From: Psychrobacter sp. WY6
GTDB taxonomy: Bacteria; Pseudomonadota; Gammaproteobacteria; Pseudomonadales; Moraxellaceae
Direction: 5' to 3'
Assembly (NCBI RefSeq): GCF_018448495.1
Contig: NZ_CP049902.1
Coordinates: 1,736,001 to 1,800,000 of the forward strand
Length of the DNA stretch: 64,000 nucleotides
Shown: one piece after another, positions 1-64,000 of the stretch
Position numbering within the stretch: the stretch's first letter is position 1
Layout: each line of letters starts with the position of its first letter
Translations under genes and position numbers: made by a program
Notes under the pieces: generated by a model
The model's input: only the letters and a program-made list of their open reading frames with translations
The model's database searches: none
Told to the model about the DNA's origin: nothing

Positions 1-577
1 AGCATTTGAAGCGGGATTAGTTGCGGCAGATGGAAGCCAAGCCATTGACGAGATGGTTGTATTAGCATTAACGCAGCGCCTAGAGATTGCTTTTGTACCT
101 AACAATGCATCAGGACGTGTTGATATTTTAGTGAATGGTGAAGCGGTTGGTGAGCAGGTTCGTAATGAAACCGTGGGCGGCTATGCATCACAAATAGCCG
201 TATTTCCAAAAGTTCGTCAAGCATTACTAAAGTTGCAACAAGATATGGCAACTCGTTCTGGATTGGTCGCTGATGGTCGCGATATGGGAACGGTGGTGTT
301 CCCAGATGCGGATGTAAAAGTGTATTTGACTGCCAGTGCTGAAGCGCGTGCCGAGCGCCGCGTAACACAGTTAATAAATGCTGGTCAGACGGCAGATTTT
401 GACGCGATTTTAGCGACGATTAAAGCTCGTGATGATCGTGATGAGAATCGAGCGACTGCACCATCAAAGCCTGCAGAAGATGCTCTACTACTAGATAGCT
501 CTAACTTAGATGCTGATGAAGTTTATGCACAAGTGAAAAGACATTGTCAGGATAAAGGTATTTTCTTTAATAGTTAA
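1..577 (+). CDS. cmk: Cytidylate kinase, 5'-truncated by window edge
   Basis: Cytoplasmic CMP/dCMP kinase of pyrimidine nucleotide metabolism, phosphorylating CMP and dCMP with ATP. The frame is open from base 2, so the ATG at 53 is internal; the P-loop N-terminal part lies outside the window. Visible family features are the stretch SQAIDEMVV, the conserved block GLVADGRDMGTVVFPDADVKVYLTAS and the LID-like arginine segment AEARAERR, followed by RDDRDENRATAPSKPAEDA. The stop comes before a 310-base gap and rpsA; the cmk-rpsA-ihfB order is common in gammaproteobacteria. The frame is intact over the visible part. Confidence 0.93.
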   Translation, partial: AFEAGLVAADGSQAIDEMVVLALTQRLEIAFVPNNASGRVDILVNGEAVGEQVRNETVGGYASQIAVFPKVRQALLKLQQDMATRSGLVADGRDMGTVVFPDADVKVYLTASAEARAERRVTQLINAGQTADFDAILATIKARDDRDENRATAPSKPAEDALLLDSSNLDADEVYAQVKRHCQDKGIFFNS

Positions 578-887
578 TAAAAACAAGTTAGTAAGTATGA
601 AAAAGTTTCCTATACGCTTGATTTTAGTATAAAATCACAGTAGTAGACGCTAATAATCTCTAGAGAGTGATAAAAATATTCTTTCTAAATCATAGAGATT
701 TAAAAGTATAAGGCATTGCAATATAAGACAGTTGTTGCTAGTGAGTTTAATAAGTTATGTGCTTACTAACAACAAACGTTTTTATATATGATTGTATGGG
801 ATATAAAACCAGTATTCTCGTTTTATGCAATCATAAATTTGATCCGTACTGTGCTGGACAGGATACGGCTATACAAAGGTAGACATA
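578..887 (+). other. Intergenic leader between cmk and rpsA
   Basis: This 310-base AT-rich gap has no credible reading frame. It probably contains the rpsA promoter and a long 5' leader. TATAAA-like boxes occur (for example near 637), but I cannot pair any of them with a convincing -35 element. A hairpin-like leader involved in S1 autoregulation is possible but not demonstrated. Confidence 0.4.
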
Positions 888-2576
888 ATGGAATCATTTG
901 CTGAACTATTTGAAGCGAGCATCGAAGAAACAGGTCTGGATATCGAGCGTGGCTCGGTTATCACTGGTACTGTTGTGGCCATTGATAACGACTGGATCAC
1001 TGTTGATACTGGTCTGAAATCTGAAGGTATCGTCGCTCGTGAAGAGTTTTTAAGCGAAGAAGGCGAACTTGAAGTTGAAGTTGGCGATAGCGTTGATGTC
1101 GTGGTTGAAGCGGTTGATAACGGCATGGGTCAAACCTTGCTTTCACGTGAAAAAGCCAAACGTGTTGAAACTTGGAACTTCCTTGAAAAAATCGCTGATA
1201 ATGATGAAATCGTAAAAGGTATCATCTCAAGCAAAGTTAAAGGCGGTTTCACTGTAGATATCGGTTCAGTACGTGCGTTCCTACCAGGTTCATTGGTAGA
1301 TGTTCGTCCTATCCGTGACACCACGCATCTTGAAGGCAAAGAGCTAGAATTCAAAGTTATCAAACTTGATCAAAAGCGCAACAACGTTGTTGTTAGCCGT
1401 CGTGCAGTTATGGAAGCTGAAAATTCAGCTGAGCGCGAAGAGCTATTGAACAAGCTTGAAGAAGGCATCGAGATCGAAGGTATCGTTAAGAACCTTACTG
1501 ATTACGGCGCATTCGTTGATCTAGGTGGTATCGATGGTCTATTGCACATCACTGACATGGCATGGCGCCGTATCAAGCATCCATCTGAAGTTGTTGAAGT
1601 TGGTCAAGACCTAAAAGTTAAAGTATTGAAGTTTGACCGTGAGCGCAATCGCGTTAGCCTAGGTCTAAAACAACTTGGTACTGATCCTTGGGATAACGTT
1701 GGCGGCACTTACCCAGTAGGTAGTGTGGTTAAAGCACGCGTCACCAACTTAACTGATTATGGTTGTTTCGCTGAGATTTCTGAAGGTATTGAAGGTCTAG
1801 TACACGTGTCAGAAATGGATCATACCAACAAAAACATCCACCCATCAAAAGTTGTTCAAGTGGGCGATGAAGTTGAAGTAATGATTCTTGATATCGATGA
1901 AGAACGTCGTCGTATCAGCTTAGGTATCAAACAAACTCTAGCTAACCCATGGGATGAGTTTGATAAGAAACATGAGCGCGGTGATAAAATCACTGGTACG
2001 ATCAAATCAATCACTGACTTCGGTATCTTTATCGGTCTAGACGGTGGTATTGATGGTCTTGTTCATCTATCTGATATCTCTTGGAACGAAACTGGCGAAG
2101 ACGCTATCCGTAACTACAATAAAGGCGACACCGTTGAAGCAATGGTATTGTCAGTAGATGCAGAAGCAAACCGTATTAGCCTAGGCGTGAAGCAGTTAAG
2201 CTCTGATCCATTCAACGAATACCTAGTCAACAATGACCGCGGTGCTATCGTTAATGGTAAAGTAAAAGAAGATGCTAAAGGCGCTACTATCGAGCTTGCT
2301 GACGAAGTTGAAGCGTATCTACGTGCCTCTGAAATTCAACGTGATCGCGTTGAAGATGCGACTAAGCATTTGAGCGTTGGTGATGACGTTGAAGCGAAAA
2401 TCATCAGTGTTGATCGTAAAACTCGCAACATCAACTTGTCTATCAAAGCGAAAGACGAAGCTGAAGAGCGTCAAGCGATTAAAGAGCTAAGCAGCACTAG
2501 CACGACTAGTACTACTGCCAGTTCTGATGCACAGCCAAAAACAATTGGTGATTTGATCAAAGAGCAAATGCAGTAA
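888..2576 (+). CDS. rpsA: 30S ribosomal protein S1
   Basis: RNA-binding protein of the small ribosomal subunit that helps dock structured or weak-SD mRNAs. At 562 residues it has the full proteobacterial length and six S1 (OB-fold) repeats, roughly at residues 20-87, 105-171, 192-260, 277-347, 364-434 and 450-520. Repeats 3-5 carry the recognisable [24 protein letters not shown] and [17 protein letters not shown] signatures, each followed by an R(I/V)SLG(I/L)KQ strand. The C-terminus ends in a Ser/Thr-rich linker ([12 protein letters not shown]) and a short charged tail. The ATG gives the family N-terminus [16 protein letters not shown]. An intrinsic terminator follows 32 bases after the stop. 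Confidence 0.97.
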
Positions 2577-2607
2577 GCTGCACGTTATTGATATAAGATT
2601 ATAAAAG

Positions 2608-2632
2608 AAGCGACTATGGTCGCTTTTTTTTT
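2608..2632 (+). terminator. Intrinsic terminator of rpsA
   Basis: A 7-bp perfect stem (AAGCGAC / GTCGCTT) with a 4-base loop is followed by a run of T. It lies 32 bases after the rpsA stop. Confidence 0.85.
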
Positions 2633-2901
2633 GCTTAAATTTTAAGTGCACTATTTAATCAACGAGGTTTTTGCTTAAACGGGCAAACTCTTATTTCCAT
2701 TTACCGTAATATCCGCTATCATTTGCAACATTGAGTAACGAGATGTGAATTATTACTTATTTAAGACACTGAGATTATTTTAGTGAATGGCTATTTATCC
2801 TTATGATCTTGATGTATAGCTTGTCTTAAAAGTAACCAGCTATCGAAAATGATGGTCCAATTCACAGTCATCTTATCCATTAATCAACAAGGCAAGCGTA
2901 A

Positions 2902-3207
2902 ATGCAGCAAGCGATTAACAAGTCCGAATTTATTAGTAATTTAAGTGCGAACTGTGACAATATGACTGATACTGTAGTCGATGATGCAGTACGTGAAATA
3001 TTAAACTTGATGACCGATACGTTAGCCAATGATGGACGCGTAGAAGTTCGTGGTTTTGGCAGTTTTTGTCTGCACCATCGTCGTGCCCGTATGGGTCGAA
3101 ATCCTAAAACAGGAGAAAGCGTACCTGTACCTGCCAAAGCGATACCGCACTTTAAACCAGGTAAGGCATTACGTGAGGCAGTCAATGATACAGTAGCAAA
3201 TAGCTAA
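2902..3207 (+). CDS. ihfB: Integration host factor subunit beta
   Basis: DNA-bending nucleoid protein that pairs with IHF-alpha and acts in recombination and promoter architecture. The 101-residue product has the HU/IHF fold: N-terminal KSEFISNL, the RGFGSF turn, then the DNA-contacting arm [32 protein letters not shown]. The proline that intercalates DNA lies within RNPKTGE. It follows rpsA, the usual gammaproteobacterial position of the beta subunit, which separates it from the HU gene at 23603. The start ATG at 2902 gives MQQAINKSEF; no strong Shine-Dalgarno is seen. About 325 bases separate rpsA from ihfB, and only the rpsA terminator is recognisable there. Confidence 0.93.
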   Translation: MQQAINKSEFISNLSANCDNMTDTVVDDAVREILNLMTDTLANDGRVEVRGFGSFCLHHRRARMGRNPKTGESVPVPAKAIPHFKPGKALREAVNDTVANS

Positions 3208-3379
3208 GTGTGTTATAAAGTATTTATTGGGTAAAATTGCCAACAAGAGTGCTTGCCAGCCATTTTTGCTAGAACTTATCACTAGTGAGTTTATAAGCAT
3301 ATAAATGTTTGGGTTGATGAAGGTTTTAGAGTGCTATTTTTAAAACACTAACGACATTCCAAATCGAGGTAGACGTCTC

Positions 3380-3853
3380 ATGCGCTTTTTACTATTTGTA
3401 TTGCTGTTTTTGAGCTTTGCTTATTCACTTGGTTTGGTGTTGGCAAATAATACCGAAGTTGGCGTAAATTTATTATTCTCGCAAGCACCGACGATGAATC
3501 TAGGATTGCTGCTGATTTTATGCCTTATGCTTGGTATTGTTATTGGCATCTTGTTGGCACTGCTTATCTTCCGTGTCTTACAGAATAAGTGGGAAATCTC
3601 GCGTTTGCAAAAAGCGAATGTGAACTTGCAAGCGCAACTGACACAAGCCAACGCTGTCATTGATCGCCAAGCAACTGCACCAACGGTGGAAGAGGCTGTT
3701 TATGGTTCGACAGCGACCAATGTGCAAGTGCAAGACGCAGAAGTACTTACTGTAGATGAAGGCGCGACACTTACCAAACAAAACGAGACTAAATTATATT
3801 TTGTACTGACCTATGAGCAGTTCATATATAGTGTTTTGATAATTCTGATATAG
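3380..3853 (+). CDS. lapA: LapA-domain inner-membrane protein
   Basis: Small inner-membrane protein of the LapA (DUF1049) family, linked in enterobacteria to control of lipopolysaccharide assembly. Two hydrophobic helices are visible (about residues 2-22 and 41-66), followed by a basic stretch and a cytoplasmic coiled coil ([22 protein letters not shown]). The start ATG follows an AGGTAG-like element. The last 20 or so residues (after LTKQNET) look non-coding in composition. A one-base correction just before would end the protein at KRD, so a terminal frameshift is possible. The lapB partner usual in E. coli is absent; pyrF follows after 13 bases, so the two are probably co-transcribed. Confidence 0.8.
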
Positions 3854-3866
3854 ATATGGTAAAACC

Positions 3867-4565
3867 ATGAATAATACAATGAACTCCCCAGTCATCGTTG
3901 CCTTAGATAATATGACGATGGAGGCATCGGTAGCATTAGCTGATCAGTTAGATCCAACATCATGCCGCTTAAAAGTGGGTAAAGAGCTATTTACTCGCTG
4001 TGGTCCTGAGATAGTTAAGGCGCTACATCAGCGTAATTTTGACGTATTTCTAGACTTGAAATTCCATGATATTCCTAATACTACCGCTCAAGCGGTACTA
4101 GCGGCAGCTGAGCTTGGCGTATGGATGGTGAATGTGCATGCCAGCGCGGGCTTAGAGGCGATGTCATTGGCTAAACAGCGCTTGTTAGACGGTAACTTTG
4201 ATACCTTGCTGATAGCCGTCACCGTGCTGACCTCTATGGATAATCAAGCATTGATGCAAACAGGTATTACCGATGGTCTAGATGCGCAAGTGAGTCGATT
4301 GGCACAATTAACCAAGAAAGCAGGTCTTGATGGTGTGGTCTGTTCAGCGCAAGAAGCTAAAACGCTCAAGACACTATGTGGTCAGGATTTTAAATTGATT
4401 ACCCCTGGTATTCGCTTGCTAGACGACAATGCAGATGATCAAAAGCGTATTTGCACGCCAAAACAGGCGTTAGATGATGGTTCTGATTATTTGGTGATTG
4501 GTCGTTCAATTACTCAGGTAGCAGATCCTGCGGCTAAATTACAAAAGATACTCCGAGGTATTTAG
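3867..4565 (+). CDS. pyrF: Orotidine 5'-phosphate decarboxylase
   Basis: Catalyses the last step of UMP synthesis, decarboxylation of OMP. The 232-residue TIM barrel begins PVIVALDNM and carries the catalytic Asp-Lys-Asp region [10 protein letters not shown] near residue 62, the substrate loop TPGIRLLDD, and the C-terminal phosphate-binding motif [10 protein letters not shown]. The ATG at 3867 was taken; an in-frame ATG at 3879 would shorten it by four residues. It is close behind lapA, as in other gammaproteobacteria, and an intrinsic terminator ends the unit. Confidence 0.96.
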
Positions 4566-4625
4566 ATACTTATAAAATATTTGGATATTTACAAAGCGTT
4601 TAGCATTTTATAGTGTCAGCATGAT

Positions 4626-4657
4626 AAAAAAGACAGCCTCATCCGCTGTCTTTTTTT
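4626..4657 (+). terminator. Intrinsic terminator of lapA-pyrF
   Basis: GACAGC / GCTGTC stem with a 7-base loop, flanked by an A-run and a T-run. The A and T runs would also let it act in the reverse direction. Confidence 0.85.
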
Positions 4658-4720
4658 AATTTTTGCGGGTATATCAAAAAGTGCTAAACTATTTACGTTT
4701 ATTTAATGATATTAGAACTT

Positions 4721-5518
4721 ATGAAATTACAGATTTTAAGTGACTTACATATTGACAGTTATGCGCGTCAGTCACATCCGCTAGGGCATATTCCCAAAAC
4801 TGATGCAGACGTGGTATTAGTCGCGGGCGATACTGCTAACAGTGATAGTGGTATGCCATGGCTACAAGAGCAGGCAGCACGTTTGCAAGTGCCTGTGATT
4901 ACGATAGCTGGTAATCATGAATACTTTAATGAAGATGTGCTACATTTTGATAAAAAGCTGGCGACTTGGGATAATTATAATGCCCAGTCGCAGCAAGGCG
5001 TCCGTTTTCTACAGTGTCAACATATTGATATTGGTGACATACGTATCCTAGGTTGTACTTTATGGACAGATTACCAATATCAGGCCAATGAAGATACTAT
5101 AGCTGCTGCTATGCGCTTTATGCGTGACTATAAACAAATCTATGCTGGAGGAGAGCTTTTTTCACCTGAAGTATCGATGCAAATCCATGCTAAGCAGCGT
5201 CAATGGTTAAAGCAAGCATTGATCACCGCCAAAACACTTGGCAAAAAAACTGTTGTAATGAGCCATCATAGTATCAGTCCATTATCGGTGTCTGAGAAGT
5301 ATGCGAATCTACCAAGTAACGCAGCTTTTATCAGTGATTTATCTGGCTGGATGCATGAAGATTGGGCGCCAATACTATGGGTACATGGACATACACACGA
5401 AGCATTTGATTACCGTATTGGTAATACACGAGTCATTGTCAATCCACGTGCGTATCCAAATGAGGTGAGCAGCACTGCATTAGCGTTCGCGTGGGACAAA
5501 GTCATTGATATCGGCTAA
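4721..5518 (+). CDS. Calcineurin-like metallophosphoesterase
   Basis: Predicted cytosolic di-metal phosphoesterase; the substrate is unknown. All family motifs are present: DLHID (metal ligands Asp8 and His10 in this numbering), AGDT, AGNHEYF, MSHHS and WVHGHTHE. At 265 residues it fits the usual 'serine/threonine phosphatase-like' short family. I chose ATG 4721 because family members begin MKLQILSDLH; an ATG 15 bases upstream (4706) would add five residues. There is no clear ribosome-binding site for either. It is a single-gene unit between the pyrF terminator and the histidine phosphatase. Confidence 0.88.
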   Translation: MKLQILSDLHIDSYARQSHPLGHIPKTDADVVLVAGDTANSDSGMPWLQEQAARLQVPVITIAGNHEYFNEDVLHFDKKLATWDNYNAQSQQGVRFLQCQHIDIGDIRILGCTLWTDYQYQANEDTIAAAMRFMRDYKQIYAGGELFSPEVSMQIHAKQRQWLKQALITAKTLGKKTVVMSHHSISPLSVSEKYANLPSNAAFISDLSGWMHEDWAPILWVHGHTHEAFDYRIGNTRVIVNPRAYPNEVSSTALAFAWDKVIDIG

Positions 5519-5702
5519 GTAATTTTAGCCTCTTGAAAGTAAATATCTTTTTAGTTATTTGTCACCTTGATTCGTATTTTTTAAAATAGTGAATATAAAA
5601 TAGTGCTTATTTTAAAGTCTAACCGCATAGACTCGTAAGCAATATTACAATTGAACTGATATTTTGTTCATTCATATCAAAAAATCTGCTACGCTTGCTA
5701 CC

Positions 5703-6527
5703 ATGAGCAAATATCTCAATAACAATCCCTCAAAACTGTCTGCTGAAAAGCTTGCGAGTCATACTCCAAGTGCTCCGGCGCCTTCGCACTTGCCTGATAG
5801 TATGATTTCCTCAGTCAGCTTATTGCCTGAAGATAAACGGCTTATTTTATTTACCAGACATTCCTTACGTGAACGCTCTGATGGCAATGGTTTTGCCAGT
5901 TATCAATTACCCCTAACACCTAAAGGTCGAGTACTAGCGAAGTCTTGGGGGCGTTGGTTGGCAGGGCATTTACCGTACTCGCTCGATGTAGACAGTATCT
6001 CAAGTCCGATTGGACGCTGTATTGACACGGCGCAGCTGATGCAAGCAGGTGCGGGACTACAACGTGATATTACGCATCAGTCATTGTTGGTCGAGCCTGG
6101 TAGCCTAGTGACTGAGCCTGAAATAGCAAATCCAGTATTTAAAGAAATTGGTGTACTCAACTTTATCAATCGATTTTTGCAAGGCAATCTTGAAGGTACC
6201 AAAAACGCTTACCAAGGCGGTCTCGATATTTTATCGCTGTTTTATCAACATCAGCCGCGGCAAGGGCATCTCATGCTTGCTGTTAGTCATGATACGTTGT
6301 TATCTGCTTTTTTAGCAGTGATGTTTGATGTGGTCGAGATTGATTGGAATGATTGGCCAAAGATGATGGAAGGCGTGTTTTTGTGGTTTGATGATAAGCC
6401 GTTTGAACAAGCCAGTGCACACTTCGTTTGGCGCGGTGAAGTGTATGTGCGCCCGATTCATACTTTATTAGAAGACTACCGTGCTGCCGGCTTCATCCTA
6501 ATACATTGCTCTTACCACCAGAAGTAA
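5703..6527 (+). CDS. Histidine phosphatase family protein (phosphoglycerate-mutase-like)
   Basis: Predicted phosphatase of the branch-1/2 histidine phosphatase superfamily. The phospho-acceptor motif FTRHSLRERSDG (RH) is near residue 49, with a second catalytic region at VSHDTLLSAFL; PLTPKGRVLAKSWG and SPIGRCIDTAQLM are also characteristic. The substrate cannot be told from sequence. ATG 5703 is preferred to a TTG at 5664, which would only add a poorly conserved N-terminus. The N-terminal 40 residues are low-complexity and Ser/Pro-rich. No operon partner is seen, and rpsT converges on it. Confidence 0.82.
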   Translation: MSKYLNNNPSKLSAEKLASHTPSAPAPSHLPDSMISSVSLLPEDKRLILFTRHSLRERSDGNGFASYQLPLTPKGRVLAKSWGRWLAGHLPYSLDVDSISSPIGRCIDTAQLMQAGAGLQRDITHQSLLVEPGSLVTEPEIANPVFKEIGVLNFINRFLQGNLEGTKNAYQGGLDILSLFYQHQPRQGHLMLAVSHDTLLSAFLAVMFDVVEIDWNDWPKMMEGVFLWFDDKPFEQASAHFVWRGEVYVRPIHTLLEDYRAAGFILIHCSYHQK

Positions 6528-6595
6528 AATGGATTTAAATACTATTTAATCTAAATACTATTGAAAAGATTACTACTCATTTTTCAATCAGACAT

Positions 6596-6637
6596 AAAAA
6601 AACCTTGCCCCAGTATTAGAACCAGTAACAAGGTTTT
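6596..6637 (-). terminator. Terminator of rpsT, possibly shared with the convergent gene
   Basis: AAAACCTTG pairs with CAAGGTTTT across a 21-base loop. On the minus strand it is followed by a run of seven T, placing it 47 bases after the rpsT stop. Confidence 0.7.
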
Positions 6638-6683
6638 AGTCATCACGCTATAAAGGCGAGATGTGGTCTAAACGTTACCAATC

Positions 6684-6957
6684 TTAAGCTTGTAGGCCTT
6701 TGATGGTTTTGTTCAGCCGGCTCTTACGACGAGCAGCTTTATTCTTATGAATAATACCTTTGTCAGCCATACGATCAAGAACTGGTACCTTTCCTTTCTT
6801 TTTTGTAAGCTTCGGTAGCCGCGTCATAATCTTTAGCTGCGATAGCCGCATCAACACGTTTTAAGTAAGTACGAACCATAGAGCGTTGTGACGCAGAGTT
6901 CTGACGACGTTTGGTGTTTTGACGGGCGCGTTTACGAGCTTGTGCAGTATTAGCCAC
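6684..6957 (-). pseudogene. rpsT: 30S ribosomal protein S20, frameshifted by a net 7-base insertion
   Basis: S20 binds 16S rRNA early in 30S assembly. The N-terminal 53 residues are typical (MANTAQARKRARQNTKRR and on to EAYKK). The frame then runs into a stop after ERKGTSS. In another frame the C-terminal half continues perfectly as [34 protein letters not shown], ending at TAA 6684-6686. The span is 274 bases, whereas an 88-residue S20 needs 267, so there is a net insertion of seven bases around 6784-6797, where the minus strand reads AAAGGAAAGG. A good AAGGAG ribosome-binding site precedes the ATG. A real loss of S20 is unlikely; sequencing or assembly error is more likely. Confidence 0.88.
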
Positions 6958-7698
6958 GCGAATCTCCTTGATAAAGACAGATAAAAATATGAATGTGGAT
7001 TACAATAAAAAAGGGTTTAACCATCATCGGTAACGAGCAGCCGTCTCGCCAAACATGATGTCGATGTCTAATATTAAAGTACCTATCTGTTATTAAAGGC
7101 ACCTAAATGAGCAATAGAGCATCGCAAGCGCCAAAACTGTTTGGAATAATTAAACAGCGTTAACGTGTAAAGCCGGTTATCTTAGCAAATTATCGCCCTT
7201 AGAACAATATATTTGATGATTAATGCTTAAAGAAGTTGTGTGATCATATATACGACAGTTTTTTGTGTCTCTGCTCAACTATTTCTTGAAATATTTATCA
7301 ATATTGTTGCACTAAAAACCGCTTATGAGTGAATAAATCGCTTAGCCGATAAAATCTCTTACAATAAATTCTATAGAATACCCTCAGTTATGCGTTAATT
7401 TAGGTATGATACTAGGGCATGTCCTCAATTCAATCGATGGACATCTAAATGGGCTAAAAGTGGCTGAATCTTGCCAAACAATGTTAAAAAAAATGTCAAA
7501 TAGCTGGTTAATATCCCGATACTATTTAACATTCTGATAGTATCTGCGCTATTTTCCTCATTTGACTATGATTTATCTCATTGTTATCACCATTTTAAAA
7601 ATGAGGATACGCCCTAAGATGAAAAGCTTTGGTGATAGGCTTTAAAATCAGATTTTTCATTATCATCTATTTTCCAACACACTATAAATGGATAGGCT
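6958..7698. other. 741-base intergenic region between divergent genes
   Basis: No reading frame, tRNA or obvious repeat is visible in this AT-rich stretch. It must hold the divergent promoters of rpsT (leftward) and the NAD(P)-binding protein (rightward). TATGAT-like boxes occur near 7405, but I cannot support a specific promoter. The first 15 bases hold the rpsT ribosome-binding site. Confidence 0.4.
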
Positions 7699-8400
7699 AT
7701 GCAGCGAAAAGCAATTGTAATTGGCGCGACAGGATTGGTCGGACAGCATCTTGTCAAACAGCTTAGTGAGCTTTATGACACGTTAATTGTGATTGCAAGG
7801 CGTCCGCCACGCTATATCAATACCAGCATGCGTTTTTATCAGGTCAATGATTTTGATAATTTGGCTGAAATATTTGCCAGCGTTGGTGTTGATCGAAAGA
7901 CGGACGCTTTTAGCTGTCTTGGTACGACTAAGAAGCAGGCTGGTAGCGATGAGGCCTTTCGAAAGGTTGATCATGATTATAATGTCAATTTTGCCAAACT
8001 GTGCCAAGAAAAAGGTGTTGAAAATTTCTTTTTGTTATCATCCATGAATGCTGATATTCATAGTCGGTTTTTATACAATCGCGTAAAAGCTGAAACTGAA
8101 CAGTCTATTATGGCGCTAGGTTTTACGCAGCTAGTCATTTTCCGTCCGTCCTTGTTACTTGGCAAGCATAAAGGTCGTCCGCTCGAAAGTATTGGTCAAA
8201 AAGCCTTTCAGCTGATATCGCCCTTAGTTTCAGAATCATTGTCACTGCATCCCATTTCCGCTAAACGCGTTGCCAGTGCCATGGCGATGAGTGCGCATGA
8301 TGTTTATCAGCGTAATAAATACCGTAATGAACCAGCTATCCAAACCACTGATATCATCGAAAATAAGCAAATGCTAGCGATGACTAAAGTTAAAAAATAG
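7699..8400 (+). CDS. NAD(P)-binding Rossmann-fold protein (atypical SDR, HTATIP2-like)
   Basis: Predicted NAD(P)-dependent oxidoreductase or epimerase-like protein of the atypical short-chain dehydrogenase superfamily. The dinucleotide-binding motif GATGLVGQH lies at residues 8-16. Later blocks typical of this subgroup are SCLGTTKKQAGSDEAFRKVDHDYN, FFLLSSMNA, an active-site-like YNRVKAETE and FRPSLLLGKHKGRPLE. At 233 residues it has the usual length of the family. The substrate is not predictable. It is monocistronic, with ATG at 7699; rraA follows on the same strand about 95 bases later with its own strong ribosome-binding site. Confidence 0.8.
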   Translation: MQRKAIVIGATGLVGQHLVKQLSELYDTLIVIARRPPRYINTSMRFYQVNDFDNLAEIFASVGVDRKTDAFSCLGTTKKQAGSDEAFRKVDHDYNVNFAKLCQEKGVENFFLLSSMNADIHSRFLYNRVKAETEQSIMALGFTQLVIFRPSLLLGKHKGRPLESIGQKAFQLISPLVSESLSLHPISAKRVASAMAMSAHDVYQRNKYRNEPAIQTTDIIENKQMLAMTKVKK

Positions 8401-8494
8401 CCTAAGTATTAAGTTAAGGGAATAATTAAAATTAAGCCCTAGTCATAAATAGTCAGTCATAAATAACCAATCATACATAACAAGGAGCGTCACT

Positions 8495-9036
8495 ATGTCA
8501 GACATGCCAGAATCAATAACAATGGATAAAGAGAACTTTGTGACCTGTGATTTATTGGATGCCAATCCTGAGTCGCAGGTGTGTTGCCTAATATCGAAGG
8601 TAAGTCTTTTCATAGCTTTGGAGGCAAAAAGAAATTCTGCGGTGAAATTGTGACGGTGAAATGCTTCGAAGACAATAGTCGCGTCAAATCATTGCTAAAT
8701 AGCGATGGTAAAGACAAAGATGGTAACGGTAAGGTATTGGTCGTTGACGGCGGCGGTTCGATGCGTTGTGCGCTGCTAGGCGACATGATTGCGCAGTCAG
8801 CGATTGATAATGGCTGGGCGGGGGTTATCGTATACGGCTGCGTCCGTGACGTTGATGATATGGCAGCAATGGACATCGGTGTTATGGCGCTTGGTTGCAT
8901 TCCGCGTAAATCGAATCGCCGCGATGAAGGTCAAACCGATATTGAAATTAGCTTTGGTGATTTAACACTAAATTCTGGTATGTTTGTCTATGCCGATAAC
9001 AATGGCATTATCGCTAGCGACAAGCCATTAATTTAA
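8495..9036 (+). pseudogene. rraA: Ribonuclease E activity regulator RraA, frameshifted near residue 28
   Basis: RraA binds RNase E and damps mRNA decay. The start at 8495 follows an AAGGAG ribosome-binding site; the first 28 residues include NFVTCDLLDANPESQ. At 8579 the bases GTGTGTTG replace the expected GTGTTG, a two-base excess that throws the frame. From GTG 8581 the rest is intact: NIEGKSFHSFGG, GEIVTVKCFEDNS, VVDGGGSMRCALLGD, GWAGVIVYGCVRD and a C-terminal NNGIIASDKPL. Removing two bases gives a 179-residue protein, near the family's usual length (about 160). A dinucleotide duplication is slightly unusual compared with the single-base losses elsewhere in the window. A terminator follows. 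Confidence 0.87.
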
Positions 9037-9077
9037 AAATGGCTTGTCATTTAACACTAGCTTAATAAATAGCACTC

Positions 9078-9107
9078 TAAAACCTCAGCTTAGCCGTTGA
9101 GGTTTTT
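9078..9107 (+). terminator. Intrinsic terminator of rraA
   Basis: AAAACCTCA pairs with TGAGGTTTT across a 10-base loop and is followed by T residues, 42 bases after the rraA stop. Confidence 0.75.
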
Positions 9108-9274
9108 ACATTTAATCATCCTGTCTTTATATACGAATATAATCTTGATCAGCTATTTGGCTATTGGTTTTTTAATAAAAATGCTAAGTGACAAACCGTT
9201 ACGGCATAAATTTTGGTAATTGCTGAAATATTCGTATAATAGCTCTCTGACTCTTAACATTGATCCTACTCTTT

Positions 9275-12200
9275 ATGCCTATCATTGCTTTGACTGACGC
9301 CTTTGAACCAATTAACCAGCAGTTGTTTCCTATCCAGAATGCCGAGCGGCGTTGGCTGGCACCTGTGCATGGTGCAGTCAGCAGCTTGTGGCTAGCAAGT
9401 CTGGTGCAAACACCGCTATGGAATGTTGCCGACCGATTAAAAGTTGTGGTGACGCGTGACCAAAACCAGCTCAATCAGATAGAGACGGAATTGGCATTTT
9501 GCGGCGTCGATGCTTATGTGTTCCCCGATTGGGAGACGTTGACCTATGATGAGCTGTCACCGCATCAAGATATTGTTAGTGAGCGTATCAATCTATTAAC
9601 GGATATGCCAACGACAGGCGTACTGCTAATCTCGGTACAGGCATTAATGCATCGCGTAGCACCGCCAAGCTGGTTGATTGGGCAGCATTTTGATTTGAGC
9701 GTTGGTGATCGATTTGATATCAATACCCAGCGCGGATTGCTGGCAAAGGCAGGCTACCGCGCCGTTGAGAATGTATTTGAGCCGGGTGAATTCGCGGTAC
9801 GTGGCAGCATCATTGATATCTTTGCCATGGGTCAGCCGTTTCCACTACGTTTAGATTTGTTTGATGATGAGATTGAGACCATTCGTTTTTTTAATCCGCA
9901 AACCCAGCGGACATTGACCGTTGATGACCTCAAAACCATGATGAGTGGCAACGATAGCAGTATGGGCAAAGAGTCACTATCACTGCTACACAAGCTGCCA
10001 GATATCTCAAAACCTATCGAACAATTCCAAATACTACCCGCCAAAGAGTTCCCGCTTGATGAAGGGCGTGAGACGTTTCGTACCAACTTCGCCACGATGT
10101 TCCCTAATGCGAGCAGCCGTAAGTTTGAGCTACATAAAGACGTAATGGCAGGTATCGCTAGTAGCGGACTTGAATATTATCAGCCGCTATTTTTTGATTT
10201 AAAAGCGTGGACAGCAGAGAGTAGCTTGTTTGCTTACTTACCAAGCGATGCGCTGTTTATCACTGATGAACTGATTAATGAAAAACAGGTAGATTACTGG
10301 TCACAAATTCAGCGCCGTTATGAAGAGCGTCGTCATGATATCGATAAACCTATTGTCGCGCCTGAATGGTTATATTTGCTATCGAATACCTTAAATGGGC
10401 ACCTTAATCATTATCCACGCGTGATTCTCAGTGCGCGCAATGAGCTGGCTAGCATGACGGATGTCGCTGCGATTGACAGCGGTGATTCGTTGTTAGCAGA
10501 CAGTTCATTGTTACAAGTTGAACACCAATCAGATTTACAGCCACAATTGCCGCTGACGGCAAATAAGCAGCAAGGCTTGGTGACGCTCAGTGCGCAAGAG
10601 CCGCCACAATTGACCGTTAACCACCAAAAGGCTGAGCCTCTTACCCAGCTATTAGAATTTTTAGAGCTGCAAGCACAAACAGCGACGCCAGTATTGATCG
10701 TTGCTGAAACAGCGGGTCGTCGTGAGATTCTTATTGAGCTGTTCAAAGGCAAGATTGACATTAAGGCTTATGACAGCTTTGCAGCGTTTCTAGCAGCGGA
10801 CAAAACCAACAGCGTTAAAGGTAATAAGCTGCCGCAGGTTGGTTTAACCGTTGCGCCCATTGAGCGCGGGGTTTATGTTCCTGAGCGTTTGGTGCTGATT
10901 AGTGAGACGCAGTTATTTGGTCGGCAAGTCCTGCAAACACGCCGTCGTCGTCAAAGTGGCGTGTCTGAAGAGTTTTTGGTTAAGAGTGTTACTGAAATAA
11001 CCGAAGGTAGCCCAGTGGTGCATATCGAGCATGGTATTGGGCGTTACAATGGGCTGATTACGTTAGATGTGGGTGATGGCGAGCAAGAGTTTATTCACTT
11101 AAAATATGCCGATGATGCCAGTATTTATGTGCCCGTTGCTAATTTGCAAATGATTAACCGTTATAGTGGCGGTGATCCAGCGCTTGCGCCATTGCACAAA
11201 ATCGGTAGCGGAAAATGGGATAAAGCCAAGCAAAAAGCGCTTGAGCAAATCCATGACGTAGCGGCTGAACTGCTTAATATGCAGGCGCGTCGTGAAGCTA
11301 AAGTCGGTATTCATTTTAAAATAGATGCGTCACAGTATGAGCTCTTTGCCAGTCAATTTGCCTTTGAAGAAACGCCGGATCAAGCCAATGCCATTCATGC
11401 GGTGATGGAAGACATGCGACAAAACCAACCAATGGATCGGCTCATCTGCGGTGATGTGGGTTTTGGTAAAACAGAAGTGGCTATGCGGGCAGCATTCATT
11501 GCCGTCAGCGCCGGTTATCAGGTAGCGGTGCTAGTGCCGACGACCTTGCTGGCCGGTCAGCATGAAGACAATTTCCGCGACCGTTTTGCTGATTGGCCAG
11601 TGCGTATCGAGACGCTATCGCGCTTTGGCGGCAAAAAGCATCAAGAAACGGTGTTGACAGATTTAGCAGCAGGTAAAGTCGATATCGTCATCGGTACCCA
11701 TAAACTGTTACAACCTGATGTGAAGTTTTCTAATCTAGGTTTGATGATTGTCGACGAAGAACATCGCTTCGGGGTGCGCCATAAAGAGCGTATCAAGGCG
11801 ATTCAGACTGATGTGGATAGTATGTCGATGACAGCAACCCCCATCCCTAGAACGCTCAATATGGCGCTCTCAGGTATGCGTGACATGTCAATTATCGCGA
11901 CACCTCCAGCACGACGTTTGGCGATTAAAACCTTTGTCATGCAAAAAACGGATGCGTTAATGAAAGAGGCTATCTTGCGTGAGCTATTGCGCGGTGGGCA
12001 GGTTTATTTATTACATAATGATGTGGCGAGCATTGAGCGTATGGCAGAAACCATACGTGAATTGGTGCCTGAAGCGCGAGTAGGCGTGGCTCATGGGCAA
12101 ATGCAAGAGCGCCAACTTGAGCAAGTGATGCAGCAGTTTTATCATAAAAAATTCAACGTCCTGATATGCTCTACCATTATCGAAACCGGTATTGATGTGC

Positions 12201-13000
12201 CCAATGCCAATACTATCATCATTGAGCGCGCCGATAAGTTTGGCTTGGCACAATTACATCAGCTGCGTGGTCGTGTCGGTCGTAGTCATCATCAAGCGTA
12301 TTGTTATCTACTTGTGCCTTCTATCAAAGGTCTAAAAGGCGATGCTAAGCGCCGATTGCATGCGATTGAACGTGCCAATACCTTAGGTGCAGGTTTTATG
12401 CTGGCTAGCGAAGACTTAGAAATTCGCGGTGCTGGCGAAATACTTGGTAAGCAGCAAAGTGGTAATATGCAGGCGATTGGTTTTAGCTTATATATGGACA
12501 TGCTGGAGCGAGCGACAAAAGCCATTAAAGCGGGTAAAGAGCCTGATTTAAGCACACCGTTGTCGCTGACTAGTGAGATTAATCTGCATAGCTCAGCATT
12601 GATACCAGAAGAATATCTACATGATGTCCATCAGCGTTTGTTATTTTATAAGCGTATCAGTAATGCCGATGATAAAGAGGCATTGATTGATATTCGTACC
12701 GAAATGATTGACCGTTTTGGTACATTACCAGAGCAAACTAAGCAGTTGTTCGCCATCCACGGACTGCGTATACAAGCTGAGCCGCTGAAGATTAATAAGA
12801 TTGATGCCAATAGTAATAGCATGACATTAGAGTTTGCGCCTGATACCCCAGTCGATGCCTTGGCGATTATTAAGTTGATTCAATCAAATGGTCAGCGTTA
12901 TCGTATGAACGGTGCTTCTGGTATTCGTTATCAAGATGCTGATAAACTGGCAACGCCGCAACAGCGTCACCGCGATTCAAGAGTTATTACGCTATTTTAG
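9275..13000 (+). CDS. mfd: Transcription-repair coupling factor Mfd
   Basis: ATP-dependent translocase that removes stalled RNA polymerase from DNA lesions and recruits UvrA. The 1241-residue protein is full length and intact. In order: a UvrB-like N-terminal module (VFPDWETLTYDELSPHQDI, GEFAVRGSIIDIF), the RNA polymerase-interacting domain (PVVHIEHGIGRYNGL, with EFIHLKYAD), and superfamily 2 helicase motifs: Walker A CGDVGFGKTEVAMRAAF near residue 728, DEEHRFG near 827, SMTATPIPRTL, STIIETGIDVPNANT and QLRGRVGRS. The C-terminal UvrA-inhibition domain follows. I chose ATG 9275 (MPIIALTDAFEPINQQ); a TTG 15 bases upstream is less likely. Confidence 0.97.
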   Translation: MPIIALTDAFEPINQQLFPIQNAERRWLAPVHGAVSSLWLASLVQTPLWNVADRLKVVVTRDQNQLNQIETELAFCGVDAYVFPDWETLTYDELSPHQDIVSERINLLTDMPTTGVLLISVQALMHRVAPPSWLIGQHFDLSVGDRFDINTQRGLLAKAGYRAVENVFEPGEFAVRGSIIDIFAMGQPFPLRLDLFDDEIETIRFFNPQTQRTLTVDDLKTMMSGNDSSMGKESLSLLHKLPDISKPIEQFQILPAKEFPLDEGRETFRTNFATMFPNASSRKFELHKDVMAGIASSGLEYYQPLFFDLKAWTAESSLFAYLPSDALFITDELINEKQVDYWSQIQRRYEERRHDIDKPIVAPEWLYLLSNTLNGHLNHYPRVILSARNELASMTDVAAIDSGDSLLADSSLLQVEHQSDLQPQLPLTANKQQGLVTLSAQEPPQLTVNHQKAEPLTQLLEFLELQAQTATPVLIVAETAGRREILIELFKGKIDIKAYDSFAAFLAADKTNSVKGNKLPQVGLTVAPIERGVYVPERLVLISETQLFGRQVLQTRRRRQSGVSEEFLVKSVTEITEGSPVVHIEHGIGRYNGLITLDVGDGEQEFIHLKYADDASIYVPVANLQMINRYSGGDPALAPLHKIGSGKWDKAKQKALEQIHDVAAELLNMQARREAKVGIHFKIDASQYELFASQFAFEETPDQANAIHAVMEDMRQNQPMDRLICGDVGFGKTEVAMRAAFIAVSAGYQVAVLVPTTLLAGQHEDNFRDRFADWPVRIETLSRFGGKKHQETVLTDLAAGKVDIVIGTHKLLQPDVKFSNLGLMIVDEEHRFGVRHKERIKAIQTDVDSMSMTATPIPRTLNMALSGMRDMSIIATPPARRLAIKTFVMQKTDALMKEAILRELLRGGQVYLLHNDVASIERMAETIRELVPEARVGVAHGQMQERQLEQVMQQFYHKKFNVLICSTIIETGIDVPNANTIIIERADKFGLAQLHQLRGRVGRSHHQAYCYLLVPSIKGLKGDAKRRLHAIERANTLGAGFMLASEDLEIRGAGEILGKQQSGNMQAIGFSLYMDMLERATKAIKAGKEPDLSTPLSLTSEINLHSSALIPEEYLHDVHQRLLFYKRISNADDKEALIDIRTEMIDRFGTLPEQTKQLFAIHGLRIQAEPLKINKIDANSNSMTLEFAPDTPVDALAIIKLIQSNGQRYRMNGASGIRYQDADKLATPQQRHRDSRVITLF

Positions 13001-13277
13001 CGAGCATATGGTGGCAGAGTCAGCGTAGTTGTTTTGGTATTTCGGCATTTTGAGAGCTTAGCAATGATTTTCGGTAGATTCAATCAGCTCAATAAGTCAG
13101 CTAGCCAGTGCCCAAGTAGGACGTCAAGACAATGAGTCATAGCGCTATTTTATCGGTCGGATAACTGATAAAATAGCAACATCCTATATTTAGCCTATTG
13201 TTTTTTAGTAAATTAAATTCTGCTTTTCTAGATTTATATTCCTTTTATCTGAGTGTCATAACAAGAGAACCGTCATT

Positions 13278-13709
13278 ATGTTCCAACTTCATCATAAACT
13301 TGCTGCCGATAGTTTTTTAGTGGGTGATTTCCCATTATCGACTTGTCGTTTAATCAATGATTGCCAGTTTCCTTGGTTAATATTAGTGCCGCGCGTATCA
13401 GGTATCAAAGAGTTATATGAGTTATCTGAAGCCGATCAAACACAGTTTTTACGTGAGTCAAGCTGGTTGTCGAGTCAGCTAGCCAAGACCTTTCAAGCTG
13501 ATAAAATGAATGTAGCTGCACTCGGTAATCAAGTACCACAGCTACATTTTCATCATATCGTTCGCTATCAAAACGACATGCAATGGCCAAATCCAGTATG
13601 GGGAGTTCCTGCTATTCCTTATACTAAAGAAGTGTTGGCGCAGATGCAGCAGACGTTAATGATGGCATTGCGTGGTCATCATCAAATGCCGTTTGACTGG
13701 CAAATGTAA
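13278..13709 (+). CDS. HIT-domain protein
   Basis: Histidine-triad nucleotide-binding family protein, predicted nucleotide hydrolase or transferase. The signature PQLHFHHIVRYQND carries the histidine triad around residue 90. The N-terminal LINDCQFPWLILVPRVSGIKELYEL is typical of the roughly 140-residue bacterial subgroup. The start ATG has an AAGAGA-like element upstream. The function in the cell is unknown. A terminator lies about 240 bases downstream. The 277-base gap before it holds no recognisable feature. Confidence 0.85.
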   Translation: MFQLHHKLAADSFLVGDFPLSTCRLINDCQFPWLILVPRVSGIKELYELSEADQTQFLRESSWLSSQLAKTFQADKMNVAALGNQVPQLHFHHIVRYQNDMQWPNPVWGVPAIPYTKEVLAQMQQTLMMALRGHHQMPFDWQM

Positions 13710-14215
13710 TAAATACCTGATTAGTAACAGGTCGGTAAGTTGATTGGCAAATTGATAATGATACTCTATTGGCGAGGTATTGATTAACTGGGTATCGATT
13801 GACCCATCAAAATAACTGGAAAAATGGCTAAACGTTTAAAGTTAGGCTTTATTTTGGTGTCTTAGTCGTTTTACGGTTATGTGCCAACGTTATGCTCAGT
13901 TATTACAGCCCCTAATTTTTATATATTAATAGGTTTTAAGTATTTGAAATCCAGATAAATATTATCTGGATTTTTTGTGTTTGGTTTAAACGATATGTCT
14001 TATAATCCCGATTTAGTAGCATATTAAGACAAGATGAGTGATGAGTGGTAGGCTTTTGGCTATCAGTGACATGGGTTTTGTTGCATTTAAAAAGTATAAT
14101 GTAATCATTGATTAATTTTATACATAACTTGGCATAGAGGTAGGTAGTACGCGTGTGCTATCCTCAAGCCTTTTAGTTTCTTACATAGCCTGTTTTACGT
14201 AAGCGAATACTTCAT
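13710..14215 (+). other. 506-base gap between the HIT gene and the cyclase gene
   Basis: No reading frame is credible here. The only recognisable element is the hairpin terminator at 13947-13976; the right-hand part presumably carries the promoter of the cyclase gene. Confidence 0.4.
13947..13976 (+). terminator. Intrinsic terminator
   Basis: Perfect 12-bp stem AAATCCAGATAA / TTATCTGGATTT with a 3-base loop, then a T-run. It probably ends the HIT gene transcript. Confidence 0.8.
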
Positions 14216-15629
14216 ATGCCTTTTTTAGACACGCTGAGACCAAATCACTCTTCAAAAAATGAAGGGATTTATCGATTTGACTATCCAGAAGTCTTCGTTT
14301 TAATGCTTACGGTCATACTCCTCGCTGTACATTTTAATTTTAGACCTACTTCAATGGCACTGCTCGTTATTGTTTGTCTGCCAAGTTTAATGATTTTGAT
14401 TTATAACTATCGCCGCCAAAAAAGCTTTTGGACGTCTAACATTGTTATCATTTTACTATCGGTAGTTATTGGGTCGATACAGTTTTGCACGGTTATTTCG
14501 CTTAGCTTAGCCGCGCTTATAGCACTCAGAATTATTATCAGTAGCCCTGAAAATCATTTAAAACTGATTGCCGTCTCTATAATCACCGTCATTGTTTTCT
14601 ATTATGTTAGCGTTACCCTAAGCAGTGCTGATATAGATTGCCATGAAGGCTGGACCACACCAATAATATTATTAGCCAGTATGATCGTCATACTGTATCA
14701 GTTTTGGCATGTGTACCAAGAGTATATTGGTTATGAAACTCGTGCTCATCAGGCTGTTGGACGATTAAGCACGATGGTCTCCGTCATTAATAAGTTGACG
14801 CGCTTCATACCTCCGCAAGTTTGGGAGCCTATCGTAAAATCTGATAGCCCAGTTACTGTTGCTAATAAGCGTGCTAAGCTGACGATTATGTTCTCAGATA
14901 TCGTTGGCTTTACGGAATTGTCAGATAGTTTGAGCGCTGACAATTTGGCTGATATCTTAAATACTTATATGCATTGTATGACATTGATAGCAAACAAGCA
15001 TGGCGCCGTACTTGATAAATTTATTGGTGATGGCATGGTGTTTTTTTGGTGAGCCAAATAGTCGCGGTGCGCGCCAAGATGCTTTAGACTGTATTGCAAT
15101 GGCAATAGATATGCGTCGCGAGATGCGAACTTTGAGGCAGAAATGGCGATTGATGGGCTTTGAGGGATTGTACATCCGCATCGGCATCAGCACAGGTTAT
15201 TGCCATGTTGGTAATTTTGGTAGTAATAATCGTCTAAGCTATACTCTTATTGGTAAAGAGGCCAATCTAGCGGCAAGACTTGAGTCGAGCGCTGGTAAAG
15301 ATGAGATACTGGTCAGTGAGAGTACTTACGATTATATCTGTCATAACTATGACTGTCAGCATGCGGGTGCGTTCAAGTTAAAGGGTTTTGATAGCAAGGT
15401 AAATGCATGGCAAGTGCTGGATCCAGATACGTATAAAGGTCATTTATCAAAGTGGGTTGATCACACACTACCAGGTTTCAATTTGCATCTAAATTTTAAA
15501 GATATGAAGGATAATGATTATCAAGATATCAGAGCACGCTTAAATTTTGCGCTTGAGCGTGTCGAGCAGGAGCAAGAAAAAGTGGCAACTGACATAGCGG
15601 CAGCAAGCAAACGTAATGACAATCAATGA
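14216..15629 (+). pseudogene. Membrane-anchored adenylate/guanylate cyclase, frameshifted by one T
   Basis: Class III nucleotide cyclase with an N-terminal membrane domain: about five hydrophobic helices between residues 25 and 165. A short linker (FIPPQVWEPIVKSD) leads to the catalytic domain (KRAKLTIMFSDIVGFTELSD, first metal Asp in FSDIVGFT). Homology continues across GAVLDKFIGDGMVFF. There the run at 15041-15047 has seven T where six keep the frame, giving a premature TGG TGA. The rest (GEPNSRGARQDALDCI, RIGISTGYCHVGNFGSNNRLSYTLIGKEANLAARLES) follows intact to 15629. Corrected length is about 470 residues. Substrate choice (ATP or GTP) is not certain. Confidence 0.85.
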
Positions 15630-15680
15630 CAATCGTCATAAATAATCATCCAAAAATAATGTTTATAAAATCAAGCACAA

Positions 15681-15713
15681 AAAAGCCAGCTATTATTATG
15701 ATAGCTGGCTTTT
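15681..15713. terminator. Bidirectional terminator between the cyclase gene and the isc operon
   Basis: AGCCAGCTAT pairs with ATAGCTGGCT (7-base loop), with A-run and T-run flanks. It ends the cyclase gene on the plus strand and fdx, the last isc gene, on the minus strand. Confidence 0.85.
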
Positions 15714-15749
15714 GCAATATAACAGTCAGATGAATTTCACGGTTAGCGT

Positions 15750-16079
15750 TTAGTGGTTTTCTTTTGCATGGTTGAGCGTATATTTAGGAATCTCAATGGT
15801 TAAGTCTTCATCATCGAGCATGACCTGACAAGATAGGCGTGAGTCAGGCTCTAATCCCAAGCACGATCCAATAAATCGGCTTCAATATCCATTTCATCTA
15901 AACTATTAAAACCTTTACGGACGACCACATGGCATGTGGTGCAGGCTTTTGACATCTCACATGCATGTTCAATTTTAATGCCTTTTTCCAATAGCGTTTA
16001 CATAAGTTGCTGCCAGCTTCTAGCTCGACTTCAGCGCTTCAGGGCAAATTTCATGATGGGGTACGGTAATTTTTGGCAT
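15750..16079 (-). pseudogene. fdx: ISC-system [2Fe-2S] ferredoxin, three single-base deletions
   Basis: Electron carrier of the ISC iron-sulfur assembly pathway. The printed frame starts MPKITVPHHEICPEALKSS and stops. Restoring one G (after CCTGAA), one A (TGTAAA) and one G (TGGGA) gives about 110 residues with the adrenodoxin-type cluster ligands in ACEMSKACTTC, followed by VVVRKGFNSLDEMDIEADLLDRAWGLEPDSRLSCQV; the last Cys is the fourth ligand. The C-terminus is IPKYTLNHAKENH. It is the last gene of the isc operon, after hscA, and is followed by a strong terminator. Three losses in short homopolymers in one small gene point to sequencing error. Confidence 0.88.
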
Positions 16080-16168
16080 AAATCGTCTTTCCAGTGCTAA
16101 TCAATTAAAGAATAAAATATAAGAAATGAGCTTAGTATGGTGACTAAGTCACATTTTAAATGTATCTG

Positions 16169-18046
16169 CTACCAATCTTGGGCATTCGTGCCTGCCATGC
16201 TGGCTTTGACGCTTGATTCATATACGGGCAGCAAAAGCATCACTGTGAGGCTTGAGCTTTGCTTGCTGTGCTTCGATAAGTGCCAAATCATCAGTACTGA
16301 GCGTTGTCTGCAACACTTGTATTTGCTCAGCCAATGAATGCTGCTCCTCAGAAGACAATAAAGCTGCAAATTCTTTAAGGGCAGATTGTAGCGCTAATAC
16401 TTCACGCTCCGCTTCTACTCTGGTCTCGATTAAAGAACGTGTATTTTTATCTTCTTCTGCATGCTTGAATCCTGCAACGAGCAACTGCTCTTTTTGCTCA
16501 TCTGATAACCCATAAGAAGGCACAATCTCAATCTTACTTTCTGTCTTGGTTGTGGTTTCCTGTGCGCTGACGGTTAGCTGTCCATTCGCATCAATACTAA
16601 AGGTGACTTCAATACGAGCAAATCCAGCTTTCATCGGCGGGATACCATATAGCTCAAAACGACCCAATGAACGGCAGTTATCTACTGTCTCGCGCTCGCC
16701 CTGTACCACATGAATCACCATGCCTGTTTGCCCATCTTGATAGGTGGTAAACACTTGGCGTTTTTTGACAGGGATAGGCGTATTACGTGGAATCAGTACT
16801 TCAACTAAGCCGCCCATGGTCTCAAGACCAAGCGATAGCGGCGTTACGTCTAACAATAATAGGTTGTTATTACTATCGCCATTGACCAATTGATGCGCCG
16901 TTTGGGCAGCACCCAAAGCCACGACTTCATCGGGATTTAGACGACAAAGTGGTTGCTTGGCAAAAAACTCTGTCACGACTTGTTGTATAGCAGGCATACG
17001 AGTAGAGCCACCGACCAAAATTACTTCGTCTAGATCAGCACTCAAAAGCTTGGCATCACGCAGGACTTGTTCGCATACGCTCAATGTACGGCGGCTCACT
17101 GGCTCTGCAATAGCCAGCAAATCTGTACGGCGAAGTACACCTTGATAAGATTGCTCATTCACAGTGATATCGATATCAACTTGTTCATCGTCAGTCAGGG
17201 CTTGTTTATAAGCTTTGGCTTGTTGCGCCAGTATTGACTTGTCATGACGACTCACATCTTTAGGATCGATATTTAATTGTTTGATAAGCCAATTGGTCAT
17301 TAGACGATCGATGTCATCACCGCCTAATGCACTATTACCGCCAGTTGCCAATACTTCAAAGACGCCATCAGTCAGCTTTAAGATAGAACGTCAAAAGTAC
17401 CGCCACCCAAATCGTAAATTAAATAATAACTTTCTTTATCGCCGTTTTGCGTTGACTGGTCGAGACCATAGGCGACGGCAGCAGCAGTAGGCTCATTTAG
17501 CAGACGTAAAACATTAATACCAGCCGCTTGGGCTGCATCTTTGGTCGCTTGACGCTGGGCTTCATCAAAATAAGCAGGGACAGTAATGACCGCACCCTCG
17601 ATACTGTCTGCAGGCAATGCGCTAGCTGCCCGTTGCTCAAGCGCTGCTAAAATACGTGCTGATACTTCAACAGGCGATACTTTACCCTGAGCCGTCACAA
17701 ATGCTGGCATGTCATCTTTGCTGCCGCTTAACTCATAAGGATGAGAGAATTTGATATCAGCTTGACTACGCCCCATAAAACGCTTAGCCGAGACGATCGT
17801 ATTTTTTGGATCATCCGCTAAGTGAGCTAATGCATCAGAGCCAACTAACGGCTTACCTATACTTGGATAATAGACCACAGAAGGTAATAAGGTATCGGTA
17901 GCTGCGCTTGCCTCTAAGACTTGCGCCTTGCCTGAGCGTACTACCGCGACCAATGAGCGCGTAGTACCAAGATCAATTCCTAGGCCAAAACGATGCTGAT
18001 GGGGTTGGGCGCTTTGATTGGGTTCGGCAATTTGCAATAAAGACAT
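16169..18046 (-). pseudogene. hscA: Fe-S assembly Hsp70 chaperone HscA, frameshifted
   Basis: Specialised Hsp70 that, with HscB, promotes cluster transfer from IscU. N-terminal part: [35 protein letters not shown] and [10 protein letters not shown]. At about 17387 one T is missing (GACGTTCTATC for GACGTTTCTATC), giving an early stop. The next frame continues through ATGGNSALGGDDIDRL, ILVGGSTRMPAIQ and DVTPLSLGLETMGG, then the substrate domain. Corrected to the readable stop at 16218 it is 609 residues. A second shift near 16225 may hide a tail ending VKASMAGTNAQDW at 16169. The start at 18046 (MSLLQIAEP) matches the family. Operon order is hscB-hscA-fdx. Confidence 0.9.
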
Positions 18047-18320
18047 AAAATAACTCAAAGATAAAATGAAAGAGATAAAATTAATAAGTGAAATGAAACA
18101 AATATGATAAGCGCACTATTGTGGTTTAACTGCTTTGTATGCACGTGAAAACGAAGATACTTAGCGATTAAAAGTGCTTAAAATAAGGGATTATACGGCA
18201 TCGCTGTGACTATTTTAACCATCGCTTATAATATAGTTTTCAAATAAGCGTCATAAGCTAATAGCATTTATAAATAAATTTGGCATATAAAATAAATTAA
18301 CAAGCTTATACGTCAGTTAG

Positions 18321-18902
18321 TTAGACGTATAAATCATCATCATCTGAATGCTCAGCAGTCGCTAAATCATCGATACCAGTAGTCACGTCAGCATTTAATT
18401 TGACTAAGAATTTCAGTTTTTGTGTCGCATCAATCGCCGTTTGCCAATCTTGTTTTTGGTAAGCATCGTTAAAACGCTTAGACTGTTTTGCCAGTCGCTC
18501 GGTGATTTGAGGGTGTAGTTGTTGCAATGTCGCACGATTTTTACCCTCTATAGCGTCATCTAAATCCATGCGCATCTGCATCGCATCTTCTAAAAAGTCC
18601 AAGTCTGCAATTGAATGCTCTAGATTCTGTGCTTGATCTGCCATGTCTAGTAGATAGCTAGCACGACTATCAGGCGCACTTAACGCTTGGTAGGCTTGAT
18701 TGATTAACGCTGAGGCCTGCTCAGACTGCTGTTGCGCTTGCGTAGTATTGGCTAGATTCTTGATGACATTATCAGGATGATAACGTTTTTGTAGCAGACG
18801 TAGATGCTGATCGAGACTCTCTTGATTGACTTCAAACTGTACAGGCTGCTCAAATAGGGCAAAGAAGTTATCAAACTGGGCTTCTGCAGTAATGTCTGTC
18901 AT
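18321..18902 (-). CDS. hscB: Fe-S assembly co-chaperone HscB (J-domain)
   Basis: J-type co-chaperone that delivers IscU to HscA and stimulates its ATPase. The J domain occupies about residues 8-85, with the diagnostic HPD motif in KRYHPDNVI. The C-terminal three-helix IscU-binding domain follows (LEDAMQMRMDLDDAI ... FNDAYQKQDWQTAIDATQKLKFLVKL). The 193-residue length is somewhat longer than E. coli HscB (about 171), with an acidic tail HSDDDDLYV. The start ATG at 18902 is supported by MTDITAEAQFDNFFALF. A 274-base gap separates it from hscA. Confidence 0.94.
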   Translation of the reverse strand: MTDITAEAQFDNFFALFEQPVQFEVNQESLDQHLRLLQKRYHPDNVIKNLANTTQAQQQSEQASALINQAYQALSAPDSRASYLLDMADQAQNLEHSIADLDFLEDAMQMRMDLDDAIEGKNRATLQQLHPQITERLAKQSKRFNDAYQKQDWQTAIDATQKLKFLVKLNADVTTGIDDLATAEHSDDDDLYV

Positions 18903-19021
18903 ATCATACGCCTTGCTTGTTATTTATTTGGAAAGTTTTCTTTAGCTGAGAACATATTTATTATGGCTTGAATATAGAGTTAGGAAAATCTAAACTCAAG
19001 GGTTTTTTAACCTTTGAACCA

Positions 19022-19342
19022 TTAAACGGTAAAAGACTCGCCGCAACCACATTCGCCTTTTTGATTGGGATTGGTGAACTTAAAGCCTTCGTTAAGACCT
19101 TCTTTTTCGTAGTCCATCAATAAACCATCTAAATAGACCAAACTTTTAGGATCAATAAAGATGTTAACGCCGCGGCTTTCGTAACGCGTGTCATTTTCAT
19201 CAGGGGTATCTACAAACTCTAAAACGTAAGCTAAGCCTGAGCAACCCGCGGTACGGATACCCACTCGAATACCTTCGCCTTTGCCGCGATTGTCCAAAAA
19301 GTCTCGAACATGCTGAGCGGCGCGTTCTGTCATTTCAATCAT
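19022..19342 (-). CDS. iscA: Iron-sulfur cluster assembly protein IscA
   Basis: A-type carrier that passes clusters or iron to target proteins. The three conserved cysteines are present at C34 (TAGCSGLAY) and C98/C100 (GECGCGESF). The start is placed at 19342 ([12 protein letters not shown]), 106 residues, because GGGAG sits five bases upstream as a Shine-Dalgarno; the ATG at 19354 would add MGVG. It is the fourth gene of the isc operon. The 247-base gap upstream to iscU contains a strong hairpin, which may lower downstream expression. Confidence 0.95.
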
Positions 19343-19462
19343 GCCAACTCCCATTGACTATCAATGATAAATATCAATCAAAAAAATCTGTATAAACTGG
19401 CAATGAAAATAGCGCACTTGCCAAAAAATCTTAATAACGACCAGTTAAGAATTACTAGAAAA

Positions 19463-19498
19463 TAAAAGGTGACAATTACATTAGCGTTATTGTCACCT
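19463..19498 (-). terminator. Intercistronic hairpin between iscU and iscA
   Basis: Perfect 10-bp inverted repeat (AGGTGACAAT / ATTGTCACCT) with a 12-base loop. On the minus strand it is followed by TTTTATTTT. It resembles a partial terminator or an mRNA-processing/stability hairpin inside the operon. Confidence 0.6.
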
Positions 19499-19589
19499 CT
19501 TTAGCGTTAGTAGCTGTTCAATACATCGACTACTAAAGTACGGCCATTAAGACCGTGTACTTAGAAGTACAATACTTACGCTAATAGGT

Positions 19590-20000
19590 TTAGCTAGCCG
19601 CTTCTTCTGTCTCTACTGCTGCGCTATGCTTACCTTTATAGTCGCTAATAGCGGCTTTAATGGCGTCTTCAGCAAGTACAGAGCAATGCACTTTTACTGG
19701 TGGTAAGGCCAACTCTTTCGCGATATCGTTGTTTTTGATTTCGCCCGCTTGATCCAAGCTTTTGCCTTTTAGCCACTCAGTCACGAGCGAGCTTGAAGCG
19801 ATTGCTGAACCACAGCCATAAGTTTTAAAGCGTGCATCTTCAATGATGCCGTTATCATCAACTTGAATCTGTAGGCGCATTACATCGCCACAAGCTGGGG
19901 CACCAACCATACCAGTACCAACGTTTTTGGCATTTTTATCAAGATTGCCGACGTTGCGTGGATTTTCGTAATGATCAATAACTTGGTCACTATAGGCCAT
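19590..20000 (-). CDS. iscU: Fe-S cluster scaffold protein IscU
   Basis: Scaffold on which IscS-derived sulfur and iron form [2Fe-2S] clusters. The three ligand cysteines C37 (APACGDV), C63 (TYGCGSAIASS) and C106 (VHCSVLAEDAI) and the regulatory Asp39 are all present; the HscA-recognition motif LPPVK is at residues 99-103. The 136-residue length is close to family (128) with a short Glu-rich tail. An AGGAG ribosome-binding site precedes ATG 20000. The frame is intact. Confidence 0.97.
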   Translation of the reverse strand: MAYSDQVIDHYENPRNVGNLDKNAKNVGTGMVGAPACGDVMRLQIQVDDNGIIEDARFKTYGCGSAIASSSLVTEWLKGKSLDQAGEIKNNDIAKELALPPVKVHCSVLAEDAIKAAISDYKGKHSAAVETEEAAS

Positions 20001-20094
20001 GGGGTTTTCTCCTAGTTAGATGATGAGTAGTCAATTACTGACTTTAAATGTCTAACTACTCATCGATAATTGGGGTCAAACATTTAGTTAATAG

Positions 20095-20139
20095 AAACGG
20101 TATTTATAAAAACGGTATTTATAAAAACTGGATTTATAA
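20095..20139. repeat. Three tandem 15-bp units between iscU and iscS
   Basis: Units AAACGGTATTTATAA (20095-20109), the same again (20110-20124) and AAACTGGATTTATAA (20125-20139). It lies in the 202-base spacer of the operon; the function is unknown. Confidence 0.85.
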
Positions 20140-20202
20140 GTGTCTGATCAATCGTTTAATGGTTCTGTTTGATAACTATGTCTGTCGTTGTTTTCGGTAA
20201 TT

Positions 20203-21426
20203 TTAGTGCTCAGCCCATTCGACTGAATCTAAATCAACACCTTCTTGGTACATATCCCAAAGTGGTGATAAGGCACGTAATTTATCGACTGCTTCATGCA
20301 TTTGTTTGATGACAGTATCGATGTCTGCTTCTGTGGTATAACGACCAAAGCTGAAACGAATTGAGCTGTGTGCCAATTCGTCTGGGCGACCGATAGCGCG
20401 TAATACATATGATGGCTCAAGCGTCGCTGACGTACAGGCTGAGCCTGATGATACCGCTAAATCTTTGAGCGACATCATGAGAGACTCGCCCTCAACGAAG
20501 TTGAAGCTGATGTTTACGATGTTAGGTACGCTGTGCTCAAGATCACCATTTAGGTAAATCTCTTCGATATCTTGTAGACCGTCCCACAGTTTTTGGCGTA
20601 GCTTGGCTGCATGTGCATGGTCTTCTTCATAACGCTCATTGGCTAAAGCAAATGCTGCTCCAAGACCAACGATTTGATGCGTCGGTAATGTACCTGAACG
20701 CATACCGCGCTCATGACCACCGCCATGCTGCTCTGCTTTCAAGCGGATACGTGGCTTACGGCGAACAAATAATGCACCAATACCTTTAGGACCGTAGGCT
20801 TTGTGACCTGAGAAGCTCATCAAATCGATCTTCGTGGTTTCAAGGTCAATTAATACTTTACCAACAGATTGTGCGCCATCGACGTGGAAGACCACACCCG
20901 CTTCACGAGTAATTTCACCAATGGCAGCGACATCAGTAATCGTACCAAGCTCATTATTCACCATCATGAGTGATACTAAGATAGTATCGTCACGTAATGC
21001 TTCTTTCACTTGCTCTGGTAAGATTAGCCCAGTGCTTGGCTGTGGCTCAAGATAAGTAATCTCAAAACCTTCTTGCTCAAGCTCACGGCACGTATCTAAT
21101 ACGGCTTTATGTTCGATCTTACTGGTAATGATGTGCTTACCACGAGATTGATAGAAGTGGGCGGCACCTTTAATCGCTAGGTTGTCTGATTCTGTTGCAC
21201 CAGAGGTAAAGACGATTTCGCGTGGATCAGCATTAATGACTTCAGCCACTTGTTGACGCGCTGTTTCTACCGCTTCTTCTGCTTGCCAGCCATAGCCATG
21301 CGAGCGCGAGGCTGGGTTACCAAAGATGCCATCTACTGTCAGATACTCGCTCATCTTAGCAGCTACTGATTTTGCAAGTGTGGTGGCGGCATAATCTAAG
21401 TATATAAGGTTGTTATGTTGGCTCAT
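20203..21426 (-). CDS. iscS: Cysteine desulfurase IscS
   Basis: PLP enzyme that converts cysteine to alanine and supplies persulfide sulfur to IscU and tRNA thiolation. The 407-residue sequence starts [11 protein letters not shown]. It has the PLP-lysine motif [12 protein letters not shown], the ATESDN cofactor motif and the mobile active-site loop [19 protein letters not shown] with the catalytic Cys. The C-terminal IscU-docking end is [21 protein letters not shown]. Its ATG overlaps the restored iscR stop as ATGA, indicating translational coupling. The frame is intact. Confidence 0.97.
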
Positions 21427-21931
21427 GCTGGGTTTGCCTCGCTGTTCGATAGGGTAATAGTGTTGATATCTTTTATGGAAATCTCTTTGGTAGAGCTGTG
21501 CTGACGCTCTGACACTGACTGCACATTTTCCATGTCTAATAATTGCGCTAATGTTTATTTTTCAAGTACTGTTCGATATGATTGGACAGTGCACACCATA
21601 AATCATGGGTTAAGCACATTGTACCACCTTGACAGTCGCCACGTCCTTCGCACTGCATCGCATTAACCGACTCATCGACGGCAGATATGATGCTCATGAC
21701 GTCTATTTCATGCAAGGGTTTGGCTAGATGATAGCCGCCTGCTGCACCTCGGATGCTAGTGACTAGACCACGCTTACGAAGTTTGGAAAACAGTTGTTCA
21801 AGGTAAGAGATAGAAATTGATTGCCGCTTGGCGATATCAGATAAGGAGACTGCAGTGTCTTGTTGGCTGGTTTGTAATGCCAAATCCAGTAACGCAGTAA
21901 CGGCATATCTGCCTCGAGTAGTCAAACGCAT
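21423..21931 (-). pseudogene. iscR: Rrf2-family Fe-S regulator IscR, frameshifted near the C-terminus
   Basis: [2Fe-2S]-binding transcription factor that represses the isc operon when clusters are plentiful. Winged-helix N-terminus [19 protein letters not shown], recognition region [18 protein letters not shown], and cluster ligands C94, C100, C106 with H109 ([17 protein letters not shown]). The printed frame stops after YLKNKH at 21548. Restoring one base in the A-rich run continues it as [19 protein letters not shown] and ends at 21423, giving 169 residues, the normal length, with the stop overlapping the iscS start (ATGA). The correction is therefore well supported. Confidence 0.9.
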
Positions 21932-22443
21932 GTGTTATCTCCAAACTTTTAAGTCATTTTTATTTAACAACGACCTTAGCAAAATGATAGTGGTGGCAGC
22001 TTGTAGCGCAATATGAAAGCTACTGATGGAATCACATAACCGCTAAGTTGTGTCTTATCGTTAAAACAGCAGATGATGAACCCGATGTGTGCAACGATTA
22101 AGCCAATTATACTTAATCCTGAGTAATTTAGTCAAGATTAAAGTGTGGTTGAATGGTTAATCGAGCTTATCACTATGATTGATAAAAACAATGGTATTAA
22201 AAGGAGGGGCTATAAGATTGAAAATATTGATTCCTAGCATTTTTGAAATACTAAAATACAGTCTTAAGGTTTGAGTCAGGCATTTTTTTAACTTCTATCA
22301 ATTATATTAGGACGTACTGAATGGTCAATACGCCCTAGTCATTTAAGCTCTTAATATGCTTTAATCGGCATCAAACGCATTTGGTAAAGTAGTAAGCAGC
22401 CTTTCATTGTTAAGCTGACATTGGTAAGTCGTTGTTGGCGAAA
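21932..22443. other. Intergenic region holding the isc promoter and the 3' end of the UbiJ-like gene unit
   Basis: This 512-base stretch contains the iscR promoter/operator (22106-22137) and its leader of about 170 bases. The right half (22150-22443) shows no gene and no clear terminator; a weak hairpin near 22312-22336 lacks a T-run. Confidence 0.5.
22106..22137 (-). promoter_or_regulatory. isc operon promoter with overlapping IscR type-1-like site
   Basis: On the minus strand TTGACT (-35, 22135-22130), an 18-base spacer and TATAAT (-10, 22111-22106) form a near-consensus sigma-70 promoter. The -35 region and spacer read TTGACTAAATTACTCAGG, closely resembling the known IscR type-1 site pattern of enterobacterial iscR promoters. 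This implies feedback repression by [2Fe-2S]-IscR. The transcript would have a leader of about 165 bases. Confidence 0.75.
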
Positions 22444-23086
22444 TTAATTCATTAATAGCGCGATAATGGCTGCGATCATAATGACAAGAGCAGCCACGGT
22501 GACGATTATCAGGGTTTCTGTTTGCTCTGTAACTCTTTAACCGTGATTTCAAGCTCACGGTTTTAATAGTCAAGGTGTTTATTTGGGTTTGTTGCTCTTT
22601 GATGCGTAATTTATAGCTGTCCTTTTTGTCAGCCATTTCAGCTTCAGTAGGCTTGGTCTTACCTTTGCCACCTTTTATCTTTTTAATAAGACCTTGAATT
22701 AAGCTGCCAAGACCGAGTTGCATAATAAACTGCTTGACCAACTGTACTTGAACAGACTCGCCGCGCATTTGTAGTTTTTCGGTGGTTTCGCTGTCATGAG
22801 TGGTGATCGCATTGATCACTTGGATGCTATAAGCATTAATGATGACGTCAGGTTCGCTGCGGTCAATAGGTAACTCTGCGTCTAATAATACGCCTTTGGT
22901 GCTAAAAGTGGCAAACACCTCAACATGCGGTAGATACAAGCGTAGCGCCACGACAGTACCTTGCTTGGCAAGTGGGTAAGCGGCCTTACGTAGTTCGGGA
23001 TCTAAACGTAACAATAGTGTCAGCGCCGACTCGATGAACACCAGCATGATATTAAGAAAAGAGTGAGACAACGTAGAACGCTTCAT
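22444..23086 (-). pseudogene. SCP2/UbiJ-like protein with C-terminal membrane helix, two frameshifts
   Basis: The N-terminal half (ESALTLLLRLDPELRKAAYPLAKQG ... EVFATFSTKGVLLDAE ... LQMRGESVQVQLVKQFIMQL) resembles the SCP2 lipid-binding domain of UbiJ, an accessory factor of ubiquinone synthesis; this is by recall, not a search. In the printed frame the C-terminus is nonsense. Restoring one C (near 22561) and one A (near 22518) gives RELEITVKELQSKQK followed by a clean transmembrane helix (TLIIVTVAALVIMIAAIIALLMN) and a stop at 22444, total 214 residues. The ATG at 23086 (MKRSTLSHSF) is chosen over an upstream start at 23131. It stands alone, not with ubiE/ubiB, so function is tentative. Confidence 0.65.
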
Positions 23087-23602
23087 GTAAATAATCCGTT
23101 TTATATTTGGCAAATTAGAGGCAAAAGACAAACAAGAGTCAAAATTGACCCAAAAGGTGCAGTGATATTTTGCTTATAGTAACGCCTTTATAATAAAAAG
23201 TAACGCTAGTTTCTGTCAGTTGGAAAATTATTACTTTACAATTTGGTAATCAACAAGGACACAGATATTTATGACTGGCGATGCCTCAGTATGAGATGAC
23301 ATCTTTGAACGATAAGGCAGTATAGAGGTTGACTCGCTAAGTCGAAGTTAGGAAAAGCCAAGGTTACTAGCAGTTATGACCGTTGCAGAGGCTTTGCGTA
23401 ACATTGAGTGTCAAATACGTAGTACAGTAGGCAAAAATATGTAAAATCGCTTGCGCTCCTTATGCTGCCTTGATATAAAGACGATAACAAAGCGAAACCT
23501 TTTAATACGCCAGTCAGGCAGTTTTTATTGCTTAAATGCTATGAGAGCGTTACAATGCTTGGCGTGAGCGTTTATTATCCCCCTTAAACTTGAAGGAAAT
23601 TT
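23087..23602. other. 516-base gap upstream of the HU gene
   Basis: No credible reading frame is present. The right end carries the HU promoter (23528-23556) and an AAGGAA ribosome-binding site. The left end must hold the leftward promoter of the UbiJ-like gene, which I could not identify. Confidence 0.4.
23528..23556 (+). promoter_or_regulatory. Probable sigma-70 promoter of the HU gene
   Basis: TTGCTT (-35), exact 17-base spacer, TACAAT (-10). It lies about 47 bases upstream of the HU start codon. Confidence 0.6.
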
Positions 23603-23875
23603 ATGAATAAGTCAGAATTAATTGATAGCATCGCAGACAAAAGTGGCCTAAACAAAACCCAAGCTGGCGATGCATTGAATGCTGTTATGGAAAGTGTTGG
23701 TGAAGCGCTAGAAGCTGGCGATAGCATCTCATTGGTTGGTTTTGGTACTTTCAGCGTAAAAGACCGTAAAGCACGTACTGGCCGTAACCCTAAGACGGGT
23801 GAAGAGCTTAGCATTCCAGCAAGTAAAGTACCAAGCTTTAAAGCGGGTAAAAACTTGAAAGAGCGTTTAAACTAA
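23603..23875 (+). CDS. hupB: DNA-binding protein HU (beta type)
   Basis: Histone-like nucleoid protein, 90 residues, dimeric DNA bender. N-terminal [28 protein letters not shown], the VGFGTFSV turn, and the DNA-clamping arm [35 protein letters not shown]. An AAGGAA ribosome-binding site lies upstream, and codon use looks highly biased, as expected for an abundant protein. In many gammaproteobacteria hupB precedes ppiD, as here, which supports the beta-type name. The gene ends in its own terminator. Confidence 0.95.
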
Positions 23876-24257
23876 GCCGTTTTATTAAAAACGGATGCTG
23901 TATAACGACGTGATATACGAATTAACACAGCATTTACTTAGTAAAGTACTATATGGTTTATAGTATGGCTGAGAAGTTATAATATGAATCATAAGAAAGC
24001 ACCTAAATATTAGGTGCTTTTTTTATCGCTATAGTTTGTATCATACCACGTGAATATTTTGAGTCTGCATCAAAAATCACGTATCATAGGGCGCGCGATA
24101 GATGCGTTGTTTAAATAAGGCCGTTTACTCAGTCTTGTTATTCTATATCAAATTCACACTTTCTTATTCTTACCATTGCCTGCTTAGATAGCATTGATAT
24201 TAATAGTAATATTACAATGGTTTTTCATCAATATAGGTTTATAAAGCAGAGATAACT
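23876..24257 (+). other. 382-base gap between hupB and ppiD
   Basis: It contains the hupB terminator (23996-24024). The remainder is AT-rich and presumably carries the ppiD promoter. No small gene is evident. Confidence 0.4.
23996..24024 (+). terminator. Intrinsic terminator of hupB
   Basis: Perfect 9-bp stem AGCACCTAA / TTAGGTGCT with a 3-base loop, then seven T. Confidence 0.88.
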
Positions 24258-26131
24258 ATGGATAAATTGCGCGATTTCTTAAAAAGCTGGCCAGGTCGCA
24301 TTTTATTGATTTTATGCCTATCGCCGCTCGCTCTATTGGGTGTCGAAAGCTATTTTGGAGGCGGGGTCGATCCCAACCAAGTCGCTCAGGTGGGTGAAGC
24401 AAGCGTAGGGTTGTCCGAGTATCAGACTGCCGTAAATAACCGTCGTACTGAAATACTAGAACAAGTTGATGATGCCAGTCTATTAAATGAAGATGTGTTG
24501 CACGAGCAGGTGCTCAAAGGTCTCATTGATCGTACGCTATTGGAGCAGCAAGCGGGCAAGCTTGGTATGACAGTCTCTGATGACACGATTAATCGTTTGT
24601 TGCGTGAAGAAGAAATTTTTAAGGACGCAGAAGGTAATTTTTCTAACGACCAATTTTCAAACTTCTTGCGCCAGCGAGGCATGACTAAAGATCAGCTATT
24701 TGCTGAGTTTCGTAACCAGTTAAGCCTCGACCAGCTCAATGCCAGTATTGTTGGCACGGCAGTATATCCCATGCAAGCGGTCAGTCAATTGATTGACTTA
24801 CAACTTGAGTCGCGCAATATCTGGCTGCATCGATTTAATTGGCAAGATTACGCAGATCAGGTCAAGTTAAGTAAAGGCGATATACAAGCCTATTATGATG
24901 CCAATAAAGATACGCTAAAAAGTGCGGCGATGGTAGATTTGGCATATTTGCAATTAAGTCCTAAAACCATTCAAGTGAATGAGGTTACGGCAGAGGATTT
25001 GCAGCAGCAATATGAAGCTTATAAGCAAGGGTTAGCGGTCGTCGATGAACGTAAAATCAGTCAAATCCTATTGACGGGTAAAGACGCGAAGACCAGAGCG
25101 GCCAAAATCAAAGCCCGCTTGGATAAAGGTGAGTCTTTTGCGGCATTGGCTAAAGCCGAGTCAGATGATCCATCAGGAGCAACAGGTGGCGATATTGGCA
25201 CCTTTAATCCCTCTGTATTTGGTAATGATGCCGCAGCGGTTGAGCAAGCTTTAGAGGGCTTAAGTGTGGGTGATGTAACAGCACCTATTAAGACCAGCTT
25301 TGGCTATCAGATATTTACTGTAACCGAAGATAACGGTAGTAAAATCCCAAGCCTAGAAAGCATGCGTGCAGAGCTGACAGCAAAAGCGAAAGAATATAAG
25401 CGTCAAGAAATCTATGCAGATAAAGTGACAGCGATTAATGACTTGGCAGCAGATGGCTTTAGTATCGAAGACATCGCTCAGCAAGAGAACGTAACGCTAA
25501 AACGTATCAAGGATTATCGTAAAGAAACAACAAGTCGGAGCTATCACAACCAGCAGTGATTAAGCAGGCTTTTGATGAGTTTACCATTCAAGATCAGGCA
25601 GTAACCGCAGGTATCGAAGTCGGTAACGGTACGGTATGGGTGCAGCCAAGCAACTATCGTCCTACGAAAACGCTTAGCTTAGCTGCTGCTACGCCAAAAA
25701 TTACTCAGATATTACGTCAAGAAAAGGCAACGGCATTGGCGCTAAAAGAGGCGAAGAAACTAGCCGCTGGTATTAAAACGCCTGCTGATATCAATAAACA
25801 GCCAGTACGTTTTCAATCATTAGGTGAAGTTAATCGCCAAACCACTCTATTGACAGAGAAAGAACGCGGATTAGCCTTTAGTCAGCAAGCAGCTAATAAT
25901 GGCGTCGTTGCCATTGCCAGTGAGACTGAGATGGGTGCGACTTTGTTGGTCGGTGATCGTATTAAAACAGAGGAGCAGTCGCCATTATCTGATGTGCAAA
26001 GAGCACAAACAGCTGCAATCATTCGTGATAACTTGGGGCAAGATCAGCTACAAGATTACTTGGATTATCTCCGCTTGGTATATAAAGTTGAAGTTAATGA
26101 CGCCAATATAGCAAACGCGCAAGGGCGTTAG
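24258..26131 (+). pseudogene. ppiD: Peptidyl-prolyl isomerase PpiD (SurA-like), frameshifted by one base
   Basis: Membrane-anchored periplasmic chaperone working near the Sec translocon. An N-terminal signal anchor (SWPGRILLILCLSPLALLGV) is followed by a SurA-like chaperone region (residues 35-200), then a parvulin domain (ISQILLTGKDAKTRAAKIKARLDKGESFAALAKAES ... GGDIGTF ... APIKTSFGYQIFTVTE). At about 25525 one A is missing (GAAACAACAAG). The printed frame reads TTSRSYHNQQ and stops. Correction reads NKSELSQPAVIKQAFDEF and continues to 26131, 624 residues in all, the normal PpiD length. It follows hupB, as in E. coli. Confidence 0.9.
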
Positions 26132-26207
26132 AAATAAAGCTATTAAGGAAAACTTGAGATACTTACTTAGTCATTCTTTCTGAATAACCTTTTCAAGTTT
26201 TAAGCAT

Positions 26208-26237
26208 AAAAAAGCCACTGTCTACAGTGGCTTTTTT
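26208..26237. terminator. Bidirectional terminator between ppiD and purH
   Basis: AAGCCACTG pairs with CAGTGGCTT around a TCTA loop, flanked by A6 and T6 runs. It serves both converging genes. Confidence 0.88.
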
Positions 26238-26333
26238 AATGAGTATTACTTTTATCATAAAGATTTAGCATTAATGGCGATACAAAATTCAATACTGCTA
26301 TCAATGCTACTATTCAAAGTGATACGGAACAAT

Positions 26334-27913
26334 TTAATGGCGGAAATGACGCATGCCAGTGAATACCATCGCGATGCCATGCTCATTTGCCGCAGCAATG
26401 GTTTCGTCATCACGCATAGACCCACCTGGCTGGATAATAGCAGCAATACCGACTTGGGCAGCGTTATCGATGCCATCACGGAATGGGAAGAAGGCATCTG
26501 ATGCCATAACAGCACCTTCAGTAGCCAATCCAGCGTGCTCAGCTTTGATAGCAGCGATACGCGCTGAGTTGACACGGCTCATCTGACCAGCACCAACACC
26601 GATAGTACGCTGACCTTTGGCATAAACAATGGCATTAGATTTGACGTATTTTGCTACATTCCAGCTGAATAATAGATCGGCGATTTGCGCTTCTGTTGGT
26701 TGTACATCAGTGACAATCTTTAAGTCATTGGCTGTAATCAAACCAAGATCTTGCTCTTGTACTAGCAGTCCACCGTTGACGCGCTTGTAGTCAAGCTGAC
26801 TATCGCGTTGATCTGGCGCTGGCAGTTCGCCGCACACCAATACACGGACATTTTTCTTAGCAGCTGTCGCTTCAAGCACACCATCTTCGATGCTTGGTGC
26901 AATAATAACTTCTACAAACTGATTGTCGATAATGGCTTTAGCAGCTACTAACGTCAATGGGCGGTTAAAAGCAATGATGCCGCCAAAAGAAGACTCAGGA
27001 TCAGTACTGAAGGCAGTGTTATACGCGGTTACTTGATCGTTATCCACAGCGACACCGCAAGGATTGGCATGCTTAACGATTACGCAAGCAGGGGCGCTAA
27101 AGGCTTTCACGCACTCAAGAGCAGCATCAGTATCGGCGATATTGTTATAAGACAGCGCCTTGCCTTGCAGTTGCTTAGCAGTCGCTATAGAAGCTTGTTG
27201 GCTTTTTAGCGGATGGTTTTCTGTATAAAAAGCGGCGTTTTGATGTGGTTTTCGCCGTAGCGTAGATCCTGTGCTTTTTCGAGCTGCACATTAAAGGTAC
27301 GTGAGAAATTCTCAGGCTGCTGGCTTTCATTGACACGGCTACCTAAGAAATTGGCAATCATTCCGTCGTACTGTGCAGTATGCTCAAAAGCCTTAACCGC
27401 TAAGTCATAGCGCAAAGCAGGTGTCAGCTCGGTGCCATCACCTAAAGCGGCAAGTATGCGCTCATAATCTGCTGGATCAGTCACGATACCCACATGAGCG
27501 TGGTTTTTCGCCGCAGAACGCACCATCGTAGGACCACCGATGTCGATGTTTTCGATAGCATCGTTCATGGTGACATCCGCACGAGCAATAGTTTCAGCAA
27601 ACGGATATAAATTCACGACAACCAAATCAATACGCTCAATCGCATGCTCACTCATGACGGCATCGTCTGTACCACGGCGTCCTAAGATGCCACCATGAAT
27701 TTTAGGATGTAGCGTTTTGACACGGCCATCCATCATTTCAGGGAAACCTGTGTAATCGGATACTTCGGTCACAGCAACATTGTTTTCTGTGAGTAAACGA
27801 TAAGTACCGCCAGTAGACAGTAAGCCAAAGCCTGACTTAATAAGGCCTTGCGCAAATTCAACGATATTAGATTTATCAGAGACTGACAATAGAGCAAGTG
27901 GGGTTGTACTCAT
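26334..27913 (-). pseudogene. purH: Bifunctional AICAR transformylase / IMP cyclohydrolase, frameshifted by one base
   Basis: Catalyses the last two steps of IMP synthesis. N-terminal cyclohydrolase ([48 protein letters not shown]). C-terminal transformylase ([54 protein letters not shown]). One C is missing near 27250 (GAAAACCACAT for GAAAACCCACAT). This truncates the printed frame, while the other frame continues [16 protein letters not shown]. Corrected length is 526 residues, as in the family. ATG 27913 ([11 protein letters not shown]) is chosen. It follows fis on the same strand. Confidence 0.93.
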
Positions 27914-28064
27914 AAGAAAATTTCCATAAAAAAAGCCTGACGTAAACGTCTGGCAAGGTAACAATGACAATTTTTGCAGACATATCATGGTGGATAGCGT
28001 CAAAACGTTAAATTGCCATACATAATGATTGGTAATAAAGACAGAGAAATGCATATAGCAGATG

Positions 28065-28422
28065 CTACATTAAGTCATAAGTTTTGAGTTTTTTGCGTAA
28101 AGTGCCACGATTCAGACCTAAGATTTGTGCACACTTGGTTTGATTGCTCGCGTTTTTTCAAGGACAACCGATAATAGTGGCTCTTCAACTTGTTTTAAAT
28201 AAGCTCATACAAGTCGGTCGGCATCTCATCGCCTAGCATCGCGAAGTACTGTCGTACCACACGCTCCACATGTACGCGCAGTGGTTCATGACGCTGGCTC
28301 GCATCGCTGTCTAATGAGGAGTCAACATGACGAGTTGAATGATGGTTAGCTGTACTATAATCGGCAGGATGCTCAGAGCTTGTGGCAAAATGATTGGCAT
28401 TATGCTGTGCATGAGGTGCCAT
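28065..28422 (-). pseudogene. fis: DNA-binding protein Fis, two frameshifts in the C-terminal half
   Basis: Nucleoid-associated factor for inversion and growth-phase control. The N-terminal 75 residues are poorly conserved and His/Ser-rich, then VRQYFAMLGDEMPTDLYELI. Restoring one T (in CTTATTTAAAAC) and one C (GCGAGCAATC) continues LKQVEEPLLSVVLEKTR and the helix-turn-helix [26 protein letters not shown], ending at 28065. Corrected length is about 119 residues, longer than E. coli Fis (98) because of the N-terminal extension. It sits upstream of purH on the same strand. Both errors are single-base losses. Confidence 0.85.
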
Positions 28423-28696
28423 AAGATAATGTCCTTGGGATTGGAAAGAGTCAAACCATAAGATATCAGGGTATTATATCAAATTAATATCGTTTAGCGC
28501 TGACAGATTAACCTTATATTGGCAGCAGTATGACTAGGGTATATGCTTACTATTATAACATTGCCACAAATATAACTGGCTGGGTCGCACTTGCATCACT
28601 ACTGAACTTGCGACCTGTCTACGTTTTTCTGACGATTGAAGTTTTAAAAGACAAGGTTGTTTATAGATAGACAATATTTTGTTGGTAATTATCCAT

Positions 28697-29986
28697 TCAA
28701 TACAGAGGACTTATAGTCACTTCTCGAATTTGTCTATTAGCAACAGGGATGGTAAATAATATGTTTCGACTACTGTTCGCCGCTAATTGGCTTTGCTTGC
28801 TTAATAGATAATCAGCTGGCGTGGCGATGAATTCTCCAATCATATCATTTGCGCCGTATACGCTGACTTTAACATTCGGATACAGCTGTGCTTTGGCACT
28901 TTGATTGTTTAATGTGGCACTGACATCGCTCGACTTTCCATCCATCTTAATCTTACTCGATTTATGATTAAGGTTGGTAATCGTGAATGCTGTTAGATCG
29001 GCACTAGGTAAACTACAGGCAGCCACTGCACATACTGATTGTAAGCGCTCTGCATGCACTGGGTTTTTCATCAAAGTTTCTAGATTAAAAATGACGTATT
29101 GAGCAAAAAGTAGCAGTGCTAATACTAAGCATCCTAGCGTCCATAGTAAGGATGCGATAGAACGTCTCTGCGGCGTAGGTGTAAACTTTGCTTGTGCTTT
29201 TCTCACACGCTCTTCGGAGGTTGATGCTTCATCTTTAATTGGTACACCCATATCGAGCAACAGTTGTGATAAGTCGGTATCGTCTTGTCGAACCTCTTCG
29301 CTTTTATTTTGGTCTTTTAGGAGTTTTTCGAGCCAAGAATTGTCCGCAGTATCATCCACATTGGCATGAATATCATTAGCGGCTGCTGAACTGAGCGCCA
29401 TTTGTGCTGATGAGGAATTTTCTGTTGTCGCATCAGATGATACTTTCGCTGATGACGCGTTGTTTTTATCTGTTTTTTTAGAGAGGTTGCTTGTTGGTTG
29501 GTTGTCTGCTGTAGAAGTATAACTGCTATTATTCATATTGCTTGCTTGAGTCAGCCAAGCATCCATACTATCTAGAGAATCATACTCTAAAACACTTTCT
29601 TCTGGCTCATCGCTATCCATATCATCATAGATTAAGCCGTCATGAATCAAATCGTCCCCAATTAAAGTATCAGATGAAATATTTTTTAAATGTGGAGGAG
29701 TGAGTGGTGACTTAGAAGCGCCTGCTGCATGTTGATTTTTATTGATTGTCAGCGGTTTGTGCAGAATGTCCATTTGAATCGGATAGCGTATTGGTGTCAG
29801 TCGTTGTGTTTTCTTGAATAGTGGAAGTACTGACAGCATCGGCAGTGAGGATAAGATGTTTATTGACCAAAAACTCTGTTGGCATTGATCATAGCTAACA
29901 GTGGCGTTTACTTTATTCAACTGTGTTTGCTGTATTTTAAAGCAAGCTTGGCAATGAGGGCACTGAGTTTTTATGGGCGTGGTCAT
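28697..29986 (-). CDS. Zinc-ribbon / DUF3426 membrane protein
   Basis: Conserved protein of unknown role found next to prmA in gammaproteobacteria. N-terminal MJ0042-type zinc-ribbon: TQCPHCQACFKIQQTQLNKVNATVSYDQCQQSF, in which the second CxxC is reduced to a single Cys. A long acidic, Ser-rich low-complexity region spans residues 70-250. A single transmembrane helix (SLLWTLGCLVLALLLFAQYVIF) near 285-306 precedes a C-terminal DUF3426 domain (LTAFTITNLNHKSSK ... VKVSVYGANDMIGEF). ATG 29986 (MTTPIKTQCPHC) is preferred to a TTG at 30016. Confidence 0.82.
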   Translation of the reverse strand: MTTPIKTQCPHCQACFKIQQTQLNKVNATVSYDQCQQSFWSINILSSLPMLSVLPLFKKTQRLTPIRYPIQMDILHKPLTINKNQHAAGASKSPLTPPHLKNISSDTLIGDDLIHDGLIYDDMDSDEPEESVLEYDSLDSMDAWLTQASNMNNSSYTSTADNQPTSNLSKKTDKNNASSAKVSSDATTENSSSAQMALSSAAANDIHANVDDTADNSWLEKLLKDQNKSEEVRQDDTDLSQLLLDMGVPIKDEASTSEERVRKAQAKFTPTPQRRSIASLLWTLGCLVLALLLFAQYVIFNLETLMKNPVHAERLQSVCAVAACSLPSADLTAFTITNLNHKSSKIKMDGKSSDVSATLNNQSAKAQLYPNVKVSVYGANDMIGEFIATPADYLLSKQSQLAANSSRNILFTIPVANRQIREVTISPLY

Positions 29987-30181
29987 AGGGTCGAATCCAA
30001 AAATTATGGTTATCAATACCGCTTAGCCACTCGCTAATAGTTGCCTATAGTGCTAATACTGCCGTTTGTATCAGCTTTAAATATTAGCTGTAAATGTCCA
30101 TAAATCATGAATAAGGACAGAGTGGCGTCAAATGCATGACATTTGACTGCCCTCTATCGTAACAGATGTAATTAAATGTTG

Positions 30182-31106
30182 CTAGCCTGTAAATGTACCA
30201 GATAAACGCTGCCAATGTTGGTCTTCTTGCGCTGTAAAAGCATGCTTTGCATCAAGCGCAAAATAAGGTTGATAAGCCGCCGTTACCTGTTCGGTTTGTG
30301 ACTCTATTAGACCAGCCAAGACAATGCGACCTTTTGGTGCGATTAAAGTGGCGAAGTAAGGCGCTAAGCCAATAAGCGGCTTGGCTAGAATGTTTGCAAC
30401 GATTACGTCTACAGGTAACACATCATTTTGTGCGCAGTAGTCAGTGAAGTCTTCTGGTAAAAACGCTTGCAGACGATCCCCAACGTGATTGCGTGCGGCA
30501 TTTTGATTGGTTGCCAGCACTGCTTGTGGGTCGATATCGACGGCATATACGTGGCGTGCACCTAATAACAAAGCAGATGCCTAAAATACCTGAACCACAA
30601 CCATAATCAATGACCACTTTGTCTTTTAGATCTTGTTCTGTTAACCAGTCAAGACATAAGCGGGTAGTGGCATGATAGCCTGTACCAAAAGCTAGGCCCG
30701 GGTCCATAATAATGTTAGTCGCCTCAGGATTGGGCGGCGTCAGCCAGTTGGGTACAATCCATAAATTATTGGCACATTCGATAGGATGGTAATTGCTCAT
30801 CCATTCGCGCTCCCAGTCTTTATCATCTACAGCCGTGAGCCAGATACGAGTGGCTTGCACTTGTGCTGCGATTTCATGACTGAGCTGCTCGACTGCCTGA
30901 CGACTGCCAGCATCGGTGGTCGCATCAAATAGCCCTGTCAAGATAACTTCATCCCATAGCGGTGATTCACCAGGTAAGGGCTCAAATAGAGGTTGGTCAC
31001 CTGCGTCGTCTAAGGCGATGGATAATGCACCTGCTTCTAGGAGCAGTGCCTCAGCCAAATCGACGTTTGCTTTTTCACATTGTAAATGCAGTTGTTGCCA
31101 TGCCAT
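30182..31106 (-). pseudogene. prmA: Ribosomal protein L11 methyltransferase, frameshifted in the SAM motif
   Basis: Trimethylates ribosomal protein L11. N-terminus MAWQQLHLQCEKANVDLAEALLLEAGALSI, then DWEREWMSNYHPIE and DPGLAFGTGYHATTRLCLDWL. The SAM-binding motif YGCGSGILGI is followed by a break near 30575. After a two-base restoration the second frame continues SALLLGARHVYAVDIDPQAVLATNQNAARNHV, VDVIVANILAKPLIGLAP and GRIVLAGLIESQ. Corrected length is about 308 residues, near family size (293 in E. coli). The break lies next to short repeats (GCAT, CTG), so the exact lost bases are uncertain. ATG 31106 is chosen. Confidence 0.9.
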
Positions 31107-31162
31107 AACGATAACCTTAATTAAAAATAAATGTCTATTTTGGATAAATGATGCGTATGCAT

Positions 31163-31213
31163 AATATAAAAAGTGAATAGAGACCAAATGATAAACTTGG
31201 TCTCTATTCACTT
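31163..31213 (-). terminator. Strong terminator of the TPR lipoprotein gene
   Basis: Perfect 17-bp inverted repeat (31171-31187 with 31197-31213) and a 9-base loop. On the minus strand a T-rich tail (TTTTTATATT) follows. It separates the mrcB/TPR unit from prmA. Confidence 0.85.
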
Positions 31214-31228
31214 CGGTATGTCTTGATA

Positions 31229-32032
31229 TTAGCGTAAGGCTTGCTTCGCTTCACTGATGACGCGAGCGTTGCCTTGGGCTTGTCCTGATTGCAAAATAAT
31301 TTGCCACAGCGCGCGGCGACGACTGGTATCTTGAGAAACACTCAGACCACGGCGTGCCATGGCTTCTGCCTTGCGCGGCTGGTTCTTTTTCAATGCCACT
31401 TGTGCCAAATAGAAATACACCGCAGAAGATTTAGGTGCTAGGCGCTGAGCACGGGTAAAGCTGTTTTCAGCATTGGTCAGTTTGCCAGCTTTTAGTTGAC
31501 TGATACCTGCTTGCATCAAATTGCGAAATGCTGGCAGGTTGCTATTGTTGGTGGTAGCTTGCTGTGTCCGTTGCTGCGAGTTTTTTCTTGCCTGCTCTAG
31601 CAATTCGTTGTGTGACGGTGCTGATGGCTCAGAGATGATGTAGTCATCACGCGAAGGTATGATAATAACTGGATCAGGTTGGGTCAACACAGGACTAGAT
31701 GGTGTAAATACAGGCGTCTCTTGAGTCAACGGATTGGTTGCTTCGGCTGGTTCATAGGAATTATAAGGCTCAATGGGGTAGTCGTCCTCTGTTCTGACAA
31801 TGGGCGTTTGCGTCACAGTCGCTATGGAGGCTTTAGCTGTATGCGATGATGGCAGCGTTTGAGTCGGTACCGTTTTTATCGCGGTAGATGCAGTCGGCGC
31901 AGTCTGGCAAGCGCTCAAACTCAACATGCCAGCTAGAGCACTGACTGCCAGCATCGTATTGGCTGGCTTGATTTTGATAGACCGCGTTATGACGGCTGAC
32001 CTAGCTGATACAGTTTGCTTGAGAGATAACAT
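31229..32032 (-). CDS. TPR-repeat lipoprotein next to mrcB
   Basis: Predicted outer- or inner-membrane lipoprotein: N-terminal region with hydrophobic stretch and lipobox LSLSAC (residues about 36-41), then a Pro/Thr-rich linker (residues 45-150). C-terminal tetratricopeptide repeats follow (FRNLMQAGISQLKAGKLTNAENSFTRAQRLAPKSSAVYFYLAQVALKKNQPRKAEAMARRGL). The start ATG 32032 (MLSLKQT) is chosen over 32077. It lies 35 bases after the corrected mrcB stop, so co-transcription with PBP1B is likely. That suggests a role as a PBP1B-associated factor (inference by context only). Confidence 0.75.
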   Translation of the reverse strand: MLSLKQTVSARSAVITRSIKIKPANTMLAVSALAGMLSLSACQTAPTASTAIKTVPTQTLPSSHTAKASIATVTQTPIVRTEDDYPIEPYNSYEPAEATNPLTQETPVFTPSSPVLTQPDPVIIIPSRDDYIISEPSAPSHNELLEQARKNSQQRTQQATTNNSNLPAFRNLMQAGISQLKAGKLTNAENSFTRAQRLAPKSSAVYFYLAQVALKKNQPRKAEAMARRGLSVSQDTSRRRALWQIILQSGQAQGNARVISEAKQALR

Positions 32033-32067
32033 TAAGTTGAGACCTTTTTTAAGTTTCACAAATAACT

Positions 32068-34539
32068 TTAGAACCATTCAACGGCACGATCATACCAAGT
32101 ATCGGCACGACTTTCTGCATCATTACCATTTGAGCCATCACTGTTTTCTTGGTTGTCGCTATCAACAGCTTCGCCATTTGGAATCTCTAAACCTTCACTA
32201 CGCGCTGCTGGTTTTGTTCACGAGCACGATCTTGTTGATATAAGCCGACAGCGCAACTGCTGGCTTCTTCTGGTAAATATGCCGACAAGACAGGCAGATA
32301 GCGTGCATCTGCACAGCGCTCATTAGACAGCTTGCCTGAGTTGTTCTCTAACCACAACCATTCAATACCTTCAGGCTCTGGTAGAGCCACAGGCGTCAGC
32401 TTCAAGCGATTCATATAGTCAACCCAAACTGGCAATGCGCCAGTACCGCCGCTTAAGCCAATTGGCTTGTTATCATCACGGCCAACCCAAACCACACTGA
32501 CATAGTTGCCACTGTAGCCTGCAAACCAAGCATCGCGGTAATCATTTGTGGTACCTGTTTTGCCAGCAAGATTTAGATTGCTACCAAGTGATTGCACGCG
32601 TTTGGCAGTACCGTTTTTGACCACATCTTGTAAAGCATAGTTAATTAAGAAGTTGGTTTCAGGCGGAATACTACGCTGAGTGTTGAGTCCAGTACGTTGT
32701 AAAATACGACCACGGTCATCAATGACGGTGCGAATACTATGAATAGGCGTACGGAAGCCGCCAGTTGCAAAGACTTGATAGACACCAAGCATGTCCATTG
32801 GGCTAAGATTAACAGAACCTAACAATGCTGACGGGTAGGGTGGTATTTTTTCTTTAATTCCCATGCGCTGTAACTGCTTGGCAAAGGTATCGACCCCAAA
32901 CTCCATACCTAAGCGTACCGCTGCTTGGTTATAAGACTTTGATAAAGCGGTGGTAAATGGCACATAACCATGGTCACGATTGTCATAGTTCTTGGGGTTC
33001 CATTTAGTACCATCGCTTAGATTCACGGTAATCGGTGAGTCATCGACTGAGCTTGCAAGATTATAGCGCCCACTTTCAAGCGCTGTCATATAAATAATAG
33101 GCTTCAATAAAGAACCCACTTGGCGCTTGGCATCGACCGCACGGTTAAAGCCGGTAAATTCACTGCCACTACCCACTACAGAGACCAGCTCACCAGTCTC
33201 AGGATTGGCACTCACTAGAGCACCTTGCAAGTCTTTAGTTTTGCTACTGTTACGACGCAGCTCACCCAATTTTCTATCAACTGCTTTGTCTGCGGCTAAT
33301 TGTGCAATAGGGTCTAAAGTACTGATAATGATAAGACCTTCATTCTTGAGGTCATCAGAATAGTACACGGTATTCAGCTCGCGCTTGACGATATCCAAAA
33401 AGTCAGGGAATTGACTTTTGCCTTCGACAGGTTTGTCCACGACACCAAGTGGCTGCTTTAGCGCTTTTTCATAGTCTTCTTGACTGAGTGAGCCAACGGC
33501 CAGCATGTTGCCCAGCACGACGTCACGGCGCGCTTTTGAATCGTTTGGATGGCGACGTGGGTTGTAGATACTCGGGCCTTTTGCCATACCGACTAACAGG
33601 GCTTGCTGATCCAAGCGCAGCTCATTCAGTGGTTTCAAAGTAAAACTGTGATGCCAAGCCAAAACCATTAATAGAGCGGTTGCCGTTTTGACCCAAATAA
33701 ATCTCGTTGAGATACGTTTGTAGAATTTCATCTTTGCTATAATGTAGCTCGAGCAATACTGCCATTAACGCTTCGTTGGCTTTGCGCTTCAGCGTACGGT
33801 CTGAATTGAGATAGAAGTTTTTAATCAGCTGCTGAGTGATGCGAGCCGCCTTGTCTAGAGCCACCAGAGAAGTTGTTCAGTACGGCACGTGCAATGCCTC
33901 GTATAGAGACGCCTTTGTGCTCATAAAACGCACGGTCTTCCGTGGCTATTAACGCATCAATGAGTGGTTGTGGCACTTCATCTAACGAGACGACCAAACG
34001 ATCTTCATTACTGTCAGGATAAATACCACCGATACTCACCGGCTCTAAGCGAATGATGCCGCTTTTGGCAGGCAAAGTGCTTTGTACGGACTCAATCTTA
34101 TTACCAGCAATGGTCATTTTATGACTTGCTCTTTATCCACATCGTTGGCGCTATAAGTAAAACCGCGAGTATGAATAAAGTAGGTATTACCTGATCTATG
34201 ATAAGTTCCCGTGCGATCATAAGCTTTGTTGCTTTGATAGTTCAGCAACTCCAGCCATGTCTTCATCGTATCTTTGTCGACACTCGCGCCTTGATACAAT
34301 TCAAGCGGCTGCGAATACACTTTAGCAGGAATATCCCAGCGCTTACCCTCAAACTTATGAGTAATGGTGCGATCAAGTTTGATTAAATATAGCGCCAAGA
34401 GCACCATGCCAGCAATAATGACAATTAAGATAAGACTACTAAATACCAACCCACGCTGCTGTGAAGGGAGCGTGTGGTTAACAGATTTAGAGGACTGTGT
34501 TAACTTGGTATTTGGTAACTTGGAATTGGATGTTTGCAC
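32068..34539 (-). pseudogene. mrcB: Penicillin-binding protein 1B, multiple frameshifts
   Basis: Bifunctional peptidoglycan glycosyltransferase/transpeptidase. N-terminal membrane anchor (GLVFSSLILIVIIAGMVLLALYLI), UB2H-like region, then glycosyltransferase (LIATEDRAFYEHKGVSIRGIARA; RQGGS broken before ITQQLIKNFYL; LNEIYLGQNGNRSINGFGLAS). Transpeptidase motifs are SxxK (GSLLKPIIYM), SxN (SKSYNQAAVR) and KTG (GKTGTTNDYRDAWFAGYS). The reading frame breaks near 34115, 33845, 33640 and 32205. The last correction extends the tail SEGLEIPNGEAVDSDNQE to RAVEWF and TAA 32068. The GTG start at 34539 is provisional. Four indels in one essential-class gene argue for sequence error. Confidence 0.88.
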
Positions 34540-35018
34540 TGATGTCGCACCATTTTGGTATAAAAAACTGCCTCATAATGACGCAAATTGACAAATTTTT
34601 CAATCTATCATCGTCAACGCAGGCATTCATTGATTTTAAGCTGTGCGTGGTTATGCTCTTCACAGCACTTGCTTATAGTATAATCTCTGTTAAAACACGG
34701 TCATTGCTAACAAAGCATTAAAAGCTTTAGATTGGCAGTATCATTGTTATATAAGTGTCATATAAGTGTCATATTAGCTTCATGTCACCATGTCACATAG
34801 CCATGCACGATAGCAGTTTAGAGACACACCAACGATGTGTTTTTTATGAATTAACCGCTACTGTTATTGTTTTATTTTTGTGAGCCGTGCTGAGAGTTAT
34901 TTAAAATAGCTGTTTTAGATAGGTCTTCTGCATAGGCGTTGAGTCTCGTTAATGATAGTAAGTTTACTTAAAGCGAATAAGGTTCGAGCAAACCTGTCTA
35001 AAGGAAGTAAGCGCGATT
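34540..35018. other. 479-base gap between divergent mrcB and the copper ATPase
   Basis: No convincing gene. It contains two adjacent copies of TATAAGTGTCA (34750-34771) and a TATAAT box near 34678. The promoters of both flanking genes must be here, but I cannot assign them. Confidence 0.4.
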
Positions 35019-37799
35019 ATGTCCAATGTCCCATCATCAATGGCATCGACCACCAGCCAGTATTATGAAGATAACTCTATCACCGAAGGTTTAGTACTGC
35101 CACTCGCAGGTCACTGTTTCCATTGCGGTGATCCTGTACCGCAGCCGCCGTTCCATGCCAAGATATTGGGTAAGCCGCGTGAGATGTGCTGTATGGGCTG
35201 TCAGTTAGCCTCTCAAAGTATCGTAGAGGCAGGGCTGGAGCAGTATTATCTGGACCGCTCAGAGATTAATCGTACGGCAAGTCTACCAACGCAGTTGACT
35301 CGCCTTGAGGCGTATGACCATGATGAGATCAAATCACAATTCGTCTATGCTCAAGACGGACTGTCGGTTGCAGAGCTGTCCGTCAATAACCTACGCTGCG
35401 CGGCATGTACTTGGCTAATTGAGTCGCGTCTCGATGAGTTAGAGGGCATCAGTAAATGTCAGGTGAATTTGACCAATCAGCGTATGCGTGTGATTTGGAA
35501 CGAGGACAAGCTGCCGATTAGCCGTATTCTTGCCACCATTAATGAAATAGGCTACGAGGCCAAGCCTTATCGTCAAGATACGCATGAGGCGATGCTGGCG
35601 CGTCATAACAACCAAATGCTGATACGTCTTGGCATTGCCGCGTTGGGCTCGATGCAAGCGATGATGTATGCCGTTGCCATCTATTTTGGTGAATACAGCG
35701 ATATGCTAATATTTCAGCGCGATTTTTTGCGCTGGGTGTCTTTATTTGTCAGTACGCCCGTTTTCTTCTATGCGGGTATCCCGTTCTTTACCTCAGCGTG
35801 GTCGGCAATTCGTGCCCGTCAAGTCAATATGGATGTGCCCGTCAGTATCGCGCTGATTGTGACTTTTTTCGCGAGCCTATATGCCACCATCACTGGGCAA
35901 GGGGAAACCTATTACGATTCGGTCAGTATGTTTATTTTCTTTTTACTGGCAGGGCGTTACATTGAGCATAATGCACGCCTAAAAGCCGCCACCATGGCCA
36001 ATGACTTGGTCGTGGTTGAGCCAGTACTGGTACAAAAAATTGCGGAAGATAAAGAAGCCGCCGAGCTTATATTACAGCAGTTAAAGAAAAATGAGCTCGA
36101 GAAAACAGCTGTAAATGAAGACGTGAGTAATCAAGTCAGTAATTTGGATACAAATGAGGTGAGCACATCAGCCAATCCAACGCCTAATTTTATGCAAAGC
36201 ATGGATGCGAATGTTCATCGGCTCACATCAAAAATTGCACAAGACTGGCAACGCGCGCGTACTCAACAATCAGCCATATCAACAACAGCAGATGAGGCAA
36301 AAGAAAAACAAATGGTCACCGCCCATAGTTTGCAAGTGGGTGATATCATTTTAGTTGAATCTGGCTCTGAAATCATCAGCGATGGTATTTTGCTGAGTCA
36401 GACCGCTACCGTGTCGCAAAGCCTGTTGACGGGTGAGGGCGACTTGATTATCAAGAGCCAAGGTGACTATATCGTCGGCGGTGCACAAAACGATAGCCAA
36501 CCGTTTGAGATGCTGGTCACAGCATTGCCAGCAGACAGTCAAATTGGCTTGATTGATCGGCTGATGAACCGTGCCATGAGTGAAAAGCCCAAACTGGCGC
36601 AGCAGGCCGATAAGCTGGCACGCTGGTTTGTTGCGCGTATTTTGGTCTTGTCTGTCTTGGTATTCATTGGTTGGTATATCGTTGACCCAAGCCAAGCGAT
36701 TTGGGCTACGGTCGCGGTATTGGTCGCGACTTGCCCTTGTGCACTGTCTTTAGCGACGCCGATTGCGCTGACGGTCGCGACCAATCGACTGGCAAGCTAT
36801 GGCTTTTTGACGACGCGTGGACATACGCTACAAACGCTCGCTGAAATCACTCATGTCGCCTTTGATAAAACAGGTACTCTCACTTATGGTAAGCCTAATT
36901 TATTAAATATTGAGCTGCTGAAAGATAATGATACTGCAACGGCTACAGACGAGCAAAAAGATACGCTATTAGCAATCGCTGCGGCTCTAGAAGTAGGGAG
37001 CCGTCATCCTATCGCACACGCGCTGCTTACCGCTGCCTATCAGTTGCATTTGCCATCGACGCAGGCCTTACAGCATTATCCAGCAGGCGGTGTCGAGGCA
37101 GTGATTGATGGCGTATTATATCGAATTGGTCATGTGGATTTTGCATTAAACGATGCTGATAATGATATAGTCATTGATTTAGTATCACAGCGCGCCAGCT
37201 CAGCGGTGGTTTTATCTTGTCAACAAAATGACTCGGTCACTTGGCAAGCGCTGGCATGTTTCTATTTCAATGATAAGGTGCGTGATAGTGCTAAAGCCAT
37301 GCTCGATACGCTTAAAGAGTTGGGTATTGAGACAGTTATGTTGACTGGTGACCCAAGCCCGCAAGCGCTGGTATTGGCTGAAAGTTTAGGAATGCATTCT
37401 GCTTACAACGGTCTGTCGCCAACAGACAAGGTCACTCACATTCAAAAGCTACAGGCGGAAGGTGGCGTAGTGTTGATGGTGGGAGACGGTATCAATGATG
37501 CGCCAGTGCTAGCCGCAGCAGATGTCTCGACTTCTATTGCGGGGGCGGCAGATTTGGCACAAGTATCGAGTGACAGTATTATATTAAATGGTCAAATCGA
37601 CGCTATTACTGCGGCTAAGCGTATCTCTGATAAAACGGAACGTATTATCAAACAAAACTTCCGCTGGGCACTCATTTATAATGGCAGTGTGCTAATACCA
37701 GCAGCATTAGGCTATGTGCCACCTTGGCTGGCTGCTATTGGTATGTCATTAAGTTCATTGTTTGTGGTTTTAAATGCGCTGCGCTTAAAACGCGCTTGA
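35019..37799 (+). CDS. Heavy-metal P-type ATPase, CcoI/FixI type (copper)
   Basis: Inner-membrane P1B ATPase, predicted to export Cu+ for cytochrome oxidase assembly. An N-terminal Cys-rich domain (HCFHCGD near 33, MCCMGC near 56), typical of the CcoI/FixI branch, is followed by an HMA domain (LRCAACTW near 127). Eight transmembrane helices include the CPC motif (VATCPCALSLATP near 572), then DKTGTLTYGKP (phospho-Asp near 616), SRHPIA and GDGIND (near 823). At 926 residues it is unusually long: a polar, Gln/Ser-rich insert of about 90 residues (338-434) lies inside the actuator domain before HSLQVGDIILVESG. No cco oxidase genes are in the window. ATG 35019 follows an AAGGAAG ribosome-binding site. 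Confidence 0.9.
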   Translation: MSNVPSSMASTTSQYYEDNSITEGLVLPLAGHCFHCGDPVPQPPFHAKILGKPREMCCMGCQLASQSIVEAGLEQYYLDRSEINRTASLPTQLTRLEAYDHDEIKSQFVYAQDGLSVAELSVNNLRCAACTWLIESRLDELEGISKCQVNLTNQRMRVIWNEDKLPISRILATINEIGYEAKPYRQDTHEAMLARHNNQMLIRLGIAALGSMQAMMYAVAIYFGEYSDMLIFQRDFLRWVSLFVSTPVFFYAGIPFFTSAWSAIRARQVNMDVPVSIALIVTFFASLYATITGQGETYYDSVSMFIFFLLAGRYIEHNARLKAATMANDLVVVEPVLVQKIAEDKEAAELILQQLKKNELEKTAVNEDVSNQVSNLDTNEVSTSANPTPNFMQSMDANVHRLTSKIAQDWQRARTQQSAISTTADEAKEKQMVTAHSLQVGDIILVESGSEIISDGILLSQTATVSQSLLTGEGDLIIKSQGDYIVGGAQNDSQPFEMLVTALPADSQIGLIDRLMNRAMSEKPKLAQQADKLARWFVARILVLSVLVFIGWYIVDPSQAIWATVAVLVATCPCALSLATPIALTVATNRLASYGFLTTRGHTLQTLAEITHVAFDKTGTLTYGKPNLLNIELLKDNDTATATDEQKDTLLAIAAALEVGSRHPIAHALLTAAYQLHLPSTQALQHYPAGGVEAVIDGVLYRIGHVDFALNDADNDIVIDLVSQRASSAVVLSCQQNDSVTWQALACFYFNDKVRDSAKAMLDTLKELGIETVMLTGDPSPQALVLAESLGMHSAYNGLSPTDKVTHIQKLQAEGGVVLMVGDGINDAPVLAAADVSTSIAGAADLAQVSSDSIILNGQIDAITAAKRISDKTERIIKQNFRWALIYNGSVLIPAALGYVPPWLAAIGMSLSSLFVVLNALRLKRA

Positions 37800-37928
37800 T
37801 ACCCATTCAAAAAAACGGTTAGCTGCGTCAAACTCACTTAGCCTATTAATGTAGTACTTGAGCTTGTTTTCCTTGCCAATCAAGTTTTTGCAAACAGTAT
37901 GTCTATCATAAATATTTAACTTTACCCA

Positions 37929-37976
37929 TAAAAAAACCGCCTTTAACTATATACATAGCTAAGGCGGTTTTTTTTT
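37929..37976. terminator. Bidirectional terminator after the copper ATPase
   Basis: AACCGCCTT pairs with AAGGCGGTT (with inner ACTAT/ATAGT pairing possible), flanked by an A-run and a T-run. It is shared with the converging YccA-family gene. Confidence 0.85.
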
Positions 37977-38018
37977 AAATAACGATCTGATTTAAATAAT
38001 GATTAACTGGTTTTTAGA

Positions 38019-38728
38019 TTAGTCTTGTAGGTAGCTAAGCAAACGCATAAATTCAATGTACATCCATACGAGCGTGGCAAGAATACCAATACTAAATAAC
38101 CATTCGTAGTCTTCAGAGACACCCATCGCCACACCGCGATCGATATTATCGAAGTCTAGTAAAAGCGTAAAAGAGGCGATGATAATCACAAATAAGCTAA
38201 AGCCGATAGCGATAGCGCCACCTTCAAACAAGAAAGGTAAGCTTGAACCAAACGCTAAAGAAAGTACCCATTGCGCCACTAAACCAGCATATATTGCATC
38301 AATGCTGAAGTCACAATTGAGCGGAACTTTTCAGTCACCTTGACCAGACCTGAGCGATATAGCCCTAGCTAACGGCTGCCGTCACAAAAGTGGCACACAT
38401 AGCGGTCACTGGTACACTCGGATCATCCGCATAAAGAACAGCGAGATGCCGCCTAAAATATGCCTTCTAAAGTGCATAAGGCACCGCAAAGGTTTGGCTT
38501 TGTGTGGTTTAAGTGATAAAAGCGCGAGACCAAAAGCGCACATACTCCGAAGGCAGCCATCGTGATAAAGCCTTGCGACAAACCTGCCATAAGGGCATAA
38601 AAGAAAAAGCCCACACCAGTGATCGCAGATAATCCAAGTAATAGACTGGTCTTTTGAATCACGCCTTTGACCGTCATTGGCTTACCGCCGATCGCAAGTT
38701 CTGCGCGACTGACAATAGGATTGGCCAT
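38019..38728 (-). pseudogene. Bax inhibitor-1/YccA-family membrane protein, several frameshifts
   Basis: Multi-spanning inner-membrane protein of the Bax1-I superfamily. The start (MANPIVSRAELAIGGKPMTVKGVIQKTSLLLGLSAITGVGFFFYALMAGL) and the end (AQWVLSLAFGSSLPFLFEGGAIAIGFSLFVIIIASFTLLLDFDNIDRGVAMGVSEDYEWLFSIGILATLVWMYIEFMRLL) are clear. They lie in different frames, with the middle (38280-38460) broken at least twice. The conserved C-terminal acidic motif DFDNID is characteristic of the longer (about 240-residue) subgroup. The exact bases lost in the middle were not resolved. It converges with the ATPase gene on a shared terminator. Confidence 0.8.
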
Positions 38729-39009
38729 AAAGTTGTCCTTAATAAAATTAAATATAGTGATTCTAGCTACTTTAGCAAAACAGCCATTATTGTCAACTGT
38801 GTTTACGTGACAGCCATTAAGGCCTCAAGACCTTATAGAGCTATTATTAGTTGATGTATTTTGGCATATTGCCTAGCTAAACAAACACGTTTAAGAGTAA
38901 CGTGCGATGGTTTTATATGGGGTTGATTACGACAGTTAACAACGATAATTCATAAACATGCTAGTCTAAACGCTCGTTTATCGCTATCATTGGCGAGTAC
39001 TTTACCGTT

Positions 39010-40029
39010 ATGCCGAGTCGTTTTATGGAAAACTCAGCGCAATCCGCAAGATTGCCGCACTTACATGAATCAGAGCTGTTCCACGCTATCAAAAACCCTG
39101 CTTTTAGGCGTATTGGGCTTATGGGCCGCGCTGGTAAACGCAGTGTCACTCAAAGCTTGGTGCAAATTGCCCAGACTATCAATGAGATGAATCTCACATT
39201 GATTATGGATGTGCAAACGGCGAACTTGCCCACTTTGAACCTTACTGAGATTGAAAAGGTTAAAATCGTTAAGCGTAGTCTAATCGGCGAGATTTGTGAT
39301 TTAGTCATCGTTGTTGGCGGTGATGGCTCGATATTGCACGCGGCTGAAGCGTTGGCACGCTACCGTGTACCCGTGCTCGGCGTCAACCGTGGTCGGCTTG
39401 GTTTCTTAGCGGATGTAAAACCTGATGAAGCGGCGTTTAAATTGCGCCAAGTATTGATGGGTGATTATCAGTTGGATCATCGGTTTTTATTGACGATGGA
39501 GATACGAGAAGGGCGCACTATCATTCATGAAGATATGGCGCTCAATGATATCGTATTGCATGCGGGAAAATCGGTACATATGATAGATTTTCAGATGAAA
39601 ATCGATGGTCAAGATGTCTACCGTCAGCATAGTGATGGTTTGATTGCAGCAACGCCTACCGGTTCAACGGCTTATGCACTCTCTGGTGGCGGTCCCATTA
39701 TTCACCCGAGTATGGATGCTATCTGTTTGGTGCCCATGCATCCCCATACGCTGTCTAGCAGACCGATTGTGGTGAGCGGTAATAGCGAAGTATGCATTCG
39801 CATTCACGAAGACAATCGCACTCAGCCGATGGTCAGTGCCGACGGTAAGCCAAGCGTGCCACTTGAGCAAGAGCAACGGCTCTATATTCGTAAGCATCCA
39901 GATAAGCTTACTTTATTGCACCCGCCAGGGTTTGATTTTTATGAAGCTTGTCGCACCAAATTGCACTGGAACGTCCATGCTGAGGAATTCAGTCTTGACG
40001 TGGATGATGATATTATGGACGACGAATAA
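39010..40029 (+). CDS. nadK: NAD kinase
   Basis: Phosphorylates NAD to NADP. The 339-residue protein has the invariant GGDGS motif (VVVGGDGSILHAAEAL, about residues 104-108), LGVNRGRLGFLADV, the conserved DGLIAATPTGSTAYALSGGGPIIHPS and the C-terminal CLVPMHPHTLSSRPIVV. The N-terminal extension of about 30 residues (NSAQSARLPHLHESELFH) is longer than in E. coli; ATG 39025 is an alternative start. yeaC follows after 64 bases on the same strand. Confidence 0.95.
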   Translation: MPSRFMENSAQSARLPHLHESELFHAIKNPAFRRIGLMGRAGKRSVTQSLVQIAQTINEMNLTLIMDVQTANLPTLNLTEIEKVKIVKRSLIGEICDLVIVVGGDGSILHAAEALARYRVPVLGVNRGRLGFLADVKPDEAAFKLRQVLMGDYQLDHRFLLTMEIREGRTIIHEDMALNDIVLHAGKSVHMIDFQMKIDGQDVYRQHSDGLIAATPTGSTAYALSGGGPIIHPSMDAICLVPMHPHTLSSRPIVVSGNSEVCIRIHEDNRTQPMVSADGKPSVPLEQEQRLYIRKHPDKLTLLHPPGFDFYEACRTKLHWNVHAEEFSLDVDDDIMDDE

Positions 40030-40093
40030 GTGTCTCTTTTATAATAACGTTATAAAAATATGTTATAAAAAATAGTGGTGGAGAGTAGATAGG

Positions 40094-40405
40094 ATGGACA
40101 AGCAAACGATATTAGCAAGTTTAACGCCAGAAGTGGTGGATAAATTCCGCATGGCGATTGAGTTGGGTAAGTGGCCTGATGGTCGCAAGCTGACCGCTGA
40201 GCAGCGCGAAACCTGTATGCAAGCGGTGATGGTGTGGGAGCACGAGCATCTACCACCTGCTGAGCGCACAGGCTATATTCATAAGCCAGTCAAAGAAGAT
40301 GGTTCTATCGTCGGGGCAGAATGTGATGTCGAGCATGAGCATCATTATCCAAACATGCCTAATCCGAAAGGCGCAGTCCAACCGGTTAAGTTTCGTGATA
40401 AATAG
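40094..40405 (+). CDS. yeaC: YeaC-family protein (DUF1315)
   Basis: Small soluble protein of the DUF1315/YeaC family; its molecular role is unknown. The family core LTPEVVDKFRMAIELGKWPDGRKLTAEQRETCMQAVMVWE is at residues 10-50. A His/Asp-rich C-terminal half follows (ECDVEHEHHYPN), which may bind metal (inference only). The start ATG has an AGAGTAGATAGG-like leader. It is probably in a short operon with nadK, closed by the hairpin at 40441. Confidence 0.82.
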   Translation: MDKQTILASLTPEVVDKFRMAIELGKWPDGRKLTAEQRETCMQAVMVWEHEHLPPAERTGYIHKPVKEDGSIVGAECDVEHEHHYPNMPNPKGAVQPVKFRDK

Positions 40406-40440
40406 GCTGATGGCTAAGTTTTATGATAAAAAATGAAGCA

Positions 40441-40482
40441 AATAAGAAAAGGCCACGCTAATCAGCGTGGCCTTTTCTTATT
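40441..40482. terminator. Bidirectional terminator between yeaC and hopJ-like gene
   Basis: Perfect 13-bp stem AAAAGGCCACGCT / AGCGTGGCCTTTT with a 4-base loop, extended by AAGA/TCTT. Confidence 0.9.
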
Positions 40483-40527
40483 TAATAACTTTTTAAAGCG
40501 CCGTCGTATCAACACTAGGGCGAACCG

Positions 40528-40866
40528 TTAATGGGTTTTTTGCATCAAAAACCCTTGCCAGCCCCAATGTAAAAAGTTGCGGATATTGGCATGGTCAGTA
40601 CCGTTAGGAGTTGCTTGAACTTTGGCATAATGCTCGCCAAACAGTTTTAGCGTGTCCAATTGATTCAAACCATGGTGCTTGGCAAAGCCAAAAATTTTCG
40701 CACTACCTTCATTTTCACCAGCTGCATTGTGTACCATGCCGTTCACAAACGGGGCAGGTGCGTAGCGATAAAAATCATCAATAAAACTGATGACATCATT
40801 GAATCCAATGGCTTTTTTATCCAAACCATTAAGTAGAGCCGATACATCTGATTGGCGGATACTCAT
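40528..40866 (-). CDS. HopJ-family protein
   Basis: A 112-residue protein of the 'HopJ type III effector' family. The conserved core is DVISFIDDFYRYAPAPFVNG, HNAAGENEGSAKIFGFAKHHGLNQLDTLKLFGEHYAKVQATPNGTDHANIRNFLHWGW. The name comes from a Pseudomonas syringae protein, but homologues occur widely in bacteria without type III secretion, so an effector role is not implied. No secretion genes are near. It lies 44 bases downstream of csrA on the same strand and may be co-transcribed. Confidence 0.82.
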   Translation of the reverse strand: MSIRQSDVSALLNGLDKKAIGFNDVISFIDDFYRYAPAPFVNGMVHNAAGENEGSAKIFGFAKHHGLNQLDTLKLFGEHYAKVQATPNGTDHANIRNFLHWGWQGFLMQKTH

Positions 40867-40910
40867 AAATAAATGACCTCAGAGCAGATTAAAAAAGTGA
40901 AGTATGTAAC

Positions 40911-41156
40911 TTAGCGATTGAAATAGTCTTCGTCATCAAATGAAGGCGCAAAATTGCCTTGCTCAAGATGTTGCATTTGCGACTGTACAGAACGCTCATG
41001 CTGAATACGTTGGTAAATCTCTTCGCGGTGTACGGCAATATCTTTCGGTGCATTTACACCGATACGTACTTGATTGCCTTTGACACCTAGGACGGTCACA
41101 CTGACCTCATCACCAATCATTAGCGTTTCGCCCACGCGGCGTGTCAAAATTAACAT
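40911..41156 (-). CDS. csrA: Carbon storage regulator CsrA
   Basis: Dimeric RNA-binding post-transcriptional regulator that recognises GGA motifs in mRNA leaders. [51 protein letters not shown] contains the RNA-contacting residues L4/R6/R7 and the VHREE region around residue 44. At 81 residues it carries a C-terminal extension of about 20 residues (ending [13 protein letters not shown]) relative to E. coli CsrA (61), as in related Moraxellaceae. The start is well defined, with an AAGGAG-like ribosome-binding site. Confidence 0.96.
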
Positions 41157-41525
41157 GCGTCACACTCCTTATGTCGCATCAACAAATTATTACTCATCAG
41201 ATTACTTCTCAATTGCAGGACATTACCTCAGCACTAGAAAAACAATGTATCAATGACAACCACAATGCTTACTATTGTGCCAATAGCGGTAATGATAGGT
41301 AGATTCATTTAGCCCAAATGAAAGCCCCATTATAGGGGGCATAACAGAGACTGTCACGGGTTTTCACAAAACTATTGGGTAAATAGTTACCCTAGCAATA
41401 ATAAAAAATAAAAATAGGATCTAAAAAGACCCTATTTAATTTAATACATTGTTGAAAGTAAGTGATACTGATTTAATGCATAACTGTTGATGCTAAATCG
41501 ATTATTTTAAGCGTTTTAAAATAAG
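41157..41525 (-). other. 369-base gap between lysC and csrA
   Basis: It holds the lysC terminator (41404-41437) at the left of the gap and, presumably, the csrA promoter at the right. No coding signal is seen. Confidence 0.4.
41404..41437 (-). terminator. Terminator of lysC
   Basis: AAATAGG / CCTATTT stem. On the minus strand it is followed by a T-rich tail (TTTTATTTTTTAT). It lies about 90 bases after the lysC stop. Confidence 0.7.
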
Positions 41526-42811
41526 TTATAGCCCAGCGATTTTACTTTCGCCATCTTCACGATCCAGACCAAATGCGGTATGTAGTGATTTAACGGCTTT
41601 TTCTAAATACTGTTCTTGGATAAGGACAGACACTTTGATTTCGCTGGTTGATATCATTTGAATATTGATATTGTTTTCAGCAAGGGTTTGGAACATGAGG
41701 CTCGCAACACCAGCATGAGAGCGCATGCCGACTCCGACTAAAGAGACTTTAACGACTTCATCATTAGCCAATATCTCTTTAGCACCGATCTCATCTTTGA
41801 CTTCATTCTCTAGTACTTTCATGGTTTTGTCCATGTCAGTACGGTTAACAGTAAAAGTAAAGTCGGTGGTGCCGTTGGTAGAGAGGTTTTGCACTATCAT
41901 ATCAATTTCGATATTGGCACGACCAATCGGGCTTAGGATAGCAGAGGCAATACCAGGATGATCAGGTACACCGCGCACGACTATTTTTGCTTCGTCTCGA
42001 TTAAAAGCGATACCTGAGATGATTGCCTGTTCCATATTGTCTCCTTCGTCTATCGTAATTAGGGTGCCGACATTGTCTTGAAATTCTTGGTCGAAGCTAC
42101 CATCGTTGTTTTCATCAAAGCTAGATAATACGCGTAGTGGTACACCATATTTACCGGCGAATTCTACCGAACGAATCTGTAAAATCTTAGAGCCAAGACT
42201 TGCCATCTCTAGCATTTCTTCAAAGGTAATTTTTTCAAGTTTCTTGGCTTTTGAGGTCACACGAGGGTCAGTGGTATAAACGCCATCAACATCGGTATAA
42301 ATCTGACATTCATCAGCACCCAAGGCAGCAGCAATAGCGACACCTGTGGTATCAGAGCCGCCGCGCCTAATGTGGTCGCATTGCCTTCGTCGTCAATACC
42401 TTGAAAGCCTGCGACGATGACGACATTGCCTGCATCGAGTTGCGCGCGGATATTTTTGTCATCGATACTTTCGATACGGGCTTTATTGTGCGCATTATCG
42501 GTTTTAATCGCGACTTGACGACCAGTAAATGAACGAGCGCCTACCCCAAGCTCTTTAATCGCCATAGCAAGCAATGAAATCGATACTTGCTCACCGGTTG
42601 AGACCATTTGGTCGTATTCACGGGGATCAGGCTGAGTGCTAATTTGGCGTGCTAGATCAATCAAACGGTTGGTTTCGCCGCTCATAGCAGAGACGACAAC
42701 AACTATTTGATGACCGTTGTCATGCCAGCGTTTGACTCGTTTGGCGACGTTTTTGATGCGGTCGATACTGCCCATCGAGGTGCCGCCGTATTTCTGTACT
42801 ATTAACGCCAT
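41526..42811 (-). pseudogene. lysC: Aspartate kinase (lysine/threonine branch), frameshifted by one base
   Basis: Catalyses the first step of the aspartate family, aspartate to aspartyl phosphate. N-terminal kinase: MALIVQKYGGTSMGSIDRIKNVA, VVVVSAMSGETNRLI, SFTGRQVAIKTDN. A missing C near 42362 (GGCGCGGCGG for GGCCGCGGCGG) breaks the conserved RGGSDTTGVAIAAALGADECQIYTDVDGVYTTDPR. The frame then continues to two C-terminal ACT domains (VVRGVPDHPGIASAILSPIGRANIEIDMIVQN; VSLVGVGMRSHAGVASLMFQTLAENNINIQMISTSEIKVSVLI). Corrected length is 428 residues, as in the Pseudomonas-type enzyme, which is feedback-inhibited through the ACT domains. Confidence 0.93.
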
Positions 42812-43136
42812 AAAAATCTACCTATTATTCATTAATGGCCTTTTATTATCATCAATGAGAGCCAATATGCGGATGTGACGCTCAATCAATGCTTGTATAG
42901 ATAAAGCCGTATTATAAGAATTGCGCCCATGCTTTTTGTTTATGTATTCAGTAGTGCTGACTAGGTAATGCACGCACGATGCATATAAACGTTGACCTTT
43001 ATATCATATCTACGTCACAACGTTAAGTGCTCGTAGCGCTTAGATACATGGCGATTGGTTATGACCGTTATAACCAATCGCGTATCTTATGCGTAGTAGA
43101 CTTAAGTGATGCTCTGTATTCATGTCTTTTTTAGGA
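42812..43136. other. 325-base gap between alaS and lysC
   Basis: It contains a perfect 12-bp inverted repeat GCGATTGGTTAT / ATAACCAATCGC (43051-43062 and 43070-43081, 7-base loop). The repeat lies 56 bases after the alaS stop and has no T-run, so it may be an mRNA 3' hairpin. The lysC promoter must lie to its left. Confidence 0.5.
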
Positions 43137-45806
43137 CTAGCTAAGCTGAGTTTCAATCCAAGCAGGTAGGGCGTTGATAACTGCGGTACTGTTGGCAGAC
43201 TTTGGCGCGCCGCCTTGTGCGTAATCTGGCTTACCACCCCCTTTACCGCCCAGCTCACCTGCCAAATGACGAATGATATCACCAGCTTTTACTTTCGCAG
43301 TCACAGACTTTGCCACGCTTGCGGCTAAGGCTAACTGTTCGTCTTTATCACCAATTAATATAATCACGCTATCAGGAAGTTTAGATTTAATATCATCCAT
43401 CAATGTGCGAATAGATTTGCCGTCGATACCGCTTAAGGTACTGATAAGCACGGGCGTGCCTGCGATGGTCTGTACTTCATCGAGTAAATTTGCCGCTTGG
43501 GCGCTGGCGATTTTTTGCTCTAAACGCTCTAGTTGTTTCTCAAGTTCGCGCTGCTTATCCGCCATGGTACGCACGCGCTGTGCCACTTCAGGACGTTTTA
43601 CTTTTAGCTGACTGGCAAGCTCGCTCAGCTGCTGCTCACTTTGCTGAATGTTTTTAATTGCATTCATGCCAGTGACCGCTTCAATACGGCGGATGCCAGC
43701 AGCAATACCTGATTCGCTGGTAATTTTTAGCACACCAATATCACCAGTACGTTTAACGTGCAAACCACCACAAAGCTCAATAGAGAAGGGCTTGCGCTGA
43801 CCATCGACGATACTGTCAGTGCCCATGGTTAAGACGCGAACGTCACTGCCATATTTTTCGCCAAACAATGCCATCGCACCTTGTTTCATCGCTTCGTCGA
43901 TAGACATATTCTCGATGCGAGCAAGGGTGTTGGCTTGAATTTGCTCATTGACTAAGCGTTCGATACGCATAATTTCAGCAGTGCTGACAGGCTTGTCATA
44001 CGAGAAATCGAAACGTAAGACTTCGCTTGATACTAGCGAGCCTTTTTGCGTGACCGCGTCGCCCAATACTTCTCTTAATGCGGCATGCAATAGATGCGTG
44101 GCAGAGTGGTTTTTAGCACTGGCTGCGCGAATACTCGACAAGACTTGCGCATCGGCGGGTTTGGTGTTAATGTCGCCCATGGTCACAACACCATAATGGA
44201 TGATGGCTTGACCAGATTTTTTGGTATCTTGCACTTCAAAAACGCCCGTTGCAGTGCGAATTTCGCCAAGCTCACCAACTTGACCACCACCTTCGGCATA
44301 GAAAGGTGTACGGTCAAGAACTATAACGCCTTCCATGCCCTCAGCTAAGCTATCGGCTGGATTGCCATCTTGATACAGCGCATCAATCGTGACGCCTTCT
44401 TCTGCAAGCTGCTCATAACCGATAAAGGTCGTTGGGTTTTCTACTTGAATGACGCTGCTATAATCGACGTCAAATTTGCCAGCATCACGCGCACGCTCGC
44501 GTTGCGCTTGCATATGCTCGTCGAACTCCGCTTCATCAATGACAATACCGCGCTCACGAGTGATATCCGCAGTCAAATCGATCGGGAAACCATAAGTATC
44601 GTACAGTTTAAATGCGGCTTCCCCAGATAGCGTGTCGCCATCTTTTAGACCTTCCAGCTCACTGGCAAGTAGACGTAAGCCTTGTGCCAAAGTTTTGGCA
44701 AACTGTGCTTCTTCTTTTTGAATAGCATTTTCGATGACGCTTTGTTTGTCTTTTAGCTCAGGGTAGGCGGTGCCCATCTCAGCAACCAACGGCGCGACCA
44801 TTTTATAAAAGAAATCGCTATCTGCACCAAGTTTATTACCATGACGTACTGCACGGCGGATAACACGGCGCAATACATAACCACGACCTTCGTTGCTTGG
44901 AGTAACGCCATCAGCAATCAAAAATGAAACAGCGCGAATATGATCAGCGATGACTTTTAATGACGATTGTTGCTGGTTTTCAATCTCTAAAATCTCAGCT
45001 GCCGCATCCATTAAATGTACAAATAAATCTATCTCGTAGTTGCCATGGACGCCTTGCATGATGGCGCTGATACGCTCAAGCCCCATGCCAGTATCTACGC
45101 TTGGCGCTGGTAGTGGTAGCATAGTGCCATCTTTTTGACGATTAAACTGCATAAAGACGCAGTTCCAAATCTCGATATAACGGTCGCCATCTTCTTCTGG
45201 TGTGCCCGGTAGGCCGCCTTCGATATCGGCACCATGATCATAAAAGACTTCAGTACAAGGGCCGCAAGGACCAGTGTCACCCATCGTCCAAAAGTTGTCT
45301 GAGGCGTAAGGCGCGCCTTTATTATCGCCAATACGGATAATGCGCTCGCTAGGAATACCGATGTCTTTATGCCAAATATCAAAGGCTTCGTCGTCAGTCT
45401 CATAAATGGTCACATACAAGCGATTTTTATCGATTGCTAGCCATTCATCTGAGGTCAAAAACTCCCAAATATATCCAATACCGGCTTGCTTAAAATAATC
45501 GCCAAACGAGAAGTTGCCTAACATTTCAAAGAAGGTATGATGGCGCGCCGTGTAGCCAACATTGTCCAAATCGTTATGCTTGCCGCCCGCTCTTACACAT
45601 TTTTGTGAGGTTACCGCACGGGTATAATCACGTGGCTCCATACCCAAAAACGTTTCTTTAAATTGATTCATGCCGGCATTGGTAAATAGCAATGTCGGGT
45701 CATTGTGTGGAATCAAACTCGATGAGGCGACGGGGGTGTGCTGCTTGCTTATGAAAAAATCGATAAAAGCTTGACGAATATCGGCTGAGCGAAATGGCTG
45801 GCTCAC
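43137..45806 (-). CDS. alaS: Alanyl-tRNA synthetase
   Basis: Charges tRNA-Ala. The 889-residue protein is intact and of family length. Class II catalytic core: [27 protein letters not shown] (motif 1-2), [22 protein letters not shown] and the GMGLERI motif 3. Editing domain zinc ligands are HSATHLLH and CGGLHV (the latter usually CGGTHV; Leu replaces Thr). A C-terminal coiled coil and C-Ala domain end in [17 protein letters not shown]. lysC follows on the same strand after 325 bases, as in many gammaproteobacteria (alaS-lysC-csrA). This unbroken long frame shows that error density is uneven. Confidence 0.97.
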
Positions 45807-45968
45807 AGCGGCTCCTTACTGGCGAATAGAATTGAGTAAAATAATTTTGCAAACGATTTTAGCACAAACGCCCAAGCTCTTGGTACAAGAGTTACAACGG
45901 CTAGGTTATTCTGCGCATGTAGATGCTCGATGGATTTGTAGCGCATCAAAGCCAGTGGGTCAAAAAAG

Positions 45969-47743
45969 CTAATTGGTCAAAATCGCCGCATCAGTCTCGT
46001 CTAGTTTATCTTGTATCAATGGATTGGACTCAATGACTTGTACTGGCAAGTAGCGTAGCTGTAGCTTAATGGGTAAATATTCAGGGAAATTCTCTGCCAT
46101 ATCTTGAGTGATGACGGTTTCGATTTGCCGTACATCGTATGAAGTAGGCGTCGTCTCTCCGCGAATGACCGCACGTACGACCTTATTTTCTTCTGAAGTA
46201 TCAAACTGAGTATTGGTCAGTACGTTGCCTTTGTCGATAAAGTAGCTATTGATAGCTTCTTTGACGCTACTCTCAAAAACCTGTTGTTTGGCATTGGTCT
46301 GTAGATTGATGGACAAATACGTCCCTAAGCCACCTAACAATAATAACGTCACCGCATTACGGCGTAAAAAGGTCAAATAGGTGCTGGATTTATAATCATC
46401 ATCGACCAAACGGCGAAAGCCTAATAACCAAAGTACTAAAGCATTGGTAAACTGGATAGCAATAATATTGGTTAGTGCCAGTAGCAGTGCCCCAAGTCCA
46501 AGCTGCGTCTCGCCATTGGCGAATAATATCCCACTCGCGGCAAGAGGTGGCACCAATGCAGTGGCTACCGCCACGCCGACCACTGCCACAGATAGGTGCG
46601 GTGAAACCATCGCATAAGCACCAGCAGTACCACCCGCTAGAGCAATCATTAAATCCATCGAGGTTGGCTGAGTGCGCGATAATATCTCTGCGGTCAGTGG
46701 CTGATCTTTGTGTAACCAGCCGACGATAAAACCAACCAATACCACTAAGGACACACCAACGATAACCGTAATCAGTGATTTACGTAGCAATGGCATACGA
46801 TGATCAATAATCGCTAACGCTATGCCAGTAATGGGACCTAACATCATGGCAACCAACATGGCGCCAATGACGACGGCAGCTGAATTGGTCACTAACCCAT
46901 AACTGGCGATGATGGCAGAAAGTATAATAATGAAATACATTTTGCTAGGCAGCGCGTTGGCCTCGATTCTGACCCGTACTTCTGGATAGTCTACCTTTTG
47001 ATTGCTAAATTGCTCGGCAACAAATTGCTTATAAGACTCCAATTTAGCTTCTTTTTTTCTTTAATCTCGTCTTCTAGTTCTTCCTGATTATCGACTTTAT
47101 CTTTCACAGTACTTTTTACGATAGTGTCATTATTTTTCGGTGTGTCTGGCTGTTTATCAATTGAGGACGGTTTTGTGTTGTCACTATTTGCTTTGCTTTC
47201 TTGCTGAGGGTTATCAGAGATAGGATAAGTGCTCTGTGCATCAGCGGGTGCAATATCCTCTGCCTCTACCGTTATCTCAGCATCAGCGTCAGCATCTTTT
47301 TGAGAATTTTGCTCTGAAGCGTTATCTTCTTCTTGAGCATGTTCTGCTGATGCATTTTCTAGATTTTTATGATTGGGCGCTGTTGTGGATTTTAACGATT
47401 CATTGGATAGTGGTGTCTCAGGCTCAGTGATTTCAAGTTTAGTTATTTCAGACTCATTGTTGGGCTTGGCGGTTTCTAACGTTGCTACTACCTCGTCAGC
47501 ACCAATGGACTTTATCGCTATCGTTGTTTCAGGAGGCTGTGCACAAGCCATATCCTCGCCACAGTCATTGTCATCATGAGTCTCTGAGCTTTTTGAAGGC
47601 TCAGTATGTTCGACAGTGCTATCTAGTACAGAGCTACCATCTGCGTCAGTTAGCGCCGCTTTTTTGTCTGGATGATTGGCTGTGCTTGAAGCATCTTTTA
47701 TAACTGAAGAATCATTAGAGAGTTCGTTTTCAGATGAGGTCAT
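45969..47743 (-). pseudogene. DUF389 (TIGR00341-like) membrane protein with acidic N-terminus, frameshifted by one A
   Basis: Multi-spanning inner-membrane protein of unknown function. The C-terminal part (from 47042 down) has about six helices with the DUF389 signatures SAAVVIGAMLVAMMLGPITGIALAI, AGGTAGAYAMVSPHLSVAVVGVAVATALVPPLAASGI and LALTNIIAIQFTNALVLWLLGFRR. Its only apparent start is TTG. The upstream 47743-46991 frame is a very acidic, Ser/Thr/Asp-rich region ending KEKKKLNWSLI. Adding one A to the A7 run near 47052 fuses them (KEKKEAKLESYKQFVAEQF) into about 591 residues. I therefore read one protein, start ATG 47743 (MTSSENELSND). Confidence 0.78.
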
Positions 47744-48033
47744 GGCGGATGGCTTTCTTAAAAAGTAAAAGAAAGACATTATTGTAATGATAAAAACAGG
47801 ACAACGTATGGTTTTTTTACGACTAAATAGAGCGCAGTGTCATTAAATAGTAATACTTAAAATAGTAAAATTATGCATCATTAACTAATAACAATAAAAA
47901 CCTTAACTCTAACAGGGTTTTCATGCTTAGTCACCTACTATAGCTGGCTCGCAGGTTTATAGGAAATACTTACTTTCTTTGTGGGTTTAGTGTATAAAGG
48001 TACTATATCCACAATAAAAATGAGGAATAAGTT

Positions 48034-48246
48034 ATGAACTGGCCATTATTCTCTGTTATCTATTCAATCGCAGCAACCGTTACCATTGGCGTTTTTATGA
48101 TTGGCGCTTTAGTCACAGGTTTTAATGAAATACCTCATATCCAAATAGCAGTAGCATTAGGCGTTTTGGTGTCTATCCCTGCAGGCATGTTTTTTACCAA
48201 AAAAGTTGGTAGCATCACTGGTAATGAAGAAGGCTATAAAGCATAA
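48034..48246 (+). CDS. Small two-helix membrane protein
   Basis: 70-residue protein with two transmembrane helices (about residues 5-28 and 35-54), starting MNWPLFSVIYSIAATVTIGVFM. Similar short proteins in Moraxellaceae and pseudomonads are often mislabelled 'CTP synthetase'; there is no catalytic domain here. A GAGGAA ribosome-binding site lies just upstream, and a terminator follows, supporting a real gene. Function unknown. Confidence 0.8.
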   Translation: MNWPLFSVIYSIAATVTIGVFMIGALVTGFNEIPHIQIAVALGVLVSIPAGMFFTKKVGSITGNEEGYKA

Positions 48247-48294
48247 AAGCGAATAATGTTGTCAATTTAAATGAATAAATCCGATTATCAGCCA

Positions 48295-48328
48295 TAAAAA
48301 AAGACCTTGATAGCAAGGTCTTTTTTTA
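48295..48328. terminator. Bidirectional terminator
   Basis: AAGACCTTG / CAAGGTCTT stem with a 4-base loop, A-run and T-run flanks. It is shared by the small membrane protein and the converging L,D-transpeptidase. Confidence 0.87.
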
Positions 48329-48361
48329 TTCATCGTTTATGACTTATTAGTTAAGCCAAAT

Positions 48362-49726
48362 TTACTTAAGCTCAACGGTTGCGCCATTTTCAATATTGGC
48401 ATAAACCTCTAATACATCCCAGTTGGTCAAACGCACACAACCTGCAGAGGCTTGGCGACTGATGCCTTCAGGCTTTGGTGAACCATGAATACCATATGAA
48501 GGTTTAGACAAGCCCATCCATACGACGCCAACAGGGCTATTTGGTCCTGGTGGTAGCATATGTATTTGTTTGTCTGCGCCTTTACCAACGGTTGCTTTAT
48601 ACCAAGGCATTTTCACCTTGTTAATAATTTTAAACGAACCTTGTGGCGATGGTGTGGCATCGCTACCGATTGTCGTTGGGTAAGTAGCCACCAGTTTATC
48701 GCCGTTATAAGCATATAATGTCTTATCGGCTTTATTGGCAACCACACGGTTAATGCGCTGCTTAAGTGGTGCACGGGTATTTAAAACAGTGATGGTTTCG
48801 CCCGCTTTATACTGCTTATTTTTATTAAGCTTATCTAAATAACGTACATCCATATGGAAGCGCTCACCAAACATCTCTTTAATGTCTTGATAGTATAAGC
48901 CTTTCATTTTTGACTTAGCTTCTGAACCTGCAGGTGTGCTGGCAAAGTTGGTCTTAATATCATCTTCAGTGATGGTGTAAGTCACGAGCACTGGTTTATT
49001 CGCTGGGATATTTTTATTTAACGCATCCCACGTTTTTTGATCCATTTTACCTGTGGCTGGCAAGCCTTTCATGGTTTGGAAGTTGATCAGCGCTTTTTTA
49101 CTGTTCATGCCCCAGCCGCCATCGATGGCACCAGGAGAAGCATGGTTCCAATCAAGCAGTGCCTGCATTTTGATCGTCATTGCTGAGTTAACTTTCATAT
49201 TCGGTGTCCATGTGGCACCGTTTACCTGTTTGGCGTAATTCGACAAATTCAGCGTGGTATGTTTTTTACCATTAACATCTTCGATGCTTTTGATAGAAGT
49301 ATCTGCTGGGCTAGCATCAGATATGGCTGCGGTAGGGGCAGCGACGGCTTGACCTTCACTAATATCGTCAGTGCTATCAGACTGCACATCTTTACGAGCC
49401 AGCTCTTCTACCGTCATATTATCAGCACTGACTGCTTGTTGCGCTGTCTCTACATCGACTTCCTGCTTTTCGTCAATCAGCTGAGTCATACGGTCAGGCG
49501 TATTAGGCTTTAAAGCAGGCGTGGCTACGACAGGAGCACGACCATCGATTGAGCTACTGCGATTCTCTTGTACATCAAGGCTAACTTTTTTGGCAATGCT
49601 AGGCATTGAGTCAGCGGTTCGTACTGGCAAGGTGCGCGTATTATCAGCAGGTGCGGCAACGGCGCTGACACTGGCAGTAACGATAGCAATTGATATAGCG
49701 GTAATAAGAGGCTTCATTTTCATCAT
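48362..49726 (-). CDS. L,D-transpeptidase (YkuD) with peptidoglycan-binding domain
   Basis: Periplasmic cell-wall enzyme forming L,D cross-links or attaching proteins. Signal peptide MKPLITAISIAIVTASVSAVAAPA; peptidoglycan-binding domain with MKVNSAMTIKMQALLDWNHASPGAIDGGWGMNSKKALINFQ around residues 175-215. Then the YkuD catalytic domain: NKADKTLYAYNGDKLVATYPTTIG and the active-site motif YGIHGSPKPEGISRQASAGCVRL with catalytic Cys. Three in-frame ATGs lie at 49726, 49723 and 49717; I chose the first. An ORF extension to 49801 would precede the signal peptide and is rejected. Intact, about 454 residues. Confidence 0.88.
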   Translation of the reverse strand: MMKMKPLITAISIAIVTASVSAVAAPADNTRTLPVRTADSMPSIAKKVSLDVQENRSSSIDGRAPVVATPALKPNTPDRMTQLIDEKQEVDVETAQQAVSADNMTVEELARKDVQSDSTDDISEGQAVAAPTAAISDASPADTSIKSIEDVNGKKHTTLNLSNYAKQVNGATWTPNMKVNSAMTIKMQALLDWNHASPGAIDGGWGMNSKKALINFQTMKGLPATGKMDQKTWDALNKNIPANKPVLVTYTITEDDIKTNFASTPAGSEAKSKMKGLYYQDIKEMFGERFHMDVRYLDKLNKNKQYKAGETITVLNTRAPLKQRINRVVANKADKTLYAYNGDKLVATYPTTIGSDATPSPQGSFKIINKVKMPWYKATVGKGADKQIHMLPPGPNSPVGVVWMGLSKPSYGIHGSPKPEGISRQASAGCVRLTNWDVLEVYANIENGATVELK

Positions 49727-50091
49727 ATTGGGATACTTATGGTTATAACTAATGGGGCTATTATGCGCATAATTTGAATGCTTCGCAAACTTTTGACACA
49801 TCTTTTTTCATTAAAGTCTTGCCAAACGTCAACCGTTGACGTATTCACTACAGTTGGGCAATAACTGAGCGAGGGTATGCATAAGATGACGCGCTATTAT
49901 TACTTACAATCCTCATTATTCACGTTGTTTTTAGAACCATTTTTATGAATATAAAACTGCAAAAATTGGCGCAACTTAGCGTTTATGTCTATAATGGTGA
50001 ATAAATTTTTATTTAATAGATCGGCTTTTAATAAAAGGCGTTTTAACCCATCCGCATGTAGTCAGTGAACATGTAATCAGCAAGGTGCGAT
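49727..50091. other. 365-base gap between divergent L,D-transpeptidase and prmB
   Basis: No gene is evident. It should contain both divergent promoters; TATAAT-like boxes occur near 49990 but I could not assign them. Confidence 0.4.
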
Positions 50092-51258
50092 ATGTCAGAA
50101 GACCAAACAATGAGCGCAGAAGAGTTTCAAAATCAATACTTCAATGACGATGGTCTAGAGAGTGAAATGGTGTTTGATTTAGAGAGTGGGATTCTGGGTG
50201 AAGACGATCAATTTGCCAATTTGCCTGCAGAATTAGAAGAGGCTCGCGAGCAACTGGTCAGTATTCGTGATTTTATTCGCTTTTCGGTCACCCAGCTTCG
50301 TAATTATGATGTGGTCGTTGCACAAGGCACCACCGATGAGTTTGCTGAAGCATCCGCCATTGTTTTGCATTCTCTGGCTTTAGACTGGTCAGCCAATGAG
50401 CAGATTCTCGATTGTCGCTTGACCACATCAGAGAAGCAGTTGGTACTGAGTTTGTTAGAAGAGCGTATCGCTGAGCGTAAACCATTAAGCTATTTGATCA
50501 ACTTATCATACTTCTGTGATTTGCCTTTTTATGTCGATGAGCGGGTGCTAATTCCAAGATCGCCTATCGCAGAATTGATTCGTCAGCAGTTCCATCCATA
50601 TTTTGATGTCAATGAGCTTGCCAAACCACTTGGTAAGAGCGTCAACGAGCAGGCTGCTGCATTTTATGATCACGGTTTAGAGGTCAAGCAGCTGTCGCAG
50701 CCTGAGCGTATTTTAGATTTATGCACTGGCTCTGGTTGTATTGCTATTGCACTTGCGACGCGTTTTGTTGATGCGCTGGTTGATGCTGTTGATATCGATA
50801 AAAGTGCGCTTGAAGTAGCCATGGTTAACGTCGATCATCATGATCTTGGGCATCAGGTTAATGTGATTGAGTCCGATCTGTTTGCTAAGATTCCTGCTGA
50901 ACACCAGTATGAGTTGATAGTCACCAATCCGCCGTATGTTGATGCGGCTATTATGGCAGAGCTGCCACCTGAATTTTTATATGAGCCAGAGCATGCGCTA
51001 GCCGCGGGTCAAGATGGGCTGGATTTGGTGCATCGTATTTTGTTTGAAGCGCCAGATTATCTGAGCCCTGAAGGCTTGTTAGTTTGTGAAGTAGGTGATA
51101 GTGAGTGGGCATTAAAGCAAGCCTATCCTGAAATTCAGTTTGATTGGTTGAAATTTGCCCACGGTGGTCACGGTGTCTTTGCGATTACTTATGATGAGCT
51201 TATGGCACATCGTGAGCTGTTCAATGCTTACGTACAACTGTTAGATAGCATTCAATAG
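50092..51258 (+). CDS. prmB: Ribosomal protein L3 glutamine N5-methyltransferase
   Basis: Methylates the glutamine of L3. The SAM-binding motif LDLCTGSGCIAIALA is near residue 208 and the catalytic NPPYVDA motif near 281. The upstream block RKPLSYLINLSYFCDLPFYVDERVLIPRSPIAELI is diagnostic of PrmB rather than PrmC. At 388 residues it is about 75 longer than E. coli PrmB, because of an acidic N-terminal extension (MSEDQTMSAEEFQNQYF ...) and an insert around residues 168-204. aroC follows 164 bases later, the normal gammaproteobacterial order. Confidence 0.93.
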   Translation: MSEDQTMSAEEFQNQYFNDDGLESEMVFDLESGILGEDDQFANLPAELEEAREQLVSIRDFIRFSVTQLRNYDVVVAQGTTDEFAEASAIVLHSLALDWSANEQILDCRLTTSEKQLVLSLLEERIAERKPLSYLINLSYFCDLPFYVDERVLIPRSPIAELIRQQFHPYFDVNELAKPLGKSVNEQAAAFYDHGLEVKQLSQPERILDLCTGSGCIAIALATRFVDALVDAVDIDKSALEVAMVNVDHHDLGHQVNVIESDLFAKIPAEHQYELIVTNPPYVDAAIMAELPPEFLYEPEHALAAGQDGLDLVHRILFEAPDYLSPEGLLVCEVGDSEWALKQAYPEIQFDWLKFAHGGHGVFAITYDELMAHRELFNAYVQLLDSIQ

Positions 51259-51326
51259 AGCTATAAAGTAACAAAGCTATCAAGCAAGAGAACTATTGAG
51301 CAATAAAACCATCGAGATTTACGCGA

Positions 51327-51406
51327 TACTTAAAAATCGACTTCATTACTTAAAAATCGACTTCATTACTTAAAAATCGACTTCATTACTTAAAAATCGA
51401 CTTCAT
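51327..51406. repeat. Four perfect tandem 20-bp repeats between prmB and aroC
   Basis: Unit TACTTAAAAATCGACTTCAT at 51327, 51347, 51367 and 51387, ending 16 bases before the aroC ATG and adjacent to its ribosome-binding site. Perfect identity suggests recent slippage-type expansion, or an assembly artefact. Copy-number variation could alter the aroC leader. Confidence 0.95.
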
Positions 51407-51422
51407 TTGTTTAAGGATAAAT

Positions 51423-52526
51423 ATGGCAGGCAATAGCATTGGACAGGTTTTTACAGTCACGACTTGTGGTGAGTCGCATGGTGCAGGTCTTATGGCAATC
51501 GTCGATGGCGTGCCGCCTGGCTTAGCCTTATCCGCAGATGATTTGCAAATCGATTTAGATCGCCGCAAACCGGGCACGTCTAAATACTCTACCCAGCGCC
51601 GTGAGTCCGATGAAGTTGAGATTATTTCTGGTGTGTTTGAGGGTAAGACGACCGGCACCTCTATTGGCCTGCTGATTCGTAATACCAATCAAAAGTCCAA
51701 AGACTATGGCGAGATTAAAGACACGTTTCGCCCCGGTCATGCCGACTATACCTATAGCATGAAATATGGCTTTCGTGATTATCGTGGCGGCGGGCGTTCC
51801 TCAGCGCGCGAGACTGCGATGCGCGTGGCGGCAGGTGCTATCGCTAAAAAATATCTACAAGAGCGCTTAGGTGTGCAAGTCCGTGGTCATGTCACCCAAA
51901 TTGGCAGTGAGTACAGCAATGTCCTAGACTCAAGCCAAATTGATTGGGACTTTGTGAATAGCAATCCGTTTTTTTGCGCCGATGCCGATGCTGTCAGTCG
52001 TTTTGAGACCTTGATAGATAGTTTACGCCGTGAAGGCACTAGCTGCGGGGCACGCCTAGAGATTATCGCTAGCGGTGTGCCAGTCGGACTTGGCGAGCCA
52101 GTATTTGATCGTTTGGATGCAGATATTGCCCATGCGATGATGAGCATCAATGCTGTTAAAGGCGTTGAGGTCGGCGACGGCATGGCAGTGGCAGGACAGT
52201 TCGGTCATAGCTCTCGTGATGAGCTGACACCAGACGGTTTTACTGCCAATCATGCTGGTGGTATTTTGGGCGGTATCTCTTCAGGGCAAGACATCCGTGT
52301 CAGTATTGCCCTGAAGCCAACCTCTAGTATTACGACGGCTGGCAAGAGTATCAATACACAAGGCGAGTCGGTTGATATGTTGACTAAAGGTCGTCATGAT
52401 CCTTGTGTAGGGGTACGTGCCACGCCTATCGCAGAAGCCATGCTGGCCATTGTTTTACTCGATCACTATTTGCGCCATCGCGGCCAAAATGCGGATGTGA
52501 AGCCGCCAGTAGCATCTATTACTTAG
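51423..52526 (+). CDS. aroC: Chorismate synthase
   Basis: Last common shikimate-pathway enzyme, EPSP to chorismate, FMN-dependent. The 367-residue frame is intact. Family signatures: [18 protein letters not shown] (signature 1), RRGRDGSKY-equivalent [57 protein letters not shown] (signature 2), and [15 protein letters not shown] with [17 protein letters not shown] near the C-terminus. An AAGGAT ribosome-binding site precedes ATG 51423. A long terminator hairpin follows. Confidence 0.97.
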
Positions 52527-52547
52527 ATTGTTTACCGTAAAATTATA

Positions 52548-52604
52548 AACCCTCTATCATTTCTAACTAGCGTTTCTAACTAGATATGATAGAGGTTTTT
52601 TTTT
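52548..52604 (+). terminator. Terminator of aroC with internal direct repeat
   Basis: CCTCTATCAT (52551-52560) pairs with ATGATAGAGG (52586-52595), followed by nine T. The loop contains two copies of TTTCTAACTAG. Confidence 0.85.
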
Positions 52605-52678
52605 GACTGATTTTTTATAAATAATTAACAAGCCAGCAATTCAGTTAATAAGATTTAATCATTAAATTGAATGAATTC

Positions 52679-52879
52679 TTAAGCTGCTACTTGATAGTGG
52701 TCAACTGCCACACATTGCTGGTGGCGAAATACCAATAGTAGTTGTTGACTGGGAATGGCTAACCAATGCCCAAAAGCGATACTATCAATCCCTTCATCTG
52801 ACAGCGCTTGTAGGCAAAAATGGCGACTACCGCCTAAACAGTTTTCTATAATTTGGTTTTGTTCAATAGCGTCTTTCAT
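52679..52879 (-). CDS. Hypothetical 66-residue protein
   Basis: Short frame with an AAGGA ribosome-binding site about 10 bases before ATG 52879, starting MKDAIEQNQIIENCLGGSRHFCLQALSDEG. No transmembrane segment or recognised motif. It contains two Cys and several His, and I recognise no family. It lies alone between aroC and the creBC-like pair. Retained because of the ribosome-binding site and the lack of a competing gene; it could be spurious. Confidence 0.5.
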   Translation of the reverse strand: MKDAIEQNQIIENCLGGSRHFCLQALSDEGIDSIAFGHWLAIPSQQLLLVFRHQQCVAVDHYQVAA

Positions 52880-53041
52880 GGTCTTTCTATCCTTAATAGG
52901 GGTTACGAATTTGAATAACGCTATCGTAAAACAAGCAGATAGAAAACCTGTGTAGGAATGATGGAAAATCCATGAACTGGCATTATTGCCAATCGAAAAT
53001 AATTTAATGAATTTGAGTAACTGTCTATTTTATCTAAGCCT

Positions 53042-54853
53042 CTATTCTTTAGTCAAAGGCAAGGTAATACTAACCATCACGCCTGAATATCGCTTAATAG
53101 CAGCGTTTTTTTCATTACTATTTTGATTACTGTCATCGCTATTTTCTTGAATATTAGTAATGGCAACATGACCGCCATGATGCTCAATAACTTGCTTCAC
53201 AAGAGTTAAGCCAAGGCCAGTGCCTTTTTTTAGGGTATTGCTAGCCATGCTAGGCTGTATCTGCGTAGTATCGAATGTTGAGTGATTCTCTACTGAAAAG
53301 TCTGATAGATGCTCTGAGGTTTTTTCAGCAGCTTGACTCTGATGCGATAAGCTAAAATAACGGTCAAACGCTTTATCAACGGCATACTCAGGGAGTAATT
53401 TACCATTATTAAAGATATCAATAGTGACAGTTTGCGCTGTGTTATGAATATGAATACTGACAATGCTATCGGCAAAATGAATGGCATTGTCCAATACATT
53501 TTGCAGCACTTGTACCAACCAAAACTGGTCAGCGAAAACGCTGGTATTTGCCAAGGCATTTGGTGATAAAGTCGCTGTTTCAGTCACCCATTTATCATTA
53601 AGATAGATGTCGATAGGCGCTAGGTGCTGCTGTTGCAATTTAGCGCTATTGTTTTTTGCAAGGGTTTGCAACAACGGTAGTAGAGGGGTCAGCTGGCGAT
53701 TCAGCTTAAAAGTCGGTTGCTCAACTTTGGCAAGTAATAGCAGCCGATCAATCAATTGCTGCATTTTGATACTTTGTTCACCAATGGACTGGATGAGCAT
53801 CTGTTGATCTTCTTTATCAAGCCCGTCGTCTTCTAGCAACTCACTACTGGCACGAATGGCGGTTAACGGACTTTTGAGCTCATGGGTCAGGGTATGAACA
53901 TAGTCAGTAACATAGGCGCGATTTTCCAATCGATGTTTCATAGACTCAATGGTATCCGTTAGGCTATTAAGTTCATGACCTAAGTAAAAATAGGGCTTTT
54001 TGGTGTCTTCTGCCAGTGCACTGGTATATTGGGTCACCAAACTGATGCTTTGCTTGAGCCACCATGCGACCAGTCCTGCTAATATAAGGGCAGCAATACT
54101 CATGAGCAGTGCTGTGATAAGCATGCGATTGCGCGTATCGTCCAAATAAGGCAACACGCTAGCGACAGGTTTGCCAACGCTGATGATACCAATCAAGTTG
54201 CCAGTTTCATCCTTTATCGGCTGTGCCACATACATCACCGTACCATCTCGCTGATTATGATCTAGCGTTGTACTTCTCGCGCCATATTGACCATTTAACG
54301 TTAGATAGACATCATTCCAGCGGCTGTAATCTTGTCCTTCATCATTGTCAGGTTCGGGTAGTGAGTCGTATATGACAACGCCTTTATCATCGGTGACATA
54401 TATCCGAAAGCTGCTAGGGCTTTTATTTTTATATTCTGGATCTGTTGTTTTACTTATCGTGGGCGTGCCGATAAATGCCGCATCGAGTTTCGTTTGATAC
54501 TGCTCATCGTATAGCTGTCCTGAAGATAGCGGCATCTGCAAACTTGCTGCCAGCAATTTGCTGGTATCTAACAACGTATCTTCGATCACTTGCTGCGCCG
54601 TCGGTTTGACATAACCAAACAGCTGAGTAAATGCGACCACACCGCAGATAATCAGCACTAACGCCAACGCGAGCCAAATCCTAAAAAATATACTTAAATT
54701 CAGCAGTCGTTTTGGTTTAGTCGTTTGCTGCGCGGTGCCGATAGGATGCAGTTTTGCATACCAATTGCTTTGGCTGGCATGCGCGCTGTTATCAGCCTTA
54801 TTAATATGAGTATTAGGATGGCTGTTAGCACTATCGTTGGTTTTATGATTCAT
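53042..54853 (-). CDS. creC: Sensor histidine kinase, CreC-like
   Basis: Membrane sensor of a two-component system. One N-terminal helix (FFRIWLALALVLIICGVVAF) and a second near residue 235 (LLMSIAALILAGLVAWW) flank a periplasmic CreC-type sensing domain (FRIYVTDDKGVVIYDS, WNDVYLTLNGQYGARST, GTVMYVAQPI). Then come a HAMP-like segment, HisKA with phospho-His in HTLTHELKSPLTAIRASSELL, and an HATPase domain (NVLDNAIHFA, GTGLGLTLVKQVIEHHGG). The kinase catalytic part contains a polar insert of about 50 residues before GTGLGL. It lies 69 bases downstream of its regulator. CreC naming rests on recalled sensor-domain similarity; the stimulus is unknown. Confidence 0.82.
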   Translation of the reverse strand: MNHKTNDSANSHPNTHINKADNSAHASQSNWYAKLHPIGTAQQTTKPKRLLNLSIFFRIWLALALVLIICGVVAFTQLFGYVKPTAQQVIEDTLLDTSKLLAASLQMPLSSGQLYDEQYQTKLDAAFIGTPTISKTTDPEYKNKSPSSFRIYVTDDKGVVIYDSLPEPDNDEGQDYSRWNDVYLTLNGQYGARSTTLDHNQRDGTVMYVAQPIKDETGNLIGIISVGKPVASVLPYLDDTRNRMLITALLMSIAALILAGLVAWWLKQSISLVTQYTSALAEDTKKPYFYLGHELNSLTDTIESMKHRLENRAYVTDYVHTLTHELKSPLTAIRASSELLEDDGLDKEDQQMLIQSIGEQSIKMQQLIDRLLLLAKVEQPTFKLNRQLTPLLPLLQTLAKNNSAKLQQQHLAPIDIYLNDKWVTETATLSPNALANTSVFADQFWLVQVLQNVLDNAIHFADSIVSIHIHNTAQTVTIDIFNNGKLLPEYAVDKAFDRYFSLSHQSQAAEKTSEHLSDFSVENHSTFDTTQIQPSMASNTLKKGTGLGLTLVKQVIEHHGGHVAITNIQENSDDSNQNSNEKNAAIKRYSGVMVSITLPLTKE

Positions 54854-54922
54854 ATTTTTAGGTGTATTATTTGACGTTATAGAAGGTCGGTTTTAATCAA
54901 AATATGGCTATGGGTAGTGCAG

Positions 54923-55714
54923 CTAGGCGGGACACAAGGCGTAACCCAAGCCGCGATGGGTATGGATAACATCAATGCTGGCATCGACGGTCGCTAGTTG
55001 CTTACGAATGGACTTGATATGACTGTCTATAGTTCTCGCCAAGCGATGATCAGGGTAATCGCTCACCGCGCTCAGCAGTTGCTCACGGCTAAAGACTTGA
55101 TTGGGCGCTTTTAACAGGGTCAATAAGATTTTGCGTTCGGTGTTACTCAGCTCAAGCTTCTGCTCTTGCCACATTAACGAATAATTAAGTGGTTGGTAGT
55201 GCCAGATGCCAGACTGACATTCAAACGTTAAGGCTTGCCCCGACATATTGCTAGAAGAATTGTCATTAACGGTATTATCTGCTGCTGTTGTATGATTAGT
55301 AGACTGGGACAATAATTGCTCACGTCGCCAAATGGCTTTTAGGCGAGCAACCAACTCGCGCGGGCTAAATGGCTTGGCACAATAGTCATCGCCGCCCATT
55401 TCCAAACCCAAAATACGATCGACCTCATCGCTACGAGCCGTCAAGAAGATGATAGGAATGTCCTTTAAGCCAGCAATATCAGGGGTGTGGCGTATTTGTT
55501 GACAGAGACTGAGACCATCACCATCTGGCAGCCCAACATCCAAAATAATTGCCGATAGATCTTGCGCTTCAGCACTATTATGTAAATTGCGCAGAAAAGG
55601 CAACACGCTACTGGCGTTATCAAGCCAAGTGATTTGCCAGCCTTCACGCTTGCAAGTGACTTTCAGTGACATCGCGATAGCAGGATCGTCTTCTACCAAT
55701 AAAATATGGGTCAT
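54923..55714 (-). CDS. creB: OmpR-family response regulator, CreB-like
   Basis: Receiver plus winged-helix DNA-binding regulator, partner of the kinase downstream. Acidic pocket in LLVEDDPAIA, phospho-acceptor Asp59 (IILDVGLPDGDG), FLTARSDEVDRILGLEMGGDDYCAKPFSPRELVARL, and a C-terminal winged helix (LSNTERKILLTLLKAPNQVFSREQLLSAV ... TIDSHIKSIRKQL ... HTHRGLGYAL). A linker of about 30 polar residues (QSTNHTTAADNTVNDNSSSN) is longer than usual. It is the promoter-proximal gene of the pair. It could be another OmpR-type regulator if the CreC assignment is wrong. Confidence 0.85.
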   Translation of the reverse strand: MTHILLVEDDPAIAMSLKVTCKREGWQITWLDNASSVLPFLRNLHNSAEAQDLSAIILDVGLPDGDGLSLCQQIRHTPDIAGLKDIPIIFLTARSDEVDRILGLEMGGDDYCAKPFSPRELVARLKAIWRREQLLSQSTNHTTAADNTVNDNSSSNMSGQALTFECQSGIWHYQPLNYSLMWQEQKLELSNTERKILLTLLKAPNQVFSREQLLSAVSDYPDHRLARTIDSHIKSIRKQLATVDASIDVIHTHRGLGYALCPA

Positions 55715-56072
55715 AAGCTCTATATCGCTATAAAGAAAAACTGTTTAAGATAAAGGGGTTATTAATATCTAATGAGATAGGAACATTGAAAAATGAGTGT
55801 AGGGCATCATACAGTAGCTAGAGTCAGTAGCTATGTTAATAAATTTATCGTAGCACAAAAGTCGCACTCGCTTTTGCTATCAGGCCTTAAAAGATGTGAA
55901 AAGTTGATGGAAATTGGCATTATTAGCGAAGATTTTTTGACTGGCGGTTTTGATGAAAGGCTGTAAAATAATCAGTATTATTATAAAAAATATTGAAATA
56001 TAGTGCGAATATCAGTTTTACTAAAAATAAGTTTGATGTACCTACCATTTTTATTTAAAGGAATTTAAAAAT
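55715..56072. other. 358-base gap between the response regulator and the esterase
   Basis: AT-rich divergent promoter region. I see no reading frame, terminator or repeat of note. An AAAGGAATTT ribosome-binding site for the esterase lies at its right end. Confidence 0.4.
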
Positions 56073-56744
56073 ATGAGTGACTATTTAGATGCGGTCATCG
56101 TTGAGCATAATCCAACGCAAAAAAAGATAGATAGAGCCGTTATTTGGCTACATGGTTTGGGCGCGAGTGGTCATGATTTTGAGCCAGTGGTACCACAGCT
56201 AGGTTTAGCGGATAATATGGCAGTGCGTTTTATTTTCCCGCATGCACCAAAGCGCCCAGTGACGGTGAATGGTGGTATGGTAATGCCAGCATGGTACGAC
56301 ATCTTAGAGATGAGCCTAGAGCGTAAAGTCGATGTCGCTCAGATTGAAGAGTCTGCGCAGCAAATCCGTGATTTGATCAGCCGTGAGATAGAGGGTGGCG
56401 TTAAGCCTGAACACATTGTGATCGCAGGATTTTCGCAAGGTGGGGCAGTGGCATATCATGTGGCACTTGGCTACCCGCAGCGTTTAGCTGGCTTGATGAC
56501 ACTCTCTACTTATCTAGCGACTAATGATAATATTAGCTATAGCGCTGCTAATAAAGATATGCCAATATTGATTGAGCATGGTACGCATGATCCAGTTGTT
56601 CCTGTAATTTTGGGCGAGCAGGCGCAGCAGTTATTATCCGCTAAAGGCTATAATGTTGCTTATCATACTTATCCGATGGCACATCAAGTTTGCATGCCGC
56701 AGATTCAAAATATTGGTAAGTGGTTCAATAAAGTACTGGCTTAG
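56073..56744 (+). CDS. Carboxylesterase / phospholipase-like alpha/beta hydrolase
   Basis: Cytosolic serine hydrolase of the carboxylesterase-2 (EstB/acyl-protein thioesterase-like) family. N-terminal VIWLHGLGASGHDFEPVVPQL forms the oxyanion hole; nucleophile Ser near 121 in IAGFSQGGAVAYHVAL; catalytic Asp near 176 in HGTHDPVVPV; His near 208 in PMAHQVCMPQI. The 223-residue length is typical. The natural substrate is not predictable. It is monocistronic, upstream of the tmRNA gene. Confidence 0.9.
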   Translation: MSDYLDAVIVEHNPTQKKIDRAVIWLHGLGASGHDFEPVVPQLGLADNMAVRFIFPHAPKRPVTVNGGMVMPAWYDILEMSLERKVDVAQIEESAQQIRDLISREIEGGVKPEHIVIAGFSQGGAVAYHVALGYPQRLAGLMTLSTYLATNDNISYSAANKDMPILIEHGTHDPVVPVILGEQAQQLLSAKGYNVAYHTYPMAHQVCMPQIQNIGKWFNKVLA

Positions 56745-56791
56745 AGCGCGCAGCTGTAACGTAACGTAATGTAATATAGATATTATATATG

Positions 56792-56821
56792 TTGAAAGTC
56801 GACCTATAAGTCCTATATAAT
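56792..56821 (+). promoter_or_regulatory. Promoter of ssrA
   Basis: TTGAAA (-35), 18-base spacer and TATAAT (-10), ending 13 bases before the mature 5' end. It gives a short precursor leader. Confidence 0.7.
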
Positions 56822-56834
56822 TGATGACCTTATT

Positions 56835-57212
56835 GGGGATGTTCTGGCTTCGACGCTGGTAATGAAACTCAATGATGCATGTCGAGAGTATATGTCCTCT
56901 CGTTAATCAAACATATATTGTTATAGTCGCAAACGACGAAAATTACGCTCTAGCAGCTTAAACCCTGTTTACATGGTTTAAACCTGTTTACTTAGTTGCT
57001 GATCACCTACAGTTGGTCAACTAAGTTGAAGCGTCCGCATGTAGGCTCGCCACAAGTGATTGTCTCAATCGCTTGGGTTCAAAAGTAGAGAATCGTCCAA
57101 TCCATCCTGACTGTCGGATCGGTGCGGATTAAATCTAAAGACAGAAACTAAACATGTAGATTCATGAGCGTAATGCTGGCGGACGCGGGTTCAACTCCCG
57201 CCATCTCCACCA
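56835..57212 (+). ncRNA. ssrA: Transfer-messenger RNA (tmRNA)
   Basis: Rescues stalled ribosomes and tags the truncated products. The 5' end GGGGATGTTCTGGCTTCGACG and the 3' end GGTTCAACTCCCGCCATCTCCACCA form the tRNA-like domain; the T-arm GGGTTCAACTCCC is intact and CCA is encoded. The tag reading frame (56929-56961) gives ANDENYALAA and a stop, typical of Moraxellaceae. Length 378 bases. The 3' end is the likely integration site of the neighbouring prophage, which would leave the gene functional by supplying an identical 3' sequence. Confidence 0.96.
57195..57212. other. Putative prophage attachment core at the 3' end of ssrA
   Basis: The prophage integrase reads toward the tmRNA 3' end, a common target of tyrosine integrases. 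The att core probably lies within the terminal T-arm/acceptor sequence. The second copy (attR) is outside the window, so exact ends are inferred only. Confidence 0.5.
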
Positions 57213-57226
57213 AATATATCAAATAA

Positions 57227-57255
57227 AGTCAGTCACTTAGGTGGCTGGCTTTTTT
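57227..57255 (+). terminator. Intrinsic terminator after ssrA
   Basis: A 10-bp stem AGTCAGTCAC / GTGGCTGGCT (two G-U pairs) with loop TTAG, then six T. Confidence 0.82.
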
Positions 57256-57283
57256 CTTGACATGATTTTGACATGATTGGTTT

Positions 57284-57601
57284 TTATATGTCATAAAATT
57301 TAAAGCCAGGGGTATATCTTGGTATGCAATATTCATCATTTTGTAGCAGGTCAAGTTCTATCGTTTCACGTTGTATCTCCATATTTATCCTATACGGTTG
57401 GCCTAGGTGATGCTCTACTGTAATTGGTAGCCCCTGCCAGATTTGGCAGATAGTAGAGTGGTTACATCTAAAATAAGCGCGCTTTTCTAGCTCTCTATAC
57501 AATTCTAAAGAAACATCTACACTTAAAGTAGCTTTAAGCCCAGAGCTTAGTAAGCGCAAAACCTCTGCTTCTAGCTTATCGATAATTTCTTGTACTTCCA
57601 C
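57284..57601 (-). CDS. Hypothetical phage protein downstream of the integrase
   Basis: 105 residues, start MEVQEIIDKLEAEVLRLLSSGLKATLSVDVSLELYRELEKRAYFRC. Mixed alpha/beta composition with no transmembrane segment and no family recognised. It starts 10 bases after the integrase stop on the same strand, so it is the last gene of the leftward early operon and adjoins the attachment site. The frame shows no sign of breakage. Confidence 0.68.
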   Translation of the reverse strand: MEVQEIIDKLEAEVLRLLSSGLKATLSVDVSLELYRELEKRAYFRCNHSTICQIWQGLPITVEHHLGQPYRINMEIQRETIELDLLQNDEYCIPRYTPGFKFYDI

Positions 57602-57611
57602 AACACACTCC

Positions 57612-58768
57612 TCACTCTATATTTAACTTCGATATCTCAAGTTTGTTCTGATCACCATGCAGCCAACGTCCATATCGCTTAATTAGCATCTGCAAGCTAT
57701 GGCCCAATTGGTTGGCAACGAATACCGGATTCACATCTGACATTAATAACATTGTGGCATAGGTGTGCCTAGCATTATATGCTGGGCGATGTCTCACCCT
57801 CGTAGATTGCATTGCTTCAATCAAGCGCATTCGGGCAGGCTTTTCATTGTAGAACGGCTCATTCGTTTCTGGACATATCATCACATAGTCATCACTCAGC
57901 TTCATAGCGTCCAGTGCTTCAAATGCACGCTTCGAGCGGTCATTCAAATATACTTCACGTGCTGTATGAGTTTTAGTGACTTGTTTCTCAACGCCGCGCA
58001 CACGGCTTTTATTGATGATCACTGAGCCGTTGAACCAGTCAATATCTTTCCATCTTAGAGCATTCAGCTCACTAGGACGACACCCTGTCCAAAAGGCCAC
58101 TTCAAAATACCAATAATAAAAATGGTCTTTATCTGTCAAATTCTTATCTAACCAATTTAGTAATGCATTCATTTCAGCGCGGGTAAATGGGTCGGGTAGT
58201 CCTGACTGTACTTTTTTATTCTTAATCATGGCCATGGGGTTTTCTGCAGGCGTGATTAATCGCAGCTCAATGGCTTTATCAAAGACACCGCGTAGTGGTA
58301 CCAGGCAATTATTAAAGGTCTTGTCAGATTTAAAGTTAATGTCAGATATGATGTCACGTATTAGATCAGAGACGTTATTTCGTGAATGGGTATCAGTGCC
58401 ATTTCAGGCATCCAGTGCTTGTTCAATGCACTCACGTAGTCTTTTTTGGAGTCAGTATTGGCTTCACAGTGCTTCAGATACTTTTGGGCGATTTCTTGGA
58501 ATAGGGCGCCATCACCGACGATAACGCTATCATCATTAACCATTTCGCCTTTAGCGCTGGCGAGGTCTGCTTCTGTGAGCACACCCCATTCAGCCTTTGT
58601 GATTAGGTCGCGTCTAATTTTAGCAGCTGCCTTGATGCCTTCCGCAGTGACTGGGTGCGGGAGCGTGACGTGATAGGACTTACCGTCTCGTCTAAAGTAG
58701 ATCTGGATACGCCCCGATCTAAGCCGGACGCCCTCCGGTAACGTTGCTCTGCTTGCTGAGTCATCCAT
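57612..58768 (-). pseudogene. int: Phage tyrosine integrase, frameshifted by one base
   Basis: Site-specific recombinase for integration at ssrA. N-terminal arm-binding region LPEGVRLRSGRIQIYFRRDGKSYHVTL and SAM-like core-binding domain (FQEIAQKYLKHCEANTDSKKDY). A missing A near 58368 makes the frame end at HEITSLI; corrected it continues INVSDLIRDIISDINFKSDKTFNNCLVPLRGVFDKAIELRLI. The catalytic domain has Arg in TGCRPSELNALRW, RH in YNARHTYATMLL, GH in NQLGHSLQMLIKRYGRW and the nucleophile Tyr near the end. Corrected length is 385 residues, normal for the family. Confidence 0.9.
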
Positions 58769-58977
58769 TTATTATATCCTCTCATTGAGTAATACAGATT
58801 ACCAGCTTCCTTCATCCAAACAACGTTTTCTGGCCACTCTCGCTTACGGTGAGTAAGCTTTTGCTCGTCGATACCAGTTAGCGCGGCAAACTGCTTGGCG
58901 TCCACCCAATCAAGCGGCGTTAGACCCATTTGGTGGAGTAGGTCGATTATGGCTTGAGATTCATTTGGCATCTTCAC
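58603..58977 (-). CDS. Excisionase-like DNA-binding protein
   Basis: Winged-helix excisionase-type pattern: PLDWVDAKQFAALTGIDEQKLTHRKREWPENVVWMKEAGNLYYSMRGYNKWMTQQAEQ resembles phage Xis proteins (DNA-binding helix, then a hairpin with an aromatic 'wing'). After about residue 76 the frame runs 166 bases into the integrase gene and the sequence becomes low quality (RSRTQSLRKASRQ). The real end may be earlier and hidden by a sequence error near 58750. Position directly upstream of int supports excisionase. Family call moderate. Confidence 0.6.
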   Translation of the reverse strand: MKMPNESQAIIDLLHQMGLTPLDWVDAKQFAALTGIDEQKLTHRKREWPENVVWMKEAGNLYYSMRGYNKWMTQQAEQRYRRASGLDRGVSRSTLDETVSPITSRSRTQSLRKASRQLLKLDAT

Positions 58978-59170
58978 TCTCCTTTAGTTTATCTAGCTCT
59001 TTAACCAAGTCGTCGCGGCTATCTAGAGCAGATGCATAAATCAGGTTTCCACCGCGCCACATATCAGCATTCGTCATCAAACTTGCAATCCGTTGGTATC
59101 TGGGATCGTCTTTGTCGTCAAAATGAACTGCGAATATGCAATTAACCTCCTGTTTTTTACTCACAATCAC
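58961..59170 (-). CDS. Hypothetical small phage protein
   Basis: 69 residues (MIVSKKQEVNCIFAVHFDDKDDPRYQRIASLMTNADMWRGGNLIYASALDSRDDLVKELDKLKESEDAK), acidic C-terminus. The stop overlaps the excisionase-like start, as is usual in compact phage operons. An AGGAG-like ribosome-binding site precedes the start. No family recognised. Confidence 0.62.
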   Translation of the reverse strand: MIVSKKQEVNCIFAVHFDDKDDPRYQRIASLMTNADMWRGGNLIYASALDSRDDLVKELDKLKESEDAK

Positions 59171-59175
59171 TCTCC

Positions 59176-60024
59176 TTATGCAGTAACGGGATTTGGCTCA
59201 ACAGCGTCAATGAAATGCACAAAACGCCAAATTTTGCCTGTTGAGTCCATATAGCCATCGTCGTCATAATCAACAATAACTTTTCGATTTATAGCAAATT
59301 CACCAAAGCCTTTGGCGTCATCTGGAGATTTATTGCTGACGCTGCATATCGCTCCAAAACCTTCGTCAATCCATTGCTGAGTTTCATTTTTTGGGATTGG
59401 GTATTCATCAAGCAAAACGGCATGATGCTCTTCATCTGTAGTGCCTGCAGACCGGCAACTGGTCACGATATACATAAGATTTTTGTTGCCGTTGAATGTA
59501 AATATATTAGTAATTGCATTCACTGGTTTTGAGCTATAAAGACGTATTGGCACATCTTTGATTTTGTAATGCTTTCCGACTGTTTTACCTATCTTGCTTA
59601 AGCTTTTTAAGTAGCTGGCATTGATCAATATATTTTCATCTTTCTCTGACTTCATGTTGTCAACGTAGCCTGAAACCGCACGCTTAACGTCTGGGTACTT
59701 ACCATCAATCAAACCTTTAAATGCTCTGAAGTCTTCATCTTTAGCGCAAACAAGGTCACCAGTTGAGGCTTCCAAGTGAATATAGTATTTAGTTTTGATG
59801 GCATCTTTAATAGCACGACGATTAATAATGTAAGAGAAATCTTTACCTTGATAGTCTTCACTCACAATCCAGCGCAGTAGCTGACGACCATCAGTAGAGT
59901 AGGCCAATACCTTGTTTTCGCCACCGACGAAGCACACGCCTTCCAAGTAATACCTAACATCCGATTTGGCGGCTGCGCATAACATAGCTTTTAAATAAGC
60001 TCTTTTTAATTCGATTAGGTCCAC
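59176..60024 (-). CDS. Phage sliding-clamp-like protein (DnaN-like fold)
   Basis: Resembles phage proteins related to the DNA polymerase III beta clamp: LKRAYLKAMLCAAAKSDVRYYLEGVCFV ... VLAYSTDGRQLLRW matches the clamp-domain start and the 'atDghrL' strand; FKGLIDGKYPDVKRAVSG matches the 'idGrFPdyrrvvP' linker; ILINASYLKSLSKIGK matches the 'fn..yL..l' helix. About 282 residues, fewer than the 366 of bacterial DnaN, suggesting two clamp domains. GTG 60024 is chosen because AAGGA lies seven bases before it; an ATG at 60057 lies inside the upstream tandem repeat. Clamp or decoy function is inferred. Confidence 0.62.
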   Translation of the reverse strand: MDLIELKRAYLKAMLCAAAKSDVRYYLEGVCFVGGENKVLAYSTDGRQLLRWIVSEDYQGKDFSYIINRRAIKDAIKTKYYIHLEASTGDLVCAKDEDFRAFKGLIDGKYPDVKRAVSGYVDNMKSEKDENILINASYLKSLSKIGKTVGKHYKIKDVPIRLYSSKPVNAITNIFTFNGNKNLMYIVTSCRSAGTTDEEHHAVLLDEYPIPKNETQQWIDEGFGAICSVSNKSPDDAKGFGEFAINRKVIVDYDDDGYMDSTGKIWRFVHFIDAVEPNPVTA

Positions 60025-60040
60025 GGTATATTCCTTTTTG

Positions 60041-60090
60041 CGTTCATTTACGTTCATTTACGTTCATTTACGTTCATTTACGTTCATTTG
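60041..60090. repeat. Five tandem 10-bp units containing overlapping start and stop codons
   Basis: Four perfect CGTTCATTTA units and one CGTTCATTTG. On the minus strand the unit is TAAATGAACG, which carries TAA, ATG and TGA in overlapping frames. The array spans the end of the upstream gene (stop at 60074) and the leader of the clamp-like gene. Confidence 0.93.
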
Positions 60091-60418
60091 CGTTCTGCAC
60101 ACTGCACTGATAGTTATCAGCGATACATAGCGATTTGCCGTATCTAGCGATGACACCATCAATGACTGACACCCAATAGCCCGCTTTGTCTAGCACTGGC
60201 CTACGCTCGAAGTATGCAACAGCGCCACTCTTATCGATTGCACGCCATGCCATATCAGGATATTCCCAGCGCACTTCTTTGATGGACTTAGGTACTTGGA
60301 TACCACTTCTTGACGATGGAGGCTCTACAAACATATCTGGCTGAATACTGCCAAACCGAGCCTCAAAGTATTGAATCAAGTCTTCAGGATCGGCATTTAA
60401 GTCAACCGGCTCAGCCAA
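60074..60418 (-). CDS. Hypothetical phage protein
   Basis: 114 residues beginning (TTG) MAEPVDLNADPEDLIQYFEARFGSIQPDMFVEPPSS and continuing KEVRWEYPDMAWRAIDKSGAVAYFERRPVLDKAGYWVSVIDGVIARYG. The pattern of a Trp/Tyr-rich middle looks like a real protein. The start overlaps the previous gene's stop, consistent with coupling. No better ATG exists because a TAA lies eight codons upstream; a hidden frame error is possible. Its stop falls inside the 10-bp repeat array. No family recognised. Confidence 0.6.
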   Translation of the reverse strand: MAEPVDLNADPEDLIQYFEARFGSIQPDMFVEPPSSRSGIQVPKSIKEVRWEYPDMAWRAIDKSGAVAYFERRPVLDKAGYWVSVIDGVIARYGKSLCIADNYQCSVQNANERK

Positions 60419-60590
60419 GCAATGCTGTGCGCCATTGAGTTAGCAGGTTGTCTTTGATAGCAAAGCGCTGCGCATGCTTATGTCTGATAACACCAGCCTT
60501 GGTCACATCATCGAATACAGCGTACATACGGACTGCATCAACACCATTGACGGTATCGCGTGCTACTGAGCTGTTATTTAGTCTTAGCAT
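60411..60590 (-). CDS. Small hypothetical phage protein
   Basis: 59 residues (MLRLNNSSVARDTVNGVDAVRMYAVFDDVTKAGVIRHKHAQRFAIKDNLLTQWRTALLG). AAGGA lies seven bases before ATG 60590. A longer open frame to 60767 overlaps the zinc-finger gene and is rejected as an extension. No family recognised. Confidence 0.55.
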   Translation of the reverse strand: MLRLNNSSVARDTVNGVDAVRMYAVFDDVTKAGVIRHKHAQRFAIKDNLLTQWRTALLG

Positions 60591-60606
60591 GTGCCAATCC
60601 TTACGT

Positions 60607-60804
60607 TCAACGACGCCCTTCAAAGTGATTTTGACAATCAACGCACCGGGTAACACCACCAATGGCACGTCGCTTGCTTGGTATTTCTTCACCGCATGCT
60701 TGGCAATCAAGCAATGAAGGCATACTAAATGTTGGCAGGATGCGCAGACGAGCTGCCATCTCAGCATCTATGCGCTCACCAGCGCGATCAATATCATCAG
60801 CCAT
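60607..60804 (-). CDS. TraR/DksA-type zinc-finger protein
   Basis: 65-residue phage member of the DksA/TraR family, whose members bind RNA polymerase in the secondary channel and alter transcription. MADDIDRAGERIDAEMAARL forms the short coiled coil with the characteristic acidic tip. The C4 zinc finger is CQACGEEIPSKRRAIGGVTRCVDCQNHFEGRR. The ATG at 60804 is the family start (MADDxDRA). It overlaps no neighbour except two bases before the upstream stop at 60806. The likely role is tuning host or phage promoters. Confidence 0.85.
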   Translation of the reverse strand: MADDIDRAGERIDAEMAARLRILPTFSMPSLLDCQACGEEIPSKRRAIGGVTRCVDCQNHFEGRR

Positions 60805-60805
60805 C

Positions 60806-60931
60806 TTAATTACTCTCCATGTTGCTGCCACAGATAGGGCAAGTCTTTGCTGGCATGTCTAGGTTTAAATCAATAGCCAACAACTCTTCGGCTAAGGCTT
60901 CCATTTCTTGCGGTGATTTATAGTCTGGCAT
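60806..60931 (-). CDS. Very small protein with CxxC motif
   Basis: 41 residues, MPDYKSPQEMEALAEELLAIDLNLDMPAKTCPICGSNMESN; a single CPICG knuckle near the end. It has an AGGGAT element upstream and fits tightly between neighbours on the same strand (stop one base before the DksA-like start codon). Function unknown. Confidence 0.55.
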   Translation of the reverse strand: MPDYKSPQEMEALAEELLAIDLNLDMPAKTCPICGSNMESN

Positions 60932-60939
60932 GGGTATCC

Positions 60940-61104
60940 CTAAAACGTATCGGTGATGAAGTTGCGAATACCAAGCATTTCAGCATTTTGCTTTAGATTG
61001 GTGGTTTCGATGTAAGGGCGATTTAACCTATGCTTACTACGTTCAATGTAGGCAGTGGCAGCTTCATGCGTGAAGCAAGCAGTAACGAACTTAGGTACAA
61101 GCAT
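60940..61104 (-). CDS. Small phage protein, possibly C-terminal part of the upstream gene
   Basis: 54 residues starting MLVPKFVTACFTHEAATAYIERSKHRLNRPYIETTNLKQNAEMLGIRNFI. The 'FT.eaA..yI..n.h.l..PyiY' pattern is familiar from the C-terminal halves of small phage proteins. The frame is continuous with the upstream gene's corrected frame except for one TGA at 61125-61123, so the two may be one protein of about 140 residues. Confidence 0.55.
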   Translation of the reverse strand: MLVPKFVTACFTHEAATAYIERSKHRLNRPYIETTNLKQNAEMLGIRNFITDTF

Positions 61105-61122
61105 CACCGTCAACTTAATGTA

Positions 61123-61379
61123 TCATCTAACGGTTACCTCATTAGCTCCGTCAGCAAGCTCTTCGAGTGCAGTGAATCGGTCTTCCCAATCCTCATAAGT
61201 GTTACCTTCGCATCGTCAAGCAACCAAATCTCTTCAGTTTTATAAAAACCGCTGAAACGACCTTCTTCATTGGCGCATACAAGGTCAATCTCATATACGC
61301 AAAACAACTGACGATAAGAGCTAACATCATTAAGGCGTCTAAGCTCTGTTGCTGTTTTAGTCAAATTAACCAAGCTCAT
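61123..61379 (-). pseudogene. Hypothetical phage protein, frameshifted
   Basis: Start MSLVNLTKTATELRRLNDVSSYRQLFCVYEIDLVCANEEGRFSGFYKTEEIWLLDDAK. The printed frame then reads VTLMRIGKTDSLHSKS to 61134. Adding one base at GCGAAGGTAAC gives GNTYEDWEDRFTALEELADGANEVTVR and TGA at 61123, much more protein-like. The start ATG overlaps the upstream stop (TAATG). No family recognised. Confidence 0.6.
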
Positions 61380-61667
61380 TACTCTCTCCCGTAAGCGCTA
61401 GAAATAAAAAGATTGGCATGCCTTGCTGTACCTGCCTGCTCAGATGCATACACCTCATCATCAAAGCCATTCATCGGGTCGGTAACATAGTTGCCATCGT
61501 CGCTAGGCAGTGACAGGCCTTATGTTCAGCAATCATCGCGTCGTGGCCTGCTTGCGAGCGGTCAAATGCCTTATTTATTGTTGCACGCCAGCCGTTGCTG
61601 CTGTCATACCAAGTACTAATAACGTGAGGATGCCAATGCTGGCTAGAAAGTCTTTTATTGAGTTCAT
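61379..61667 (-). pseudogene. Small membrane or secreted phage protein, two frameshifts
   Basis: Start MNSIKDFLASIGILTLLVLGMTAATAGVQQ contains one hydrophobic helix or signal peptide. Two corrections then give INKAFDRSQAGHDAMIAEHKACHC and LPSDDGNYVTDPMNGFDDEVYASEQAGTARHANLFISSAYGRE with TAA overlapping the next ATG (TAATG). About 96 residues. It is the first gene after the predicted PL promoter. Function unknown; the corrected reading rests on the frames' protein-like character and the tight gene overlap. Confidence 0.6.
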
Positions 61668-61696
61668 AACAGTTACTCTGCTTCGTTGTGATGAAT

Positions 61697-61738
61697 ATAA
61701 TAACCATAGTTATAATTACTGTCAATAACTAAAGTAAT
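61697..61738 (-). promoter_or_regulatory. Predicted PL promoter with two repressor operators
   Basis: Minus strand: TTGACA (61725-61720), 17-base spacer, TATTAT (61702-61697). ATAACCATAGTTAT (61700-61713) fills the -10/spacer and ATAACTAAAGTAAT (61725-61738) overlaps the -35. Both resemble the palindromes beside the repressor gene. Confidence 0.72.
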
Positions 61739-61821
61739 TAAATATATAAATATTTATTACTTTGGCTCTTTTATAACCACTATAAAACTGTAAGTAATTG
61801 TTAAAATGAAATATGAGGCAT

Positions 61822-61848
61822 AAAAAAACCGCCCATATAGGACGGTTA
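61822..61848 (-). terminator. Terminator of the repressor operon
   Basis: On the minus strand CCGTCC / GGGCGG (one G-U pair) with loop TATAT, followed by a T7 run. It closes the repressor, HIRAN and Cas2-like unit before the PL promoter. Confidence 0.82.
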
Positions 61849-61876
61849 TTAGAGTCTAAGAAGGAGATTTTATGAT

Positions 61877-62146
61877 TTAGTTTTTTAGCCAGTCGGTAGC
61901 GCCTTTTTGGACGTTATATGAGTGCCAATTATCTACATCTACTTTTATGACAAACAAAATATCATCATGATCAATGTAATTTAACAAAAAATCTCTAACT
62001 TGCTCAGACGTCTTTTCAGAATGTATTATCCACTGAGATGCTGTTGGTTTAGCCCAAGCGTCATTAGAAATATTTTTAATACCACGCGCTATCTTTTCAT
62101 AGTCTCTGTTCCTAACTAAATCATAAGTTATAGAGTAAAAAGCCAT
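61877..62146 (-). CDS. Cas2/SinR-like small protein
   Basis: 89 residues: MAFYSITYDLVRNRDYEKIARGIKNISNDAWAKPTASQWIIHSEKTSEQVRDFLLNYIDHDDILFVIKVDVDNWHSYNV. The start 'Y.itYDL...rdY..i...ik', the SQWII strand and the 'l.ny.d.dD.l.vi.v' end match the SinR-like branch of the Cas2/VapD ferredoxin-like superfamily. The Asp after the first strand (YDL) corresponds to the Cas2 metal site. There is no cas1 or CRISPR array, so this is a stand-alone member of unknown function. It lies in the lysogeny-expressed operon 63 bases after the HIRAN gene. Confidence 0.65.
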   Translation of the reverse strand: MAFYSITYDLVRNRDYEKIARGIKNISNDAWAKPTASQWIIHSEKTSEQVRDFLLNYIDHDDILFVIKVDVDNWHSYNVQKGATDWLKN

Positions 62147-62209
62147 TTTCTCACCTCATGCTGTCGCCAGTCTCAAGCGCGCTGGCACGGACGCTTATTA
62201 TCCTTAGCC

Positions 62210-62706
62210 TTAAAAGACTATTGAGAAAACAAAAATCAATATTATCGCGCCTACGACAATCGTTGTCATCGATATTTTTTGTTTAGGGCTTTCCGGAATT
62301 GGTGGTGGTGTAGGTTGGCTCGGCGTATCGTTATATTTTTTTAAACTTTGCGAAGATCCAGCTAAGTCCTCCAGATTTAAATCAACCCAAGCACCGTACA
62401 TAGGATGATCTCCTCTATATATCTTACATCTTACAGACAGAGTATCTCTATTGCCTTCGCATAGGTGGCGATAACGAATAGCATCTTGCTTGGATAAATA
62501 CCCTAATACCCCATGAGCAGAAACAACAGCTACTGCATTTTTGTCGTAAGGGTTATTTGGCTCATATACTAATTCGACATCAACAAAAGCGGATGCGCCT
62601 TTCTTAAAAGAATTAGGGTCTTTGTAGTTTTGTCTAAAGCGGGTTGGTAGTTCGATTCACCCACAATTGGGGTGTTGAACTCATACCCAAAATGCCAGTC
62701 CGTCAT
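62210..62706 (-). pseudogene. HIRAN-domain protein with C-terminal membrane anchor, frameshifted by one T
   Basis: Start MTDWHFGYEFNTPIVGESNYQPA; the printed frame then fails. One T restored near 62637 (GCTTTAGACAAAAC) gives FRQNYKDPNSFKKGASAFVDVELVYEPNNPYDKNAVAVVSAHGVLGYLSKQDAIRYRHL, a classic HIRAN pattern (vGE..y, EPnNPyDknAVaV, GyL). It continues into MYGAWVDLNLEDLAGSSQSL, a Pro-rich linker (PSQPTPPPIPESP) and one transmembrane helix (MTTIVVGAIILIFVFSIVF). Corrected length is 165 residues. It starts 16 bases after the repressor stop, so it should be expressed in lysogens. Confidence 0.7.
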
Positions 62707-62722
62707 CTGCAAAATCCTTTTA

Positions 62723-63482
62723 TTAATGTTTTAAAAACGAATATCGCACCCGTCCAAATAGCGCAAACTGATTAAACGTATCACGAGTAATTAACTGATC
62801 TGGGTAGGTGTCTTTGTCAGTATTATCTGATTTTAATATCACTGTGCCATCTAGGTTTTTAATGGTGCGCTTACACATCATTTCGCCATCGGCATTAAAC
62901 ACGTAAATCTTATTATTAATAAAATTATCGTATTCGCTCTCATTGGTATTTACTAGCATTAGAGTGCCATGCGGTATGGTATTACCCATACTGTCACTAC
63001 AAGCGTGCATCAACACCAATCCATGGCCGTCGATAGGCAGGTCGTTATCTCTTAAAAACTCAACGGTAAACGCTTGGGTATGAGAATCAGGATGTTCAAG
63101 ATTGACGTACCCATTTCCACAGCTGGCTTTGATGTCCAAATATTTAATATCAACCAACCCATAGTCTGTACGACCGCCAATAATAATATGCTCTGATTTA
63201 TTGGTATTCTTTGAGTAGCCCCTGTCTTTCTCGTTAGACAACGCTGACTTAGTCACGCTTTCTATAGTGCCTTGATCAAGCATCTCTCCAATGCCGTTTG
63301 CCAGCCAATCAATATTAACCTCAAACACCTTGGCTAGCTCGCTTATAAATAGTTCGCTTGGTAAGCCCTTTCTCTATCTTGTAATAACTTGGCTGAGACA
63401 TGCCTGTGGCATCTGCTACATCTTGTTGCGACAGATTTAGCCTATCTCTAGCCAGCTTAACCCTCTCCGCTAATGTGCTCAT
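62723..63482 (-). pseudogene. cI-type phage repressor (XRE HTH + S24 peptidase), frameshifted
   Basis: Lysogeny repressor. N-terminal HTH MSTLAERVKLARDRLNLSQQDVADATGMSQPSYYKIEKGLTKRTI, then a shift near 63342 (TATTTATAAGCG) after which the frame continues SELAKVFEVNIDWLANGIGEM. C-terminal S24 domain: likely self-cleavage Cys-Gly in KASCGNGYVN, catalytic Ser in CSDSMGNTIPHGTLMLVN and Lys in MMCKRTIKN. Self-cleavage implies RecA-dependent SOS induction. GGAGG ribosome-binding site; transcribed leftward from a promoter with an operator in its spacer (autoregulation). Confidence 0.88.
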
Positions 63483-63506
63483 TACTATCCTCCAGTTATT
63501 GTGATC

Positions 63507-63535
63507 ATTCTAATAACCTAGGTTATCAATGTAAA
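63507..63535 (-). promoter_or_regulatory. Predicted PRM-like repressor promoter with operator in spacer
   Basis: Minus strand TTTACA (63535-63530), 17-base spacer, TAGAAT (63512-63507). The perfect 14-bp palindrome ATAACCTAGGTTAT (63513-63526) occupies the spacer. Confidence 0.7.
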
Positions 63536-63548
63536 ATGCCTAAAGTTA

Positions 63549-63602
63549 TTGATTTATAATAACTAAAGTTATATTATTAAGGCATAAATTACCCAAGGTA
63601 AT
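63549..63602 (+). promoter_or_regulatory. Predicted PR promoter with two operators
   Basis: TTGATT (63549-63554), 17-base spacer, TATTAT (63572-63577). ATAACTAAAGTTAT (63559-63572) fills the spacer; ATTACCCAAGGTAAT (63588-63602) lies downstream, just before the Cro-like start codon. Confidence 0.72.
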
Positions 63603-63606
63603 AAAA

Positions 63607-63828
63607 ATGAAACCTAACAACTCTTATGAAGCCTTAGTTAGCTATTTCGGGAATCAGCATAAGACGGCTAAAGCACTGGGCTGTAGCCAGCCTGGTGTAT
63701 GTAAATGGGTTCAAGGCAAAGCTAATATGTCAGCGCCACTGGCTTTAAAAGCTGAGCGGCTAACCAATGGTGAGATTAAAGCCGTAGACCTTTGCCCTGC
63801 ATTAGCCTCACTCGAAGCCACTGATTAA
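63607..63828 (+). CDS. Cro/YdaS-like phage regulator
   Basis: 73-residue helix-turn-helix protein: YEALVSYFGNQHKTAKALGCSQPGVCKWVQGKANMSAPLALKAERLTNGEIKAVDLCPAL. The 'fG.q.k.A.alG.sq..vskW..G...is...A...e..t.G.i' pattern is that of YdaS/Cro-type phage repressors. It is divergent from the S24 repressor and the first gene of the predicted PR transcript. Expected to oppose the lysogenic repressor during lytic growth. Confidence 0.85.
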   Translation: MKPNNSYEALVSYFGNQHKTAKALGCSQPGVCKWVQGKANMSAPLALKAERLTNGEIKAVDLCPALASLEATD

Positions 63829-63882
63829 ATACTACAACCAACCACTCATCAACAAAACGTTTTTATAAATAGGTAGGACACG

Positions 63883-64000
63883 ATGGACGTAATAGACGCA
63901 GCACACAGCACAGTACATAACCCAAAGCATGGTGGCAGTATCGCATTGGCAGCACGCATGGGTATGTCGAGCACTGTGCTTAACAACAAGGTTAATCCAA
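63883..64000 (+). CDS. Phage CII-family regulatory protein, 3'-truncated by window edge
   Basis: The 39 visible residues (MDVIDAAHSTVHNPKHGGSIALAARMGMSSTVLNNKVNP) match the start of the 'phage regulatory protein CII' family (HxTVHxyxGG...LA..mGms..vLnnKvNP), a distinct family from lambda cII. Second gene of the rightward early operon, with an AGGTAGGA ribosome-binding site. The rest is beyond the window. Confidence 0.78.
   Translation, partial: MDVIDAAHSTVHNPKHGGSIALAARMGMSSTVLNNKVNP

Follow-up and report, generated by a model that had tools for sequence, protein, structure and literature searches.

Genes placed behind the repressor of a prophage can be expressed while the prophage is dormant, and the locus described here raises the question of whether two such genes, one encoding a membrane-anchored HIRAN protein (HIRAN-TM) and the other a Cas2-like protein, form one defence module or act independently. 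It lies in a 64,000-nucleotide stretch of the Psychrobacter sp. WY6 genome (G000:C1:1736001-1800000, hereafter the window; G000 is the window genome). On the minus strand, from 63482 to 61827, the window encodes a CI-type repressor, the HIRAN protein and the 89-aa Cas2-like protein, followed by a terminator; ORFs and profile matches bear out the gene content and leftward order that the initial annotation gave for 61822-63482. The repressor gene (62723..63482, minus strand) has an HTH part (HTH_3, piece 63482-63321, E=1.4e-9) and an S24 peptidase part (Peptidase_S24, E=2.1e-11 in the remainder), and is interrupted in the G000 assembly by a frameshift that lies somewhere from about 63345 to 63370. 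The HIRAN gene (62210..62706, minus strand, PF08797) is also split, between about 62596 and 62632, and the Cas2-like gene is intact. The first gene of the rightward operon encodes a Cro-like regulator (63607..63828, plus strand) that matches PF14549 P22_Cro (E=3.4e-9), PF15943 YdaS_toxin (E=1.8e-9) and the repressor family phrog_35 (E=1.1e-14). A tmRNA gene adjoins the split integrase gene (window 56835-57212 and 57612-58768), and ssrA may be the integration site of the prophage.

The window assembly is rich in frameshifts: between 11822 and 63482, 12 of 33 genes are split relative to their counterparts in genome G066, in a test that dropped genes with less than 70% coverage or less than 50% identity. 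Six prophage genes are split, namely those for CI, HIRAN and the integrase and three small ORFs. Prophage decay was considered as the cause and rejected, since 9 of the 30 chromosomal genes of the window that were compared are likewise split; for the same reason, assembly indels are likely the simpler cause of the split CI and HIRAN genes, of which intact copies occur in other loci. Frameshifts were left as they stand in the assembly, and claims of gene loss drawn from it call for care.

Operator-like sites flank the genes on both sides. Three copies of the 16-base AATAACYWWRGTTATW, with at most two mismatches and a spacing of 23 bp, form an OR-like operator group between cro and CI (63512..63573; copies at 63512, 63535 and 63558). 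An OL-like pair (61697..61739; sites at 61699 and 61724) lies over the next leftward promoter, TTGACA-17-TATTAT (61725-61697, minus strand, 11 of 12), which serves the integrase-side genes; because CI-type operators overlap this promoter, CI probably controls these genes as well, in the manner of lambda PL. The window holds six operator-like sites, five in these two groups and one at 46423; the five flanking sites, like the two frameshifts in CI and HIRAN, are additions to the initial annotation. None of 100 shuffles reached the 11 strand matches found, a lenient control in that the pattern was drawn by eye from the same sites. Matching to the OR sites at the level seen in the OL stretch did not occur in any of 200 stretches of 211 bases drawn at random from the window. 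Wherever loci have the same CI DNA-binding part, operators are common to the OR-like and OL-like places (nine of nine loci). With other CI types, another element is shared (L013, L019 and, weakly palindromic, L152), and no element shared between the two places was found in L153. From these comparisons, the operator changes with the repressor type, which points to a lambda-like immunity region with the two accessory genes in the rexAB position; given that operators are shared on both sides, the operon is flanked as the CI-rex genes of lambda are.

A candidate PRM (TTTACA-17-TAGAAT, 63507..63535, minus strand) was recognized by consensus match, and an intrinsic terminator (61827..61847, minus strand) is supported by recurrence; both lie at the expected places. 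Neither class of signal is in excess in the region (8 promoter-like sites against a shuffle mean of 8.1; 2 terminator-like sites against 1.7). The terminator recurs, as judged by eye, in all 13 CI-HIRAN loci whose downstream DNA was inspected (11 plus 2). The CI, HIRAN and slot genes, the slot being the place of the Cas2-like gene, probably constitute one operon, and its location within an immunity region that has operators on both sides gives it better support than first claimed. Lambda rex is described in PMC11077077 as being transcribed with cI from PRM. Here, too, position and operators place the accessory genes downstream of CI and within the flanked region, and since they stand behind CI as a probable operon in the rexAB position, expression of HIRAN and the slot gene in the lysogen is likely. 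In other loci, a 69-70 aa gene (phrog_2719), common to Psychrobacter and related prophages, directly follows CI (L095 4212-4421; L009 5687-5899).

The HIRAN protein of the window passes the curated cut-off of PF08797 (31.8 bits against 24.7; an intact relative, P0007, scores 30.5 bits) and has no match in NCBIfam. Its last 19 residues (62213..62269, minus strand; mean hydropathy 2.77) form a predicted tail anchor, and a C-terminal hydrophobic segment is found in 38 of 39 relatives, the exception being a 120-aa fragment. An intact relative, modelled with a pLDDT of 75, has as its best fold match the HIRAN domain of HLTF, a binder of 3' ends, with a Foldseek E of 6.5e-4 and a probability of 1.00, yet TM-scores of 0.26-0.45. 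Both proteins contain PNNPYDKNA, the NN of which would be N90 and N91 of HLTF. The HLTF substitution N90A-N91A is reported to disrupt HIRAN function (PMC11237066). That HIRAN-TM binds 3' DNA ends is a prediction from residue conservation. Unlike HLTF, it has no helicase, is about 165 aa long, ends in a tail anchor and is encoded behind CI. HIRAN genes are under purifying selection (dN/dS 0.08-0.28 where estimable).

HIRAN-TM is preceded on its own strand by CI, 17-437 bp away, in all 11 Psychrobacter-type loci (seven IMG/VR contigs, G066, G087 from the same genus as the window genome, G006 and the window). CI and HIRAN are also neighbours in L172 (4 bp), L152 and L153 (10 bp) and L154 (45 bp, no TM). 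The other 35 distinct HIRAN ORFs of the same run have no S24 match in their stretches; in one case, L171, a repressor-like gene lies two genes upstream but was missed by the repressor profile, which had been built from 17 repressors including those of the CI-HIRAN loci. Seven related family genomes (L173-L179) encode a HIRAN with an N-terminal TM and have no CI match. By eye, two of these genes stand among tail-like genes, shortly before a tape-measure-like long gene (L177 4612-5190, minus strand; L178 4935-5366, plus strand), and these HIRANs are possible exclusion accessory genes.

A 102-aa HIRAN gene of phage DLP4 is listed with replication and repair, function unassigned, in PMC6469090; HIRAN-TM differs in being about 165 aa, tail-anchored and behind CI. 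The function of phage HIRANs is described as unclear in PMC7785012. A search of the phage record collection with HIRAN at E 1e-5 gave no match. HIRAN is reportedly mentioned for further Stenotrophomonas phages. As DLP4 and other phage HIRANs have already been reported, phage HIRAN itself is not new; a tail-anchored HIRAN behind CI has no earlier description in the literature surveyed. In the titles and abstract openings covered, all from open-licence papers, neither a phage HIRAN with a membrane anchor nor a pairing of HIRAN with a Cas2-like protein is described.

The product of the third gene (61877..62146, minus strand) matches phrog_1090, annotated 'SinR-like' (E=3.6e-22), and has no Pfam or NCBIfam match at E<=1. 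Its model (pLDDT 93) has the ferredoxin-like fold of the Cas2/VapD superfamily, with BPSL1038 as the best fold match and Cas2 second. D9, at the end of strand beta-1 (E2-9 in the model), is invariant in 14 of 14 aligned proteins and occupies the place of the catalytic aspartate of that superfamily. Run against the sequences of solved structures, the Cas2-like profile hit nothing but two designed proteins and, ranked below them, Cas2 7mi4 (E=0.61). Relatives have weak PADLOC Cas2 matches, and weak phrog_1090 matches (E 1e-7 to 5e-5) adjoin cas1 in G062, G085 and G093; these are probably genuine Cas2 proteins that link the phage family to Cas2 by sequence. The assignment to Cas2 is based on the fold together with these two sets of weak matches. 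BPSL1038, although the nearest fold match, is only about 10% identical, and its gene does not share the setting within the immunity region of a phage. PMC10491678 gives a D(X20)SST motif for BPSL1038, which is absent here: D9 is followed by a lone invariant serine, S37, which lies 28 residues further on, at the beta2-beta3 turn. Other phrog_1090 'SinR-like / Cas2' proteins resemble the present one as profile members encoded by accessory genes of temperate phages, whereas here the gene lies inside a CI operon behind HIRAN-TM. Within allele classes, pairs of Cas2-like genes are under purifying selection (dN/dS 0.08-0.22).

Downstream of HIRAN, the order is a conserved linker, the slot and the terminator. 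The linker (62147..62209, minus strand) contains CAGCRCGCTTGAGACTGGCGA; it also precedes an unrelated ORF in G087 and is missing from G006, where the slot is empty. An RNA element in this linker was considered and rejected, as the folding of four linkers did not improve on that of shuffles (z -1.30 to 0.23), and no predicted base pair with a two-sided change was found; we treat it as a linker or recombination boundary. Across the 11 Psychrobacter-type loci, the slot holds an intact Cas2-like gene in eight, a truncated one in L014, a 61-aa ORF that matches neither Pfam nor PHROGs in G087, and nothing in G006. The phrog_1090 match of G087 lies elsewhere, at the end of contig C299 (L061, 2923-3153).

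The initial annotation had put the pair forward as a candidate for a new defence module and had made this depend on co-conservation. The pair does recur, in the eight intact loci and the truncated one out of 11 HIRAN-TM loci, but each gene also occurs alone. HIRAN-TM stands behind CI with no adjacent Cas2-like gene in G087, G006, L152 and L153, and the Cas2-like gene is found without HIRAN in the four phage records and two E. coli loci viewed, in 45 of 52 IMG/VR loci, and in the gpA-gpQ anti-phage hotspot of P2-like prophages. In the same seven loci, the Cas2-like alleles form three classes, with about 50% identity between classes, and the HIRAN proteins are 76-93% identical, with no correlation between the two sets of pairwise identities (rho -0.29, p 0.20, 21 non-independent pairs). 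We also rejected the idea that the gene before the Cas2-like gene always encodes a membrane protein: among 16 related loci checked, it encodes a 109-aa protein with a hydrophobic stretch above the threshold (1.77-1.79) in nine, a 115-aa protein just below it (1.50) in five, and neither in two. A single dedicated module is not what occurrence and divergence describe; HIRAN looks as if it belongs with CI, with the Cas2-like gene as exchangeable cargo rather than a fixed partner. The locus evidence strengthens the notion of putative exclusion genes expressed in lysogeny and weakens that of one two-gene module.

The most likely role of both genes, acting in parallel from the rex position, is exclusion or lysogenic conversion. 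The sequence itself shows the gene order, the recurring terminator, operators that depend on CI type, the predicted anchor, purifying selection and the exchangeable slot. Our preferred reading, to which we give about an even chance, is a lambda-like immunity region in which CI, tail-anchored HIRAN and the slot gene form a lysogeny operon with parallel exclusion functions. The operon, which has OR-like operators on one side and OL-like operators on the other and takes the place of lambda rexA/rexB, would be transcribed in the lysogen. HIRAN would face the cytoplasm from the inner membrane and bind free 3' DNA ends; being membrane-held and directed inwards, it could there meet the DNA of a second phage as it enters, or ends made at induction. 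The Cas2-like protein would be a small dimeric nuclease that acts alone as a lysogenic-conversion (anti-phage) gene, and the two would represent parallel exclusion functions of one operon, not subunits of one machine. A more specific proposal, that HIRAN traps the injected linear DNA of a second phage at the inner membrane and that the modular Cas2-like nuclease of the slot degrades that DNA, is quite unlikely; if end capture were true, the HIRANs of L177 and L178, with the anchor at the opposite end, would be convergent versions of the same exclusion principle.

The main rival to exclusion is control of induction, in which HIRAN-TM would sense ssDNA or DNA ends that arise through damage or replication, and would tune the CI/Cro switch, the Cas2-like gene being unrelated cargo. 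Such a role has no need of a membrane anchor, and CI already carries an S24 domain, which is typical of SOS-cleaved repressors; HIRAN nevertheless stays with CI across several CI types, even with the slot empty. RexA, according to PMC11077077, binds DNA and biases the lambda switch. We consider induction control unlikely. That HIRAN-TM captures incoming DNA ends for the Cas2-like nuclease to cut, the two being functional only together, would suit the predicted functions and the adjacent, co-directional arrangement in the loci with an intact or truncated Cas2-like gene, but it is very improbable given the separate occurrence of the genes, their uncorrelated protein divergences and the intact HIRAN beside a truncated Cas2-like gene in L014. 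Addiction, with the Cas2-like protein as a VapD-like RNase toxin and the upstream gene or an RNA as antitoxin, is just as hard to sustain. In its favour, PMC3506569 describes Cas2 as homologous to VapD and puts forward that Cas2 homologues standing alone on mobile elements promote addiction. Between Cas2-like loci, however, no constant adjacent antitoxin gene was found; the upstream gene differs or is missing, CI is directly upstream in L101, L102 and L105, and in E. coli S1 nothing else is annotated between the dinI-family gene and the portal gene that flank the Cas2-like gene. A phage Cas2 mimic that blocks host Cas1-Cas2 would have targets in the genus, 41 of whose 105 genomes have a Cas1 match (40 over the cut-off), but Cas1-adjacent Cas2 genes of the genus match phrog_1090 only weakly (G062, G085 and G093), and no Cas1 (PF01867) was found in the window genome, which is 85.6% complete, or near the locus; we consider such a decoy extremely improbable.

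Lambda RexAB and RexAB-type systems are among the closest known counterparts: their genes also stand downstream of CI in the PRM operon of an immunity region, between operators, and likewise bring together one DNA-binding and one membrane function. In contrast to RexAB, DNA-binding domain and membrane anchor are combined here in one protein, HIRAN-TM, and the second gene is of Cas2 fold and exchangeable. No Rex-named family is among the Pfam, PHROGs and NCBIfam matches, in libraries that may hold no Rex models. If the parallel-exclusion reading is true, the rex position of lambda-like immunity regions would be a general slot for prophage exclusion genes, filled here in another way: a membrane-tethered protein that binds DNA ends would keep a fixed place beside CI, followed by a Cas2-like gene that can be exchanged. 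New exclusion genes could then be sought specifically in the interval from CI to the OL-like operators, and the stand-alone 'SinR/Cas2' phage proteins, whose member in the window has no Pfam family match, would gain a candidate role.

Relatives of the Cas2-like gene were also seen in other surroundings. In L051, L052, L064, L065 and L066, phrog_1090 relatives occupy, by eye, a recurring chromosomal spot between nrdA-like and nrdB-like genes, and type I restriction-modification-like subunit genes lie directly downstream of the Cas2-like gene in L054, L055 and L056 (also by eye). Many of the related prophages viewed have a convergent gene of 70-76 aa after the Cas2-like gene, as at L095 5251-5463 (minus strand), where it matches phrog_35189.
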